From NCBI RefSeq assembly GCF_000165485.1, contig NC_014623.1:5722893-5786892 (forward strand): a stretch of DNA of 64,000 nucleotides. The letters run 5' to 3'. The notes beneath the pieces are model-generated. The model ran no database searches and was not told where the DNA came from. It saw only the letters and a program-made list of their open reading frames with translations. The position numbers were made by a program, and so were the translations under genes. The stretch is from Stigmatella aurantiaca DW4/3-1. Lineage in GTDB: Bacteria > Myxococcota > Myxococcia > Myxococcales > Myxococcaceae. Positions 1 to 64,000 of this stretch are shown in pieces; positions within the stretch are counted from its first letter, which is position 1; the number at the start of each line of letters is the position of its first letter.

Positions 1-329
1 AAGGCATCCAGCCGTCCCGGGCCAAAGCAGGTCTCCTCCCCTGTATGACAGGCGGGACCCGCCTTCTCCACGCGCGCCAGGACCGCGTCCCCGTCGCAGT
101 CGGCCATGAGGGACACCACGCGCTGCACATTGCCGCTGGTGGCCCCCTTGTGCCACAGGCCCCGCGTGCGGGAGCGGTAGTGCATCTCCCCCGTGGCCAG
201 CGTCCGCTCCAGCGCCTCCCGGTCCGCGTGCGCCACCATCAGCACGTCCCCGCTGCGGGCATCCTGCGTCACCACGGTGACCAGCCCATTGCCCTTGGTG
301 AAATCCAGCTTGGAGAGATCCAGCGTCAT
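1..329 (-). CDS. hisI: Phosphoribosyl-AMP cyclohydrolase, 3' end cut by window
   Basis: Opens the ring of phosphoribosyl-AMP in histidine synthesis (third step). The 109 codons present read from an ATG that overlaps the hisF stop as ATGA. The family signatures are all visible: [13 protein letters not shown], the Asp-rich metal site DCDGD, and the Cys pair in CHTGEETCF. Since a stand-alone HisI is only about 110-130 residues, little is missing beyond the left edge. Whether a HisE domain follows cannot be seen. It is the last gene of the his operon inside the window. Confidence 0.95.
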
Positions 330-1087
330 GCATGGCTCCTGATGCGGAGGCCGCTTCCCAGCAGCAGCGTTTTGATGGCGCCCACGGTGGTGAGCCCGTC
401 ATGGAGGATGCCCGCCACCAGCGCCGCATCCGCCTTGCCATCCGTGAGCGCCTCTCGCACGTGCTGTGCGTTCCCAGCGCCCCCCGAAGCGATGACCGGC
501 ACGGCCACCGCCTCGGCGACGGCCCGTGTCAGCTCCAGGTCATATCCCGAGCGGGCCCCATCCCGGTCGATGCTCGTGAGGAGCACTTCCCCAGCCCCCC
601 GGCGGACACACTCGCGGGCCCAGTCCACCGCATCCAACCCCGTGGGGGTCCGGCCTCCACGGGTGTAGACGCGCCATCGGCCGTCCTCGCGCCGGGCATC
701 GATGCTGGCCACCACGCACTGGGCGCCGAAGCGCTCCGCGCACGCGGTGAGCAACTCCGGGTTCGTCACCGCCGCCGAGTTGATGCTCACCTTGTCCGCC
801 CCCGCCCGGAGCGCTCGGCCCACGTCGTCCGCGGTGCGCACGCCCCCGCCCACCGTCAGGGGGATGAAGAGCCGCTCGGAGGTGCGATGGACGACATCCC
901 ACAACGTCTCCCGCTCCTCGGCGCTGGCGGAGATGTCGAGGAAGGTCACCTCGTCCGCCCCTTCGGCCTCGTAGCGCATGGCCAGCGCCACCGGGTCGCC
1001 CACATCGCGCAGTCCCTCGAACTGGACGCCCTTCACCACCCGTCCGCCCTTCATGTCCAGACAGACGATCAACCGCCGCGCCAGCAT
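326..1087 (-). CDS. hisF: Imidazole glycerol phosphate synthase, cyclase subunit
   Basis: Makes imidazole glycerol phosphate and AICAR from PRFAR, using ammonia channelled from HisH. The 253-residue (beta/alpha)8 barrel begins [20 protein letters not shown], carrying the catalytic-face Asp after CLD, and has the second phosphate site motif IASGGAG near the C-terminus. The ATG overlaps the hisB stop (TGATG). A GTG one codon upstream is an alternative, but typical HisF proteins begin with the MLA..I.CLD pattern. Translationally coupled to hisB and hisI. Confidence 0.96.
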
Positions 1088-1623
1088 CACTTCACCTCCA
1101 GGGCGATGGAGCCCTTGGTGCTGAAGACCGTGCCCGAGTCCACCATGGCATCCCGCAGCGCCAGGCCAAGCGCCTTGAAGGCCGCCTCCGTGAGGTGGTG
1201 GCTGTCCTTGCCCCGGAGGATGCGCAGGTGGAGCGTCACCTTGGCGTGCTCGCAGAACGAGCGCATCCAGTGGTCATACAGCCGGTTGCGCAGCGGCCCG
1301 CGGTAGTAGAAGCGTCCGCAGGTGTCGATGACCGCCTGCACCAGGGCGTCATCCATGGGCAGGGTGCGCTCGCCATAGCGCGCGGCAGTGGGAGGGATGA
1401 TCTGATACACCGCCGTGCCCAGGGTAATGGCCACGTCCTCCATGATGTGGTGGCGCAAATCCCCCCGCGCGTGGAGCGTCATGTCCAGCCCCGCGTAGCG
1501 CGCGAAGGTCCCCAGCATGTGGTCGAAGAACTTCAGGCCGGTGTCCACCTGGGCCACGCCCTTGCCCCGCGTCAGCTCGATGCGGATCTGGGTCTCCTTC
1601 GTCTCCCGGGTCACGATCGTCAT
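1087..1623 (-). CDS. hisB: Imidazoleglycerol-phosphate dehydratase (monofunctional)
   Basis: Dehydrates imidazole glycerol phosphate to imidazole acetol phosphate. This is the 178-residue monofunctional form, without the phosphatase domain of the enterobacterial fusion. Metal-binding histidine/glutamate motifs are present: FDHMLG, HHIMED and [12 protein letters not shown]. The ATG overlaps the hisA stop as ATGA, which rules out the much longer open frame upstream. Histidinol-phosphatase must therefore be encoded elsewhere, since no such gene lies in this operon segment. Confidence 0.95.
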
Positions 1624-2333
1624 GCGAACTCCCGTGCGACCGCGGCCGCGTCGAGCTTCCCCGTATAGAGGGCCATGCCAATGACGGCCCCATGGGCGCC
1701 CGCGTCCGCCAGGGCCCGGAGGTCTTCCAGCGTCGTCACGCCGCCCGAGGCATACACCCGGTGACGGCTCTCGCGAATCACCTCCTGCATCAAGGGCAGA
1801 TCCACCCCACCCATCTGCCCTTCCTTGTGGACGGCCGTCACCAGCAGCCCTCCCAGGGGCAGCGGGTCCAGCACCGCGAGCACGTCCTTCACATCCCGGG
1901 CGCTGCCCGCCGTCCAGCCTCGCGTCACCACCTCGCGGCCCTTCACGTCCGCGGCCACCACCACGCGGCCCGGAAAGCGCCCGGCCACATCCGCCAGCCA
2001 GGCGGTGTCCTCGATGGCGCGCGTGCCCACCACGGCGAACGAGGCGCCCCGGGCGAGCACCGCCTCCACCTTCTCCGCCTCCCGCACACCACCGCCCACG
2101 GTGAAGGTGAGCCCCGGCTCGTGGGAGAGCAACCGGGCGATGACCTCCAGGTTGGAGCCCTTGCCCAGCGCAGCATCCAGGTCCACCACATGGAAGGTCT
2201 TGAAGCCGAAGCTCCGCCACTTCTTCAACGCATCGAGCGGCTCGTTCACGCGCACGCGCTCGGCGTCGTACGAGCCGCCCACGAGTTGCACACACGCCCC
2301 TTCCCTCAGATCGATGGCGGGAATGGCAATCAT
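1620..2333 (-). CDS. hisA: ProFAR isomerase
   Basis: Amadori isomerase converting ProFAR to PRFAR, fourth step of the pathway. It is a 237-residue (beta/alpha)8 barrel starting MIAIPAIDLREG, with the expected Asp of AIDL, VVDLDAALG and the phosphate-binding loops FTVGGGVR and YASGGV. It is a half-barrel repeat homologue of HisF, three genes away. The start overlaps hisH by ATGA. Confidence 0.95.
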   Translation of the reverse strand: MIAIPAIDLREGACVQLVGGSYDAERVRVNEPLDALKKWRSFGFKTFHVVDLDAALGKGSNLEVIARLLSHEPGLTFTVGGGVREAEKVEAVLARGASFAVVGTRAIEDTAWLADVAGRFPGRVVVAADVKGREVVTRGWTAGSARDVKDVLAVLDPLPLGGLLVTAVHKEGQMGGVDLPLMQEVIRESRHRVYASGGVTTLEDLRALADAGAHGAVIGMALYTGKLDAAAVAREFA

Positions 2334-2923
2334 GACGTCACCTCTTTCAGAAAAGCCTGGAGGAAACCCACACCCGCCGAGGAACTCTTCTCGGGATGGA
2401 ACTGCACCCCGAGCACCTTGCCTCGCCGCACCGAGGCCGGGAAACGATCCTCCTCGTGCGTCGTCCAGCCCGACACCACGCCGGGCTGCTCGGCACGGCA
2501 GGCAAAGCTGTGGGCGTAATAGACGGAGTTCAGCGTCACGCCCTTCACCGCGGCATCCTCCTCCACGGAGTTCCAGCCGATGTGCGGCACCTGCCGGGCC
2601 TTCAGCCGCGTCACCCGTCCCTGGAAGATGCCGAGCCCCTGGCCCTCGCCCTCATCGCTGCCCTCGAAGAGCAACTGCATGCCCAGGCAGATGCCGAGAC
2701 ACGGCAGGCCCTGCTCCAGCGCCTGGCGCATCGGCTCACGGCCGGGCTCGAGCCGGGCGGCCGCGGAACCAAATGCCCCGACCCCAGGAAGCACGAGCAC
2801 GTCCGTCTCCAAGGCCTTCCGGGGATCGGTCTGCACCCGGACGTCCGCGCCCGCGGCCGTGGCGAGCGCTTTGGCGAGGGAGTGGATGTTCCCCGCGCCG
2901 TAGTCAAACAAGGTGACTCTCAT
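2330..2923 (-). CDS. hisH: Imidazole glycerol phosphate synthase, glutaminase subunit
   Basis: Class I glutamine amidotransferase feeding ammonia to HisF. The 197-residue form starts MRVTLFDYGAGNIHSLAKAL, overlapping the hisC stop by ATGA. A longer in-frame extension exists but lacks family similarity. The catalytic Cys sits in GICLGMQLLFEGS, and the His/Glu pair in GVQFHPEKS. HisH and HisF are separated by hisA and hisB. Confidence 0.96.
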   Translation of the reverse strand: MRVTLFDYGAGNIHSLAKALATAAGADVRVQTDPRKALETDVLVLPGVGAFGSAAARLEPGREPMRQALEQGLPCLGICLGMQLLFEGSDEGEGQGLGIFQGRVTRLKARQVPHIGWNSVEEDAAVKGVTLNSVYYAHSFACRAEQPGVVSGWTTHEEDRFPASVRRGKVLGVQFHPEKSSSAGVGFLQAFLKEVTS

Positions 2924-3954
2924 CGCCATGCCTCCCGCAGCGCGCCGAGCGCCGCTTCCATCATGGGCCAGGGACCACAACCGATCCGAAGCGCCTCGCC
3001 CACCCCGGTCAGCCCCTGAAAGGCCCGGATGTTCACCCCCTGCTCCCGCATGCGGGCAGCCACCTGAATCGCGCCTGGAAAGGGAACGAAGACGAAGTTG
3101 GCCTCGGTGGGAAGCGGCTTCAGGCCCATTGCCTCCAGCGCCTCCACCAACCGTTGACGGAGCGCCTGGACCTCCCCGGCATGCGCCTTCACCCAGGGCA
3201 GATCCTCGGTGAGGGCCGCGATGGCCATGCGCTCGGCGACGCCATTGTGCTTGTAGGGGCCACGCGCTTTCTCCACCTCGGCCACCAGCTCGGGGCGGCC
3301 GATCGCGTAGCCCACCCGCATGCCCGCCAGGCCAAAGGCCTTGGACAGCGTCCGCGTGACGAGGACGTTGGGCCGCGAGCGGACCAGGTCCACGTTGCTG
3401 CCACGGGAGAACTCCGTATACGCCTCATCCAGGAGCACGATGCCGGGCGCCGCATCCACCAACCGCTCCAAGGCGGCACGAGAGGCCACCGTGCTGGTGG
3501 GGTTGTTGGGCGAGCAGACATAGAGGAGCCGGGCCCCCGTGGCGAGCATCGCCTCCACGTCGATGTCCCAGTCCTGCCGGAGCGGCACCGGGGAGAACTG
3601 AAGCCCATTCACCCGGGCGAAGTAGGACATCATCGAGAAGGAAGGATCCGGAACAGCGATGCGCTCGCCAGGCTCCAGGAAGGCTCGCAGCGCACAGTCG
3701 ATGAGATCGTCCGAGCCACAGCCCGTGGTCAGCCACGAAGGCTCGAAGCCCGTGTACTGGGAGAGGGCCTGCTTGAGGTCCGGCGCATAGCTGATGGGGT
3801 AGCGGGTGATGAGCGAGGAGGCGGCCTCGCGCAGGGCGCGCTCGGCGGCCGGAGGGACCCCGAAGAGGTTGGTGTTGTCGCTCAGGTCCACCCGGCACGG
3901 AACGGCCGGTGGCGAGTAGAGCGAGATGTCTCGGTAGGACGGACGGGTGCGCAT
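2920..3954 (-). CDS. hisC: Histidinol-phosphate aminotransferase
   Basis: PLP-dependent fold-type I aminotransferase acting on imidazole acetol phosphate. At 344 residues it has the usual family length. Visible motifs are DLSDNTN near the N-terminus, CSPNNPTS, LLDEAY (PLP-binding Asp), and TLSKAFGLAGMRVGY with the Schiff-base Lys. The ATG shares one base with the hisD stop (TGATG); a GTG one codon earlier is possible. The specific substrate rests mainly on its place in the operon. Confidence 0.94.
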   Translation of the reverse strand: MRTRPSYRDISLYSPPAVPCRVDLSDNTNLFGVPPAAERALREAASSLITRYPISYAPDLKQALSQYTGFEPSWLTTGCGSDDLIDCALRAFLEPGERIAVPDPSFSMMSYFARVNGLQFSPVPLRQDWDIDVEAMLATGARLLYVCSPNNPTSTVASRAALERLVDAAPGIVLLDEAYTEFSRGSNVDLVRSRPNVLVTRTLSKAFGLAGMRVGYAIGRPELVAEVEKARGPYKHNGVAERMAIAALTEDLPWVKAHAGEVQALRQRLVEALEAMGLKPLPTEANFVFVPFPGAIQVAARMREQGVNIRAFQGLTGVGEALRIGCGPWPMMEAALGALREAWR

Positions 3955-5255
3955 CACGAATGTCTCCAGGCCCGGGCGGCTTCCGCGTGGGCAAAAAGCC
4001 CCTCACTGTCAGCAAGTGTTCCCACATCCTCCGCGAGCCGAGCCGCCGCCTCACGGTCCACCCGTTGCCAAGCGGTCCACCGGTAGAAATCGAGCACGGA
4101 CAACCCCGAGTAGGCATGCCCCAGCCCCGCGGTGGGCAGCACATGGTTGGCGCCCGTCATGTAGTCCCCGAAGGCCACGGAGGCACGCTCCCCGAGAAAG
4201 ACGGTGCCGCAGTGCCGCACCCGTGCCAGGTGCTCCTGGGGGGCTGCGGTGGCAAGGAGCAGATGCTCGGGCGCGAAGGCCGACACGAAGGGCCACGCCT
4301 CTTCCAGGGAGTCCACGCTCAGAACGGCGCCCCGCTCTCTCAAGGAGGTGGAGACAATCTCCCGCCGCCGCGCCCGGGCCGACGCGCGCTCCACCGCCTG
4401 GGCCACCGCATCGGCCTGGGCCTGCCCGACCGCCAGCGTCACGCAACAGGCGTCCGGATCGTGCTCGGCCTGGGCCAGCATCTCGCGGGCCACGGCTTCG
4501 GGATCCGCCGAGCCATCCGCCACGACGAGGATCTCACTGGGCCCCGCGGGAGCATCGATGGCCACCGCGTCCACCACCTGGAGCTTGGCGGCGGCGACAT
4601 AGGCGTTGCCGGGACCCACGATGCGATCCACCCGGGGCACACTCTGGGTGCCATAGGCCATGGCGGCCACGGCCCCCGCCCCGCCCAGGGCGAAGACCCG
4701 GTCCGCTCCCGCCAGCAACGCCGCCGCCAGCACCCCGGCCGCGGGCAGCCCATCGGGCCCAGGCGGCGAGCAGACGATGACCTCCCCCACCCCGGCCACC
4801 TTCGCCGGCACAACCCCCATCAACACACTGCTGGGGTACACGGCCCGGCCGCCCGGCGCATAAACCCCCACCCGCCCCAGCGGGTCCGGCCTCCGGCCCA
4901 CGACGATGCCCGGCTCCGTCTCCACCTCGATGGCCTGGGGCTTCTGGGCCCTGTGGGCCGTGGCGATGTTGCGGGCGGCCCGCTCCAGGGCACTCCGGAC
5001 CTCCGGCTTCAACGCGGCGAGGGCCTCCTCCCACCGCGCCCGGGGCACCTCGAGCGACGAGAGCCGGGCCCGGTCGAACTGAAGCGCCATCTCCAGCAAC
5101 GCGGCATCGCCGTCCTGGCGCACACGGGCGATGAGCTCGCGGGTCCGCTCGGCGACCTGGGCATCCGACGTTCCCGAGCGCTCGAGCAGGCGGCGCCGGG
5201 CCTCGGGGGACAAACCGGAGAGCGGCCCCCGGTACTTCAGCGTTCCAGCGCTCAC
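3954..5255 (-). CDS. hisD: Histidinol dehydrogenase
   Basis: Zn- and NAD-dependent four-electron oxidation of histidinol to histidine. The 433-residue protein contains GPGNAYVAAAKLQV, the GPSEILVVAD stretch and the late YMTGANHVLPTAG motif holding zinc/catalytic His residues. GTG start (VSAGTLKYRG) is preferred because it overlaps the hisG stop as GTGA and the 14 residues upstream in the longer frame look non-coding. Confidence 0.95.
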   Translation of the reverse strand: MSAGTLKYRGPLSGLSPEARRRLLERSGTSDAQVAERTRELIARVRQDGDAALLEMALQFDRARLSSLEVPRARWEEALAALKPEVRSALERAARNIATAHRAQKPQAIEVETEPGIVVGRRPDPLGRVGVYAPGGRAVYPSSVLMGVVPAKVAGVGEVIVCSPPGPDGLPAAGVLAAALLAGADRVFALGGAGAVAAMAYGTQSVPRVDRIVGPGNAYVAAAKLQVVDAVAIDAPAGPSEILVVADGSADPEAVAREMLAQAEHDPDACCVTLAVGQAQADAVAQAVERASARARRREIVSTSLRERGAVLSVDSLEEAWPFVSAFAPEHLLLATAAPQEHLARVRHCGTVFLGERASVAFGDYMTGANHVLPTAGLGHAYSGLSVLDFYRWTAWQRVDREAAARLAEDVGTLADSEGLFAHAEAARAWRHS

Positions 5256-6109
5256 GGCATCAACCTCTCGATGCGGGTGACGAGGATGCCCTCGCACCCC
5301 AGCGCCTTCAGGCCATTGATGGTGCGGTAGATGGTCTTGGCCGAGACCACGGAGTGCACGGCCACGAAGTCCCCGCCGTTCATGATGTCCACGACGGTCG
5401 GCCCGTTGAGGCCCGGGAGCACCTCCCGCACCTGGGCCAGGACCTTGCGCGGGACGTTGGCCATCAAGTAGCGCTTGCCGCGGGCGGCCAGCACCGAGCC
5501 CAGGGCCTGCTTCAGCTCATCCAGCTTCCGCACGGCCTCCTCGCCGTTGCGCTTGCACGCCACCAACCGCGCGCTGGACTCCAGGACGGTGCCCACCTCG
5601 TGCAAGCCATTCATCTTCAGGGTGGAACCGGTGGAGGTCAGATCCACGACGATGTCCGCGATGCCCAGGTGGGGGGCAATCTCCGCCGCGCCCGAGACCG
5701 GAACCACCGTCACCTGCTGCCCCCGGCGGCTGAAGAATTCCTGCGTCAGCCGGGGGAAGCAGGAGGCCACGCGCATCCCCTCCTTCACCCCGTCCACCGA
5801 GGTGATGCCGCTCTCCTCACGGGCGGCCACCACCAGCCGGCACTTGCCGAACTCCAGGTCCATCAAGGGCTCCACCTCGCGTCCGGACTCATTGACCAGG
5901 TCCCACCCGGTGACACCGGCATGCGCGGCCCCATCCGCGACGAACTCGGGAATGTCCTGGGCCCGAACGAAGATGGCTTCGAACTCGCCACCCAGCGAGG
6001 CGGTGAGGGCTCGCTCCCCTCGGGCACGAACCTCGAGGCCGGCATCGTTGAACAACTCGCGAACCTCTTCGGAGAGGCGGCCTTTGTTGGGAAGGGCGAT
6101 CTTCAGCAT
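5252..6109 (-). CDS. hisG: ATP phosphoribosyltransferase, long form
   Basis: Commits ATP and PRPP to histidine synthesis. The 285 residues make this the long, HisZ-independent form: catalytic part (MLKIALPNKGRL; DIVVDLTSTGSTLK as the PRPP loop) followed by a C-terminal ACT-like regulatory domain of about 75 residues ending LVTRIERLMP, the usual site of histidine feedback. It is the first structural gene of the operon. An intrinsic terminator and a His-rich leader ORF lie just upstream, so both enzyme feedback and transcription attenuation are likely. Confidence 0.96.
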   Translation of the reverse strand: MLKIALPNKGRLSEEVRELFNDAGLEVRARGERALTASLGGEFEAIFVRAQDIPEFVADGAAHAGVTGWDLVNESGREVEPLMDLEFGKCRLVVAAREESGITSVDGVKEGMRVASCFPRLTQEFFSRRGQQVTVVPVSGAAEIAPHLGIADIVVDLTSTGSTLKMNGLHEVGTVLESSARLVACKRNGEEAVRKLDELKQALGSVLAARGKRYLMANVPRKVLAQVREVLPGLNGPTVVDIMNGGDFVAVHSVVSAKTIYRTINGLKALGCEGILVTRIERLMP

Positions 6110-6148
6110 GGGGGCTTCCAGGGGGAGTGCGAGGGGAAGGCGGAAACG

Positions 6149-6178
6149 AAAAAAGCCCGTCCAGGGAGGACGGGCTTT
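6149..6178 (-). terminator. Intrinsic terminator in the his leader (attenuator)
   Basis: On the minus strand a perfect 11-bp stem (AAAGCCCGTCC / GGACGGGCTTT, 5-nt loop) runs straight into six Ts, ending 39 bases before the hisG ATG. It lies between the His-rich leader ORF and hisG. The 5' arm element CCCGTC is exactly complementary to GACGGG at 6250-6255 inside the leader ORF, just after the His codons, so a mutually exclusive antiterminator is possible. The hairpin is seen directly; the attenuation role is inferred. Confidence 0.85.
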
Positions 6179-6213
6179 CGGTCACTGCGGCAGGGCCGGA
6201 GGGGTGGGTCTTG

Positions 6214-6306
6214 TCAGACAGTCACCCTGGCATGCGCGCGGCGAACGGTCCCGTCAGGGCCGAGCCGATGATGCGCATGGGGATGATGCTGGAAGCAAAG
6301 ACGCAC
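6214..6306 (-). CDS. hisL: Histidine-operon leader peptide (regulatory)
   Basis: Thirty-codon ORF upstream of the hisG attenuator. From a GTG it reads VRLCFQHHPHAHHRLG and onward to a TGA. Five His codons fall within seven codons (6268-6288), all CAT, with a sixth at codon 25. Such runs are the hallmark of attenuator peptides, where ribosomes stall when charged tRNA-His is scarce. Start choice is uncertain: the GTG at 6306 has only a weak AGG ahead of it, and an in-frame GTG at 6333 would give 39 codons. The proposed promoter would place transcription start almost on the nearer GTG. Confidence 0.75.
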   Translation of the reverse strand: MRLCFQHHPHAHHRLGPDGTVRRAHARVTV

Positions 6307-6314
6307 GGGGCCTA

Positions 6315-6343
6315 TCAGTAATGGAGCCCACACCGTCCGTCAA
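6315..6343 (-). promoter_or_regulatory. Putative sigma-70 promoter for the his operon
   Basis: TTGACG, 17-base spacer, TACTGA on the minus strand. Transcription would start near 6308, giving a leader of about 200 nt that carries the His-rich ORF and the terminator. The -35 is good and the -10 mediocre. If right, the leader ORF is essentially leaderless. Confidence 0.5.
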
Positions 6344-6445
6344 CCCCTCCTTTGGCCACCAGGAAACAGGGTGCATCCGGCTGTCGGCTGTGATTGGACG
6401 GAGGGCAGCCGAGAAGGCAGCGAAGGTGGTAATTTCCCTTACCTG

Positions 6446-6476
6446 TTGGCGATCGAAACCCGGAAACCTTTAGAAT
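6446..6476 (+). promoter_or_regulatory. Putative promoter of the HD-GYP regulator gene
   Basis: TTGGCG and TAGAAT separated by 19 bases. The predicted start point (about 6483) lies within a few bases of the GTG at 6485, so the message may be leaderless. The spacer is longer than ideal. It is divergent from the his promoter. Confidence 0.35.
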
Positions 6477-6484
6477 CCCCTCCC

Positions 6485-7684
6485 GTGGAAGCCATTCCTC
6501 CTGCCCCTCCCCGAATCTTGATCGTGGACGACGATGATTCCGTCCGCGACGTCATCTCTGTCCTCCTCGCGGAGGAGGGCTACAACTGCGTAGTCGCCAA
6601 CGGCGCTGAGATGGCACTGGACGTCGCGGGCGAGGCAGAGACGCCGCTCGTCATCAGCGACATGAAGATGCCGGGCAAGGACGGACTCTGGCTGCTGGAC
6701 AACCTGCGAGAGCGGCTCCCGGACACCTCGGTCATCATGCTGACGGGCTACGGGGACACGGAGTCCGCGGTGGACTGTCTGCGCCGGGGCGCGGTGGACT
6801 ACCTGCTCAAGCCCCCCAAGCTGACGGATCTGATCCGGGCGATCGAACGCGCCCTGGCCAAGCGCCGCATCGAGCTGGCGCGCAAGCGTTACCAGAAGAA
6901 GCTCGAGCGCAAGGTCCGGGATCGGACCGCCGAGCTGCGCACGGCCTTCAAGGACATCGCCAACACCTACCAGAACACCCTGCTGGCGCTGGTGGCCGCG
7001 CTGGACGCGCGGGAGCACGAGACGTCGGACCACTCGCAGCGGGTGGTCTCCTATACCTCGGCCATCGCCAACATCATGGGCATCCAGGGCAAGGAGCTGG
7101 ACGAGATCGGCCGCGGCGCGCTGCTGCACGACATCGGCAAGATCGGCGTGCCAGACGCCGTGCTGCTCAAGCCGGGCAAGCTCACGCCGGACGAGTGGAT
7201 GGAGATGCGCAAGCACCCGGACATCGGCTTCCAGATGATCCAGAACATCCCCTTCCTCTCCACCCCCGCCCAGATCGTCCTGTCCCATCAGGAGCGGTGG
7301 GATGGGGCCGGCTACCCGCGCAACCTCCAGAAGCATGAGATTCACGTCGGCGCGCGCATCTTCGCGGTGGCCGACACGCTGGACGCGATGACCAGTGACC
7401 GGCCCTACCGCAAGGGCACCACGTTCGCCAACGCGATCCAGGAGATCAAACGCTGCGCCAACACGCAGTTCGATCCCGAGGTCGTCCGCGCGTTCCTGGA
7501 CATCGGCGAGGAAGGGCTGGTCCGGATCAAGCTGGAGATGGCCGAGCGCAAGCTCAAGCCGCTCGAGGCCGAGGCCCGGGCGCAAGAGGCCGAGGCCGAG
7601 CTGGAACGGCTCACCGAGGAAGATGACCTGGAGCTGACGCCCGTGCCCTCCGCGCCGCCCCTGTCCGGCAACAAAGTGGCCTGA
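6485..7684 (+). CDS. Response regulator with HD-GYP phosphodiesterase domain
   Basis: Receiver domain (about residues 8-125: IVDDDD acidic pocket, phospho-acceptor Asp in VISDMKMPGKDG, switch Thr in MLTGYGD, Lys in LLKPP), a coiled-coil linker (KRRIELARKRYQKKLERK), then an HD-GYP domain (about 160-345) with HDIGKIGVPD and HQERWDGAGYP. That combination predicts phosphorylation-controlled hydrolysis of cyclic di-GMP or a related dinucleotide. No DNA-binding domain; the C-terminus is a Glu/Ala-rich helix. GTG start chosen because the receiver begins right after it; the frame stays open to an ATG at 6371, but that segment does not look coding. No kinase partner is adjacent. Confidence 0.88.
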   Translation: MEAIPPAPPRILIVDDDDSVRDVISVLLAEEGYNCVVANGAEMALDVAGEAETPLVISDMKMPGKDGLWLLDNLRERLPDTSVIMLTGYGDTESAVDCLRRGAVDYLLKPPKLTDLIRAIERALAKRRIELARKRYQKKLERKVRDRTAELRTAFKDIANTYQNTLLALVAALDAREHETSDHSQRVVSYTSAIANIMGIQGKELDEIGRGALLHDIGKIGVPDAVLLKPGKLTPDEWMEMRKHPDIGFQMIQNIPFLSTPAQIVLSHQERWDGAGYPRNLQKHEIHVGARIFAVADTLDAMTSDRPYRKGTTFANAIQEIKRCANTQFDPEVVRAFLDIGEEGLVRIKLEMAERKLKPLEAEARAQEAEAELERLTEEDDLELTPVPSAPPLSGNKVA

Positions 7685-7762
7685 GTCTCACACCACAGGA
7701 CACTTGGTCCGAGCCCGGCTGTTCTTGCAAACGAAGGCCTGGATTAAGACGTTGTTCTGGTT

Positions 7763-8782
7763 ATGACTCCCGCCATGCTTCCGCTCGCCAGCTCGCGTGA
7801 TCCGCTCGCGCCCCCGCTTCTGGATGCCCAGGGCCGGCGAATGACGTACCTGCGTCTGAGCGTGACGGACCGCTGCAACTTCCGCTGCACCTACTGCTCC
7901 CCTGCCTCGTGGGGCGGCAAGAAGGACCTGCTCTCGGCCCTGGAGTTCGAGCGCATCGTCTCCGTCTTCGCGAGCATGGGCATCCAGCGCGTGCGCCTGA
8001 CGGGCGGCGAGCCCCTCATCCGGCCAGACATCCTGGAGATTGCCCAGCGTCTGTCCGCCCTTCCGGGCGTGGAGCGGGTGGCCATTACCACCAACGCCAG
8101 CCACCTGGAGCGCCTGGCGGTCCCGCTGCGCGAGGCGGGCGTCAGCCAGCTCAACATCAGCCTGGACACGCTCAGCGCGGAGACCTTCCGCCGCATCTCC
8201 AAGCAGGGGGACTTCGCCTCCACCCTGCGCGGCATCGACGCGGCGGCGGCGGCGGGCTTCGCCTCGCTCAAGCTCAACGTCGTCGTCATGCGGGGCGTCA
8301 ACGACGGCGAGGCCGCCGCGCTGGTCGAATACGCCCATGCGCGCGGCCTCACCCCACGCTTCATCGAGCTGATGCCGTTCGGTCAGGGAGAGCCCGTTCC
8401 CACCGCCGAGCTGATCGAGCGGCTCCAGGCCTCCGGCCTGCCGCTGGCGGAGGAGCTCGTGGAGGAGCGCACCCGGGTGAGCACCTCGGGGCCTGCGCGT
8501 TACTGGCGCGCGCCGGGGGGGCTCGTGGGCTTCATCTCCCCGCTGACCCAGAACTTCTGCGGCGGGTGCAACCGGGTCCGGGTGGCCTCCAACGGAGACC
8601 TGCGCAGCTGTCTGGGCGGGCGCGCGCAAGCCCCTCTGCACCAGCTCATCCGCGGAGGGGCCTCGGACACGGAGCTGGCGCTGGCCATCCGTCAGGCCCT
8701 GGGCGACAAGCCCGAGGGCCACCGCTTCACCGAGACCGGCAACGCCGCCACGCTCCTACCGATGATGGGCATTGGCGGCTGA
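7763..8782 (+). CDS. moaA: GTP 3',8-cyclase (molybdenum cofactor biosynthesis)
   Basis: Radical SAM enzyme starting molybdopterin synthesis. It has the N-terminal cluster CNFRCTYC (Cys38, 42, 45), the SAM motif TGGEPLIR, and the second C-terminal iron-sulfur site in NFCGGCNRVR...LRSC. It ends in the functionally important double glycine (MGIGG). At 339 residues it is of normal length. It is a lone gene with no moaC/moaE neighbour in the window; a molybdoenzyme that would use the cofactor is encoded at 42968-45325. No convincing Shine-Dalgarno precedes the ATG; an in-frame ATG four codons later is an alternative. Confidence 0.95.
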   Translation: MTPAMLPLASSRDPLAPPLLDAQGRRMTYLRLSVTDRCNFRCTYCSPASWGGKKDLLSALEFERIVSVFASMGIQRVRLTGGEPLIRPDILEIAQRLSALPGVERVAITTNASHLERLAVPLREAGVSQLNISLDTLSAETFRRISKQGDFASTLRGIDAAAAAGFASLKLNVVVMRGVNDGEAAALVEYAHARGLTPRFIELMPFGQGEPVPTAELIERLQASGLPLAEELVEERTRVSTSGPARYWRAPGGLVGFISPLTQNFCGGCNRVRVASNGDLRSCLGGRAQAPLHQLIRGGASDTELALAIRQALGDKPEGHRFTETGNAATLLPMMGIGG

Positions 8783-8791
8783 GAGGCTGGA

Positions 8792-9175
8792 CTACTTCAC
8801 CAGCCGGACGGTGGCCGGGTAGCGGTACATCTCCCCGTTGTTCGCCTTGATGCTCGCGATGATGGTGAACACGAGCGCCGCGATTCCGATCACGGGCAAC
8901 AGCAAGAAGCCCACCACGCACAGCATGAGGGCCGCGGAGATCCAGATGGCGGCCGTGGCGGTGATCTGGAAGTTCAGGGCCTCCTTGGCGTGGCTCTCCA
9001 CCCACTTCGACTCCTTCCCCTTGGTGAGCATCACAATGAGGGGGCCCAGGAAGGGGAACCCAAAGATGCCCGCCACCAGCGCACTCAGGTGCGCGAGCAT
9101 GCCCCACGTCTTCTCGTCCTGGGTCGGTACCGGCGAACCGGTCAGAAACTGTGACCCCGTGTATTGCGGCTCCAT
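8792..9175 (-). CDS. DUF4870 membrane protein
   Basis: Small integral membrane protein of 127 residues. After a polar N-terminus comes DEKTWGMLAHLSALVAG, the family opening, then GFPFLGPLIVML, a conserved H-AKEALNFQIT segment, and two close hydrophobic helices (IWISAALMLCVVGFLLL and IGIAALVFTIIASI). This is the usual three-to-four-helix DUF4870 layout; the function is unknown. ATG at 9175 is preferred over an in-frame TTG because GAGGGG sits 8 bases ahead. Convergent with moaA. Confidence 0.85.
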   Translation of the reverse strand: MEPQYTGSQFLTGSPVPTQDEKTWGMLAHLSALVAGIFGFPFLGPLIVMLTKGKESKWVESHAKEALNFQITATAAIWISAALMLCVVGFLLLPVIGIAALVFTIIASIKANNGEMYRYPATVRLVK

Positions 9176-9244
9176 GAGCAATCCCCTCTAGAAACGCGGG
9201 GGGGCATCGACACCACACCCCCCTTCACGCCCCCCTTTCTGCCA

Positions 9245-9264
9245 GTGACAGCGGCAAATGTCAC
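9245..9264. promoter_or_regulatory. Inverted repeat GTGACA-N8-TGTCAC
   Basis: Perfect 6-bp arms with an 8-base spacer, between the end of thiC and the start of the DUF4870 gene (70 bases upstream of its ATG). There is no T-run, so it is more like an operator or a weak hairpin than a terminator. Role unknown. Confidence 0.35.
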
Positions 9265-9300
9265 GTAGAGGGCATTGGCTGAAGCCACCGTCTCCGCGGC

Positions 9301-11312
<2,012 letters not shown>

Positions 11313-11379
11313 AGCGACAACGCAAGGTCTAACGCATGACCGGGCCTGGGTTCAACCCGGCTTCCAGCAGAACGTTCTC

Positions 11380-13548
11380 TCAAGGATGGTGGGGAGGAAT
11401 GATTTCCCGCGCCTCCGTCGCCCAGCTCCCACGCCGGAGCAACGGCAGCACGCTGCCACGCTCATCCGTCCAGGTCAGGGAAGGAGGCTTGTCGAGCTCC
11501 AGCCGGCGGACGCTCGCGGTGGCCTGCCGGAAGGTGCTGCTCCAGGAGAACTCCGCATCGGGGCTGAGGATCACCCACACGCTCCGCGCGGACGCGTCCT
11601 TGGGCTCATAGACGACAAGCGTCGCGTGCATGCCAAAGGCCTGGGCATGGGCCAGCGCGATGGGCACCAGGTCCAGGTGCGCGTTGCTGATGTGCAGGGC
11701 CAACACCCCATGGGGCGCGAGGTGCTGCCGGTAGACCGCCACGGCCTCCTCGGTGAGCAGATGCACCGGAATGGAATCCGAGCTGAAGACGTCCACCGCG
11801 AGCACATCGAAGCCCTGGGGCTCCTTGCGCTCCAACTCGTGCTCCAGTGCGATGCGCGCATCCCCTTCCACCACCTCGATCTGGGCGGTGGCATCGCTCA
11901 GGTAGCTGAAGTAGCCCCCCTCCCCTCGAGCCAGGGAGATGATCTTCGGGTTGATCTCGTAGAAGCGCACCGAGTCGCCCGCTTGGGCCAGGGCGGCGCT
12001 GGAGCCAATGCCCAGCCCTAGCACGCCAATGCGCAAGCCCGGGGGAAGATCCAGGGCGCCGCGCAGCCGCCGGTGCTCGGCGATGGCCAGCCCCAGCCCA
12101 CTCTCCCGGGTGAAGTAGGACATGGGCTGCCGGCGCCGCGAGGGCTCGGTGTACTGGACACCGTGGACGATGGCGCCGTGCTTGAGCGTGAAGCGATGCT
12201 GGACGGTGTCGCCCTGGGACTGCTCCAGCACCTGCACCACCCCGAAAAAGTTCCGCGCGGTCAGCCGGATCTCACGCCGGAAGTCCACCGCCGACACGCC
12301 CAGCCCCACCACCACGAAGGCGAGCATGAAGACGCGCAGCATCCGCCGCCACTTGCCGGTCAGTTCCTCACCCGTGGGCCGCACCACCATGGCCACCAGC
12401 GCCACCAGGCAGCAGGCCGTCAGCGCCAGCGGGTACTCGGCAAAGGTGAGAAAGAGGCGCGGCGCCACGAGGCTGACGAAGATTCCTCCCAGCACCCCAC
12501 CGATCGACACACACAAGAAGAAGGCGCTCAGGTGACGGGGGGCAGGCCGCAAACGATACAATTCGCCGTGACACACCATGCAGCCGGCCAAGAGCGCCCC
12601 TCCATACGCCAGGAGTTGGAGCCCCAGCGGCGTATGCGGCCCTTCGAGGACGACCCGGGTGACGCCTCCCACCGCGACAACGAGGAGCAGGGAGAAGAAC
12701 GTCCGTGAGTAGAGCGCCTCCCGCTCGAACGCGAGAATGAAGGTGAGCAGGTAGATCGCCAGGGGCAACACCCACAGGAAGGGGCCCGCCGCCACGTCCT
12801 GCGAGAGCTGATTCGTCGTGGCCAGCAGCAGCACGGAGGCACAGGCGCTCAAGCCGAGCCACAAGAGCGTGCGGCCCAGCCCCGGCCGCCCGGCTTCATC
12901 CGGAGCCGCGGCCACCTCTTCCGTGGGCACGGCCTCTCCTACCCGGCGCTTCATGTCCCAGGCACAAGCCGCACACCCTCCCGCGAACACCAGAAAGCCC
13001 ACGGCCCACGCCCACCCTTGGAGAGAGCGCGGCACCATGGGCTCCACCAGAAAGGGGTAGCTCAACAACCCCAGCAGTGAGCCCGCGTTGGACAGGGCAT
13101 AGAGCCGGTACGGTGAGAGTCCCGGCCGCGCACGGGCAAACCAGCTCTGCAGCAGCGGCGCCGAGGTGGACAGCACGAAGAACGGCAGCCCAATGGTCAC
13201 CGCCAGCATCGCCAGCAGACGGCCGGTGAGCCCCTCGACGCCCTGGGGACGCCACTCCAGGCCTGGCGCCACGGGCGAGCCCGTGAGCAGCGCGCGCGCT
13301 GCCAGCACCCCCACCGCCAGAACGAGCAAGCCCCAGTGCACCTGAGCCTGACGCCGGGGGGACAACCGGGTCACGAGTCCATGGGCATAGGCGTACCCTG
13401 CCAGGAGCGCCGCCTGGAAGAAGAGCATGCAGGCGGTCCACACCGCCGGCGTGCCCCCAAACCAGGGCAGCGCGAACTTTCCAACCAGGGGTTGTACCCC
13501 AAAGAGAAGAAAGGCGCTGGTGAAGAGCGTGAAGGCATACCGAACCAT
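11380..13548 (-). CDS. Membrane protein with C-terminal spermidine-synthase-like methyltransferase fold
   Basis: N-terminal half: about ten to twelve hydrophobic helices (starting MVRYAFTLFTSAFLLFGVQP), related to the MFS-like membrane parts found in bacterial spermidine-synthase fusions. C-terminal part (about residue 490 on): Rossmann fold with VLGLGIGSSAAL, FYEINPKI, VVEGDAR and DVLAVDVFSSDSIP. The class is known; substrate and reaction are not, and a true aminopropyltransferase activity should not be assumed. ATG at 13548 is preferred because hydrophobic sequence starts at once; the frame extends upstream to 13611. It is divergent from the PknK-like gene. Confidence 0.8.
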   Translation of the reverse strand: MVRYAFTLFTSAFLLFGVQPLVGKFALPWFGGTPAVWTACMLFFQAALLAGYAYAHGLVTRLSPRRQAQVHWGLLVLAVGVLAARALLTGSPVAPGLEWRPQGVEGLTGRLLAMLAVTIGLPFFVLSTSAPLLQSWFARARPGLSPYRLYALSNAGSLLGLLSYPFLVEPMVPRSLQGWAWAVGFLVFAGGCAACAWDMKRRVGEAVPTEEVAAAPDEAGRPGLGRTLLWLGLSACASVLLLATTNQLSQDVAAGPFLWVLPLAIYLLTFILAFEREALYSRTFFSLLLVVAVGGVTRVVLEGPHTPLGLQLLAYGGALLAGCMVCHGELYRLRPAPRHLSAFFLCVSIGGVLGGIFVSLVAPRLFLTFAEYPLALTACCLVALVAMVVRPTGEELTGKWRRMLRVFMLAFVVVGLGVSAVDFRREIRLTARNFFGVVQVLEQSQGDTVQHRFTLKHGAIVHGVQYTEPSRRRQPMSYFTRESGLGLAIAEHRRLRGALDLPPGLRIGVLGLGIGSSAALAQAGDSVRFYEINPKIISLARGEGGYFSYLSDATAQIEVVEGDARIALEHELERKEPQGFDVLAVDVFSSDSIPVHLLTEEAVAVYRQHLAPHGVLALHISNAHLDLVPIALAHAQAFGMHATLVVYEPKDASARSVWVILSPDAEFSWSSTFRQATASVRRLELDKPPSLTWTDERGSVLPLLRRGSWATEAREIIPPHHP

Positions 13549-13703
13549 GGAGGCCACCCCGATACCATCGTCGCTTCGGATCTGTAAAACTGGAAAGCCG
13601 TTTAATTCCAAGGCATTCCAACCAATCGAGGGTGGTTGGCATGTCTCATTGCTGCCGTAGAAATGTTTAAATCCGGCCGCCCGTGGTCCTTCCCAAGAAC
13701 GGA

Positions 13704-16700
13704 ATGAGCGCAGTCATGCAAAGTGGCAACGCGAGAGACATCGAAGCGCCGCCCCCGGGGAGCGCGGAGATTGTCGGACGGCGCTACCACATCATGGAAG
13801 TCGTCGGCCGCGGAGGCATGGGCACAGTCTACCAGGCGAAGGACCGGCTCGCGGGGGTCGTGGCACTGAAGCGGCTTCACCGCTCGGTCGAAGAGATCGC
13901 CCACACGACCCAGCGCCGACTCGCCACGAAAGACTCCCACCCCGACATCGCCCTGGGACTGGCCGACGAGTTCAAGGTCCTCACGTCGTTGCACCACCCG
14001 CACGTCATCAGCGTCCTGGACTACGGGTTCGACGATCAGCAGCGCCCTTATTACACGATGGATCTGCTCACGGGCGCGCGGACCATCACCGAGGCGGGCA
14101 AGAACCAGCCTCACGAGGTGCGCGTGCGGTTGCTGGCCCAGGTGCTCCAGGCCCTGGCCTATATGCACCGCTGGGGGGTCATTCACCGCGATCTCAAGCC
14201 CGCCAACGTGTTGGTCGTCGAGAGCCAGGTGAAGGTGCTCGACTTTGGCCTGGCCCTCGCCCGGGAGGGCATGGACCAGCGGCGCACGGTGGGATCCCCT
14301 GGCTTCGTGGCCCCGGAGCTGTTCGAGAACCGGGCGGCCTCGGCGGCCTCGGATCTCTACAGCCTGGGGATGATCGCCTACCGGCTCTTCGCCATGCCCA
14401 GCAGCCTGGGCAAGAGCGCGGGGCTGCCTCCTGACTTCGACGAGAGCCCCATTGGGAAGTTCCTCCAGAAGCTGAGCGCCCAGAATCCCTTCGAGCGCTT
14501 CGCCAGTGCCGAAGAGGCCCTCTCCGCGCTGACCGAGGCCACCGGTCAGCAGATCCCCACCGAGACGCAGGCCACGCGCGAGAGCTTCCTCCAGGGCGCG
14601 CGCCTCGTGGGCCGGGAACGCGAGCAGGCCTGGATGGAGCAGTTGCTCGACCAGACGCTCACCGACCGAGGCAGTGCCTGGCTCGTGGGCGGCGAGAGCG
14701 GGGTCGGCAAGTCGCGGCTGCTGGACGAGCTGCGCACCCTGGCCCTGGTGCGCCGTGCCGTGGCCGTGCGCGGCCAGGCCGTGAGCAGCGGCGGAAGCCT
14801 TTACCACGAGTGGCGCGCGGTGCTGCGCTGGCTGGTCGTCGAGACCCAGCCAACGGACCATGAGGCCGCCGTCCTCCATCCCTTGGTAGAGGACATGGAA
14901 GTCCTGCTCGGACGGCCGGTGCTCGCCATCCCCGACCTCGAGCCCGAGGCCGCCCAGGGGCGCCTGTTCGCGGTGGTGGAGGATCTCTTCCGGCGTGTGC
15001 CCCGGCCCACGGTGCTCATCCTGGAGGACTTGCAGTGGACGCATGCGGAGTCCCTGCGCCTGCTCACCCGCATCGCCTCCCTGGCCCGCCATCTGCCCCT
15101 GCTCATCCTCGCCAGCTTCCGGGACGATGAGCGCCCGGGATTGCCCAGTGAGCTGCCCATGATGGACGTGCTCCGCCTGCCCAGGCTCCGGGCGGACGCC
15201 ATCGCGGTGCTCACCGAGTCGATGATCGGTCCCGCCGGCCGCTCGCCCCAGCTCGTCGAGATGCTCCGGCGCGAGACGGAGGGCAATCCCTTCTTCCTCG
15301 TGGAAGTCGTCCGCGCGCTGGCCGAGGAGACCGGACAGCTCGATCGGATCGGCACCACGCCGCTGCCCGCCAAGGTGTTCCCCGGCGGCATGCAGCAGAT
15401 CATCCAGCGGCGGCTGGGCAAGCTGAACCCCGCCGCCATCGAGCTGCTCCGGCTGGCCGCCGTCATCGGGCGTCAGATCGACGTGAAGGTCCTGCGCGCC
15501 TGCGCCTCCCCCCTTCACCTCAATACCTGGCTGAGTGAGTGCGCGAGCGCCGCCGTGCTGGAGCCCTTCGAGGGCCAGTGGCGCTTCACGCACGACAAGC
15601 TGCGCGAAGGGGTGCTGGCGAATCTGCCCGCGCTCGCCGAGCCGCTGCTGCACCGGCGAGCCGCGGAGGCCATCGAGGCCGTCTATCCGGAGGCGGTTGG
15701 ATGGGCCACCGCGCTGGCGCTCCACTGGGGCAAGGCGGGGGATCTGGAGAAGGAGGCGCGCTGGTCTCAGCAGGCCGGCGAGCAGGCCCTCGCGGCCTAC
15801 TCCTGCATGGAGGCCATCCAGTACCTGGAGCGGGCACTGGCGCTCAGGACGCCCCCAGAGGGAGAGGCCCTGCACCTGTCCCCGCAGCAAAGCTACGCGC
15901 TGGGCCGCATCGAGGCGCTGCTGGCGGAGGCCTCGTTTCAGCTCGGAGACACGGCGCGTTGCTGCGCGCATGCCGAGAGCGCCTTGCTCTATTTCGACCG
16001 GCACGCATCCGCCGGAGAGGCGGGCTGGAGTGAAGGCGCCATGGCGCAGATCATCCAGCGCATGGCCCTGCCCGTGCTCCCCAAGGGCTTCGACCTGGGG
16101 GCCATCGAGTCCAGCAAGCCCCCCATCGAGGCGGGGCGGTTGCTGCTGCGCCTCACGGAGATCTTCATCTACGCCCAGGACTTCCCGCGCCTGCTCTGGT
16201 CCGGGATGCGCATGCTCAGCCTCTATGAGCCGCTGGGCCCTTCTCCAGAGCTCGCACGAGGCTATGCGCTGATGGCCGTGGTGGCCTCCAGCATTCCCCA
16301 GACGCGCCACGTCGCCGAGGCATGGCTCAGCCGCGCGTTGGACATGGTCGAAAAGCTGGGCACCCCTGTCGACGTGGCGTTCGTGCTGGTCCGACGCTCC
16401 GTCTGCGGACTGCCCCTGGGACGCTGGCAGGAGCTCGAGGAGTGGCTCCAGCGAGCCCTCTCCCTCGCCTCTCAGCTGGGAGACTTCCGGCAGGTGGAGG
16501 AGGCCTCCGGGATGTTCGCCATCGCGTGCTTCTACAATGGCCAGTACCTGCTCGCGATCGATCTGACGAATCAGATGCAAGCGTCCGCGCACCGCCGAGG
16601 CGCGGTGCAGACCCAGCACTGGGGGGCGATGATCCGCGTGGGCCCCCTGCTGCGCCTGGGCCGCTACGAGCAGGCGGTGGCCAACATGGAGCCCGAGGTT

Positions 16701-17279
16701 CCCTGGTTCGAGACGAGCGCGGGCACCTCGGAGCGGATCATGGGCGTGGGCTCGCTCGCGCTGGCCTACCTGCGGATGGGTGACACCGCGCGCGCCCTCG
16801 AGACGGCGGCCCGGACGCTGGAGACGTTGCACACCCTCAAGCCCGTGGCGTACTGGCTCCAGAGCGGCATCGCCTCGATCGCCGAGGTGTACTTCACGCT
16901 CTGGGAGCAGGCCTCCGCCCTCCCGGCTGCCGAGCAAGAGGTGCTGGCCCAGGGCGCGAAGGCCGCGCGGCGGAGCCTGGACACCTTCTCGCAAACCTTC
17001 CCCTTCGCCCAGGCCTCCGCGTGGCTGTACCGCGGGAGTGAGGCCTGGCTGTCGGGCCACCCCGACGAGGCCCGGCACGCCTGGAACGAGGCTCTGGCGG
17101 CCGCGCAGCGGTTCTCCACGCCCTTCGAGGAAGGACAGGCCCACTTCGAGTTGGGCCGCCACCTGGCGGTGCAGGATGCCGCACGGCGAAGCCACCTGCT
17201 CCGCGCCCGGGAGCTCTTCTCCGTCCTGGGTGCCGCAGGCGAGATCAGCCGGGTCCAGCGGGAGCTCGATCGCGCATGA
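13704..17279 (+). CDS. PknK-like Ser/Thr kinase with AAA-type ATPase and TPR repeats
   Basis: Very large regulator (1191 residues). Kinase domain at about 25-285 with GRGGMGTVYQAK, VALKRL (ATP Lys), HRDLKPANV and DFG all intact, so it should be active. A signalling ATPase follows (about 305-570: Walker A GGESGVGKS, Walker B VLILEDLQW). The rest, about 600 residues, is helical and TPR-like. The arrangement resembles LuxR/MalT-type ATPases and mycobacterial PknK with the kinase in front, but it lacks a HTH. ATG at 13704 is chosen over a GTG seven codons earlier. Its stop overlaps the next gene by ATGA, so the kinase and a methyltransferase are co-translated. Confidence 0.9.
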   Translation: MSAVMQSGNARDIEAPPPGSAEIVGRRYHIMEVVGRGGMGTVYQAKDRLAGVVALKRLHRSVEEIAHTTQRRLATKDSHPDIALGLADEFKVLTSLHHPHVISVLDYGFDDQQRPYYTMDLLTGARTITEAGKNQPHEVRVRLLAQVLQALAYMHRWGVIHRDLKPANVLVVESQVKVLDFGLALAREGMDQRRTVGSPGFVAPELFENRAASAASDLYSLGMIAYRLFAMPSSLGKSAGLPPDFDESPIGKFLQKLSAQNPFERFASAEEALSALTEATGQQIPTETQATRESFLQGARLVGREREQAWMEQLLDQTLTDRGSAWLVGGESGVGKSRLLDELRTLALVRRAVAVRGQAVSSGGSLYHEWRAVLRWLVVETQPTDHEAAVLHPLVEDMEVLLGRPVLAIPDLEPEAAQGRLFAVVEDLFRRVPRPTVLILEDLQWTHAESLRLLTRIASLARHLPLLILASFRDDERPGLPSELPMMDVLRLPRLRADAIAVLTESMIGPAGRSPQLVEMLRRETEGNPFFLVEVVRALAEETGQLDRIGTTPLPAKVFPGGMQQIIQRRLGKLNPAAIELLRLAAVIGRQIDVKVLRACASPLHLNTWLSECASAAVLEPFEGQWRFTHDKLREGVLANLPALAEPLLHRRAAEAIEAVYPEAVGWATALALHWGKAGDLEKEARWSQQAGEQALAAYSCMEAIQYLERALALRTPPEGEALHLSPQQSYALGRIEALLAEASFQLGDTARCCAHAESALLYFDRHASAGEAGWSEGAMAQIIQRMALPVLPKGFDLGAIESSKPPIEAGRLLLRLTEIFIYAQDFPRLLWSGMRMLSLYEPLGPSPELARGYALMAVVASSIPQTRHVAEAWLSRALDMVEKLGTPVDVAFVLVRRSVCGLPLGRWQELEEWLQRALSLASQLGDFRQVEEASGMFAIACFYNGQYLLAIDLTNQMQASAHRRGAVQTQHWGAMIRVGPLLRLGRYEQAVANMEPEVPWFETSAGTSERIMGVGSLALAYLRMGDTARALETAARTLETLHTLKPVAYWLQSGIASIAEVYFTLWEQASALPAAEQEVLAQGAKAARRSLDTFSQTFPFAQASAWLYRGSEAWLSGHPDEARHAWNEALAAAQRFSTPFEEGQAHFELGRHLAVQDAARRSHLLRARELFSVLGAAGEISRVQRELDRA

Positions 17280-18148
17280 ACGTCCAGGATCTCAGCCAGA
17301 TCGTCTGCCCCGATTGCAGGAGCGGGCTTGCGTGGAACGGGCGGCTGAGCCAAGGACACCTCTCCCGGGGCACGTTGACCTGTGAGCGCTGCAGCATGCG
17401 CTGGCCAGTGGCCGAGGGCCTGCCCCGGCTCTACCGCGAAGCGCAGGTGCGCGGCACCGACCGCTTGATGCGCGTCATCTACGACGGGCTGCCCTCGCTG
17501 CATGATCCGATGACCTTCTTGCTGACCCCCGTGCTCCAGGCCACCACCGAGGCCCGGCTGCGCGAGGGGTACCTGCCCCGCCTCGAGCTGCGCTCCTTGC
17601 GCCCCCGCCCGGACGGACAGCCCCTCCGCCTCCTGGAGGTTGGCATCGGCTCGGGCGCCAACCTCCCCCTCATCGAGCGGGAGCTGCCGCCGGGACTCGA
17701 CGTCGAGCTGTGGGGGATGGATCTCAGCCGGGGGATGCTCACCGAGTGCCGCAAGCGCATCACCAAGAAGGGCCACCGGGAGGTGCGCCTGCTCATGGGG
17801 GATGCCCACACCCTTCCCTTCGCGAACCATTCCTTTGACCGGGTGTTCGAGATCGGCGGCGTGGGCGGGTACCACAATCCCCGGCTCGCCCTCGCGGAGA
17901 TGGCCCGGGTGGCCCGGCCAGGCACCCCCATCGTGGTGGTGGACGAGCAGCTCGACCCCAGCCGCCCCCACTCCCTGGCCACGCGGGCGGCGTTCCGGCT
18001 GCTCACCTTCTATACCCGGGACGCCCACTGCCCGCAGGAGCTGCTGCCGCCCCAGGCCTCGGATGTGCTCGCGGAGCAGATCACCCGCTTCTACTACTGC
18101 CTGACCTTCCGGATGCGAGACGAGCGCCCGCTCACCGCCGTGGGTTGA
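17276..18148 (+). CDS. Class I SAM methyltransferase with N-terminal zinc ribbon
   Basis: Two CxxC pairs (VCPDC and TCERC) form a Trm112-like zinc ribbon in the first 45 residues. A UbiE/Methyltransf_11-type domain follows, with motif I LLEVGIGSGANL and the post-I acidic residue in WGMDLSRGML, then GDAHTLPF. The substrate is unknown; a hydrophobic small molecule would suit the family. The start overlaps the stop of the kinase gene (ATGA). Its last 17 bases overlap the 3' end of the convergent SDR gene. Confidence 0.85.
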   Translation: MNVQDLSQIVCPDCRSGLAWNGRLSQGHLSRGTLTCERCSMRWPVAEGLPRLYREAQVRGTDRLMRVIYDGLPSLHDPMTFLLTPVLQATTEARLREGYLPRLELRSLRPRPDGQPLRLLEVGIGSGANLPLIERELPPGLDVELWGMDLSRGMLTECRKRITKKGHREVRLLMGDAHTLPFANHSFDRVFEIGGVGGYHNPRLALAEMARVARPGTPIVVVDEQLDPSRPHSLATRAAFRLLTFYTRDAHCPQELLPPQASDVLAEQITRFYYCLTFRMRDERPLTAVG

Positions 18149-18947
18149 GCAGCAGATCCAACAGCCGCAGCGTCATGCCCCCCGTGAAATCGATGGTGGC
18201 GCCATTGAACCACGCGGCCTCCTCTCCCAGGAGCACGGGGACGAAGCGCGCCACCTCCTCCACCGTGCACATCCTGCCCACCGGGTTCATCTTCTGGTGC
18301 GTGCTTTCCAGGTGCGCCAAGGCCTCCGGCGAGTAGACATGCTGGACGGCGGGCGTCATCACCGTGCCGAACTTGAGCAGGTTCACCCGGTGCCCGCGGG
18401 GACCCAGCTCCACGGCCAGGTGGCGGACATAGATTTCCAGCGCCGCCTTGGCGGCGGTGATGGCGACCGTGTTGTACAGGTGTGACTCGGTGAGGGGATT
18501 GGTCAGCCCCAGGAGCAGCGCTTCGGGTGCGAGCAGATCCCTGGCCACCAGCGCCTGCGCCCAGTAGACGAACGAGTGGGCCATGGCATGGAAGGTGCGT
18601 TCAATCTGCCGGTGGTGCAGTTGGTCCTGCTCCCCCGAGACGAGGCGCCCCAGCGAGCCACTGGCCAGCGAATGAACGAAGAGCTTCACGCTCCGGGGAC
18701 CGGCGTGGGCCAGCACCGCCTCGGCGCCCTTGACCGCCCCCTCGGGCGAGCCCGCGTCCGCCTGGTGCATCACGAGGCGGCGGCCGGTCTGGGCGATCTC
18801 CTGTTCCAGCCGGGCCGCTTGTTCGAGGTACCGGCCCCGGTGCACGCCAAACACGTCAAAGCCCCGCGACCGGGCCATCTCCAGGGCGATGGCGGCCCCC
18901 GTGCCCGAGGAGGCCCCCAGGATGACGGCCCAGGGTCTGGTGCTCAT
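18132..18947 (-). CDS. SDR-family oxidoreductase, FabI-like, with atypical active site
   Basis: Rossmann-fold dehydrogenase of 271 residues. The nucleotide loop reads ILGASSGTGAAIA, and the segment KLFVHSLASGSLG resembles the enoyl-ACP reductase NSLA region. The usual YxxxK is absent: before the conserved Lys of AAKAALEIYVRHLA the -4 residue is Ile, and the nearest Tyr is nine residues upstream (FabI has Tyr seven before). GTVMTPA and FNGATIDFTGG follow as in family members. It is the last gene of a five-gene operon, overlapping the acyltransferase by ATGA. Probably reduces or dehydrates an acyl intermediate. Confidence 0.8.
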   Translation of the reverse strand: MSTRPWAVILGASSGTGAAIALEMARSRGFDVFGVHRGRYLEQAARLEQEIAQTGRRLVMHQADAGSPEGAVKGAEAVLAHAGPRSVKLFVHSLASGSLGRLVSGEQDQLHHRQIERTFHAMAHSFVYWAQALVARDLLAPEALLLGLTNPLTESHLYNTVAITAAKAALEIYVRHLAVELGPRGHRVNLLKFGTVMTPAVQHVYSPEALAHLESTHQKMNPVGRMCTVEEVARFVPVLLGEEAAWFNGATIDFTGGMTLRLLDLLLNPRR

Positions 18948-19699
18948 GACGCCTCCCGCCGCGGGGCACGGGCCCGATCCAGCAGTGCCTGCACGATGCC
19001 GCGAACCTCGTGGTGGATGTGGCGCAGCGCCTGCCGGTCCCCTGGATCCACCCTGCCCTCCAGGTGCCGGGTAAAGGGCGCCCCCACGTACTGGGTCATC
19101 TTCACGGGAAAGGGGAGCGAGAACGGCCAGACCCCTGTCGCCCCCAGGCCCAGCCAGAGCGGCAGCTGCGCGGGGGCGTGGAGGCGCTTTCCGAGCGCAT
19201 GGCCATCGTTGAGGCCGACATAGGCATCGTCCACCCCATTGCCCGCCACGGGAACAATGGGCAAGCCGTACTTGATGGCCATCCGCAGGTAGCCGGTCCG
19301 CTCGCCCCAGTCGACCTGGTACCGGTGGCGGAAGCTCCGGCACCCCTCCCGGGTTCCCCCCGGCTGGACGAGGATGTGCTCACCTCGCGCCACCACCTCC
19401 GCCAGCTCCGGGCCATCCCCGGTCACAAAGCCCAGTCCGTCGATCCACCACTGCATCAGCCGGTTCGCCTTGAACGCCCCATGAATGATGCCATGCGGCA
19501 GGTACCCGAGCCGCTCATACAGCTCGACGGTGAGCATGCATTGATCGAACGCGAGCGGCCGGCCGTGATAGCCGACGATCAGCTTCGCGCCTGGCGCCAG
19601 CAGGGTCTCCAGCCCAACGGCTTCGTAACGGTGCCAGACCCGCAGGGCCCGGAACCCCGCCAGCCACGCAGCCAGAGGCGCCCCCTCTGCATGCCTCAT
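18944..19699 (-). CDS. Acyltransferase of the PlsC/DGAT (TMEM68-like) type
   Basis: Predicted membrane-surface O-acyltransferase of 251 residues. The first motif reads GYHGRPLAFD, a His and Asp spaced by six residues rather than the four of classic HxxxxD. The later VQPGGTREGCR matches the PGGxRE motif of DGAT/TMEM68 and phytyl-ester synthase relatives, and GLPIVPVAGNG the last PlsC-like block. It likely esterifies an acyl group from the KAS III-like enzyme or an acyl-CoA/ACP to a lipid alcohol. The ATG overlaps the upstream stop (ATGA); long in-frame upstream sequence lies inside the KAS gene and is rejected. Confidence 0.82.
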   Translation of the reverse strand: MRHAEGAPLAAWLAGFRALRVWHRYEAVGLETLLAPGAKLIVGYHGRPLAFDQCMLTVELYERLGYLPHGIIHGAFKANRLMQWWIDGLGFVTGDGPELAEVVARGEHILVQPGGTREGCRSFRHRYQVDWGERTGYLRMAIKYGLPIVPVAGNGVDDAYVGLNDGHALGKRLHAPAQLPLWLGLGATGVWPFSLPFPVKMTQYVGAPFTRHLEGRVDPGDRQALRHIHHEVRGIVQALLDRARAPRREAS

Positions 19700-20664
19700 G
19701 AACCCACCCGGTAGAGCAGTGCCCCTCGGGAGACCCCAGCCCCCACGCCCGCCATGAGGATCCGGTCCCCCGGACGCACGGACCGCGTCCGGAGGAGGCG
19801 ATCCAAGCTGACCGGGATCGCCGCCGCGCCCACACTTCCTATCTCCTCGACGACCGGAACCGTCCTGGCCGGATCCAGCCCGAGCGCCTCGATGACCGAG
19901 TGGAACATGGAACCATTGGGCTGATGCGGCAGGACCCATTCGATCTCGCTCAGGGCCACCTGGGCCTGCTCCAGCACGGCCTGGGTGGCGCTGGACAAGG
20001 CCTCCATGGCGATGCGCCGGATCTCCTCCTTCCCGGCGAAGAACTCCACCCGCTCGGGCTGGCCGGTGAGCAGGGGGTGCGCCATGAACGTGTCCGGGGG
20101 CAAGGTGCCATTGTTGGACAGCACCGAGCCGAGCAGTCCCTCTGCCGCACGCGCGGCCCCGAGCACCACGGCGGCGGCCGCGTCTCCCAGCACCAGGTAC
20201 GAGCGCGGGGAATCCGCGGCCACCGCGCGGGAGAGCATCTCCACGGTGACGATGGCCACGGGCCCCAGCCCCGTGGCGATCGAGCGGGCCGCGACGTCGA
20301 AGGCCGACAAAAAGCCCATGCAGGCATTGTTGAGATCGAACGCATCACACGAGCCGGAGAGCCCCAGTGCGGCGGCGACCTGGTTGGCGGTCGCGGGGAT
20401 GAGGGTGTCTCCCCCGGTGGAGTTGACGAAGATCAGCCGGCGCAGCCCGTCGGCCGGGAGCCCCGCCGTGTCGAGCGCGCGGCGCAGCACCTCCGCGCCC
20501 ACTTCCGCCATGCGCGTTCCAGGCTCGCTCCAGTGGCGTGTGCGAATGCCCGTCCGGGACGCCACGGTCTGGGGATCCCGTCCCAGTGCCGTGGCCAGCT
20601 CCGCCGTCGTCACCGCCCGTCCAGGCGCGGCACTGGCCGTGCCCAGGATGCGTACAGGAATCAT
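19696..20664 (-). CDS. Ketoacyl-ACP synthase III-like protein with Ser in place of catalytic Asn
   Basis: Thiolase-fold condensing enzyme of 322 residues. The nucleophile Cys lies in DLNNACMGF and the His in LPHQPN. At the third position of the FabH Cys-His-Asn triad the usual GNTSAAS is here GSVGAAAIP, so Asn is replaced by Ser (codon at 19834-19836). The C-terminal GAGVSRGALLYR matches the family. It may still condense, or may act as an acyl-transferring/hydrolysing relative as seen in some KAS III-like enzymes of secondary metabolism. GGAGGTGG just upstream favours the ATG at 20664. Second-last position but two in the operon. Confidence 0.85.
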   Translation of the reverse strand: MIPVRILGTASAAPGRAVTTAELATALGRDPQTVASRTGIRTRHWSEPGTRMAEVGAEVLRRALDTAGLPADGLRRLIFVNSTGGDTLIPATANQVAAALGLSGSCDAFDLNNACMGFLSAFDVAARSIATGLGPVAIVTVEMLSRAVAADSPRSYLVLGDAAAAVVLGAARAAEGLLGSVLSNNGTLPPDTFMAHPLLTGQPERVEFFAGKEEIRRIAMEALSSATQAVLEQAQVALSEIEWVLPHQPNGSMFHSVIEALGLDPARTVPVVEEIGSVGAAAIPVSLDRLLRTRSVRPGDRILMAGVGAGVSRGALLYRVGS

Positions 20665-20689
20665 CGCCACCTCCGCGTTGGCACTGCGC

Positions 20690-21244
20690 TCACGTCACGG
20701 CAAACCATTGGGCCGTCGCCGCCAAGATCGACGGCGCCTGGACATCCCCGCTGGCAACGCACTGCTTCAGGTGCCGCAGCAACGTCTGGAAGGTGGCGAT
20801 CGCCGCCGTGTAGCACGAGAGCCCCGCGTACACGCCGATGAGGAAGAGCTGATCGGCGATCTGCTGCACCGACAGGCCAGTCATCAGACCCCAGTAGAGG
20901 TGGATGGCCAGAAACCGGCCGTTGCCGTTCATCCGCAGGACCTGCAAGGTGATGAGGATCCGCTCGCGCTCGAGCGGGGACAGACTGGAGATCTCCTCCC
21001 CGGAAGCCGGCTTCGCCTCGGAGAAGAAGTACGAGAGGAACGAGTTCGCGTAGCCCTGGATGGGCGGGAACGCGCCCACGAGGGTCTGCCGCGATGGCTC
21101 GATCATCCCCTCCGGGCTGAAGCCACGCCGGAGCCCCTCGAGCTCTTCCGGGGTGAGGATGCCGACAAGCTCCACGGAAGGTGTAGAGGGAGGGGTCGAC
21201 GGACTCTCGAGGGCGTCAGCCCGCTGCACTGTTGTGGTCGGCAT
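20690..21244 (-). CDS. Carboxymuconolactone-decarboxylase/AhpD-like protein
   Basis: The 184-residue product has a low-complexity first 25 residues, then an all-helical domain with LSPLERERILITLQVLRMN, HLYWGLMTGLS and QQIADQLFLIGVYAGLSCYTAA, the pattern of CMD-fold proteins. It lacks the CxxC of AhpD peroxidases, so redox activity is unlikely. The start overlaps the patatin gene by 29 bases. Family assignment is tentative; the role in the operon is unknown. Confidence 0.65.
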   Translation of the reverse strand: MPTTTVQRADALESPSTPPSTPSVELVGILTPEELEGLRRGFSPEGMIEPSRQTLVGAFPPIQGYANSFLSYFFSEAKPASGEEISSLSPLERERILITLQVLRMNGNGRFLAIHLYWGLMTGLSVQQIADQLFLIGVYAGLSCYTAAIATFQTLLRHLKQCVASGDVQAPSILAATAQWFAVT

Positions 21245-23633
21245 CCGGTGTCTCCTGAGGGGATTGTGAGGGAGCGGATTCCCGCTCTCTTCGGGGCAAA
21301 CGCATCTCATCCCATTTCTTCTGGATCCTTTCGAGCACGGGCCGCGCGGCATCCCGCGCCTGGTCCATGATCTCCTGGGAGTGGGCATAGTCCCCGGGTG
21401 AGTAGTTCACGAAGGGACTGTTGAAGATGACATCGGCCACCTGGGCGGACTGCTGTCCCGAGGTATGAAAGACGATGATCATCGAGCGCATGACATCAAT
21501 GACCCGCTCGATGGGGTTGAGCCCATGCAGGAACCACCCCACCCGGGTAGGGAACAAGGGCTTCGAGCCCCGGCGGACCGGAGGCTTCGCCACCCCATTG
21601 ACGGCGACGATCAAGCTGGCGCCCCACGTCTTCAAGATGGCCGCCGGAACGTTGGCGATGAAGCCCCCGTCCACCAGCCGACATCCGTCCGAGAAGGCTG
21701 GAGAGAAGACCCCCGCCAAAGCGCCGCTGGCGCGGACGCCCGAGCCCAGGCTTCCCCACCGCGAGATGTGCACCTGAGCGTTCGAGATGTTCGTGGCGAC
21801 GGGAAGGCAAGGCACTTCCAGTTCCTCCAGGTAGATGCCTCCCGTCATGCGATCGACGTACCAAGCAATCGCCTCGGAGCTGATGAAGCTGGCCCGCACC
21901 ACCCAGGACAGCAAGGGGACCTGCTTCCGCAGCACCTCCAGCCCTTCGGCCCCCCGGCCGCAATAAAAGGAAGCCACCAGGGCGCCAAAGCTCGTGCCAC
22001 TGACGAGATCGATGGGGATCTTCCGCTCCACCATGCCCTGAAGCACCACCAATCCGGCGAGCCCCCAGGCCCCCCCTCCTCCCAGCGCCACCCCGACAAG
22101 CCGTCCCGTGATGGCCCGCCCCCACCGCAGCAAGCTGTCCTGCTCCCGAGAGGACAATGTCGCAAACCGCCCCCAATGCGCGAGGCGGCGAGGCTCCAGC
22201 CGAAGCCGCACGGTTCCCACCGGGTCGGCCTGGGTGACGCGCCGGGGCGAGGGCCCCAGCAGCACCGTGAAGAGGGTGGAGGCAGGCTCGAAGCCGACAG
22301 GCAGCCGCACCTTTTCCGCCGCGCTGAGCTGGACCAACTTCCAGACGAGCCCACCCCGGCGGGTCGACACAAACCCATGCTCCCCATCCTCGGGAAGGGA
22401 AAGGTCCTCCCACAGCGAGGGGGCCACCCGAACAAAGAGGTAGTCCCAGGAAGGCACCTCGAGGGCCAGGGTCCGAAGCACACCGGTGACAGCCGCCCCA
22501 CTGGGTGCCTGGACGCGGTGATGGGTCACCCACTGGCCCTGGGCATCCATGAGGGGCGGGCAGGGGGTCATCCGTGCCTCGGGGCCCGGCACGACATCCA
22601 CCACCAAGATGGCGTCTCCGTACTCCGTGCGAATGCCCTCCGCCACCGCATCCACCATGGTCCGGAGTGGATCGATGCCCCACTCACGGGCCGCTGCGCC
22701 GAGACTGCTCCGAAAGAGAACGATCTCGGGCAGAAGCACATCTTCGTCTGACGCCTCCTGGGCCATGCGCTTCTGGGATGGCGCGGGGCCCCGGAGCCGC
22801 TTGAAGAGGGGAACCCGCTGGTCCAGCCGCTGGCTGACCGCATGCGAGACAAAGGCCACGCTCGCGCTCTCCGATCGGACTTCCACCCGGCAAGGCTCGC
22901 TTCCGTCCTGAGGAGGCATCAGCAAGTCGCCGAACAGGTTGCCGACATAGAGGGGGCGCTCGATGACTCTCTCCGCGGGGTACTCCCGCGGGGCCACCAG
23001 CCGACGGAACTCGGCCAGCTCCCCCTGGAGCACCATGTACCCCCCCCTGCCCTCCTCCTTCTGCGGGTGGCACACGCGCTCGCCGCGCTTGTAGGTGCGC
23101 ACTTCGGCCAGATCAATGAGGTCCACCAACTGCCGGGCACGAACGTTCCGAAACTGCTCGGTCTTGCGGAGCGCCTCGAAGAACAGGTGCTTCTTCTGCT
23201 GAAACTCGCCGTAGCCCGCGAGCAGCTGTGCCAGCTCGGGCAGCGCCGCGAGCTCCTCCGGGGCCAACAGGCGGAGCTGGCAGGCCGTCTCGGCCAAAAG
23301 GTGAACGGGAAACCCGCCTTCGTCCTGGGCCGCGTCCGGGCCCGCCGAATGGACCCAGACGTCCCCCGCATAGAGGGATTTGTAGGGATCCACGCTCCCC
23401 GGCAGAACCTGGGTCACGACCACCTCCCCAGACAAGACAATCAGGGCCCGGGGCCCGCTGGCAGCGGGGCCATCCCTCCGGATGGACGCTCCCGGCGGGA
23501 AGCTTTTCGCCGGAAACACCCTATCGATGAGATACCCGTGGGCGCGCAACCATGCATCCAAGGCTGTGTGGCGCAAGGGAGGCAGCCCTGTGTCCATCGG
23601 CTCCCGGGCTGCCGCCCCTTCGAGCTCCATCAT
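21216..23633 (-). CDS. Patatin-like phospholipase with cyclic-nucleotide-binding-like domains (NTE type)
   Basis: The 805-residue layout is that of neuropathy-target-esterase relatives. Two N-terminal cNMP-binding-like domains (about 35-125 and 150-265; IVLSGEVVV, YMVLQGELAEF) are followed by a linker and a C-terminal patatin domain with oxyanion loop GGGGAWG (about 518), nucleophile GTSFG (about 548) and dyad Asp in DGG (about 655). It should hydrolyse phospho- or lysophospholipids, perhaps under nucleotide control. The start follows AGGAG. First gene of the leftward operon, so it may supply free fatty acids or lysolipid to the downstream enzymes. Confidence 0.88.
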   Translation of the reverse strand: MMELEGAAAREPMDTGLPPLRHTALDAWLRAHGYLIDRVFPAKSFPPGASIRRDGPAASGPRALIVLSGEVVVTQVLPGSVDPYKSLYAGDVWVHSAGPDAAQDEGGFPVHLLAETACQLRLLAPEELAALPELAQLLAGYGEFQQKKHLFFEALRKTEQFRNVRARQLVDLIDLAEVRTYKRGERVCHPQKEEGRGGYMVLQGELAEFRRLVAPREYPAERVIERPLYVGNLFGDLLMPPQDGSEPCRVEVRSESASVAFVSHAVSQRLDQRVPLFKRLRGPAPSQKRMAQEASDEDVLLPEIVLFRSSLGAAAREWGIDPLRTMVDAVAEGIRTEYGDAILVVDVVPGPEARMTPCPPLMDAQGQWVTHHRVQAPSGAAVTGVLRTLALEVPSWDYLFVRVAPSLWEDLSLPEDGEHGFVSTRRGGLVWKLVQLSAAEKVRLPVGFEPASTLFTVLLGPSPRRVTQADPVGTVRLRLEPRRLAHWGRFATLSSREQDSLLRWGRAITGRLVGVALGGGGAWGLAGLVVLQGMVERKIPIDLVSGTSFGALVASFYCGRGAEGLEVLRKQVPLLSWVVRASFISSEAIAWYVDRMTGGIYLEELEVPCLPVATNISNAQVHISRWGSLGSGVRASGALAGVFSPAFSDGCRLVDGGFIANVPAAILKTWGASLIVAVNGVAKPPVRRGSKPLFPTRVGWFLHGLNPIERVIDVMRSMIIVFHTSGQQSAQVADVIFNSPFVNYSPGDYAHSQEIMDQARDAARPVLERIQKKWDEMRLPRRERESAPSQSPQETPDADHNSAAG

Positions 23634-23703
23634 CGCTCGCCACTCCTTGCGGGCCCTCGTCGCGCTGCTGGACCCGGACGGCTTTTCTACTACGGACGGT
23701 GTG

Positions 23704-23760
23704 CACATAACCTCGGGGTCCCAGATGCACCACCAGCAGCGCTTTCACGGAACCTCGGGG
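23704..23760. repeat. Direct repeat CACnnAACCTCGGGG, 42 bp apart
   Basis: Two 15-bp copies at 23704-23718 and 23746-23760 match at 13 positions. The 42-bp offset is close to four helical turns. They fall in the 137-bp gap between the divergent patatin operon and the sigma-54 activator gene, so they may be binding sites for an activator or autoregulator. The proximal copy would overlap the -35 region of a possible leftward promoter (TAGTAG near 23686-23691 on the minus strand). Confidence 0.5.
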
Positions 23761-23770
23761 CTCTGCGAGG

Positions 23771-25579
23771 ATGAAAAAAGGCAGAGAACGGGACGCCCGG
23801 GATTCCTTGGGTTTGGATGACGGCATGCAAGAGGATCTGTCCTCGCTGGTGGTGGCGCTGTCGAAGTCAGAAGACTTCGAGGATGCGGCGACACGGACGT
23901 TGAGCAGCTTGATGCGCCTCACGGAGGAGGCGATCGCCACCAGCCGGTACAAGAACCACGGCAAGGTGCTCCGGGGCATGGTGCACCTGCGGCGCGCGGG
24001 AGGATACCTGCGCCTGGCCATCCTCGAACAGGGGGCCGCCACGGTGCAGTCCGCCGGCGGAGCGGTGGAGGCACCCAGCCTCGTGTCGGCCACCGCCTGG
24101 CACTCGGTGGTACAGCACAACTGTCCTGTCTTCATCGATGCCATCCTGGGAACACTCCGGCCCTACTCTCCCCAGGACACGGAGCGGCTCGAAGAACTCC
24201 TGCCCGGAGGGTTCGGAAGCCAGGAGAGCCGTCAGAGCTTCCTGAGCCGCCAGGCCTCTCACGTGTGCGTCATTCCCCTGAGGACCCTGGGCTCGGGCAT
24301 CGGAGGGATGATTTCACTGGAGGCGGACTGCCCCCCGGCGATGGGGCAGGACTTCGTCTGGCGCGAGTGTGTGGACCGGCTGCAGTTGGTCGCGGAACTC
24401 GCGGCGCCCTACCTCACGGGTCTGCCCTTCCCCCCTGCCCCCCAGGCAGAGGTGGACGAGTACATGCCGGTCATCGGCGTCTCGATGGCCAGCCTGCTCC
24501 CCATCCTGGACGTCTTCTCCCAGCAGGAGGAGAGCATCCTCATCAGCGGCGCCACCGGAGCAGGCAAGTCGCGGCTGGCGCGCTGGTGCCACGCGCGATC
24601 GAATCGGCGCACGGGGCCCTTCGAAGTCCTGGACCTGATTTCCGTGCCCGAGGACCTCCAGATGGCGGAGCTCTTCGGTTGGAAGCGGGGCGCCTTCACG
24701 GGTGCGGTGCGCGACAGTGTGGGGAGCCTCGGCCGGGCGGAGGGTGGGACGCTCTTCATCGACGAGATTGACAAGCTGTCGCTGAAGGCCCAGGCGGGGT
24801 TGCTGCGGGTCCTGGAGGAGCGGACGTACCGGGTGTTGGGCGATGGGACGGGAGACCGCTCGGCGGACGTGCGCTTCGTCATCGGCACGAACGTGGATCT
24901 GCGGGAGGCGGTGCGCGCGGGCCGCTTCCGGGAGGACCTCTACTACCGGATCAACGTGCTGCCGCTGCGCGTGCCGCTGCTGGACGAGCGCCGGGATGAG
25001 ATTCCGAAGTGGGCGGAGTACATGGTGAACCGTCGGCACCGCGAGCAGTTCCCCTCGGGACAGGCCCGGCTGTCCCCGGAGGCGGAGCAGCAATTGAGCA
25101 ACCGCTCCTGGCCTGGGAACCTGCGGCAGCTCGACAACATCATCCGCCGGGCCTACACGCTGGCGATGGTGGAGTACGGGGCCACGCCGGAGCTCCTCTT
25201 GAAAGAGGGCCACATCCTGCGGGCGCTCGAATACGAGGAGGCCACGGGCGAGACGCAGGCCCCCGAGCGCGGCTCCCGCTCCTTGACGGAGGCGATGCGC
25301 GCGGTGGCCACGGCCTTCATCGAGGAGGCGAAGCGCCGGGGGACACCGCTGGACCTGGGGCTGACCGAAGCGCTCACGGGAGTCGTCCTGGGACAGGCAG
25401 TCCAGGAGCTGGGCCGAGAGGAGGCCTTCCGGCTGGTGGGGCGGGAGAACCTGCTCAAGAACCGCAACCACCACAAGGTGCTCAAGCGGGAGCTGGAGAA
25501 GGTGGAGGCCCTCTACCGGGAGTTGACGGGGAGCAGTTCGCCGTTCAGCGGCCTGCTGCCAGACGAAGAGCCGGGCTGA
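23771..25579 (+). CDS. GAF-containing sigma-54-dependent activator without a recognisable Fis HTH
   Basis: N-terminal GAF-like sensor (about 20-215), then a sigma-54 AAA+ domain with Walker A GATGAGKS, the sigma-54 contact loop GAFTGA, Walker B TLFIDEID, and an arginine-rich REDLYYRINVLPLR segment. The C-terminal 120 residues do not look like the usual Fis-type helix-turn-helix, though GREEAFRLVGRENLLKNRNH could be an unusual DNA-binding helix pair. It is transcribed away from the lipid operon, a natural candidate for its regulator. An ATG at 23825 is an alternative start. Confidence 0.88.
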   Translation: MKKGRERDARDSLGLDDGMQEDLSSLVVALSKSEDFEDAATRTLSSLMRLTEEAIATSRYKNHGKVLRGMVHLRRAGGYLRLAILEQGAATVQSAGGAVEAPSLVSATAWHSVVQHNCPVFIDAILGTLRPYSPQDTERLEELLPGGFGSQESRQSFLSRQASHVCVIPLRTLGSGIGGMISLEADCPPAMGQDFVWRECVDRLQLVAELAAPYLTGLPFPPAPQAEVDEYMPVIGVSMASLLPILDVFSQQEESILISGATGAGKSRLARWCHARSNRRTGPFEVLDLISVPEDLQMAELFGWKRGAFTGAVRDSVGSLGRAEGGTLFIDEIDKLSLKAQAGLLRVLEERTYRVLGDGTGDRSADVRFVIGTNVDLREAVRAGRFREDLYYRINVLPLRVPLLDERRDEIPKWAEYMVNRRHREQFPSGQARLSPEAEQQLSNRSWPGNLRQLDNIIRRAYTLAMVEYGATPELLLKEGHILRALEYEEATGETQAPERGSRSLTEAMRAVATAFIEEAKRRGTPLDLGLTEALTGVVLGQAVQELGREEAFRLVGRENLLKNRNHHKVLKRELEKVEALYRELTGSSSPFSGLLPDEEPG

Positions 25580-25582
25580 GGC

Positions 25583-26392
25583 TCAGGGCGACAGGAGCCC
25601 CTCCTCTACCGCGCGCCACAAGGCCGTCCCGAGCACCTCCAGCCCCCCCGAGGTGTCGAGGAGCATCTGCGACGTCTTGCCCATCTGCACGTGCGTCTCC
25701 CCCCCGACGAACAGGGGGAGCGGCCGTCGCCCGAGCCGCAGGAGACGCTCGTCGTAGAAAGCCCCAGGAACCTTCTCCTTGAGCAGCCTCGCCAGGGCCA
25801 CCATGTTGGCGAGACGCGTGGGCTGCAAGGCGGCTCCCAGGAATGAGAAGTCGAGCTCGCGCTCGCGCAGCACCACGCGCTGCCCCCTCTTGCCATACAA
25901 GAGGATGACTTGTTCGGTCTCCTCCTGCTGGGAGCGCACGGTGCGATCTTCCTTACGGGACACCTTCAGGCCCTGGGTGGCGATGGCGGTCGAGAGGGAG
26001 AACTTCGCCGTCTGCTGGAGGGTCGCGGTCTCGGAGCGGACCGTGCTCGCGCCACGAAAGAGGGCCGAGACTTCGGCCCACGGAAGCTCGAGGGCAGCGC
26101 CCGCACGAGGCTGAAAAATCCCCCCCGCGGGTCCCAGGGTGGCGGAGCGCGGCACGATGCGCGGGCCTGGAAGGGACTCCGCATCCTCCACCACGAGCGC
26201 GGCCAGTCCTGCCCGGCGCAACTCGGACACGAGCCGGGCCGCCGCCTCGGGCGCGAGGCTGGCGAGGATCGCAGGAGGCTCGGGCGCCAGACGGATGCGT
26301 GCCTCGGCCAACGTCAGCCCCACCCCATGGCCGAGCGCGGCAGCCGCCCCCTCCGGGTCCGTCGGTATCCGCACACAGGCAACGAGGCTCAT
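25583..26392 (-). CDS. Hypothetical protein
   Basis: Not recognised. 269 residues; the first 75 resemble a small alpha/beta module (GVGLTLAEARIRLAPEPPAI followed by an Ala/Leu-rich helix and LAALVVEDAESLP), vaguely like the ribosomal bL12 C-terminal fold. The rest is mixed, with ETEQVILLYGKRGQRVVLRE and a C-terminal hydrophobic helix. No signal peptide or catalytic motif seen. Ends 4 bases from the stop of the sigma-54 regulator, in convergent orientation. Coding use matches the neighbours. Confidence 0.7.
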   Translation of the reverse strand: MSLVACVRIPTDPEGAAAALGHGVGLTLAEARIRLAPEPPAILASLAPEAAARLVSELRRAGLAALVVEDAESLPGPRIVPRSATLGPAGGIFQPRAGAALELPWAEVSALFRGASTVRSETATLQQTAKFSLSTAIATQGLKVSRKEDRTVRSQQEETEQVILLYGKRGQRVVLRERELDFSFLGAALQPTRLANMVALARLLKEKVPGAFYDERLLRLGRRPLPLFVGGETHVQMGKTSQMLLDTSGGLEVLGTALWRAVEEGLLSP

Positions 26393-26419
26393 GTTTCCAT
26401 CCTCACGCGCTCGAACGGC

Positions 26420-27064
26420 TCACCGTTTGCGCGAAAACGATTGGTCCATCCCTGAGATGATCACCCGGAGGCCGCTCTCGAATCGGTCGTCGAAGTCCGT
26501 GAAGGCTTCCTTGCCAGCGGCCAGCGCGAGGGGGAATTTCTTCGCGTCGATCCGCTTGGCGCGCTGATTCAGATCGTACTGCGCATTGCGCTCCCCCTTC
26601 CGGGGGTACACGGCCTGCTCTTCGATGACGAAACCCACCGTATAGCTGGAGAGGATGTTGTAGCCACGGACCGCATCACGCAGTGAGAAGCCCGCGGAGG
26701 TGAGCTTCTGGAGCGCCCACTCCAAGGCCTCGTACAGGGTGTTGTCGGTGAGGTACGTCCCGCTGAACACCCTGGCCCCATCCCGGTAGCTCAGCAGCAT
26801 CTGGCGCAAGCTCCGCCCGCTCTGGGCCATCCACTCGTCCCAGGGCTGCCCTGCATCCGGTTCGCCAGTGGCCTTCACCAGATCCCGGAACATGGTCGTC
26901 GCCATCTCGTCGATCAGATCCTGCTTGCTTTTGAAGTGCCAATACAGCGCGGGCGCCTGCACCTCGAGCTCCTGGGCAATCCGCCGCAGGGTCAACCCCT
27001 CCAACCCTTCTTCGTTGAGCAGCCGCAGCGCCGTGCGCACCACCCGCTCGGGATCCAGCCGCAT
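26420..27064 (-). CDS. TetR-family repressor (TetR_C type)
   Basis: 214 residues. The HTH lies at about 25-50 (LTLRRIAQELEVQAPALYWHFKSKQDL), with a DNA-contact YWHF as in true tetracycline repressors, and the C-terminal ligand domain has a long helix bundle. ATG at 27064 follows GAGGTG by 4 bases. It is divergent from a flavin monooxygenase over a gap with three matching palindromes, so it most likely represses that gene and itself until a small molecule binds. The ligand is unknown; an aromatic or polyketide substrate of the monooxygenase is a reasonable guess. Confidence 0.9.
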   Translation of the reverse strand: MRLDPERVVRTALRLLNEEGLEGLTLRRIAQELEVQAPALYWHFKSKQDLIDEMATTMFRDLVKATGEPDAGQPWDEWMAQSGRSLRQMLLSYRDGARVFSGTYLTDNTLYEALEWALQKLTSAGFSLRDAVRGYNILSSYTVGFVIEEQAVYPRKGERNAQYDLNQRAKRIDAKKFPLALAAGKEAFTDFDDRFESGLRVIISGMDQSFSRKR

Positions 27065-27095
27065 CGTCACCTCGGTCGAAGCCCGACTTGACAAC

Positions 27096-27143
27096 TTAAC
27101 GGCGTTCAATGCAACTTAACGACGTTAAATTTAACATTGTTAA
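27096..27143. promoter_or_regulatory. Three 13-bp palindromic operators for the TetR-type repressor
   Basis: TTAACGGCGTTCA (27096-27108, imperfect), TTAACGACGTTAA (27116-27128, perfect arms) and TTAACATTGTTAA (27131-27143, perfect arms) share TTAAC-N3-GTTAA. Centres are 20 and 15 bp apart. The AT-rich block lies midway between the divergent repressor and monooxygenase genes and probably covers both promoters. Confidence 0.8.
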
Positions 27144-27205
27144 GGAGCCGATGCGGCTCGACCCGATGCCCTCCGGGCACGGATTCCATCGAACAGGAGG
27201 CCGAC

Positions 27206-28753
27206 ATGACGCTGTCACTGAAGACGCAGGTGTTGATCGCCGGGGCGGGTCCCACGGGGCTCACGCTGGCGTGTGAGCTTGCCCGGCGAGGGGTGCACTT
27301 CCGGATCATCGACAAAGCCCCGGAGCCCTTCGCTGGTTCACGAGGCAAGGGCTTGCAGCCTCGCACGCTGGAGATCTTCGAGGATCTCGGCGTCCTCGAT
27401 GCGGTGCTGGCGGCAGGGATGCCGTACCCGCCTCTTCGCGCATACGCGGAAGGCGCCGTGGTGTGGGAAGGGCACATGCACGAGCACCGCGAGCCCTCGC
27501 CCGAGGTCCCCTACCCCAACCCTTGGATGCTTCCCCAGGCGAGGACGGAAAGAATCCTGCGCGAGCGGCTCGCCGAATCCGGCGTCCAGGTGGAGTTCGC
27601 CACCGAGCTGACCGCGCTGGAGCAGGACGCCGAGGGGGTGACCGCGACCTTGCTTCACGCGGGCCAGCCCCAGCAGGTTCGAGCCCGCTATCTGGTGGGG
27701 GCCGACGGTGGGCGCAGCTTCGTGCGCAAGCAGCTCGGTGTGGGCTTCGAGGGCGAAACGCGCGAGAGCGACCGGATGCTGATCGGCGATGTGCAGGTGG
27801 ACGGGCTGGACCGCGCGTACTGGCACACGTGGCCGAAACCCGGAACGCGCACGCTCAGGCTTGGGCTGTGCCCGCTGCCAGGTACGAATCTCTTCCAGTT
27901 CATGGCACCGCTCGGACCCGATGAGGTGCCCGAACTGTCGCTGGAGTCCCTTCAAAAGAGATTCGATTCCGGCTCGGGCCGCTCGGACATCCGGCTGCAC
28001 GGGCTGAACTGGCTGTCTCTGTACCGGGTCAACATCCGCCTGGTGGACCGGTACCGGACCGGCAACGTCTTCCTGGCGGGTGACGCCGCGCACGTGCATT
28101 CCCCGGCGGGCGGCCAGGGGCTCAACACCGGCGTCCAAGACGCCTACAACCTCGGATGGAAGCTGGGCCAGGTGCTGGCCGGTGCCCCTGAGGCACTGCT
28201 GGACAGCTATGAGGAAGAGCGGCGGCCGATCGCGGCGAATGTGCTGGGCCTCAGCACGAAGCTGCACCAGCGCAGCGCGCAGGGAGACCCCAACGCATAC
28301 CAGCGCGGCACCGAAACCCAGCAGTTGGGGCTTCACTACCGGGGCAGTTCCCTGTCCCGGGATGAGCGCGTCTCCCCTCCGGGGCTCCAGGCGGGAGACC
28401 GTGCCCCCGATGCGCCCTGCCACGACAGCTCCGGGGCTCCGGTGCGGTTGTTCGAGACCTTCCGGGGCCCTCACTTCACCGTGTTGGCCTTCGGTGCCTC
28501 TCAGGCCAGTCTGGTGAGCCGGCTCAACGCCCACCGTGAACGGGGCGTTCACGCCTGCTCCGTGGTCCAGCCCGGAACCCCTGCCCACGAGCACACGCTC
28601 GTGGACACACAAGGGCATGTGCACCGCGCTTATGGCGCTCACGAGGGCACGCTCCTGCTGGTCCGGCCAGACGGCTACCTGGGGTGCATCACCCAGCAGC
28701 CCTCCGCCGATTCCCTCCAGGCTTATCTCCGGCAGGTCTCGGCCGACACGTGA
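27206..28753 (+). CDS. FAD-dependent aromatic monooxygenase
   Basis: Group A flavoprotein hydroxylase of 515 residues. It has the FAD-binding GxGxxG (IAGAGPTGLTLA), the DG motif (VGADGGRS) and the GD motif (VFLAGDAAHVHSPAGGQGLN), then a C-terminal thioredoxin-like domain (from about 400: LQAGDRAPDAPCHD) typical of PgaE/MhpA-type enzymes. It uses NAD(P)H and O2 to hydroxylate an aromatic substrate, either as detoxification or tailoring. Start chosen at the ATG 5 bases after AGGAGG; the frame is open for 23 more codons upstream. Likely induced through the TetR-type repressor next door. Confidence 0.92.
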   Translation: MTLSLKTQVLIAGAGPTGLTLACELARRGVHFRIIDKAPEPFAGSRGKGLQPRTLEIFEDLGVLDAVLAAGMPYPPLRAYAEGAVVWEGHMHEHREPSPEVPYPNPWMLPQARTERILRERLAESGVQVEFATELTALEQDAEGVTATLLHAGQPQQVRARYLVGADGGRSFVRKQLGVGFEGETRESDRMLIGDVQVDGLDRAYWHTWPKPGTRTLRLGLCPLPGTNLFQFMAPLGPDEVPELSLESLQKRFDSGSGRSDIRLHGLNWLSLYRVNIRLVDRYRTGNVFLAGDAAHVHSPAGGQGLNTGVQDAYNLGWKLGQVLAGAPEALLDSYEEERRPIAANVLGLSTKLHQRSAQGDPNAYQRGTETQQLGLHYRGSSLSRDERVSPPGLQAGDRAPDAPCHDSSGAPVRLFETFRGPHFTVLAFGASQASLVSRLNAHRERGVHACSVVQPGTPAHEHTLVDTQGHVHRAYGAHEGTLLLVRPDGYLGCITQQPSADSLQAYLRQVSADT

Positions 28754-28755
28754 GG

Positions 28756-28799
28756 GCGGCTCCTTCTCAGAAGAGCCGCCGCCGTCCAGCGGCGGCGGC
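28756..28799. terminator. GC-rich stem-loop between convergent genes
   Basis: GCCGCCGCCG / CGGCGGCGGC with a 5-base loop (28775-28799), plus an overlapping alternative GGCGGCT/AGCCGCC stem (28756-28780). Located between the ends of the monooxygenase and pirin genes. No T-run follows on either strand, so termination strength is uncertain. Confidence 0.45.
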
Positions 28800-28808
28800 A
28801 GTGATTCC

Positions 28809-29504
28809 TCAGGCCAGATCGAAGAGCAGGGCTTCCATCGGCTCGGACGCCTGGAGTTCCAGCGCCGACTCGTCGGACACGGCCACGCCGTCCCCCGCCT
28901 TCACGGGCACCCCATTGAGCGTCCCGGCGCCGCGCGCCACCTGCAACCAGGCGTGCCGTCCGGGAGCCAGCGTGTGCCTGGCCTTCTCGCCCTGACCCAA
29001 GAGCGTGCTGTACAGCCGCAGGTCTTGGTGCACTTTCAGCGAGCCGTCCTTGCCTTCGGGCGACACCACGAGCCGGAAGCCTCCTTGGCGCTCCTCGCGC
29101 GAGAAGAACTTCTGCTCATAGTCTGGCTTCAGCCCCTTGCGCTCGGGGAGAACCCAGATTTGCAGGAAGTGCACCTCCTCGTCCTCGCGGTTGACCTCGC
29201 TGTGCAACACACCCGTGCCCGCCGTCATCCGCTGCATCTCGCCCGCGCGCAGCACACCCACCGAGCCCATGCTGTCCCGGTGTTCGAGCTGCCCGGAGAG
29301 CACATAGGTGATGATCTCCATGTCCCGGTGGGGATGCGTCCCGAAGCCGCTGCGCCCGGCCACCCGGTCCTCGTTGATGACGCGCAGGGCGCGAAAGCCC
29401 ATGAACGAGGGATCGTAGTAGTCCGAGAACGAGAAGGTGTGGTGAGAGTCCAACCACTCGTGGTTCGCATGTCCGCGTGCTTCCGAGTTCCTGAGCGTCA
29501 GCAT
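28809..29504 (-). CDS. Pirin family protein
   Basis: Bicupin of 231 residues with the pirin signature in the first cupin: FGTHPHRDMEIITYVLSGQLEH (His-rich metal site) and later GVLHSEVNRE. Family members bind iron or copper and some are quercetinases; the substrate here is unknown. The start, MLTLRNSEARG, follows GGAGA. It is convergent with the flavin monooxygenase. Confidence 0.92.
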   Translation of the reverse strand: MLTLRNSEARGHANHEWLDSHHTFSFSDYYDPSFMGFRALRVINEDRVAGRSGFGTHPHRDMEIITYVLSGQLEHRDSMGSVGVLRAGEMQRMTAGTGVLHSEVNREDEEVHFLQIWVLPERKGLKPDYEQKFFSREERQGGFRLVVSPEGKDGSLKVHQDLRLYSTLLGQGEKARHTLAPGRHAWLQVARGAGTLNGVPVKAGDGVAVSDESALELQASEPMEALLFDLA

Positions 29505-29790
29505 GATGTTGTTTCTCCTTCGCCACTCATAGTGGGGGCGCGGAGGGCACTGCACCAGCCGCCCGGGACGGGACACATTGTTCCAGCGATAGGACAAACG
29601 CTTCAGCCGCCAGGGACACCAGCAGATGGATCCGGAGACCTATCTGCTGCCAGCTGGGGAATGGATCACTGCACCCGCCGACAGTGGAGACGAAGACCAG
29701 CGAACTCCCCGAATAACCGTCGCTGTACTCGATGCCAATCACGGTTTCATTGGGCGCGGCCTGGTGGACCGGATTCAGGTCGGACTCCTC

Positions 29791-30220
29791 CACCCGCCCA
29801 GAGAACTCGAGCGGGATTCCGAGCGCCAGTTCCTCGGCGCCGAACTCCCGGCTGCCATGGAGCGGCTCGCCCGCGCAGGTGCATCGTCCCTCTTTGGCCG
29901 GGATGAGGCGAATGCCCTCTCCAGCGGGAGCGAACAGGAGGGGCTGGCGGCTCATGAAGGGATCACCCAGAGGCAGGCCCAAGGGCTCGCCTGGACGGGT
30001 GAAGTCCGGCGCGTTGCGGGAGCACGACCTCCCGGCCCGAGAGCAGCCCGTGCAACAGCAGCCGCTCGCCACTGCGGGTAGCCAGGGTGTGGGTGACGAT
30101 GGCCGGGGCGGGGATGAGGCAGGCGGAGGGACGCTGCCCACGCGGCTTCGGATCTGCAGCCGTGGACACATCCGCCGTCGCCAGGGGGGTACGGGGGTCG
30201 CGAGCACCAGGGCGGGACAC
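29791..30220 (-). pseudogene. Frameshifted N-terminal FHA-like remnant of a sigma-54-type regulator
   Basis: Two adjacent minus-strand frames together read like the N-terminus of FHA-containing sigma-54 activators common in myxobacteria. Frame one (about 30220-30010) gives IVTHTLATRSGERLLLHGLL then SGREVVLP. After a frameshift near 30000-30015 the second gives LPLGDPFMSRQPLLFAP (the Ser-Arg pair of FHA domains), EGRCTCAGEPL and ELALGIPLEFSGRV. It stops there: no ATPase domain follows. A degraded, truncated gene is the best explanation. This rests on pattern memory rather than alignment. The flanks at 29505-29790 and 30221-30298 hold nothing I recognise. Confidence 0.45.
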
Positions 30221-30298
30221 CCTCGCGACTGTAGCCGCCTTGCTCCCCGAATGCGGCTCGTTTCACCACTGAGCACGCCAACACGGAACTTCTGTCAC

Positions 30299-30898
30299 TC
30301 AGGCACGCTGCTCACTTTGTCCCCCACTGGGCGCCGTCACCCGCTCGAATGACACGCCCAAGTTCCCGACCTTCTCGAGAGCTGCCTTGACCTCCTCCGA
30401 CACGATGAACGCAGTCTTGAACTTCTTCAGCCGAAAGACATGTGCACCCTCAGTCTTCGAGGGGTCGATTCGCAGGCCGTAGATCCAGCGGTACTCACCC
30501 TCGTATTCAGGAAAAGAGCCCTCGGGATAGTGCTGCACTTCTCGGCAGTTCGCTTCATCGATGCAATCAATAACCTTGGTTGCATTAACAACGAAGTACC
30601 GTTCGGGCTCTCCCTCTATCGACACCGGAAGAAGCTGAACGTCATCGGGAGCCAGTGTTTTGAAAACATTCGCAACGGTTTCGCTGGCGATGGGGGCTGC
30701 TTCAATCACAGAAAAATCAAACGTCCGCTTTCTACCAGGATGTGCGATGCGTGCCTTGAGGGCTCCCAGGTCAGGAAGGACGCGACCATCCGCGAACATC
30801 CAAGGCTCGTCAAACGCCTCTCCAGAATCCCGTGTCGGCGTCTCAAGGAGCCACCGTGGCACATCTCCAAGCTCCACCAAGTAGAAATGGCGTTCCAC
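30299..30898 (-). CDS. Imm11-family (DUF1629-like) immunity protein
   Basis: 199 residues with the imm11 pattern of myxobacterial immunity proteins: an N-terminal FYLVELGDVPRW, SETVANVFKTLAPDDVQLLPV, RYFVVNATKVIDCID and YGLRIDPSKTEGAHVFRL. Starts at GTG one base after the stop of the ruined AHH toxin gene, preceded by GGAGGGTTGAG, as toxin-immunity pairs usually are. Base composition is visibly lower in GC than the flanks, suggesting acquisition. The frame is intact, so it may still protect against a sibling's toxin. The imm11 family match is from recalled motifs. Confidence 0.75.
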   Translation of the reverse strand: MERHFYLVELGDVPRWLLETPTRDSGEAFDEPWMFADGRVLPDLGALKARIAHPGRKRTFDFSVIEAAPIASETVANVFKTLAPDDVQLLPVSIEGEPERYFVVNATKVIDCIDEANCREVQHYPEGSFPEYEGEYRWIYGLRIDPSKTEGAHVFRLKKFKTAFIVSEEVKAALEKVGNLGVSFERVTAPSGGQSEQRA

Positions 30899-30899
30899 C

Positions 30900-31935
30900 T
30901 CAACCCTCCACCTTCACAATGAAACTCCGCAACTCGGAGCCTTGCGTCAGAAGCTCGTTGGCTATCCTCGCAAGCTCCTTCATCAAACTGGCCCGGCAGC
31001 TCTCCGTCGTTTGGCAGCGCGCAACCGAACGTTCAAGGCGCCGAACTACCGCCCGGTGATACATTTCAGGGTGAGGCCCCTCATGTCCCTTGAGCCTCAC
31101 CTTGTTGGCAGCGTCTTCAAGCGTCATCCCGGCCTTCTCGAGCTGGGGTTCTTGTTCGTGCAGATGTGATGAACGGGACCAGAGTCATCGCCCGGATACC
31201 GCCCGTCCAAGTACATCGCAAGAGCAGCAGCAGCCCCCAGGGCGAGCGCGACGTTGAGCACTCCAGCGGCGGGCATCGCGATTGACGACACGCCACCATT
31301 CAGCGCCGCCCCGAGCTGGAATCCCGCCTCGGCCTGTCCTCGAAGCGCGGCCTGGGAGAAGCCGGGAAGCCTTGGACCCTGCGACGCCATCGCACTCTTT
31401 CCACTCAAGACCGTCGTGACGAGCAACACCAAGACGCGCATGCCGTTCGTGCCGAGCACCTTTCCGAAGCGGTGGCCGATGCCTGCAACTCGATGACGCT
31501 CGTGGCTCTCTCCGCGTCGTCCCACAACTGGGCGAAGCCGCGACCCATCTCCCAGACCGGCACCACTCCGAGATAGGCCACCATCGCTGCCGTCAGTGCC
31601 ACCGCGATGACCTTGGTGACGGGCTCGGGAAGGGCCATTGTGAGTCATCTGGGTCGGGGCAGATGCGCGCATACAACGACTCGGGGGTGCCGACCACCCC
31701 CGAATCCGCGATGCCTTTGGAGGATGCGAGCAGGGTCCTGGACCGGGCCCATCCACGTTGGTCCGCCGCATCGGTCTCGCGAAAGGCAACGTCCATGCGC
31801 AGGTCGAGGATGAACTGTGTGAGGGCTGACTTGAACTCGTCCTCTCCCCCACGTGTAGAGGGCCGGAGCGCTGATGCCGGTCTCGATCGAGATCGCCGTC
31901 ACGTTCGCGTCGGGGGCCACGAGCAGCTTCACAAA
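30900..31935 (-). pseudogene. Degraded AHH-nuclease polymorphic toxin (SitA-like)
   Basis: Pieces of one toxin lie in order in shifting frames. First comes LLVAPDANVTAISIETG (about 31930), then DEFKSALTQFILDLR (about 31841-31797), then ALPEPVTKVIAVALTAAMVA (about 31636) through DDAERATSVIELQ. Next is HRFGKVLGTNGMRVLVLLVT with MASQGPRLPGFSQAALRGQA (31480 onward). The AHH nuclease end reads VHHICTNKN, then TGA at 31124-31126. In another frame it continues as EKAGMTLEDAANKVRLKG, HEGPHPEMYHR and onward to 30900. I count at least four frameshifts and a likely deletion in the nuclease core, so it cannot make active toxin. Sit toxins are outer-membrane-exchange effectors in myxobacteria; that link is inferred. 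Confidence 0.7.
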
Positions 31936-31950
31936 GTGGCAACAAGAGAA

Positions 31951-31984
31951 AAGGGCTTGGGAGCTGACTGTCTCCCAAGCCCTT
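31951..31984 (-). terminator. Terminator of the tRNA-Thr gene
   Basis: Perfect 13-bp stem (AAGGGCTTGGGAG / CTCCCAAGCCCTT) with an 8-base loop, followed on the minus strand by TTCTCTTG. It begins 8 bases after the tRNA 3' CCA and marks the boundary with the degraded toxin region. Confidence 0.9.
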
Positions 31985-31992
31985 GATTTCTT

Positions 31993-32068
<76 letters not shown>

Positions 32069-32082
32069 GCGGCGTGGCGGGG

Positions 32083-32111
32083 CGAATACCATGCACTTTT
32101 CCACAGGGCAA
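32083..32111 (-). promoter_or_regulatory. Promoter of tRNA-Thr
   Basis: TTGCCC, 17-base spacer, TATTCG on the minus strand; predicted start about 7 bases before the mature tRNA 5' end. Good spacing for a stable-RNA promoter. Confidence 0.6.
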
Positions 32112-32228
32112 CCGGTTTTGATCGCGCGCGCTTGCCCGCCCCCTTATCTCTCTGGGTTCGTGACACGGCGCGTTGCCTAAGTGCCTGACATTTCACGAGT
32201 TTTTAACCCGAAATCGTTTCCGGGGCGA

Positions 32229-32258
32229 TTGATTCCCTGATCCGCCTGTGCGCATAAC
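32229..32258 (+). promoter_or_regulatory. Possible promoter of the glutamate dehydrogenase gene
   Basis: TTGATT, 18-base spacer, CATAAC, about 45 bases upstream of the ATG. The consensus match is partial. The rest of the 32112-32302 gap shows only AT-rich patches (for example GAGTTTTTAACC) and the Shine-Dalgarno AAGGAG. Confidence 0.35.
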
Positions 32259-32302
32259 CGCCTGAGCAACACGCTTCGCCCTCACGCAAGGAGCACGTTT
32301 CC

Positions 32303-33853
32303 ATGGCCAGCGAAGAAAACTTCATGCGCGCCCCGGCCCGATCCCCCAAGCGCACCGTCTACACGGAGGCGATGGAGATCTTCGACCGCGCCGCCGATCT
32401 CATCGGTCTCGACAAGCGCGTTCGTCTGGAGCTCGAAGAGCCCGACTACGAGCACATCTTCTACGTCACCACCAAGCTCAAGGACCGCCTCGTCCCCCTG
32501 CCGGCCCAGGACGGCAAGGCCTTCTCGGACCTGCCCGTCACCCAGGTGCGCAACCCCGAGGGCCTGGAGCGTCTGGCCGATGGGAAGATCATCCTCAATG
32601 GCCGTGCCCTGCTCGGCTCGGATGTCGCCATCCGCCGGGGCCACCTGCGCCTGCCCGATGGAGGTGTCTACCAACTCGTCCCCGGCGAGTCCCAACGCTT
32701 CAAGGCCTACCGCGTCCAGCACAACCAAGCCCGCGGCCCCTATAAAGGAGGCATCCGCTACCACCGCGAGGTGTCCCTGGACCTCTTCAAGGCCCTGGCC
32801 GCGGAGATGACCTGGAAGACGGCCATCTCCGAGGTCCCCTTCGGCGGCGGCAAGGGCGGCATCCAGATCGATCCGCGCCAGTACGGCAAGGAGGAGCTGG
32901 AGAACATCACCTTGCGCTTCATGTACAAGCTCAAGAACCTCATCGGGCCCAACATCGACATCCCCGCCCCGGACGTGGGCACCAACGGGGAGATCATGGC
33001 CCTCATGTACCGGCAGTACTCGGACGGTGAGCGCGAGCGCCACCACCTGCGCGGCATCGTCACCGGCAAGGACGTGCGCATCGGCGGCTCCGAGGGCCGC
33101 GCCAAGGCCACCGGCCAGGGCGTCGCCTTCTGCATCGAGGACTACTACGCCGATCGCGGCGAGTCCGTGAAGGGGAAGACCTTCATCCTCCAGGGCTTCG
33201 GCAACGTGGGCAGCCACGGCGCCGCCATCCTCTCCAGCATGGGCGCCCGCCTGCTGGCCGTGAACGACGCCGACGGCACCATCTTCAACGGGGATGGCAT
33301 CGACGTGAACGCGCTCATGGCCTACGTCCAGGATCCGCAGAACCTCAAGCGCAGCGTCCTCGGCTTCCCGGGCGCCCAGCGCATCGAGAAGAAGGACCTC
33401 TGGGACATTCAGGCAGACATCCTGCTGCCCGCGGCACTCGGCGGGGAGATCACCGCGGGCATCGCCGAGCGGCTCAAGGTCAAGCTCGTCGCCGAGGGCG
33501 CCAACGGCCCCACCACCCCCGAGGCCGACCGCGTGCTCCTCAAGCGCGGCATCGATCTCATCCCGGACATCATCGCCAACGCGGGCGGTGTGACGGTGAG
33601 CTACTACGAGTGGATCCAGAACAAGCGCATGGAGCGCTGGAGCGAGGCCGAGGTGGATCAGCGCCTGGAGAAGGCGATGAAGCGCAACTACCGCATCATC
33701 CGCGACATCTCCCGCAACCAGCCGCGCAAGACCGAGATGCATGACAGCCGTCCGTACTGCATCGGCAAGAGCGTGGACCCGCGCTGCGCCGCGATGATCC
33801 TCGCCCTCAAGCGCATCGAGGCCCACTACCTCCTCGAAGGCTTCTCGCAGTAG
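32303..33853 (+). CDS. gdhA: Glu/Leu-type dehydrogenase, probably glutamate dehydrogenase
   Basis: Interconverts glutamate and 2-oxoglutarate with ammonia. The substrate domain carries GPYKGGIRYH and PFGGGKGGI (substrate and catalytic Lys residues), and the Rossmann domain GFGNVGSHGA. At 516 residues it is about 70-90 longer than common bacterial enzymes. The excess lies mostly in residues about 55-125, where a segment with FSDLPVTQVRNPEGLERL and LNGRALLGSDVAIRRGHLRL precedes the FKAYRVQHN block. Leucine or other amino-acid specificity cannot be excluded. AAGGAG sits 10 bases ahead of the ATG. Confidence 0.85.
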   Translation: MASEENFMRAPARSPKRTVYTEAMEIFDRAADLIGLDKRVRLELEEPDYEHIFYVTTKLKDRLVPLPAQDGKAFSDLPVTQVRNPEGLERLADGKIILNGRALLGSDVAIRRGHLRLPDGGVYQLVPGESQRFKAYRVQHNQARGPYKGGIRYHREVSLDLFKALAAEMTWKTAISEVPFGGGKGGIQIDPRQYGKEELENITLRFMYKLKNLIGPNIDIPAPDVGTNGEIMALMYRQYSDGERERHHLRGIVTGKDVRIGGSEGRAKATGQGVAFCIEDYYADRGESVKGKTFILQGFGNVGSHGAAILSSMGARLLAVNDADGTIFNGDGIDVNALMAYVQDPQNLKRSVLGFPGAQRIEKKDLWDIQADILLPAALGGEITAGIAERLKVKLVAEGANGPTTPEADRVLLKRGIDLIPDIIANAGGVTVSYYEWIQNKRMERWSEAEVDQRLEKAMKRNYRIIRDISRNQPRKTEMHDSRPYCIGKSVDPRCAAMILALKRIEAHYLLEGFSQ

Positions 33854-33892
33854 GCCCCCGCCGCCGCCTTGGGCGGCCGCGAGCCTCTTCCT

Positions 33893-33921
33893 GGGCACGG
33901 TCCGTTTCGCGGGCCGTGCCC
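33893..33921. terminator. Terminator between convergent gdhA and PilZ genes
   Basis: GGGCACGGTCC / GGGCCGTGCCC, 11-bp stem with one G-T pair and a 7-base loop, followed by TTCG on the plus strand. It serves gdhA and possibly the PilZ gene ending 9 bases away. Confidence 0.65.
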
Positions 33922-33929
33922 TTCGTCCG

Positions 33930-34277
33930 TCAGTGCATCACCCGCTCGCGGTCCACCAGCAGCAGGGGCGCGTCATCCTGCGTCTCGTAGGCGACGACCC
34001 GCAGGCCCACGCCGCGGCTGTTGCCCTCCCGCCCATCCTTGCGCCCGTAGGCCAACGCCACCTGGTAGCGCACCTCGCACAGGCACGTCATCTCCGTGCC
34101 GTCCTCCCCCGCGAAGGTGACCTTCAGCTTCTCGCCCAGCGGCATGGGCTCGCGCGTCTCCACGAACATGCCTCGGGCACTGATGTTGCGTCCGATGCCC
34201 CGCGTCATTCCATCCCGCGTGCTCAAGTACACCGTGAAAACCTTGTCGAACCGAAGGTTTGAGCGCCGTTCTTCCAC
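33930..34277 (-). CDS. PilZ-domain protein
   Basis: A 115-residue stand-alone PilZ domain. It has the Arg-rich RRSNLRF (RxxxR form) and NISARGMFVE ((D/N)xSxxG), the two halves of a cyclic di-GMP site. GTG start (VEERRSNLRF) is chosen because GGGAGG lies 11 bases upstream; the longer frame adds about 95 unconvincing residues. It could read the signal controlled by the HD-GYP protein at 6485-7684. An inverted repeat lies upstream. Confidence 0.85.
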   Translation of the reverse strand: MEERRSNLRFDKVFTVYLSTRDGMTRGIGRNISARGMFVETREPMPLGEKLKVTFAGEDGTEMTCLCEVRYQVALAYGRKDGREGNSRGVGLRVVAYETQDDAPLLLVDRERVMH

Positions 34278-34314
34278 GCGAGCATGCCTCCCAGAGGGGG
34301 TTGATGCGCTCAAC

Positions 34315-34335
34315 CTACATGGTGGTTTCATGTAG
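34315..34335. promoter_or_regulatory. Inverted repeat CTACATG-N7-CATGTAG upstream of the PilZ gene
   Basis: Perfect 7-bp arms, centred about 48 bases before the PilZ GTG. On the minus strand a TTGACT overlaps its distal edge, so the repeat would fall in the spacer of a possible promoter (TTGACT-16-TAGGTT), a natural operator position. Speculative. Confidence 0.4.
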
Positions 34336-34428
34336 TCAAAATATCCACCCTGGTATACCTTGACGCACCCTGTCGCCCCCCTCCGGAATCGCGCGGCGGC
34401 GGACAGAGGGGGCGTGGAGCCCGGTATC

Positions 34429-35109
34429 ATGGGCTTTGGTTTGATCCCCTCCCCTCCCTGGAAAGCCCGCGCCGTGATCCGTTGCCTCCTGGTCCTCTGC
34501 TTGCTGCTGCCCGCGTTCGCCCATGCGGATGTGGACCCCCGCTTCGCCCGGCTGAGGGACACCGCCGAGCCCCTGGGGGGATTGGGGGCGTTTCTCGAGC
34601 GCTACATCGGTGAGTGCGGAAGCCTGTTCGCCTCCTCGGACTGCCGCACCAAGGCGGACGCCTTCCGCAAGCACTACCGGGGCAAGCGGATGTACATGAT
34701 CGTCACCGAGGAAGTGGCGACCATGGTCGCCCCCGGCGCCTACCAGCCGAACAGCGGCAACTTCTCCATCCACGTCACCCCGTCCTTCCCCGGCGGCCGC
34801 TACACCCTCACCGAGGGCACCCCCAAGAAGACGGACGCCGAGGGCAACCCCCTCCTGCCGGTGATGACCGTGACCGGGACATCGCCCCGAGGCTGGAACG
34901 GCGGCGTGTTCTCGCGGCTGTTCTCCTCCAAGGGCGTCCGGGTCCAGGTCATCTTCACGCCGCTGGACATCTGGAGCCTGCCCCACCCCAGCGGAGGGAA
35001 GACTTTCGGGGTGTCCGCGCGCATCGAGGCCCTGCTCGTGACGGAGGGGCGCACCGGCCAGGAGCTGGGCCTGTGGCTCGACGGGAAGGACGCCCCCAAG
35101 AAGAAGTAG
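34429..35109 (+). CDS. Secreted hypothetical protein (DUF6066-like)
   Basis: Export signal near the N-terminus: positive stretch KARAVIR, hydrophobic CLLVLCLLLPA, cleavage after AHA. The mature part of about 190 residues includes a Cys pair (GECGSLFASSDC) and ends in Lys-rich KDAPKKK. No catalytic motif seen; resembles proteins conserved among myxobacteria. ATG at 34429 has GGAG nearby; a GTG at 34474 would give a tidier signal peptide, and the frame extends up to 34360. Confidence 0.75.
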   Translation: MGFGLIPSPPWKARAVIRCLLVLCLLLPAFAHADVDPRFARLRDTAEPLGGLGAFLERYIGECGSLFASSDCRTKADAFRKHYRGKRMYMIVTEEVATMVAPGAYQPNSGNFSIHVTPSFPGGRYTLTEGTPKKTDAEGNPLLPVMTVTGTSPRGWNGGVFSRLFSSKGVRVQVIFTPLDIWSLPHPSGGKTFGVSARIEALLVTEGRTGQELGLWLDGKDAPKKK

Positions 35110-35131
35110 GCCTCCCCCGGCCGGGAGCCCG

Positions 35132-36556
35132 TCAGGGTGCCAGCGCCAGGTACTGCTGCACATCGCCCCGCTGCACGCGCAGCAGGACGTTGGGGCCCAT
35201 CTCGCCCCGCTCCAGGATCGCGCGCACGCCCGCCACATCCTTCACGCGCCGCCGGTTCACCTCGGTGATGACATCCCCCGCCGTCACCCCGGCCTGCGCC
35301 GCGGCGCTGCGGGGAACCACCCCCGTGACGAGCGCCCCCGAGTACGCGGTGTTGCCCGTGGAGGCGGCCACCTCCGGGGACAGATCCTTCAGCATCAGCC
35401 CCAGTTCGTCCATGTTCCCAGGGCTGGCCAGCGCCTGCAGCGTCTCGGGCGCCGGGCGCGCGGCCAGCTTCACCGACACCTCCTGCTTGGCGCCCTCGCG
35501 CATCAACGTCAGCTTCGTCTCCGTGCCGGGAGCCAGCAGCGCCACCTTGCGCAGCAGTTGGAGGTAGGAATCGATGGTCTTGCCGTTGACGGCCAGGACT
35601 TGATCCCCCGAGCGAATGCCCGCCTCCGCGGCGGGACTGCGGCGATAGACATGCCGCACCACCAGGTAGCGCTCGACCTGCCCGGCGTGCGCATCGTCGA
35701 TGTCCACGCCCAGCCACCCTCGCTCCAGGCGCCCGTTCTCGCGCAGGTTGGGCAGCAGATCCTTCACCAGGTTGATGGGCACCGCGAAGCCAATGCCTTG
35801 CCCCTGGCTCATGATGGCGGTGTTCACCCCCACCACCTCGCCGCGCATGTTGAACAAGGGCCCGCCGGAATTGCCGGGGTTGATGAGCGCATCCGTCTGG
35901 ATGAAGTCATCGAAGACATCCACGCCCAGCACGCGCTCCTTCGCGGAGATCATCCCGTGAGACACCGAGTGGTCCAACCCAAACGGGTTGCCGATGGCGA
36001 CCACCCAGTCTCCCACCTCGAGGCGATCCGAGTCTCCCAGGTACACCGCCGGCAGTGGCGCGGGCCCCACGCCTCGCAGCCGCAGCAACGCCACATCCGT
36101 GGAGGCATCCCGGCCCACCACCTCGGCGGGAAACTCCCGGCCGTCCGACAACCCCACATCGATGCTCTGGGCCCGGGCCACGACGTGGTTGTTCGTCACC
36201 ACCAAGCCGTCCGGGGTGAGCACGAAGCCTGAGCCCGTCGAACGCCCCGCGGAGCTGGAGCGGGGCTGGGCGTTCAATGTGCTGATGCGAACGACGCTCG
36301 CCTCCACCGCGCGGATCAGCGGCGCCAGCGAGGTGGGCGGCACGAACTCGGGAATGTCCGCCCCCTTCCCGGCGGGCCGTTCCCGCCAGAGCGCCAGGGA
36401 GTTGGCTTCCGCGCGGTGCTCCTGCTCCGCCATCCAGACGGCGTGCTCACGCGACCGGGCTTGGAGCCACGGGTTCAGCCCCCCTTCGGCCCAGGCGGAC
36501 GTGACGAATGCCAGGAAGAACAGCAGGCAGAAAGGGGCAAGAACGTGATGGCGCAT
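35132..36556 (-). CDS. HtrA/DegP-type periplasmic serine protease
   Basis: Signal peptide (MRHHVLAPFCLLFFLAFVTS), a trypsin-like domain with intact triad (His124 in TNNHVV, Asp154 in STDVALL, Ser230 in NPGNSGGP, numbered from the ATG at 36556), and two PDZ domains (about 270-370 and 385-470). Envelope quality-control protease and chaperone. The open frame reaches 36589, but the ATG at 36556 gives the cleanest signal peptide. It lies downstream of grpE in the same orientation, in a proteostasis neighbourhood. Confidence 0.92.
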   Translation of the reverse strand: MRHHVLAPFCLLFFLAFVTSAWAEGGLNPWLQARSREHAVWMAEQEHRAEANSLALWRERPAGKGADIPEFVPPTSLAPLIRAVEASVVRISTLNAQPRSSSAGRSTGSGFVLTPDGLVVTNNHVVARAQSIDVGLSDGREFPAEVVGRDASTDVALLRLRGVGPAPLPAVYLGDSDRLEVGDWVVAIGNPFGLDHSVSHGMISAKERVLGVDVFDDFIQTDALINPGNSGGPLFNMRGEVVGVNTAIMSQGQGIGFAVPINLVKDLLPNLRENGRLERGWLGVDIDDAHAGQVERYLVVRHVYRRSPAAEAGIRSGDQVLAVNGKTIDSYLQLLRKVALLAPGTETKLTLMREGAKQEVSVKLAARPAPETLQALASPGNMDELGLMLKDLSPEVAASTGNTAYSGALVTGVVPRSAAAQAGVTAGDVITEVNRRRVKDVAGVRAILERGEMGPNVLLRVQRGDVQQYLALAP

Positions 36557-36620
36557 GAGAGGACACATGACGGCAGGGGAAACAGCCACCCCTCCCGCCT
36601 ATTTCCCCTGGGGCGGCCGG

Positions 36621-37244
36621 TCAAGCCTGTGCGGGCGGAACGTACTTCGCCACCTTCACCCGCGCGGGCCGGATGATCCGGTCCTTTAGCCGGTAACCCG
36701 CCCGGATCTCCGCCACCACCCGCTGGTCTTCCTGCGGCTCAGGGGTGATCTCCATGTCGGCGGCCTCGGCCGTGTTGGGGTCATACATCTGCCCCACCAC
36801 TTGAATCCGCTCGATGCCCGCGGCCTGTACCTTGGCCAGCAGCCCATCCCGGATCATCCGGACCCCCTGGCCCAGCGAGGAGTTCGCCCCCGGGCCGCTC
36901 ATGGTGAGGCAGCGATCCAGCTCGTCGATGGCCTCCAGCAACGTCACGGCCACGTTGCCGCGCTCCACGTCGATCATCCGCTCCCGCTCGCGCGAGAGCC
37001 GCTGCTTGAACTCCTCGCGGTCCTTGTCGAGCGTCTGATACGCCCGCGCCAGCTCATCCAGGCGGCGCCGGGTGGCCTCCAGCTCGGTCTCCAGTCGCTG
37101 CCGCTCCGCGTCTGCCGCTGCCCCGGTGGCCTCCTGCCGGGGAGGCGCCTCCTCCGGAGACGCCGAGGCATCCGCGGAAGTGGGCTGCGTGGGCTCCGCG
37201 GCGGGGGCCTGCTCCTGCTTTCCATTCTGGGTATGGCCGTTCAT
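36621..37244 (-). CDS. grpE: Nucleotide exchange factor GrpE
   Basis: Releases ADP from DnaK. 207 residues: a disordered Gln/Pro/Ala-rich first 45, a long coiled coil (ERQRLETELEATRRRLDELA onward), then the beta-wing domain with GVRMIRDGLLAKVQAAGIERI, MYDPNTAEAADM and a C-terminal GYRLKDRIIRPARVKVAK, which is diagnostic. No dnaK or dnaJ is adjacent. Confidence 0.95.
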   Translation of the reverse strand: MNGHTQNGKQEQAPAAEPTQPTSADASASPEEAPPRQEATGAAADAERQRLETELEATRRRLDELARAYQTLDKDREEFKQRLSRERERMIDVERGNVAVTLLEAIDELDRCLTMSGPGANSSLGQGVRMIRDGLLAKVQAAGIERIQVVGQMYDPNTAEAADMEITPEPQEDQRVVAEIRAGYRLKDRIIRPARVKVAKYVPPAQA

Positions 37245-37375
37245 ATGAACCTGCGCCGAGTCAGTGGCGCGCCTGGGCGCGCCCGGGTGGGTGTCGCTGA
37301 TTGCCTACATCGCTGAACAGGCCGAACCTAACCGGCAGCACAGGCCTGTCAACGCGCGACCCACGGGTGCTCGCA

Positions 37376-37621
37376 CTAGTGCTCGGAAGGCGCGGCCTCC
37401 TGCTCGAGCAGAAAGCCGTGGTCCACTTGCCCCGTCACCTCGTCGATAATCTCCACCTGCGCCGCACGCAGTGAGTAGTACAGCAGCCAACGCTCCGCCG
37501 CCGTGAGCGTCCCCGAAGGCAGGGCCTTTTCGATCTCCTGCACCGTGAGCCGCCCGTCCCTCAGCCCCTTGGCGAACAGCGCTTTCCGGGCCACATAGCT
37601 CTTGCCAATCCTGTTCTCCAC
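37376..37621 (-). CDS. Small protein resembling free-standing sigma-70 region 1.1
   Basis: 81 residues: ALFAKGLRDGRLTVQEIEKALP then LTAAERWLLYYSLRAAQVEIIDEVTG. This follows the region 1.1 pattern of housekeeping sigma factors (helix, G-x-LT-x-x-EI, ALP, helix, x-I-x-I-D) without any other sigma domain. The Shine-Dalgarno is GAGGAGGAGGC. It lies between grpE and ftsH. It could be a regulator of RNA polymerase or just a shared fold; the similarity is by eye. Confidence 0.65.
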   Translation of the reverse strand: MENRIGKSYVARKALFAKGLRDGRLTVQEIEKALPSGTLTAAERWLLYYSLRAAQVEIIDEVTGQVDHGFLLEQEAAPSEH

Positions 37622-37669
37622 GGAAGCCTCCTCCTCGTCTACCCAAGGTAATCCGCCCGCTAAAATGCC

Positions 37670-37698
37670 GCAGGGGGCCCCGGCAACAGGCCCCCTGC
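37670..37698 (-). terminator. Terminator downstream of ftsH (37.7 kb)
   Basis: GCAGGGGGCC / GGCCCCCTGC, 10-bp perfect stem with a 9-base loop, then GGCATTTTAG on the minus strand. Begins 19 bases after the ftsH stop and separates it from the sigma-1.1-like gene. Confidence 0.75.
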
Positions 37699-37717
37699 GT
37701 GGTCCTCAAGCAAGCAA

Positions 37718-39769
37718 TCAGACGTCGCGCGACGAGCGAGCGTGCTGGGTGGGCGGTGTGCCCTCCTGGTTCTCGGTCGGGTGCGCGGAGACCACCTGCC
37801 GGGCCTCGGGGTGCAGCAACCCCCGGTCCGGCACCACCTTGGGTCCCAGCAGGATCGCCATGGCGTCCTCTTCCACGACCTCGGTGGCCAGCAACCGGGC
37901 CGCCAGTGCGTGCACCTTGTCCTTGTGGTTGGAGAGCACCTCCCGGGCCCGGTCGAGCGCCTCGCTGACGAGCTTGTTCACTTCCTCGTCCACCATGCGC
38001 GCCGTCTGTTCGGAGTAAGTGCGCGACTCGGGCAGCCCCGCCGAGCGCAGGAAGCCTGGGCCATGATCCGCGCCCAGCGCCACCGGCCCCAGCGAGCTCA
38101 TGCCGTAGTCCCGCACCATCGCCCGGGCGATCTCCGTGGCCTGTTTGATGTCGTTCGAGGCACCGGTGGAGATCTCCCCGATGAAGAGCTCCTCCGCGGC
38201 CCGGCCGCCCATCATCCCCGCCATCTTGTCGCGCAACTCCTCCAGCGACATGAGGTACCGGTCCTCCAGCGGCAGCGACATGGTGTAGCCCAGCGCCGCC
38301 AGGCCGCGCGGGATGATGGACACCTTCGTCACCCGCTCCGCGTGGGGCAGCATCCAGCCCACCACGGCATGGCCGGCCTCGTGGTGCGCGACGATGTCCT
38401 TCTCGCGCTCGTTCATCCGGCGGTTCTTCTTCTCCAGGCCCGCCACCACCCGCTCGATGGCCTCCTCGAAATCCGCCCGCGTCACCGCGTCCCGGTTGCG
38501 CCGCGCGGCCAAGAGCGCCGCCTCGTTCACCACGTTGGCCAGGTCCGCGCCCGCGAACCCCGGCGTGCGCGCCGCCAGGCCCTTCAGGTCCACGTCCGGC
38601 CCCAGCTTCACCTGCCGCGAGTGGATCTCCAGCACGCGCTCACGGCCCCGCTTGTCCGGCCGATCCACCAGCACCTGGCGATCGAAGCGTCCCGGGCGCA
38701 TGAGGGCGCTGTCGAGAATCTCCGGACGGTTGGTGGCCGCCAGGATGATGAGGCCCGTGCGCCCATCGAAGCCGTCCATCTCCGCCAGCAACTGGTTGAG
38801 TGTCTGCTCACGCTCGTCATGGCCTCCGGCCACGCCCGAGTTGCGGCTCTTGCCGATGGCGTCCAGCTCGTCGATGAAGATGATGCACGGGGCCTTGGCG
38901 GTGGCCTGGCCGAACAGATCCCTCACGCGCGCAGCGCCCACGCCCACGAACATCTCCACGAACTCGGAGCCCGAGAGGCTGAAGAAGGGCACCCCCGCTT
39001 CACCCGCAACGGCCCGGGCCAGCAGCGTCTTGCCCGTTCCCGGAGGGCCCACCAGGAGCACGCCCTTGGGAATGCGCCCGCCCAGGCGGCGGAACTTCTC
39101 TGGCGTCTTGAGGAACTCGACGATCTCGCTCAGCTCCTCCACGGCCTCGTCCACACCGGCCACGTCCTTGAAGCCCACGCCGGTGTCGGCCTCCGCCTGC
39201 ACCTTCGCGCGTGTCTTGCCGAAGCTCATCACGCTCTGCGGCCCCTGGCCCATGCCCCCAGCCACCCGCCGCATCATGAAACTCCAGAACAGGAACACCA
39301 GCAGCATGGGGATGAGCCAGATCCACAGCACATCCGAGATGCCGGACTGGGGCACGGCCTCGTACTGAACGCCCTTCTGCTCCAGCAGGTCGACGAGCTT
39401 GTCGTCCCCCGGGACGCGGTAGGCCATCCACGGCAGCGAGGGCAGCTCGCCCCGCAACGATCGCTCCTGGCCCTGCGGCACCGGAGGCTGCGGGGAGGTG
39501 TCCTTGAGGGTGCCCTTCACCCACTCCGGTGAGACATAGACCCGGGTGAACTGTCCATTTTCCACCGCCTGCCGGAACTGGCTGTAGCTGACCCGGCGCA
39601 CCCCCGCGTCATGGAAGACCTGACGGAACAGCAAGAAGCCCAGAACCAATAAAAGGATGTAGCCCAGCGGAGAGCCGAGCTTGAATCCCTTGGTCGACGC
39701 CGGCTTCTCCGGCTTCTTGGGCCCTCGGCCCATTCCAGAAGGTGTTGGTTCCTGCTTCATCGTCGGCAC
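37718..39769 (-). CDS. ftsH: ATP-dependent zinc metalloprotease FtsH (first paralogue)
   Basis: Membrane-anchored AAA+ protease of 683 residues. It has an N-terminal cytoplasmic tail, TM1 ([16 protein letters not shown]), a periplasmic segment of about 100 residues, and TM2 ([16 protein letters not shown]). The AAA domain has Walker A GPPGTGKT, Walker [12 protein letters not shown] and second region of homology [18 protein letters not shown]. The protease zinc site is [14 protein letters not shown] at 39769 is chosen because GGAGGGG sits 5-6 bases ahead; an ATG three codons later is possible. A second FtsH lies at 60661-62580. In the 39770-39894 gap upstream is a CCTTGCC/GGCAAGG hairpin (39789-39807). 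Confidence 0.93.
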
Positions 39770-39894
39770 GCTCGCCCCTCCCCCGGGACCTTGCCCATGT
39801 GGCAAGGCATCACACCTGCGGGCCAAAGATGGTCACCTTCGTCTGTCCGTCAACCCGAGCTGCCAGCCCCCCTTGTCAACGTGTCAACAGACCG

Positions 39895-40827
39895 TCATCG
39901 GCAGCGGGTTCGATACATCGGTTGCCCCGTGAACTCCGAGCCCAACAGGTATCCGTCCCCATCGGCCAGGAACGCGATGGCCTCGGCCTGAGCCTGGCTG
40001 GCCCCAGGCACCTCCACCACCTGTCCTCCCATCAGGGCCGCGAGATCCGGGGCCTTGGGGCGGCGGACCTCCCACACGCGCGTGTAGGTGCGCAGCAGCA
40101 GCCGCTCCCCGGAAGGGTGCAGGGAAGCCCCCGTCGTCATGCGATCCACCCCCGAGGGCGCCTGGAGCGTCCCGAGCCGCGAGGCCCGGCCGGTCTCGCC
40201 CGGCCTCAGGTTCTCCAGCACGTAGACGTCGCCCAGCGATTCGGGGGTTTTGGTGATGACGGCCAGCTGGCCCGTGCTCGCATTCATGATGAGCGCCTCG
40301 GCATCGTGATGACCATCAGGGTAGACGAACGCCAGCGGTTCCACGGGGAGGGTGGCATCGGCGAGCTGCGTGGGCTCGGGCAACCGGAACAAGCGCACCT
40401 GCTGCCGGTCCCGGAGGTTGTCCCCGATGTCCGCCAGGTAGACGCAGGAGGCGGCTCTCTGCCCGGGCGCACAGGGCCCCACGGCGACGTCCTCGAGATC
40501 GAGCGGGGACGCTCCCGTCAGCGTGAGGGTGGCCAGCACCTTGCCCCCTTCATCGATGGCGTAGAGCCGGAAGCCGTTGTCCGAGTCGTTGTGGGCCCAG
40601 AAGACGCCTGGGTGAAGCGCACTGGCCGCCAGCCCGGACAGCTCTGGCAGCTCCGGGGGCACGGCGCCTGTGTGCTGAGGCTCGCTATAAAGGATGCAGC
40701 CAGGCACTCCGTCCGCGGGCACGTACCGGGAGGAGCCCCCTGCGTCCGGCGAGGAGGGAGGCGTGGGCAGGGAACGCGAGCAGGCACACAGCACGCCCAC
40801 CAGCAGCCCCCACGCCAGGCGGCTCAC
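39895..40827 (-). CDS. Predicted lipoprotein with beta-propeller-like repeats
   Basis: 310 residues from a GTG one base after the nudix stop. Signal SRLAWGLLVGVLCAC with a lipobox-like LCAC predicts lipidation. The body has a propeller feel: GVFWAHNDSDNGFRLYAID, DLEDVAVGP, VYLADIGDNLRDRQQVRLFR, EALIMNASTGQLAVITK. It resembles esterase/SdiA-regulated-like propellers, but no enzyme motif was seen. Possibly co-translated with the Nudix gene. Confidence 0.75.
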   Translation of the reverse strand: MSRLAWGLLVGVLCACSRSLPTPPSSPDAGGSSRYVPADGVPGCILYSEPQHTGAVPPELPELSGLAASALHPGVFWAHNDSDNGFRLYAIDEGGKVLATLTLTGASPLDLEDVAVGPCAPGQRAASCVYLADIGDNLRDRQQVRLFRLPEPTQLADATLPVEPLAFVYPDGHHDAEALIMNASTGQLAVITKTPESLGDVYVLENLRPGETGRASRLGTLQAPSGVDRMTTGASLHPSGERLLLRTYTRVWEVRRPKAPDLAALMGGQVVEVPGASQAQAEAIAFLADGDGYLLGSEFTGQPMYRTRCR

Positions 40828-40828
40828 T

Positions 40829-41236
40829 TCAGGTGTCCAGATCGAGCAGTTTCGCCAGGGTTCGCGCATCCGCATCCGGGAACTGGTACTGCGACATCTC
40901 CTCCAACAACACCCAGCGGTGGTCGTGCACGCGCAGGTGCTGGATGGGGGCCGCCGGGTCGCTCAGCCGACAGCGGAAGACGCGGAAGTCGATGTCATAG
41001 GTCGGGTACTCGTGCCGGGTGTGCATCGCCTGCTCGAGCACCACCACCCCGACGCCCATCTCCTCTTGGATCTCCCGGGCCAGGGCCTCGGGATCGGTCT
41101 CGCCCTCTTCCACGCGGCCCCCGGGAAACTCCCAGAGCAGGGGCAACGACGCCTTGGGCGGACGCTGGGTGATGAGGTAGCGCCCTTCTTCGTTCTGAAG
41201 CATCGCGCCGACAACGCGGACCTGACGGCGACCCAT
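40829..41236 (-). CDS. Nudix hydrolase, MutT-like (8-oxo-dGTP diphosphatase)
   Basis: 135 residues with a complete Nudix box: GGRVEEGETDPEALAREIQEEMGV. Upstream VRVVGAMLQNEEGRYLITQRP and the LWEFPGG lead-in are MutT-type, which cleans oxidised guanine nucleotides. The downstream lipoprotein starts one base after its stop. Specificity is inferred from overall similarity. Confidence 0.9.
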   Translation of the reverse strand: MGRRQVRVVGAMLQNEEGRYLITQRPPKASLPLLWEFPGGRVEEGETDPEALAREIQEEMGVGVVVLEQAMHTRHEYPTYDIDFRVFRCRLSDPAAPIQHLRVHDHRWVLLEEMSQYQFPDADARTLAKLLDLDT

Positions 41237-41344
41237 ACGCCTCTCCTGTTCTTGCGAAAGGAGGGGCGGCGTAACACAGCGACTGCCCTCACGCCAACCA
41301 CCCCCATCCCGGTTTGAGGCCCGCCAGGCCGCCCCCCTCTCCGG

Positions 41345-42511
41345 TCAGGGAGAAGACCCCCGTTTGCGCCGCCTCTCGCCCCCAGACGCCACCCGCCGGG
41401 GCGCAGCGCTCCGGGGCCGCTGGCGCGGGGCCGCGTGGACCAGGGCCGCCACCTCGCGCTCCGCTTCGGGCCGGCCGTACATCGGCCCCAGGCGAAACAG
41501 GTGCATGCGCAGGTCGTGGCCAAACTCCGCGCACGAGCCATAGCGATCGCTGCGCCGGGGCGACAGGGAGCGGCGGAGGATGGGGCGCAAGCCCGTGGGC
41601 AGCATGCGCGTGGCCTCCATCACGTCCCGTGCCGTCAGCGACCGGATGCGCTGGACAAACCCCTCGCTGAGGGTGCGCAGTTGCGTCTTCAAATCCGCGA
41701 CGAGCACGGCCCCCGCCCGGTCCCGGGGACCCAGGGCCTGCGCCTCGTCCATGCGGCGCCTCAGCTCTCGCATCTCCTGGGAGAGCCGCTCAGCCCCCTC
41801 CACCAGGGGCCTGCCGGTGAGCACATGAAAGAGCACGGCCCCCAACGAGAACTGATCCGTGCGCCCATCCAGCATCCCCTTCCGGGTCAGCTCGGGAGAG
41901 GCATAGGCGAGGTTGCCGGGCAGGGCATCGTCCTCCGTGGGCTGGCGCCCCGGCAGCGTTGACCAGACGGTCCCAAAGTCGGTGAGCTTCACCTCTCCCC
42001 GCCGGCCCACGACCAGGGTGAGGGGCGACACGTTGCGGTGGACCAGCCGCAGCCAGCGGCCGTCCTCACTGGTGAGCTCGTGGGCGTGGTGGAGCGCATC
42101 CGCCACCTCGACCCCCAGGTAACAGGCAAAGGCCTCCGACAAGGGATTGCCCGTCAGAACCGAGAGCTCCAGGAGCGAGTCCAGCCGGTGGCCCTCCACG
42201 TGTTCCAGGACGAGGTAGGGGTCTCCCGTGGTGCCCTGCACATCGTGCAGCCCGGCGATGCCCGGGTGGTGGAGCCGCGAGGTGACGGCCACTTCCTCCA
42301 TGAGCCGCCGGTAGTCCTCCTCCCGGCAGTCGCGGCTCAGACGCTTGAGCACGACGTAGTCGCCCGACGTCTTGTCGAAGTGCCGCCGCGCCAGCAGCAG
42401 TTCCCCGTGCCAGGTCTGCTCCAAGGGGCGGATGAGTTCGTACGTCGTATGCCCGGACTGCAGCAGCACCGGACCGGCGGACGGGGGGGGGCCCGAGGGC
42501 GGGCTCGTCAT
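41345..42511 (-). CDS. Predicted pseudokinase (Ser/Thr kinase fold, HRN instead of HRD)
   Basis: A 388-residue kinase-like protein. The ATP Lys is present (YVVLKRL) and so is DFG (VKLTDFGTV). The catalytic-loop Asp is Asn (VHRNVSPLTLVV; codon at 42032-42034) and the glycine loop is not recognisable (ELIRPLEQTWHGELLLAR). It probably scaffolds or senses rather than phosphorylates. A basic, Arg/Pro-rich C-terminal tail of about 40 residues follows. ATG at 42511 starts MTSPPSGPPPS; sequence further upstream in the frame is not coding. Divergent from a small XRE regulator. Confidence 0.82.
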   Translation of the reverse strand: MTSPPSGPPPSAGPVLLQSGHTTYELIRPLEQTWHGELLLARRHFDKTSGDYVVLKRLSRDCREEDYRRLMEEVAVTSRLHHPGIAGLHDVQGTTGDPYLVLEHVEGHRLDSLLELSVLTGNPLSEAFACYLGVEVADALHHAHELTSEDGRWLRLVHRNVSPLTLVVGRRGEVKLTDFGTVWSTLPGRQPTEDDALPGNLAYASPELTRKGMLDGRTDQFSLGAVLFHVLTGRPLVEGAERLSQEMRELRRRMDEAQALGPRDRAGAVLVADLKTQLRTLSEGFVQRIRSLTARDVMEATRMLPTGLRPILRRSLSPRRSDRYGSCAEFGHDLRMHLFRLGPMYGRPEAEREVAALVHAAPRQRPRSAAPRRVASGGERRRKRGSSP

Positions 42512-42566
42512 GGACAGGCTCCTCTCTCCGCGGGGACGGAAGGTGCTCCCGCAGGACAACCCTGAA

Positions 42567-42597
42567 GGTAAATTTACCGCCACTCTACGTCGAGAGT
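42567..42597. promoter_or_regulatory. Palindromes in the pseudokinase/XRE divergent gap
   Basis: GGTAAATTTACC (42567-42578), a perfect 12-bp palindrome, and ACTCT-N6-AGAGT (42582-42597). They lie about 55-85 bases from the pseudokinase start and 80-110 from the XRE gene start. They suit a dimeric XRE repressor controlling both directions. Confidence 0.5.
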
Positions 42598-42678
42598 TGC
42601 CTCCAATTGAAAGATCGAGTGGAAAGACGCGGCACACGCGATGGCGTACGCTGCACATCCCAACGGAGTCTGCCGCCC

Positions 42679-42909
42679 ATGAGTCAGAGACAACGGGCCC
42701 TGGCCCTCGGTGCCGCCCTCCGGGCCGCGCGCGAGAAGACGGGGCTCTCCCAAGAGGAGGTCGCCACCCGCGTCGAGTTGCACCCGATGACCTACGGGGG
42801 CATCGAGCGGGGCCGCCTGCTGCCCAGCGTCTCCACGCTGACGCGGCTGTGCGTCGTGCTGAAGGTCGACCCGGATGACCTGCCCGACCTCCAGGACCTC
42901 CAGGATTAG
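42679..42909 (+). CDS. Small XRE-family transcriptional regulator
   Basis: 76 residues made almost entirely of a Cro/CI-type HTH: LGAALRAAREKTGLSQEEVA, TRVELHPMTYGGIERG, PSVSTLTRLCVVLKVDPDDL. No ligand domain, so it probably works as a simple DNA-binding dimer or an antagonist. ATG at 42679 starts the fold; an in-frame start at 42607 would add 24 unlikely residues. Candidate operators lie just upstream. Confidence 0.88.
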   Translation: MSQRQRALALGAALRAAREKTGLSQEEVATRVELHPMTYGGIERGRLLPSVSTLTRLCVVLKVDPDDLPDLQDLQD

Positions 42910-42967
42910 AATCTGCCACCGCACCTGACAGAAACGCTTGTCGTACGAGGGTGCGCTACGCCCTCTC

Positions 42968-45325
42968 TCAGGTCCACTCCTGAGCAGGGGCCACACTGAT
43001 GACGATCGACTTGGAGGTGGGCGTGCGGCTCTTCTCGGCGAGGCTGTCGATGGGAACTAGCACGTTGGTCTCGGGGAAGTAGGTCGCTGCGCACCGTCGC
43101 GGAATCCGATAGGGCACCACCACGAAACGGTGTGCCACGCGCGTCTCTCCCCGGAAGTGGCTCGTCAGATCGACGCTCTGACCCTCCTCCAGCCCGAGCG
43201 ACTCGATGTCCTCCGGGTTCATCAACACCACTCGTCTGCCGTTGCGGATGCCCCGATAGCGGTCGTCTAGACCGTATATCGTGGTGTTGTATTGATCGTG
43301 GCTCCGCAAGGTCATCATCAGCAGTTGGCCAGGGCCTAGCTCGATGCGCGGCAGCGGGTGCACGGTGAAGTGCGCCTTGCCGCTGGGCGTGGTGAAGCGC
43401 CCCTCGCGCGGGCCGTTGGGCAGATAGAAGCCGCCCGGCTCCCGCACCCGCTGGTTGAAGCGCTCGAAGCCCGGAACGACCCGGGAAATGAACTCGCGGA
43501 TGCGATCGTAATCCTCCACCCCTCCCGCCCAATCCACCCGGCTGCGCGCGCCGAGCGTCGCCCGGGCCAACGAGGCGACGATGTCCGGCTCACTGCGCAG
43601 GGTCGTGGCCGCAGGCTCCACCGTGCCCCGCGAGGTGTGCACCACCCCCATCGAGTTCTCTACCGTGACGAACTGCTCTCCTCCCGCCTGGGTGTCGCGC
43701 TCGGTCCGCCCCAGGCACGGCAAGATGAGCGCCCGCCGTCCATGAATGAGGTGACCCCGGTTGAGCTTGGTGGACACATGTGCGGTGAGGCGCGTCCGGC
43801 GCAGGGCCTCGGCGGTGAACTCGGTGTCTGGTGTCGCCGAGAGGAAGTTGCCTCCCAGGGCAAACAGGACCTTCACCCTCCCCTCGTGCATGGCTCGGAT
43901 GGTGGCCACCGTGTCCAAGCCGGGGCGCTGCGGCGGCGTGAAACCAAACTCACGCCCCAATGCCTCCAGGAACGCCGCGGAAGGCTTCTCCAGAATGCCC
44001 ATGGTGCGATCGCCCTGCACATTGCTGTGGCCTCGCACCGGACACAGCCCCGCGCCCGGCCTTCCAATGTTGCCGCGCAGCAACGCCAGATTGACGACCT
44101 CTTGGATGTTGGCCACCGCGTTGCGGTGCTGGGTGAGCCCCATCGCCCAACAGAAGATCGTTGCCTCCGAGCGGGCCAGGATCTCCGCGGCGGCGAGGAT
44201 CTCGTCGCGCGGCACCCCGCTCTGCTCCACCACCTCGTCCCAGGACAGGGCACGCAGGGCCGCTGCATACGCCTCGAACCCCACCGTGCGCTGGGAGATG
44301 AACTCCCGGGCCAGCACCCGGCCCGGAAACTTGGCATCCTCTTCCAGCAAAGCCTTGCCCAGCCCCTGAAGGAGGGCCACATCCCCATTGATGCGCACCT
44401 GAAGCCACAGCCGGTTGATGGCCGTTCCGGGCCCGAGGAGCTGAAGGGGCTCCTGCGGGTGCTTGAAGCGGTTGAGGCCCGTCTCGGGCAGCGGGTTGAT
44501 GCTGACGATCTGGCACCCCCGGCGCGCGGCGGCCTGGAGCGAGGTGAGCATCCGTGGGTGGTTGGTCCCCGGGTTCTGCCCGATGACGAAGATGGCCTCG
44601 GCCTTGTCGAAGTCCTCCAGCGTCACCGTCCCCTTGCCAATACCAACCGTCTCGACGAGCGCCGCCCCGCTGGACTCATGGCACAGGTCCGCACAGTCCG
44701 GCAGGTTGTTGGTCCCGAACTGCCGGACGAAGAGCTGGTAGAGGAACGCCGCCTCGTTGCTGGTGCGCCCGGAGGTGTAGAAGCACGCCTGGTCCGGTGA
44801 GTCCAAGGCGTTCAGCTCCTCGGCCACCAGCGCGAACGCCTCCTCCCACGAGAGCGGCTCATAGTGGGTGGCCCCATCGCGCAGCACCATGGGGTGCGTC
44901 AACCGTCCCTGCTTGCCCAGCCAGTGGTCTGTCTGCCGCGACAGCTCCTCCACGCTCCACTGACGGAAGAACTCGGGCGTCACCCGCGCCGTTGTGCCCT
45001 CCTCCGCCACCGCCTTGGCGCCGTTCTCGCAGAACTCCGTCACGGTGCGGTGGGCGTCCGGGTCTGGCCACGCACAGCCGGGGCAATCAAAGCCATCCTT
45101 CTGGTTGACCTTGAGCAGCAATTGGGCACCTCGCACCAGCCCCATCTGCCCGAAGACGTGCTGAAGCGAGGAGACCACCGCGGGCACACCGCCGGCGACT
45201 TCCTTGGCGGGCCCGATCTCGGGCGGGTTCTCCTCCAAGGGAGGCTGGGCACTGGGACGAGCCACCGCCAGTTCCTCCGGTGAGCCCCGCTTCGCCGCCT
45301 GCCCGCTGCCCTGCTTGTCCGCCAT
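42968..45325 (-). CDS. Molybdopterin oxidoreductase, FdhF/YdeP family
   Basis: The 785-residue enzyme is of the bis-MGD class. Early FDCPGCAWPDP is the YdeP-type Cys motif replacing the usual 4Fe-4S ferredoxin-like site; then FYTSGRTSNEA, NLPDCADLCHES (Cys where formate dehydrogenase H has Sec), VIGQNPGTNHPR and the C-terminal molybdopterin dinucleotide-binding half (LMMTLRSHDQYNT). YdeP relatives are linked to acid resistance; the physiological substrate is unknown. GGAGGAGACGCC precedes the ATG. Depends on cofactor made with MoaA (7763-8782). Confidence 0.88.
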   Translation of the reverse strand: MADKQGSGQAAKRGSPEELAVARPSAQPPLEENPPEIGPAKEVAGGVPAVVSSLQHVFGQMGLVRGAQLLLKVNQKDGFDCPGCAWPDPDAHRTVTEFCENGAKAVAEEGTTARVTPEFFRQWSVEELSRQTDHWLGKQGRLTHPMVLRDGATHYEPLSWEEAFALVAEELNALDSPDQACFYTSGRTSNEAAFLYQLFVRQFGTNNLPDCADLCHESSGAALVETVGIGKGTVTLEDFDKAEAIFVIGQNPGTNHPRMLTSLQAAARRGCQIVSINPLPETGLNRFKHPQEPLQLLGPGTAINRLWLQVRINGDVALLQGLGKALLEEDAKFPGRVLAREFISQRTVGFEAYAAALRALSWDEVVEQSGVPRDEILAAAEILARSEATIFCWAMGLTQHRNAVANIQEVVNLALLRGNIGRPGAGLCPVRGHSNVQGDRTMGILEKPSAAFLEALGREFGFTPPQRPGLDTVATIRAMHEGRVKVLFALGGNFLSATPDTEFTAEALRRTRLTAHVSTKLNRGHLIHGRRALILPCLGRTERDTQAGGEQFVTVENSMGVVHTSRGTVEPAATTLRSEPDIVASLARATLGARSRVDWAGGVEDYDRIREFISRVVPGFERFNQRVREPGGFYLPNGPREGRFTTPSGKAHFTVHPLPRIELGPGQLLMMTLRSHDQYNTTIYGLDDRYRGIRNGRRVVLMNPEDIESLGLEEGQSVDLTSHFRGETRVAHRFVVVPYRIPRRCAATYFPETNVLVPIDSLAEKSRTPTSKSIVISVAPAQEWT

Positions 45326-45368
45326 GGCGTCTCCTCCGCGCGAGCCTAGCACCCGGAGCGCGGTCCCC

Positions 45369-46292
45369 TCACCGGCCCCCCGTTCTTGCCTCCTCGCCGA
45401 GCGCCGAGGTGGACACCGCATAAACGGTGGGCACCACGGCACGGACACAATGCGATCGCCCAATCAGGCTCTCGGCGTGGCCCAGGAAAAGGTAACCCGT
45501 GGGCGCGAGGTGTCCAAGCAGCCGCTGGACGGTCCGCTGCCGGGAAACGTCGTCGAAGTAGATGAGCACGTTCCGGCAGAACAGCAGATCGAACGGCCCC
45601 TCCACCGGATAGAAGGCCGAATGGAGGTTCACCCGCTGGAAACGCACCTGCTCGCGCAGTTCGGGGCCCGCCTTCATCCACCCTTCTTGGGTGCCGGTCC
45701 CCCTCAGCATGTAAGCCTTGAGGTACTCCATTGGAATGTCGGCGGCCTTCTCCTGAGGCCACACCGCCTGCCGGGCCTGCGCCAGGATTCGCGTCGACAG
45801 GTCCGAGGCCAGAATCTCCAGCCGCCAGCCCTCCCACTCCGGGAGCCGGTGGCTCAGCAACATCGCCAGGGAGAAAGGCTCCTCGCCCGTCGAGCAACCC
45901 GCGCTCCACACGCGCACCGTCCGTGTTCCCTGGTCCGTGGCCCCCTGAGCGCGCCACCTCGGAAGGACTTCCTGCTCCAGGAACTCGAAGTGCTTGGGCT
46001 CCCGGAAAAAGCTCGTCTCGTGGGTGCAGATGGCATCCAACAGTTGCACCCGCTCCGTGACGTCCCCCTCCACCCGGCGCAGGTATGCCTCGGCGGAAAG
46101 GTCTCCCAGCTCTCGCAGCCGACGCGACAGGCGCCCCATCAACAGCGCTCGCTTCGCGGGGCCCAGATAGATGCCAGCCTCCCGGTAGATGAGCTGCTGA
46201 TACCCGCGGAAGACCCGCTCGGGAAGGGTCAGGGCCGAGGGCAACGGCCACCGCTCGGGGCCGAGGTCCCGAGCCGCGGTGTGCCGGCTCAC
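45369..46292 (-). CDS. cheR: Chemoreceptor methyltransferase CheR
   Basis: Methylates receptor glutamates using SAM. The 307-residue protein has the N-terminal CheR helical domain (LIYREAGIYLGPAKRALLMGRL), then HETSFFREPKHF, motif I VWSAGCSTGEEPFSLA, ASDLSTRIL, VNLHSAFYPVEGPFDLLFCR and NVLIYFD. No C-terminal VxxxFxxL receptor tether or TPR domain seen. GTG start overlaps the cheW stop (GTGA). Last gene of the chemosensory operon; its receptor is not in the window. Confidence 0.93.
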   Translation of the reverse strand: MSRHTAARDLGPERWPLPSALTLPERVFRGYQQLIYREAGIYLGPAKRALLMGRLSRRLRELGDLSAEAYLRRVEGDVTERVQLLDAICTHETSFFREPKHFEFLEQEVLPRWRAQGATDQGTRTVRVWSAGCSTGEEPFSLAMLLSHRLPEWEGWRLEILASDLSTRILAQARQAVWPQEKAADIPMEYLKAYMLRGTGTQEGWMKAGPELREQVRFQRVNLHSAFYPVEGPFDLLFCRNVLIYFDDVSRQRTVQRLLGHLAPTGYLFLGHAESLIGRSHCVRAVVPTVYAVSTSALGEEARTGGR

Positions 46293-46819
46293 GGGGTTCC
46301 CCTCCTGGGAAAGCGCTCCAGGGCGGGCTCGGCGGGCTTCAGTGCCTCGGCGGCCTGAAGCTCCGGGACGCCGAGGAGCTGGCCGATGTCCAACAACAGG
46401 ACGAACTGGGTGCCCACCCGGCCCATGCCCGTGAGGAAATCGAGGGGGATGGGAGTCCCGAAGGCGGGCAGCGGCTCCAGCTCCTCCGGCGTGAAGTCCA
46501 GCACCTGACCGATGGTGTCTGCGAGCAGGCCCATCACCAGCTTCTCGCCCCGGAGCGCCACCTCGACGACGACGATGCAGGCCCGGCGGGTGACCGTGCT
46601 GGGCGGCAAACCGAGCTTCACCGCCAGATCCACGACGGGCAACACGCTGCCCCGCAGGTTGGTAACCCCTCGAAGCCACGGGGGCGCACCGGGAACGCGC
46701 GTCACGGCGCTGTATTCGACGATCTCCTTCACCTGGAGGATCCCCAGCGCATACTCCTCCCCCGCCAGAAAGAAGCTGAGGTACTGCGACAGGGCCGCGG
46801 CAGAGGGAGATGAATTCAT
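46289..46819 (-). CDS. cheW: CheW-type coupling protein
   Basis: Single CheW (SH3-like) domain, 176 residues: YLSFFLAGEEYALGILQVKEIVEY, GAPPWLRGVTNLRGSVLPVVDL, with the receptor/CheA contact Arg and Gly residues. It links a chemoreceptor to CheA. The C-terminus carries an extra 25 residues with no known motif. Preceded by AGGAG, 20 bases after cheA. Confidence 0.93.
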   Translation of the reverse strand: MNSSPSAAALSQYLSFFLAGEEYALGILQVKEIVEYSAVTRVPGAPPWLRGVTNLRGSVLPVVDLAVKLGLPPSTVTRRACIVVVEVALRGEKLVMGLLADTIGQVLDFTPEELEPLPAFGTPIPLDFLTGMGRVGTQFVLLLDIGQLLGVPELQAAEALKPAEPALERFPRRGTP

Positions 46820-46839
46820 GGTGCTCCTCGAAAGAAGGC

Positions 46840-48483
46840 TCAGGCCACGCGGATGATGGGACTCGGCAGAAGGCTGCGAAGGAGCGAAGAGACGTCGAGC
46901 ACGAGGGCCACCCGGCCCGTGCCCAGGATGGCGGAGCCCGCGAGCCCTGGCAGATGCTGGAAGACCTTGTTGAGCGGCTTGATGACCGTCTGCGCCTGTC
47001 CCAGCAGCGCATCCACCGCGAGTCCCGCCCGGTACTCCTGGCCATGTCCCACGATGACGACGCTCTCGCGCTCCGAGCGCGGGCCCTCGCAAGCGAAGTG
47101 CTCTCGCAGGCGCAGGTACGGCAGCGCGCGGCCCCGCAGGTGGAGCAGCCCGGTGGCGCCGGAGCCGCGCTCCTCGGGGGGCAGCTCGACACACTCGAAG
47201 ACGTTCTCCAGGGGCAGGACATAGGTGTCCTCGCCCACCCCCACGCAGAACCCCTCGATGATCGACAGGGTCAACGGCAGCCGCAGGGTGAACGTCGTCC
47301 CGAGCCCCTCCCGCGTCTCGATGGAGATGGTGCCCCGCAGCATCTCGATGTTGCGCCACACCACATCCATGCCGATGCCCCGGCCCGACAGCTCGGTGAC
47401 ACGCTCGGCGGTGGAGAACCCCGGCGCGAAGATGAGCTGGAACAGCTCCGAGTCCTCCCGGTCCTCGTTCGGGCCCAGCAGCCCCGTGGCCCGGGCCTTC
47501 TGCAGAATGCGCTCCCGGTTCAGCCCCACCCCGTCATCCGACACCTGGACGACAATGGCCCCGGCCTCGTGCCGGGCCTGAATCCGCAGGGTCCCGGTGT
47601 GCGGCTTGCCTCGCGCCTGACGAACGGACGGCGACTCGATGCCATGATCTACCGCATTGCGCACCAGGTGCGTGAGGGGATCCCGGATGAGCTCCACCAC
47701 CGTGGTGTCCACCTCCACGTCCTCCCCACTCACCTCCAGCCGCACCTGCTTGCCCGTCGCGAGGCCCAGCTCCCACAGCGTTCGGGCGAAGGGCTGAAAG
47801 GCCCTTCCAATGGGCACCAGCCTCGTCTTCAACACCAGGTCCTGGAGATCCAAGTACAACCGGTCCATCTCCCGGTGCGCCTCCAGCAACTCCGCCGGGG
47901 CATGGCGGTCCGCCTGCTCCAACATGGTTGTCAGCCGCCCCCGCGAGATGGCGATCTCTCCCGTCAGGTCCAACAGCCGGTCCAGCCGGTCCAGCCCCAC
48001 CCTCAAGGTGCGCTCCGGGGCCGGGGACTCCGGGGGCACCTCGGAGGAAAAACCGCGCACCTTCCCCAGCACGGGCGGCGCCTCGGTCACGCCCCCCGCG
48101 CGGGCCGTTTGCAGGAGCCGTCCCTGGATGACCGCCGGATCGATGTCGGCCGCCACCCGGCCCTCTCCCGGCACCCCGAGCAACATGCGGAGCGCATCCA
48201 CCGACTGAAGCAACAGGGTGACCACGGCCGCGCTCGCCGACAGGGTGCGGGCCACGTACATCTGCAACAGATCCTCGACGGCGTGGACCAGCTCGGAGGC
48301 GTCCGGGAACCCCATCATCAAGCAGTTGCCCTTGAGGGTGTGGACGGCGCGAAAGAGCCCCTTGGGAACCTCGGGGTCCGCGGTGGACTCCAACAGGAGG
48401 ATGGCGCGTTCCATCCCGATGAGCAGCTCCCGCGCCTCGGCGCGGAAGATCCCGCGCAGTGACTCCATGTCATCGGGATGCAT
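46840..48483 (-). CDS. cheA: Chemotaxis-type histidine kinase CheA, short form
   Basis: 547 residues. The Hpt domain has the phospho-acceptor His48 in FRAVHTLKGN, followed by a short linker with no recognisable P2 (CheY-docking) domain. Then come the dimerisation domain, an ATPase with LVRNAVDHGIESP, VSDDGVGLN and GRGIGMDVV, and a CheW-like end. The ATG shares a base with the cheD stop (TGATG). The phosphoryl target is probably the CheY-like protein encoded first in the operon. The output need not be flagellar, as myxobacteria use Che systems for gliding and gene control. Confidence 0.93.
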   Translation of the reverse strand: MHPDDMESLRGIFRAEARELLIGMERAILLLESTADPEVPKGLFRAVHTLKGNCLMMGFPDASELVHAVEDLLQMYVARTLSASAAVVTLLLQSVDALRMLLGVPGEGRVAADIDPAVIQGRLLQTARAGGVTEAPPVLGKVRGFSSEVPPESPAPERTLRVGLDRLDRLLDLTGEIAISRGRLTTMLEQADRHAPAELLEAHREMDRLYLDLQDLVLKTRLVPIGRAFQPFARTLWELGLATGKQVRLEVSGEDVEVDTTVVELIRDPLTHLVRNAVDHGIESPSVRQARGKPHTGTLRIQARHEAGAIVVQVSDDGVGLNRERILQKARATGLLGPNEDREDSELFQLIFAPGFSTAERVTELSGRGIGMDVVWRNIEMLRGTISIETREGLGTTFTLRLPLTLSIIEGFCVGVGEDTYVLPLENVFECVELPPEERGSGATGLLHLRGRALPYLRLREHFACEGPRSERESVVIVGHGQEYRAGLAVDALLGQAQTVIKPLNKVFQHLPGLAGSAILGTGRVALVLDVSSLLRSLLPSPIIRVA

Positions 48484-49481
48484 CACCCACCCCTTAGTGT
48501 CTTGAGCAACACCGTCCCATCCTCGGTGCGAAAGCGTAGCTTGCGGCCGAAAGCCCCTCCCACGTCCTCGGCGACGAGGGGAATGTCCAGTTCCCTCAGG
48601 AGTGTCCGGGCCAGCTGGGTGTTGCGGTGACCCAGGCTCGCGCCCGTCTCGGGCCCAGGGCCTTCCAGGATCGCCCCCCCAAACATCCCCGCTTGCAGGT
48701 GTTGCCGCTGGCTGCCCAGGCGGGACAGTTGGTCCACCAGCGAGGGAATGGCCAGGTCTCCATAGCGGATGGAAGGGACCTGCAAGGCGGGAGCCTTGGG
48801 CAACAAGAAGTGGCTCAGGCCGCCTCGGCGCAGGTGCGCATCCCACAAGGACACGGCGATGCTCGAGCCCAGGACGGTGGTCACCTCGGCGGACGTGCCG
48901 GAGACAAAGATGTCTCCTGGATGAAGGTAGAGGGTGCGCCCCCCGGCAGACGGAACGGAAGATCCCGGCGCCACGGCCTGCTCGGGCGGCAGCACGGCCT
49001 CTTCCGCCGAGAAGGCCAGCACGCCGTTCTCGGAGAAGAGGGTCAGCAATTCGAGGTCTTCCTCCTCGAGCCCCCACTTCTGGGGAAGCAGCCGGAAGAG
49101 CGCGAGCACCCCATGGATGCGCTCTCCCCTCCGGATGGGGACACAGGCGGTCAGCCCCGCCTCGTGCGCGCTCGCGCCCGCGGCGCTGGTCCGTCCCCTG
49201 AAGTGCGGGACCCCCCCGAGCGCGACCTGGCCCAGAATGCCCCGGAGTGGCAAGAGGTTCTGAAGGTGCTCCCGCGGCAGGCCCATGGAGGTGACGTGCG
49301 AGAGGCTCCGGCCCACCGGGTCCAACGCCAGCAGCGCGTATTCCTCGCAGCCGATGAGCTGCGAGACGATCTCTCCCAGGACCTCCAGGGCCTGTGACGG
49401 CTGGGTGCAGGCCGTCAGCCGCTGGAGCGCGGCGGCGGCCCGGGGACGGAGGGACGCAACCTTCTTCGTGGCGGTCGACAT
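48483..49481 (-). CDS. GAF-CheD fusion with Ser in place of the catalytic Cys
   Basis: Residues about 15-165 form a GAF domain (ALEVLGEIVSQLIGCEEYAL, ACVPIRRGERIHGVLALF). Residues about 180-330 are CheD-like (LHPGDIFVSGTS, VTTVLGSSIAVSLWD, GGLSHFLLP, VFGGA-type and VAEDVGG blocks). Canonical CheD deamidases carry Cys in LGSC; here it is Ser207 (codon 48861-48863), though the His of SHF (224) is kept. The protein may therefore bind rather than deamidate. It could sense a ligand through GAF and report to CheA. It overlaps cheA by one base. Confidence 0.85.
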   Translation of the reverse strand: MSTATKKVASLRPRAAAALQRLTACTQPSQALEVLGEIVSQLIGCEEYALLALDPVGRSLSHVTSMGLPREHLQNLLPLRGILGQVALGGVPHFRGRTSAAGASAHEAGLTACVPIRRGERIHGVLALFRLLPQKWGLEEEDLELLTLFSENGVLAFSAEEAVLPPEQAVAPGSSVPSAGGRTLYLHPGDIFVSGTSAEVTTVLGSSIAVSLWDAHLRRGGLSHFLLPKAPALQVPSIRYGDLAIPSLVDQLSRLGSQRQHLQAGMFGGAILEGPGPETGASLGHRNTQLARTLLRELDIPLVAEDVGGAFGRKLRFRTEDGTVLLKTLRGG

Positions 49482-49856
49482 CTAGCGTCCCAGGAAGTTT
49501 TCGATCTTCGCCCTCAACTCATTCCCATTGAATGGCTTGGTGACGTAGTCGCTACAACCGCTCTCGTAGCCCCGCTCCACGTGCTCCAGGCTCGCCTTCG
49601 TCGTCACCAGGATGATGGGCGTGGTGCGGGTGGCTTCATCGGAGCGGAGAATCCGGCACGCCTCGAAGCCGTCCATCCCGGGCATCACCACGTCCATGAG
49701 GATGAGATCCGGCTGCTGCGCAAGCGCGGCCCTGACCGCCTCCATGCCGCTGCTGGCACTCAGCAAGGCGTAGGGCTCTCCTTGCAGGAGCAACCGCTCC
49801 ATGAGGAGGACGGTAGGTGAATCATCAACCAACAGGATCTTTTTTTGAGTGGACAT
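49482..49856 (-). CDS. CheY-like single-domain response regulator
   Basis: 124 residues, receiver only: KKILLVDDSPTV (acidic pair), phospho-acceptor Asp in LILMDVVMPGMDG, switch Thr in ILVTTKAS, Lys in YVTKPFNGNEL. The ATG at 49856 is preferred over an upstream frame start. Its TAG stop abuts the GAF-CheD start, and the gene leads the chemosensory operon. The output partner is unknown. Confidence 0.92.
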   Translation of the reverse strand: MSTQKKILLVDDSPTVLLMERLLLQGEPYALLSASSGMEAVRAALAQQPDLILMDVVMPGMDGFEACRILRSDEATRTTPIILVTTKASLEHVERGYESGCSDYVTKPFNGNELRAKIENFLGR

Positions 49857-50003
49857 CGTGCCTTCCCCCCGACGCGGCCCCCCGATTAACGCACGCTGGC
49901 CACCCCCGTTCAATCCCAGGCAAATGACGCGCCAAGAGAGTGTCCGGTTCGGATAATCTGGGGGATGGTCAGTCGACCGTTTCCGAATCTACGGAGTCCT
50001 TGC

Positions 50004-51655
<1,652 letters not shown>

Positions 51656-51659
<4 letters not shown>

Positions 51660-52387
51660 GGCCCCGCATGCGGGGCGGAAGCTGGACGGCCTTCATCGCG
51701 CTCGGGGTCCTGGCCTGGCTCGCGGGGTGTGCCCCCAGCACCATGAGCCCCATGGTGATGCGGCTCGGGCCGGGCCAGCCGGACAGCGCCTACTTCCAGG
51801 CGGGCCTTCGCGGCGGCCCGCGCCTGTCGGCGCCCTTCGCCGACGGCGCGGAGCCCTCTTTGTTCGGGGGCAACGAGCGCCCCTTCTCCACGCAGCAGTG
51901 GTCCATGGCCTATGACGTGGCCCTCACCGAGCCCCTCACCGAGCGGCTGTCCCTGCACGTGGGCGTCCAGGGGGAGTTCTTCTACCCGCTGCCCATGCCG
52001 GGCTATGGCGTCTACGCGGGCCTCTCGACGTACTTCGGCAACCCGCGCTGGGGCATCGCGCCGGCGTTCGTGCTGCGAGGTGCCTCGGACCTGGGCATCG
52101 ACTCACGCGGGGGGCCGGGCACCATCGTCGGAGCGGAGAGCTCGATGGCCCTCTACCTCACCCCCGACCCAGGGGTCGCCCTGGGGTTGGTGCCCTTCGT
52201 CGGCTTCCATCGGGTCTTCTCAGGCGAGCAATCGGCCACCGCGAGCTACTACGGGGCGGCCCTGGCGGTGCAGGTGCCCTTGGACCGGCTGACCCGGCTG
52301 GAGTTTTCCGGAGGCTTTGGCAGGGCCAAGACCGGCGGCTCGGACACCTGGAACGCGCCCATCATCGGGGCGCGGTGGGGACGCTGA
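51656..52387 (+). CDS. Lipoprotein, outer-membrane barrel-like, inside the hut operon
   Basis: 243 residues. Signal [15 protein letters not shown] with lipobox LAGC predicts lipidation. The remaining 215 residues alternate hydrophobic and aromatic strands ([43 protein letters not shown]), suggesting a small beta-barrel. GTG start overlaps the hutU stop; an ATG four codons later is equally possible. The stop abuts the hutI ATG, so it is truly in the operon. Its link to histidine use is unknown; uptake or surface binding is a guess. Confidence 0.8.
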
Positions 52388-53656
52388 ATGGAACCGCTCG
52401 AGCTGCTGATCCGCAACACGTCCGAGGTGCTCACCGTCGAGGGCTCGCACCGCGAACCGGCCGAGCGCGCCCTCACCCCGCAGCCGCGGGCCAGCGTCGG
52501 GGTGCGTGGCGGGCGCGTGGCGTGGGTAGGCCCCGAGGAGCGGCTGCCCCCTGGCGCCGTGGATGCCGCGACCCAGGTGCTGGATGCCGGGGGCATGTTC
52601 GTGGGGCCGGGCTTCGTGGACCCCCACACGCACCTGGTGTTCGCCGGTGAGCGCGCCTCCGAGTTCGATCTGCGCTGCCAGGGGGCCACCTACCTTCAGA
52701 TTGCTCAGGCTGGAGGCGGCATCGTGAGCACCGTGCGCGCCACGCGGGCCGCGAGCGAGGAGGAGCTGATCCAGTGGGCCCTCCCCCGCCTCCAGCGCCT
52801 GCTGGAGTACGGGGTGACCACCGCCGAAGTGAAGAGCGGCTACGGGCTGGACCTGGAGAACGAGCTGAAGATGCTGCGCGTGGTGCGCCGGCTGGGGCAA
52901 CTCACGCCGGTGGAGCTGGTGCCCACCCTGCTCTGTGCCCACGCCGTGCCGGAGGAGTACAAGGGCCGCCGCGAAGCCTACGTGGAGCTGTGCGTCCAGG
53001 AGATCCTCCCCGCCGTGGCCCAGGAAGGACTGGCCTGCTTCTGCGACATCTTCGTCGAGCAGAGCGCCTTCACGCCGGACGAAGCCCGCCGACTCCTCCT
53101 CGCCGCCAAGGCCTTGGGGCTCCGGCCCCGGCTGCATGGCGATCAACTCACCTCCGGAGGGGGTGCGGAGCTGGCCGCCGAGCTGGGCGCGGCCACGGTG
53201 GACCACCTGGAGCATGTGAGCGAGGCCGGTATCCGCGCGCTGGCCGAGGCCAACGTCACCGCCGTCCTGGTCCCTACCTCCACCCTCTTCCTGCGCATGC
53301 GCCCCTATGCCCCGGGCCGCCGGCTGCGCGACGCGGGCGTCAACGTGGCGTTGGGCACCAACGTCAATCCCGGTTCAGCGATGACGGAAAATCTTCCCCT
53401 GGCCATGGGGCTTGCCTGCCTGGAGAACGGGCTGACCGCGGCCGAGGCGTATTGGGCAGCCACCCGGGGGGCGGCGCTCGCCTTGAACCTTCCCTCGCAC
53501 GGAAGGCTGGCGGTGGGAGACAAAGCCGACTTGGTTATTTTTTCGTGCTCAAACCATCAACACGTGCCCTACCACCTTGGAGTGAATCACGCGCGCACAG
53601 TGTTGAAATCAGGTCGTGTGGTGGCTCGGATGGGCACGGCAAACTGTTCTTCATAA
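52388..53656 (+). CDS. hutI: Imidazolonepropionase
   Basis: Amidohydrolase opening the imidazolone ring, third step of histidine degradation. 422 residues with the metal site FVDPHTHLVFAG, AEVKSGYGLD, LHGDQLTSGG, VDHLEHVSEAG and VALGTNVNPGSAMTEN. It starts immediately after the lipoprotein stop. A short, AT-richer C-terminus (VIFSCSNHQHVPYHLGVNHA) is as in family members. Confidence 0.96.
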   Translation: MEPLELLIRNTSEVLTVEGSHREPAERALTPQPRASVGVRGGRVAWVGPEERLPPGAVDAATQVLDAGGMFVGPGFVDPHTHLVFAGERASEFDLRCQGATYLQIAQAGGGIVSTVRATRAASEEELIQWALPRLQRLLEYGVTTAEVKSGYGLDLENELKMLRVVRRLGQLTPVELVPTLLCAHAVPEEYKGRREAYVELCVQEILPAVAQEGLACFCDIFVEQSAFTPDEARRLLLAAKALGLRPRLHGDQLTSGGGAELAAELGAATVDHLEHVSEAGIRALAEANVTAVLVPTSTLFLRMRPYAPGRRLRDAGVNVALGTNVNPGSAMTENLPLAMGLACLENGLTAAEAYWAATRGAALALNLPSHGRLAVGDKADLVIFSCSNHQHVPYHLGVNHARTVLKSGRVVARMGTANCSS

Positions 53657-53702
53657 GGAATTTAACGTCCTCGACACAGGGACCCTCCCCCGGGACAAAG
53701 CC

Positions 53703-53722
53703 ACTCCGGCCAAAGCCGGAGT
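53703..53722 (+). terminator. Stem-loop after hutI
   Basis: ACTCCGGC-CAAA-GCCGGAGT, perfect 8-bp stem with a tetraloop, followed by TATTATCTCT. Lies 46 bases after hutI and 19 before the amidotransferase ATG. Probable terminator of the hut operon; the T-run is interrupted. Confidence 0.6.
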
Positions 53723-53740
53723 TATTATCTCTCCAACGCC

Positions 53741-54562
53741 ATGTGCCGCCTGTTTGGATTCCGCTCTACAGTTCCCACGGCTGTTCATCCCTCGCTGGTG
53801 ACTGAGAAGAACTCTCTCGTCATCCAGTCGCGTGAGCACAAAGATGGTTGGGGAATCGCCGCCTACGGGGCGGAAGCGCTTCCCCGGGTGGCTCACGGTG
53901 TCGGTGCCGCTCACAGCGATCCTGACTTCCACCGCGTGAGCAGCCTGGTGTCCTCCCACACGGTGGTGGCGCATGTCCGCCTGGCCTCCGTGGGGGCCGT
54001 GGAAATGCGCAACTCGCACCCCTTCCTGCACGGCCGCTGGTCGTTCGTGCACAACGGAACGGTGCAGGACTTTCCCGAGCACCAGAAGGCCATCGAGTCG
54101 CTCATCCATCCCGATCTGCGCGTGAACATCCGCGGGACGACGGACTCCGAGCGCTGCCTCTACCTCTTCCTCACGCGGCTCTCGGCGCGGAGCAGCGAGG
54201 AGGCCCCCGCGCGGGTGGGCGACGTGGCCCGTGCCCTCGCGGAGACGATGCAACTGGTGGCGGGCATCACGGACAAGCCGGGCCGGAAACGCTCCGCGAT
54301 GAACTTCCTCGTCACGGACGGACAGGTGATGGTGGCCACGCGCCGCCACCGCTCGCTCTTCATCAGCGATGGCCGCCGCTCCGCTTGCGGGGGCACCTCG
54401 CTGCGGTCTGGCACGCGGCTCGAGCAGCTCATCATCGCCAGCGAGGCGCTGTGCGGCGATCAGACAGGCTGGGACGAGGTCGCCGAGGAGGAGATCATCG
54501 GCGTGGACGGCCAGCTCGTCCTGAACCGGTGGTCCGTGGCGGAGCTCACCCAGTCGAACTGA
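53741..54562 (+). CDS. Class II glutamine amidotransferase (YafJ/EgtC-like)
   Basis: N-terminal nucleophile hydrolase of 273 residues. It begins MCRLFGFRS, so Cys2 becomes the nucleophile after Met removal; then HKDGWGIAAY, VAHVRLASVG, NSHPFLHGRWSFVHNGTV and TDSERCLYLFLTRL, all typical. No synthetase domain, so the ammonia acceptor or amide substrate is unknown; EgtC-type hydrolases are relatives. No clear Shine-Dalgarno. Its end is one base from the tsaE stop on the other strand. Confidence 0.88.
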   Translation: MCRLFGFRSTVPTAVHPSLVTEKNSLVIQSREHKDGWGIAAYGAEALPRVAHGVGAAHSDPDFHRVSSLVSSHTVVAHVRLASVGAVEMRNSHPFLHGRWSFVHNGTVQDFPEHQKAIESLIHPDLRVNIRGTTDSERCLYLFLTRLSARSSEEAPARVGDVARALAETMQLVAGITDKPGRKRSAMNFLVTDGQVMVATRRHRSLFISDGRRSACGGTSLRSGTRLEQLIIASEALCGDQTGWDEVAEEEIIGVDGQLVLNRWSVAELTQSN

Positions 54563-54563
54563 G

Positions 54564-55040
54564 TCACGGCAGCCAGGCGGCGAGAAGCGCCTCGGACCTG
54601 GCGCCGAAGGCCTCGGCCTGAAGCTCCCGCGCGTCCTCCGCCGTGGGACGCAGGGTGATGCGCAGGTACTCGCGCGGCGCCGCCCCCGGTACCCGGTCCA
54701 GCCACTCCACCAGCACCGCGCCCCCGCTGCCCACCAGATCGAAGAAGCCCGTGGCGTAGAGCTCGTCCTCGTCCGCGATGCGATAGAGGTCCGCGTGGTA
54801 CAGGGGGATGCGCCCGCTGTAGGGGTAGACGATGGCGAAGGTGGGGCTGGCGACCTCCGAGTGAGGCACCTGAGCCCCCTCGGCCACCCCGCGCACCAGG
54901 TGCGTCTTGCCCGCCCCCAGATCCCCGATGAGCCCGACGAAGTCCCCCGGCTGAAGCAGCCCTCCCAGGCGCACCCCCAACCGGTGGGTCTCCTCGGGGG
55001 ACGCCGCCTGCACGGTGCGCCTCAGGGCCGAGGAACTCAC
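54564..55040 (-). CDS. tsaE: tRNA threonylcarbamoyladenosine biosynthesis ATPase TsaE
   Basis: Partner of TsaB/TsaD in t6A formation. 158 residues with Walker A IGDLGAGKTHLVRG, SPTFAIVYPY, LYHADLYRI and VLVEWLDR. GTG start overlaps the nnrDE stop (GTGA); an in-frame ATG at 55067 would reach into that gene. Last gene of the leftward housekeeping run. Confidence 0.94.
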   Translation of the reverse strand: MSSSALRRTVQAASPEETHRLGVRLGGLLQPGDFVGLIGDLGAGKTHLVRGVAEGAQVPHSEVASPTFAIVYPYSGRIPLYHADLYRIADEDELYATGFFDLVGSGGAVLVEWLDRVPGAAPREYLRITLRPTAEDARELQAEAFGARSEALLAAWLP

Positions 55041-56572
55041 CGGTCCCACCGGAGCCAGACATCGCACAGCCCCTGGAGGAGCTCGCTGGCAATGAGCCCC
55101 ACCTGGCCGCTCCGCCGTGCCGCGAGGTCTCCCGCGAGGCCATGGACGTAAACGGCGGCCCAGATGGCCTCGTGCACGGGCACCTTCTGCGCGAGGAACG
55201 CGCCACAGATGCCCGAGAGCACGTCCCCCGTCCCGCCCGTGGCCATGCCCGGGTTGCCCGTGGGGTTGATGTAGATGTCCCCCTCCGCGCTCACCGTCAG
55301 CGTCCGGGTGCCCTTGAGCACGAGCGTCACCCCGTGCGCCATCGCGAACTCCCGGGCCACCTCCAGGCGGCGGGCCTGGACCTCCTTCGTGGAGAGCCCC
55401 GTGAGCCGCGCCATCTCGCCCGGATGGGGCGTGAGCACCACCTGGCGCTTCGCCTGGCGAAGGATGCTCAGGTCCGTGGCCACGGCGTTGAGCGCGTCCG
55501 CATCCAGCACCACGTCCGCGTCCACGCGCGCCAGCAGCTCGCCAATGAGCTTGCCCGTCTCCGGCCCCCGGGGAATGCCCGGGCCGATGACGAGCGCGTC
55601 CTTGCCCTCGGCCGCCGCCAGCAGGGGCTCCAGGTCCGCGAGGCCCAAGGGCCCCGAAGCTTCCAGGGGGATGCCCATGATCTCAGGGGCGTGGGCCATC
55701 ACGGCATCGAGCACCTCCGCGCGGGTGGCTACGGAGACGAGCCCTGCCCCAGCGCGCAGGGCCGCCCGCGCCAAGAGGGCCGCCGCGCCAGACTTGCCCC
55801 GGCTGCCGGCCACCCCCAGCACGTGCCCATATGTCCCCTTGTGGCTGTCCGCGCGCCGGGGCGGCAGAACCCCCCGGGCGTCGGCCTCCTCCACGAGCAG
55901 GGGCAAGACAGGCCCGGAGAGCCCCTGGGCTGCCGCCATGGACAGCCCGATGTCCACGCGCCGCAACTCGCCGCAGAGCGAAGCGCCGGGCTCCAGGACC
56001 TGTCCCCGCTTGAGCAGCCCGAAGGCCACGGTGACATCCGCCTCCACGCACGGGCTGAAGGGCTCCCCGGTATCGCTCTGCAACCCCGAGGGGACATCGG
56101 CGGCCACCACCTTGGCGCCCGCCCCGCGCCACCGCTCGATGTGTTGGATGGCTTCCGCGAATGGCCCCTCGGGTGCCCGGCTGAGCCCCGTGCCAAAGAG
56201 GGCATCGACCACCACGTCCTCAGGGCCCAGCTCCGGCAGCGTCTCCAGGGCCTGCGCCTTGAAGGCAGTGGCCTCCAGCGCCTTCAGGTTGCGCTGGGCC
56301 TCGGCGGTCATCTTGGCGCGATCGCCCACCACGGCCACGGCCAGCCGCGCGCCCCCCTCCAGCAGGAAGCGGGCGGCCACCAGCCCATCCCCGCCGTTGT
56401 TGCCCGGACCGCAGACGACGTTGAAGCGCCCTCGGGGGCCCGCCACACTCCGGGCCGCCTCCGCCAGGGCCCGGCCCGCGTTCTCCATGAGCAGTGCCGA
56501 GGGCATTCCATACTTGGATTCCGCGGCCTGTTCAGCCTCGCGCATCTGTGCGGCGGTCAGCACCAACTGCAT
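55037..56572 (-). CDS. nnrDE: Bifunctional NAD(P)HX epimerase / ADP-dependent dehydratase
   Basis: Repairs hydrated NADH and NADPH. Residues 1-215 are the NnrE epimerase (ENAGRALAEA, VCGPGNNGGDGLVAAR, VDALFGTGL, ADVPSGLQSDTG). Residues 225-511 are the NnrD ribokinase-like dehydratase (KGTYGHVLGVAGSRGKSGAA, IGPGIPRG, LTPHPGEMARL, GMATGGTGDVLSG). The fusion and length (511) are normal for bacteria. Starts 2 bases after the acpS stop. Confidence 0.95.
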   Translation of the reverse strand: MQLVLTAAQMREAEQAAESKYGMPSALLMENAGRALAEAARSVAGPRGRFNVVCGPGNNGGDGLVAARFLLEGGARLAVAVVGDRAKMTAEAQRNLKALEATAFKAQALETLPELGPEDVVVDALFGTGLSRAPEGPFAEAIQHIERWRGAGAKVVAADVPSGLQSDTGEPFSPCVEADVTVAFGLLKRGQVLEPGASLCGELRRVDIGLSMAAAQGLSGPVLPLLVEEADARGVLPPRRADSHKGTYGHVLGVAGSRGKSGAAALLARAALRAGAGLVSVATRAEVLDAVMAHAPEIMGIPLEASGPLGLADLEPLLAAAEGKDALVIGPGIPRGPETGKLIGELLARVDADVVLDADALNAVATDLSILRQAKRQVVLTPHPGEMARLTGLSTKEVQARRLEVAREFAMAHGVTLVLKGTRTLTVSAEGDIYINPTGNPGMATGGTGDVLSGICGAFLAQKVPVHEAIWAAVYVHGLAGDLAARRSGQVGLIASELLQGLCDVWLRWDR

Positions 56573-56574
56573 CG

Positions 56575-56952
56575 CTAGCCTCGCTCCTGCAGGATGACGG
56601 TGGCCGCGGCCACCCCCGCGTCATGGGTCATCGTCAGCAGCGCGTCCAGCCGCCGCTGTTCCATCACCTCGAGCGCCACACCGGAGAGGGCGAAGCGCGG
56701 CATGCCCGCCCCGCGCACCACCTCCATGTCCTGCCAGCTGAGCCCCGGCGGGGCGCCCAGGGCCTTCACCAGCGCCTCCTTGGCGGCGAAGCGCGCCGCA
56801 TAGGCACTGGCCGCGTCCGCCCGCCCGCTGCACAGCGCCCGCTCGGAGGCCGTGTACACACGCTCCAGGAAACGCTGGCCGCGAGGCCCTTGGAGGATGC
56901 GCTGGATGCGCTCCACCGAGCAGATGTCCATGCCCAGCCCGACAATCGCCAT
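56575..56952 (-). CDS. acpS: Holo-ACP synthase
   Basis: Transfers phosphopantetheine to acyl carrier protein. 125 residues: IVGLGMDICSVERI with the Mg-binding Asp, YAARFAAKEALVKALG with the Glu/Lys signature, and a final MTHDAGVAAATVIL. Spaced 3 bases from pdxJ upstream and 2 from nnrDE downstream; the pdxJ-acpS-nnrDE order recurs in many bacteria. Confidence 0.96.
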   Translation of the reverse strand: MAIVGLGMDICSVERIQRILQGPRGQRFLERVYTASERALCSGRADAASAYAARFAAKEALVKALGAPPGLSWQDMEVVRGAGMPRFALSGVALEVMEQRRLDALLTMTHDAGVAAATVILQERG

Positions 56953-56955
56953 CGT

Positions 56956-57681
56956 CTACCCCGGGTTGCGCATCAGCTCGAGCATCTCACGCACCGCGCG
57001 CTCGAAGCCCACCAGCACCGCCCGTCCCACGATGGAGTGACCGATGTTCAGCTCGTCGATCTCCTGGATGCGCGCGATGGGCTGCACGTTGTCGTAGTTG
57101 AGCCCGTGGCCCGCGGCCACGCTCATGCCCAGCTTCGCCGCGCTCTTGGCGGCATCCACGATGCGGCTCAGCTCCCGGGCCCGCTCCCGCTCGTTGCGCG
57201 CTTCGCAGTAGCGCCCCGTGTGCAGCTCGATGCGGTTGGCGTCCACCTTGTGCGCGGCCCGCACCTGGTCCAGGTCCGGATCGATGAACAGCGAGACGAT
57301 GATCTCCCCGTCCTTGAGGTTCTTGATGATCTTCGCCACCGCCTCGCGCTGCCCGGTCACGTCGAGCCCGCCCTCGGTGGTGAGCTCCTCGCGCCGCTCG
57401 GGCACCAGCGTCACCACGTCCGGCTTGTACTCGTAGGCGATCTTCACCATCTCCGGGGTGGCCGCCATCTCCAGGTTGAGGAGCGTCTGGCACGTGTCCC
57501 GGAGAATGCGCAGGTCCCGGTCCTGGATGTGGCGCCGGTCCTCACGCAGGTGGATGGTGATCTGCCGCGCCCCGGCCAGCTCCGCCAGGGCCGCCGCCGT
57601 CACGGGATCCGGATACGAGGTGCGCCGCGCCTGCCGCAGCGTCGCCACGTGGTCCACGTTCACACCCAGTCGCTGTGTCAT
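56956..57681 (-). CDS. pdxJ: Pyridoxine 5'-phosphate synthase
   Basis: Condenses deoxyxylulose phosphate with aminoacetone phosphate to make PNP. 241 residues, starting [20 protein letters not shown], then [34 protein letters not shown] and [10 protein letters not shown]; all substrate-site signatures present. In the same leftward operon as acpS. Confidence 0.97.
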
Positions 57682-57777
57682 CTGCCACCCCTCGCGCGCG
57701 GAGGGCTTCGGGCATCACCCGCCCGGTCCGCGCCGGCCCTTCTATTCGTGGCCGGCGCCCGGAAGTCAACAGGCAGC

Positions 57778-59151
57778 TCAGTTCAGGGCGCGCGAGAGCG
57801 CCTCGGCGATCTCCCGGGCCAGCTCCTCGTTGCGCTTCCCATCCTCGCCCTCGATGAGGATGCGCACCTTGGGCTCGGTTCCCGAGAAGCGCACCAGCAC
57901 GCGGCCCTCGTTGCCCAGCCGCTGCTCCACGCTCTGGATGACCTTCATCACCTCGGGCAGCTCGCCCAGCTCGCGCTTGTGGCGCACGGTGATGTTGACC
58001 AGCGTCTGGGGCACCGGCTCGAAGATGGAGGCCAGCTCACTGAGCGGCTTGCCCTGGCGGCACATCACCGCCAAGAGTTGCAGCGCCGCCAGCGTGCCGT
58101 CGCCCGTCGTGGCGTGGTCCAGGAAGAGCAGGTGTCCGCTCTGCTCACCTCCCAGGTTGTAGCCGTGCTTGCGCATCTCCTCGACGACGTAGCGGTCTCC
58201 CACGCGGGTGCGCGCCACCTTGACGCCAAAGCGCGCCACCGCGCGCTCCAGGCCGATGTTGCTCATCACCGTGGCCACCAGCGTGTTCTTCTTCAGCTCC
58301 TGGCGCGCCACCAGCTCGCTGGTGCAGATGGCCATGATGGCATCGCCATCCACCACCTTGCCCTTCTCATCCACGACGATGAGCCGGTCCGCGTCGCCAT
58401 CCAGCGCCAGGCCCAGCCGGGCGCCGTGCGCCACCACCGCCTGCGCCAGGTTCTCCGGGTGGAGCGCGCCGCACTTCTCGTTGATGTTCTTGCCGTCCGG
58501 GGACACGCCCAGGGTAATCACCTTGGCGCCCAGCTCCTCGAGCACCGCGGGGGCCGTCTTGTAGGCCGCGCCGTTGGCGCAATCCACGACGATGGTCATC
58601 CCCTCCAGCGTCAGTTCGCGGGGGAAGGTGGCCTTGAGAAAGACGATGTAGCGGCCCCGCGCGTCATCCAGGCGGAACGCCCGGCCGATGTTGTCCGCTG
58701 TAGGACGGATCGTGTCCATGGCGCCCGTGGACAGCAGCTCCTCGATCTTCGCCTCCGTCTCGTCCGGCAACTTGAAGCCATCGCGCCAGAAGAACTTGAT
58801 GCCGTTGTCCTGGTACGGGTTGTGGGAGGCGGAGATGACCGCGCCCGCATCCGCGCGCATGGACGTGGTGAGGTTGGAGATGCCCGGCGTGGGCAGCGGC
58901 CCGGTCAGCCACACGTCCACCCCCATGGAGGTGATGCCAGCCGAGAGCGCCTGCTCCAGCATGTAGCCGGACAACCGCGTGTCCTTGCCAATGATGACGC
59001 GATGACGGTGCGGCCCATTGCGGATGAGGTACGCCAGCGCCCGGCCGAGCTGCATCGCGACCTCGGCGGTCATCGGGTAGACGTTCGCCACCCCGCGGAC
59101 GCCGTCCGTGCCGAACAACCTCTGTGACGCCCGCTCCTCCTTGGGAGACAT
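57778..59151 (-). CDS. glmM: Phosphoglucosamine mutase
   Basis: Converts glucosamine-6-phosphate to the 1-phosphate for peptidoglycan and LPS precursors. Catalytic phosphoserine in [12 protein letters not shown], metal loop LDGDADR, sugar loop GEQSGH and phosphate loop [11 protein letters not shown]. From ATG at 59151 ([26 protein letters not shown] 5 bases ahead) it has 457 residues; an in-frame ATG at 59169 also has a Shine-Dalgarno and would add six. The 153-base gap to folP and 96-base gap to pdxJ hold no clear signal. Confidence 0.95.
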
Positions 59152-59322
59152 ATTCACCTTATAAGCCATGTATGCCGCCTCTCACCTTGTCCCGTACCGG
59201 AGTACCCTGGGGCGTCCCGGAGGGCCCCTACACCGTTCTGTGCGCGCTCGAAGCTATGAAGCCGGGGACCAGCGAGCAACCTCCCCCGTGTGCATACTCT
59301 GCTTGACGACCTGCACCTTCAA

Positions 59323-60567
59323 TTACCTACTTTGAGCGCTCGGCCCCGCTCCGCCGTCCTGGGCGTTTCGCACCGCCTCCACCACCGCGAGCGCATCCTT
59401 CGCCTCGGCCACGTCGTGCACCCGGACGAAGTCCGCCCCTCCCAAGGCGGCCATGCCCGCGATGGAGCCCAGCGTGGCCGCCAGCCGCTCGTGGGGAGGC
59501 TTCCCCCCGGTGAGTGTGCCCAGAAACCCCTTCCGGCTGGTGCCCACCAGCACCGGAAGCCCCAGCACCCGGAGGTCCGCCAGCCGGCGCAGCAGGAACA
59601 GGTTGTGCCCCAGCGTCTTTCCGAAGCCGATGCCCGGGTCCACGAGGATGCGCTCCCGCGCCACGCCTGCCTCGACCGCCCGGTTCACCCCCTCCTCCAG
59701 GAAGGCGAGCACCTCGCCCAGGAGATCCTCGTAGTGGGGCGCCACCTGCATCGTCTCCGGAGTGCCCTTCATGTGCATGAGGCAACAGGCGGCCCCGGCC
59801 TCCGCCACCACGCGCGGCAGCTCCGGATCGAAGTGGAAACCGCTGATGTCGTTGATCAACACCGCCCCAGCCGAGAGCACCTCTCGCGCCACCGCCGCCT
59901 TGGTGGTGTCCACCGAGAGGGGCACGGCCGTGCGGGCCCGGAGCCCTGAGACGACGGGCAACACGCGCTCCAACTCCTCCTCGACAGACACGGGCCGGGA
60001 GCCAGGCCGGGTGGACTCCCCACCCACGTCCAGCACGTCCGCTCCCGCCTCCGCCAGCTTCAGCCCATGGGCAATGGCCGCCTCCGCCGAGGCATGGCGC
60101 CCCCCATCCGAGAAGCTGTCGGGCGTCACGTTCACCACGCCCATGACGTAGGTGCGCGCCCCGAAGGGGAAGTCCCGCTCGCCCAAGCGCAGCGAGGCCG
60201 GTGCCGTCCCCGACTCCAACCCCTGCACCAGCGCGGCCACCAACCCCGCGAGCTGGAGATCCTCCCGGGCGAAGGCCACCAGCCGCTCGAACTGCTCGCG
60301 CCGGCCCACCAGCAGGCCCGTGCCCAAGCGGGTCTTCGGGTTGCCCTCGATGTACACGGGATATTCCTCGCGCCCCGGGGCCGTGGAGGCTTCGAAGAGG
60401 CTCACCAGGAACCGGCCCTCTACGCGCGTCAGCCCCGTGAGCAGCAAGCGGTACTGCGGCAGCTTCTCCAGCAAGTACTCCCGGGCGGCGGTGGGAAGCC
60501 CCAGGCGCTGGAAGCCGAGCGTCAGCTCCTGGGAGCGCTCGGCCAGCAAGGGGTAGGCGCGAATCAT
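59323..60567 (-). CDS. folP: Dihydropteroate synthase with N-terminal extension
   Basis: Joins p-aminobenzoate to the pterin in folate synthesis. 414 residues, about 130 more than usual. The DHPS barrel begins near residue 138 (VMGVVNVTPDSFSDGG) and contains DVGGESTRPGS, LINDISG, CLMHMKGTPETM and LVGTSRKGF. The preceding part (YPLLAERSQELTLGFQRLGL, EYPVYIEGNPKTRLGTGLLV) is a separate domain of unknown role, in the same frame with no obvious internal start. ATG at 60567 starts MIRAYPLL. Confidence 0.92.
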   Translation of the reverse strand: MIRAYPLLAERSQELTLGFQRLGLPTAAREYLLEKLPQYRLLLTGLTRVEGRFLVSLFEASTAPGREEYPVYIEGNPKTRLGTGLLVGRREQFERLVAFAREDLQLAGLVAALVQGLESGTAPASLRLGERDFPFGARTYVMGVVNVTPDSFSDGGRHASAEAAIAHGLKLAEAGADVLDVGGESTRPGSRPVSVEEELERVLPVVSGLRARTAVPLSVDTTKAAVAREVLSAGAVLINDISGFHFDPELPRVVAEAGAACCLMHMKGTPETMQVAPHYEDLLGEVLAFLEEGVNRAVEAGVARERILVDPGIGFGKTLGHNLFLLRRLADLRVLGLPVLVGTSRKGFLGTLTGGKPPHERLAATLGSIAGMAALGGADFVRVHDVAEAKDALAVVEAVRNAQDGGAGPSAQSR

Positions 60568-60610
60568 TGAGAGCTCTCCAAACAGCCGCAGGCAAGCGCA
60601 CAAAGCAAAA

Positions 60611-60637
60611 GGCCCTCCCCGCGACGCGAGGAGGGCC
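60611..60637 (-). terminator. Terminator between ftsH (60.7 kb) and folP
   Basis: GGCCCTCC / GGAGGGCC stem with a GC-rich 11-base loop that can extend the pairing, followed on the minus strand by TTTTGCTTTG. Located 23 bases after the ftsH stop and 43 before the folP start. Confidence 0.8.
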
Positions 60638-60660
60638 AGGAAGACACGAGAGAAGACGGA

Positions 60661-62580
<1,920 letters not shown>

Positions 62581-62704
62581 GTGTCTGCTGCCCTTTCGAT
62601 GCTCGGCGGGATGGGGGCCACGCTTCAAAACTTCCAACTATTCCAGCATGTTGTCCCGACGCCAGCGAGCCGCTCGACGTTGGACCGTATCAGCAACAAC
62701 AAAA

Positions 62705-62726
62705 GGCCCTCAACTATTTAAGGGCC
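62705..62726 (-). terminator. Terminator downstream of tilS
   Basis: On the minus strand GGCCCT / AGGGCC with a 10-base AT-rich loop, then TTTTGTTGTTG. Begins 33 bases after the tilS stop. It would separate tilS from ftsH at least partly. Confidence 0.7.
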
Positions 62727-62758
62727 CAGGAACAGCCCCTCTTCGCAGCCTGGGGACT

Positions 62759-64000
62759 CTATAACGAAGCACTGCCTCTTCTGCTTGGCCCAGGTGGTGA
62801 AGCCCACAGCGACTGTCTGGAAACCACCTTCTCCCGCGGCGCCGCCCACAGCCCTGGCACCCAGAGCACCTGGCCCCGTGCGTCCACGACGACGGGGTGG
62901 AGATCTCGACGCTCGGCGGGCATCCGAAGGTCCACGAGCACATCCTGCAGCTTGCGCGAGCCGTTCTTGCCCCGGAGCCGGTCTCCTGGACGGCGAAGCC
63001 GCACCGTGAGGGGCCAGCACGTCTCCTCGGACAGCGGCAGGACGAGCGCGCCAGGGGGCTCCTCGCCTCCCCGCACTTCGAAATGCCAGCCCGTCTCTGC
63101 CCAGGGGCCCGAAGCCCCTGGGCCCTCCAGGGCCAACGCCCTCGGCTCGGGCCGGGACACCGGCACCCTGACGCACCGCACCAAACCTCCCGAGGCGCGG
63201 AGTTGGAGGCCATGGCTCAGCGTCGCGGAACGGCCTCCCTCCACCGCCGCCAACACCCGCTCCAGCGTCGCCGCGTCGACGACGGCCCTTGCCTCTGCCA
63301 GCAAGCGGGCGAGCACCCGGCGGCGCAGCGGAAGCTCCAAGGCCCGGACACCCACCGCATCCAGTCCTTCTCCAGACCCCCTCAGGCGATCCCACGCGGC
63401 ACCAGCCAATGATTGGAGCAAGGCCTCATCCTCGGCCGCCAGCCGTGCGAACGAGGCCAACCGCTCCGTCACCGGGTAGCCCACGGCCTGGGTGAGGGCT
63501 GGAAGCACGTGGTGGCGGATCCGCGCGCGGAGGAAGCGCGGATCCGCGTTCATCGGATCCACCGCGAAGCCCTCCTCTTGCTCCCCCAAGAACGCTTCCA
63601 CCTGCTCCCGGGTGAGCGCGAGCAGCGGGCGCACGAGCACACCGCGCGCGGATGTGATGCCGGTGGCGCCCCGGAGCGAGGTGCCACGGGCCAGCCGCAT
63701 GAGCAGCGTCTCGGCCTGATCCGAGGCGGTGTGCGCGGTGGCGATCGCCGCCAGCTTCCTCTCCGAGCAGAGCTGCGAGAGGGCCGCGTACCGTGCCTCG
63801 CGTGCCCGCACCTCCAAGCCAGGACCCTCCTTCACGTGGAGCGAGCGCACATGGCAGATCATCTTCTGGCGCGCAGCCAGACGCTCGACCGCTCGAACCT
63901 CTTCCATCGCCTCGGGCCGCAGGCCGTGATCCAGCGTGGCCACCTCCACCAGGATCCCCAAGCGCTCGCGCACGAGCGCCGTGCCCAGCAGCAACGCGGT
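62759..64000 (-). CDS. tilS: tRNA(Ile)-lysidine synthase, 5' end outside window
   Basis: Lysidine modification of the AUA-reading tRNA-Ile. The visible part begins just after the PP-loop: STALLLGTALV at the window edge is the tail of SGGxDS, which lies beyond. Present are DHGLRPEAMEE, ATAHTASDQAETLLMRLARG, TGI with LVRPLLALTREQV, and NADPRFLRARIRHHVLP. The C-terminal substrate-binding domain follows (RRPGDRLRGKNGSRKLQDVL near the end). About 413 residues present; likely some 20-40 missing. Confidence 0.93.
   Translation of the reverse strand, partial: TALLLGTALVRERLGILVEVATLDHGLRPEAMEEVRAVERLAARQKMICHVRSLHVKEGPGLEVRAREARYAALSQLCSERKLAAIATAHTASDQAETLLMRLARGTSLRGATGITSARGVLVRPLLALTREQVEAFLGEQEEGFAVDPMNADPRFLRARIRHHVLPALTQAVGYPVTERLASFARLAAEDEALLQSLAGAAWDRLRGSGEGLDAVGVRALELPLRRRVLARLLAEARAVVDAATLERVLAAVEGGRSATLSHGLQLRASGGLVRCVRVPVSRPEPRALALEGPGASGPWAETGWHFEVRGGEEPPGALVLPLSEETCWPLTVRLRRPGDRLRGKNGSRKLQDVLVDLRMPAERRDLHPVVVDARGQVLWVPGLWAAPREKVVSRQSLWASPPGPSRRGSASL

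Follow-up and report, generated by a model that had tools for sequence, protein, structure and literature searches.

The window analysed here, a stretch of 64,000 nucleotides from Stigmatella aurantiaca DW4/3-1, is part of one 10,260,756-bp contig and carries a run of minus-strand his genes headed by a long-form hisG. Between hisG and a divergent response-regulator gene on the plus strand (6371-7684) lies the element that concerns us, which is also read from the minus strand and whose parts are collected in Table 1. Further along the window, an ordinary TPP riboswitch (11214-11322, minus strand) stands directly ahead of thiC (9301-11175, minus strand).

Table 1. Features of the hisG upstream element and of the genes that follow it, in window coordinates.
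Feature	Position	Strand	Basis and remarks
-35 element TTGACG	6343-6338	-	Read directly; TTGAC kept in all 64 family relatives, with a spacing of 17-18 nt
-10 element TACTGA, 17-nt spacer after -35	6320-6315	-	Read directly
Leader-peptide ORF, 30 codons + stop	6306-6214	-	GTG start 6306; MRLCFQHHPHAHHRLGPDGTVRRAHARVTV; TGA 6216-6214
Putative regulatory His codons CAT CAT CCC CAT GCG CAT CAT (segment 1)	6288-6268	-	Kept in every aligned relative
Predicted protector hairpins: CATGCGC (in His codons)/GCGCATG and CGGCCC/GGG-CCG around GACGGG	6279-6231	-	
Antiterminator 5' core GACGGG (segment 2)	6255-6250	-	Invariant in family
Predicted extended antiterminator: GACGGG, CG, TCGC, GCG, GCA, further short helices	6255-6169	-	
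Intrinsic terminator GAAAGCCCGTCC-TCCCT-GGACGGGCTTTT (segments 3 and 4)	6179-6151	-	Terminator scan and covariation
T6 run of terminator	6154-6149	-	Read directly; conserved
hisG, long form, first gene of the operon proposed to be controlled	6109-5252	-	ATG 6109; Pfam PF01634 + PF08029 (HisG + HisG_C)
hisD	3954-5297	-	Pfam; exact gene name beyond the Pfam family putative
hisC-like aminotransferase gene	2920-3957	-	Pfam; exact his name putative
hisH-type amidotransferase gene	2330-2980	-	Pfam; exact his name putative
hisB	1087-2295	-	Pfam; exact his name putative
hisA-type gene	326-1090	-	Pfam; exact his name putative

A preliminary description of this DNA had listed a promoter candidate TTGACG-17-TACTGA, a 30-codon ORF with five CAT among seven codons, a GACGGG segment after them and, ahead of hisG, a terminator with a T6 run whose 5' arm holds the complement CCCGTC, and all of these parts are indeed present. 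A strict sigma-70 scan misses the promoter candidate, which was found at the proposed place and whose position and -35 element are conserved in every relative of the family. The ORF was confirmed from GTG to TGA, its His run HHPHAHH containing two CAT codons at 6288-6283, one at 6279-6277 and two at 6273-6268; the ORF holds a sixth CAT further on. GACGGG and CCCGTC (segment 3, at 6174-6169) were both read at their positions, and the terminator scan returned the same hairpin, with a stem of 12 pairs (6179-6168 with 6162-6151) and a 5-nt loop, ending about 40 nt before the start of hisG. Stretches of seven codons with at least five His occur twice in the six frames of the window, against 0.05 expected under a first-order Markov model; the other stretch (49632, minus strand), which overlaps a response-regulator/receiver-domain gene in another frame, was set aside as apparently due to chance. 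The fold of 6308-6149 has z = -5.35, none of 200 shuffles being equally stable.

The upstream regions of hisG were taken from named genomes and from 145 genomes of the order, the nearest named relative of the window being Hyalangium versicolor. All 64 distinct regions of the family keep the TTGAC-17/18-TA promoter, the His run, GACGGG and the terminator, the latter in the form CCCGTCC...GGACGGGC-T, and the conservation of His run and stems that the preliminary description had asked for among relatives is therefore complete within the family. The leader start codon is likewise GTG or ATG at the same place in all 64; as Myxococcus species use ATG in place of the GTG of the others, what is conserved there is a start. 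The deep Myxococcaceae MAGs L048, L061 and L148 keep the His run and differ in segment 2 and in the terminator, where GTCGGG occurs with CCCGAC, for instance; these divergent relatives have a poor or unclear T-run.

Two aspects had escaped the preliminary description, namely that the element is common to several phyla, and that the leader starts at the expected start of transcription. In the 64 family sequences, the gap between the -10 hexamer and the start codon measures 7 nt in 54, 8 nt in 8 and 6 nt in 2, and in other phyla mostly 6-10 nt, although the in-frame start of each leader was picked by the quality of its promoter and the gap counts lean somewhat towards agreement; an alignment of the starts, judged by eye, gives the same picture. 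Promoters of such quality precede 112 of 117 leaders and only 53 of 799 control ATG/GTG sites, and a Shine-Dalgarno-like 4-mer is missing from 109 of 115 leaders. Because the start lies 6-8 nt after the -10 in every family sequence, translation of the leader peptide probably begins on a leaderless mRNA, whose 5' end, judging from the position of the promoter only and with the usual distance to a transcription start, would be at or next to the GTG.

It is unlikely, in our opinion, that the element is instead a plain his attenuator with an ordinary 5' UTR, whose true start would lie upstream (GTG 6333 or CTG 6318) and whose promoter would be elsewhere. In the window, no stop codon interrupts the ORF upstream as far as GTG 6333, and the -10 is poor, so the strict scan fails to see it; however, the upstream in-frame starts are not found at one place in the relatives, whereas the GTG or ATG at 6306 is, and the constant placement of a TTGAC-17/18-TA promoter just before that codon, with a similar arrangement in other phyla, also clashes with this possibility. 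Leaderless leader-peptide attenuators have been reported in Streptomyces lividans (trpL, leuL, ilvL and thrL; PMC8079986), Sinorhizobium meliloti (trpL; PMC7298713) and Corynebacterium glutamicum (ilvBNC; PMC11857589), and a leaderless start is therefore a known option. These cases have a leader ORF at the 5' end of the mRNA, as is probable for the window element, but concern other amino acids and other phyla, and none is a his leader; we found no report of a leaderless his-operon attenuator in the literature.

The preliminary description interpreted the element as a ribosome-stalling attenuator, and the alternative folds behave as such a device would require. In the predicted fold of the free leader, the CATGCGC/GCGCATG and CGGCCC/GGG-CCG pairings hide GACGGG. 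When the RNA reaches segment 3 without segment 4 and a ribosome sits on the His codons, GACGGG and CCCGTC are predicted to pair, and pairing runs on through the further helices of the extended antiterminator, which involve the region leading up to CCCGTC. The partition-function probability that segment 3 of the window is held by upstream RNA amounts to 0.98, 0.99, 0.99, 1.0 and 1.0 with the ribosome on each of the five His codons, and in the same pre-terminator RNA the probability of the antiterminator is 0.40 without a ribosome and 0.03 with one at the stop codon. The fold of terminator versus antiterminator, proposed as a check in the preliminary description, thus gives for the window an antiterminator with the ribosome on the His codons and not at the stop. 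The same computation for E. coli hisL, which shows the same predicted response to ribosome position, gave 0.62-0.85 on the His codons and 0.0 both without a ribosome and at the stop. After shuffling of the region between His run and terminator, the stall-minus-stop difference of the window was reached in none of 60 cases.

Among the relatives, family medians for the antiterminator are 0.97-1.0 on the His codons and 0.32 at the stop, and the contrast is weaker in other phyla, with 0.81-0.89 on the first five codons against 0.70 at the stop and a free-state median also of about 0.7. This static model gives little or no contrast between stall and stop in 3 of 13 sequences tested; for L139, L149 and L043, the antiterminator is predicted also with the ribosome at the stop codon. 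Once the RNA is complete, equilibrium favours the terminator throughout the family, the window included, whatever the ribosome state, just as in E. coli hisL, and the decision would therefore have to be made during transcription, as in a kinetic switch.

Compensatory changes in the stems, which the preliminary description had proposed to look for, are clear for the terminator: its covariation score is 0.229, a value that none of 500 shuffles attains (0.112 in shuffles), and both sides have changed in 37 cells, compared with 12.7 in shuffles. For the protector, 86% of the cells are paired and 11 are changed on both sides, compared with 3.0 in shuffles and again reached by 0 of 500. The GACGGG/CCCGTC core, in turn, is invariant or nearly so and shows no covariation above shuffles; being too conserved to covary, this pairing draws its support from conservation and folding. 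The constancy of GACGGG may reflect that it must match the protector, the antiterminator and, through CCCGTC, the terminator. Regarding the extended antiterminator, 95% of the cells of its 18 pairs are paired over 61 distinct family sequences, one pair occurring as GU, GC and AU types, and sliding the structure by 1-3 columns lowers the paired cells to 22-46%, a control that favours a structure derived from one sequence. RNAalifold runs on the pre-terminator alignments and z-scores of antiterminator fragments were left out, as the automatic trimming was wrong in several myxobacterial sequences.

We can then propose how the element would work. Transcription would start at about 6308-6306, leaving the leader GTG at the 5' end or within 1-2 nt of it, and ribosomes would begin there without a Shine-Dalgarno site. 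When charged tRNA-His is ample, the ribosome would pass HHPHAHH and reach the stop codon, the protector hairpins would form, GACGGG would not be free, and formation of the terminator would end transcription ahead of hisG. Under a shortage of histidine, the ribosome would stall on the His codons and block the protector, so that GACGGG and the sequence following it could pair with the region that ends in CCCGTC, and the polymerase would read into hisG. We regard it as very likely that the element is a ribosome-mediated transcription attenuator of the his operon, a conclusion in which anatomy and conservation come from sequence, the switching is predicted by computation only, and control by histidine is suggested by the codons and the downstream genes.

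Two other mechanisms deserve consideration. In the first, which appears very improbable, the control would be translational, with alternative hairpins hiding or freeing the region where hisG starts, while the hairpin that resembles a terminator would play a secondary role. Most relatives do have a weak Shine-Dalgarno sequence at hisG or none, an SD-like 4-mer being present upstream of only 26 of 117 hisG loci, and initiation at hisG may be weak or SD-independent; against this mechanism speak the position of the hairpin, which in the window ends some 40 nt before hisG, its T6 run, its conservation as an intrinsic terminator and its strong covariation. The second, whose probability we place slightly lower still, is a leader RNA that senses a metabolite or a protein (a riboswitch, a T-box or the target of an antiterminator protein), where the His-rich ORF would not be the sensor. 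The sequence of the element is unusually well conserved for an attenuator, but none of the Rfam families, the T-box and the riboswitches among them, reaches threshold at the site, and the in-frame His run is the most conserved 5' feature in all the phyla. This run is conserved as codons, since CAT and CAC are mixed while the run stays in frame. A ribosome-mediated attenuator remains the preferred explanation.

The distribution of the element follows that of its gene. A covariance model built from 48 diverse leaders (R1) gave strong matches (E <= 3e-9) in 71 of 195 Myxococcota genomes, and the same 71 genomes carry the long-form hisG (at least 66% identity), in perfect co-occurrence with the element. 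The other R1 matches in Myxococcota are weak, two at E of about 5e-7 and 2e-6 being Thr leaders and the rest having E >= 2e-5. In a genome of the same family (G090), the hisG is a different one (L152, 36% identical) and its upstream region is devoid of the His run. As far as these searches go, genomes that lack the long-form hisG lack the attenuator too.

The same arrangement stands ahead of hisG genes 65-76% identical to that of the window in Gemmatimonadota and Candidatus Eisenbacteria, as well as in deep-branching Myxococcaceae MAGs and in one MAG labelled as Planctomycetota. What these share is an HHHAHH-like run, GGCCCGACGGGTC, and GGCCCGTCC...GGACGGGCC-T. R1 matches (E <= 1e-4) were obtained in 105 of 298 Gemmatimonadota genomes, and the eight that were checked all lie directly ahead of a hisG (66-74% identical); among genomes of the Eisenbacteria phylum the model matches 7 of 47, and in the phylum of the Planctomycetota-labelled MAG 2 of 199. 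Some record labels look wrong (L005/L041): the his locus of a 'Comamonas sp. KCTC 72670' is myxobacterial, and the hisG of a 'Candidatus Kuenenia' MAG is of the Gemmatimonadota type. The comparative data also refute the idea of a chance His run beside a constitutive terminator with no regulation, to which only the second, apparently fortuitous His-rich stretch of the window could lend some credit, and which conservation in 64 of 64 family sequences, one-to-one co-occurrence with hisG over 195 genomes and conservation across phyla leave with practically no probability.

A second model (R2), made of 30 Gemmatimonadota or unassigned/mislabelled leaders with no myxobacterium among them, scores the window element at 73.3 bits, other cultured-type myxobacteria at 58-83 bits and E. 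coli hisL at 9.2 bits, which shows a relationship among these elements but no recognisable one with the enteric leader. In a tree of HisG, the element-bearing proteins form one group, with a fully supported split from E. coli HisG and L152, although HisG was sampled by similarity to the window protein and the tree leaves the direction of transfer unsettled. The element would be either ancestral to the long-form hisG clade of myxobacteria, Gemmatimonadota and Eisenbacteria, or carried between them with the gene. We lean, with some reserve, towards one homologous leaderless his attenuator that constitutes a portable cassette bound to this hisG clade across Myxococcota, Gemmatimonadota and Eisenbacteria.

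With the enteric his leader (RF00514 His_leader, E. coli hisL) the element shares a His-rich leader ORF, a stall-dependent antiterminator and a terminator before hisG; it differs in its 30-codon ORF, which continues through the 5' arm of the antiterminator, and in its probably leaderless start. RF00514 gave no match in the whole window genome in a search whose control was positive in E. coli, and it is not among the Rfam matches at the site up to E of 10, where only unrelated sub-threshold matches appear; conversely, E. coli hisL obtains only 12.3 and 9.2 bits under the new covariance models. His attenuators have been credited to Proteobacteria and some Firmicutes (PMC9413887), with predicted examples in the Bacillus cereus group, Peptostreptococcaceae and Erysipelotrichales (PMC9413887), together with the hisS/hisZ leaders of bacilli (PMC2965389). 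These Firmicutes leaders (PMC9413887, PMC2965389) have, like the window element, a His leader peptide and a terminator/antiterminator, but belong to another phylum and are likened here by description, not by sequence; leaders of Firmicutes and Proteobacteria are reported to show no similarity (PMC2965389). The amino acid attenuator motifs have been regarded as perhaps of gammaproteobacterial origin, with very few transfers (PMC3766115, PMC9413887). A search of the literature on attenuators with Myxococcus, myxobacteria or Gemmatimonas, whose scope did not extend to the 2004 proteobacterial survey of Vitreschak et al., returned nothing on this element. It is best called a new cross-phylum variant, probably leaderless, which is predicted to act like the enteric his attenuator and falls outside the described His_leader.

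If the cassette reading is true, this attenuator family, absent from Rfam, would be far wider and more deeply conserved than the published surveys consulted suggest. What is seen here is a well-conserved his attenuator in at least two or three phyla beyond Proteobacteria and Firmicutes, standing one-to-one with a hisG lineage. The element offers a testable RNA family and an example of an attenuator that was retained or transferred together with its gene; should its start be leaderless, it would be a model for the tight coupling of leaderless translation to transcription in Gram-negative soil bacteria.

Second, weaker matches of the model were followed in ten Myxococcota genomes, and six of them are Thr-rich leaders before a second thrS-like gene. 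The remaining four look like coding DNA and were rejected, among them a match at 1,223,921 of the window genome dismissed as chance. The Thr-rich, apparently leaderless leader ORFs (L168, L169, L170, L171, L172 and L177, as well as L189 in the window genome, C1 at about 8,190,000) precede the second thrS-like gene and begin some 7-8 nt downstream of a TTGAC promoter; the peptide is VSFVITTTTTGTTTRFGGRGAVRVTW in G103 and, read by eye, MKFSQLTTRTTTPRTGGRAAVRT in the window genome. The Thr-rich leader is probably a threonine attenuator, which points to leaderless attenuators as a possibly broader trait of these bacteria. In G103, the Thr leader is followed by a strong hairpin with no T-run.
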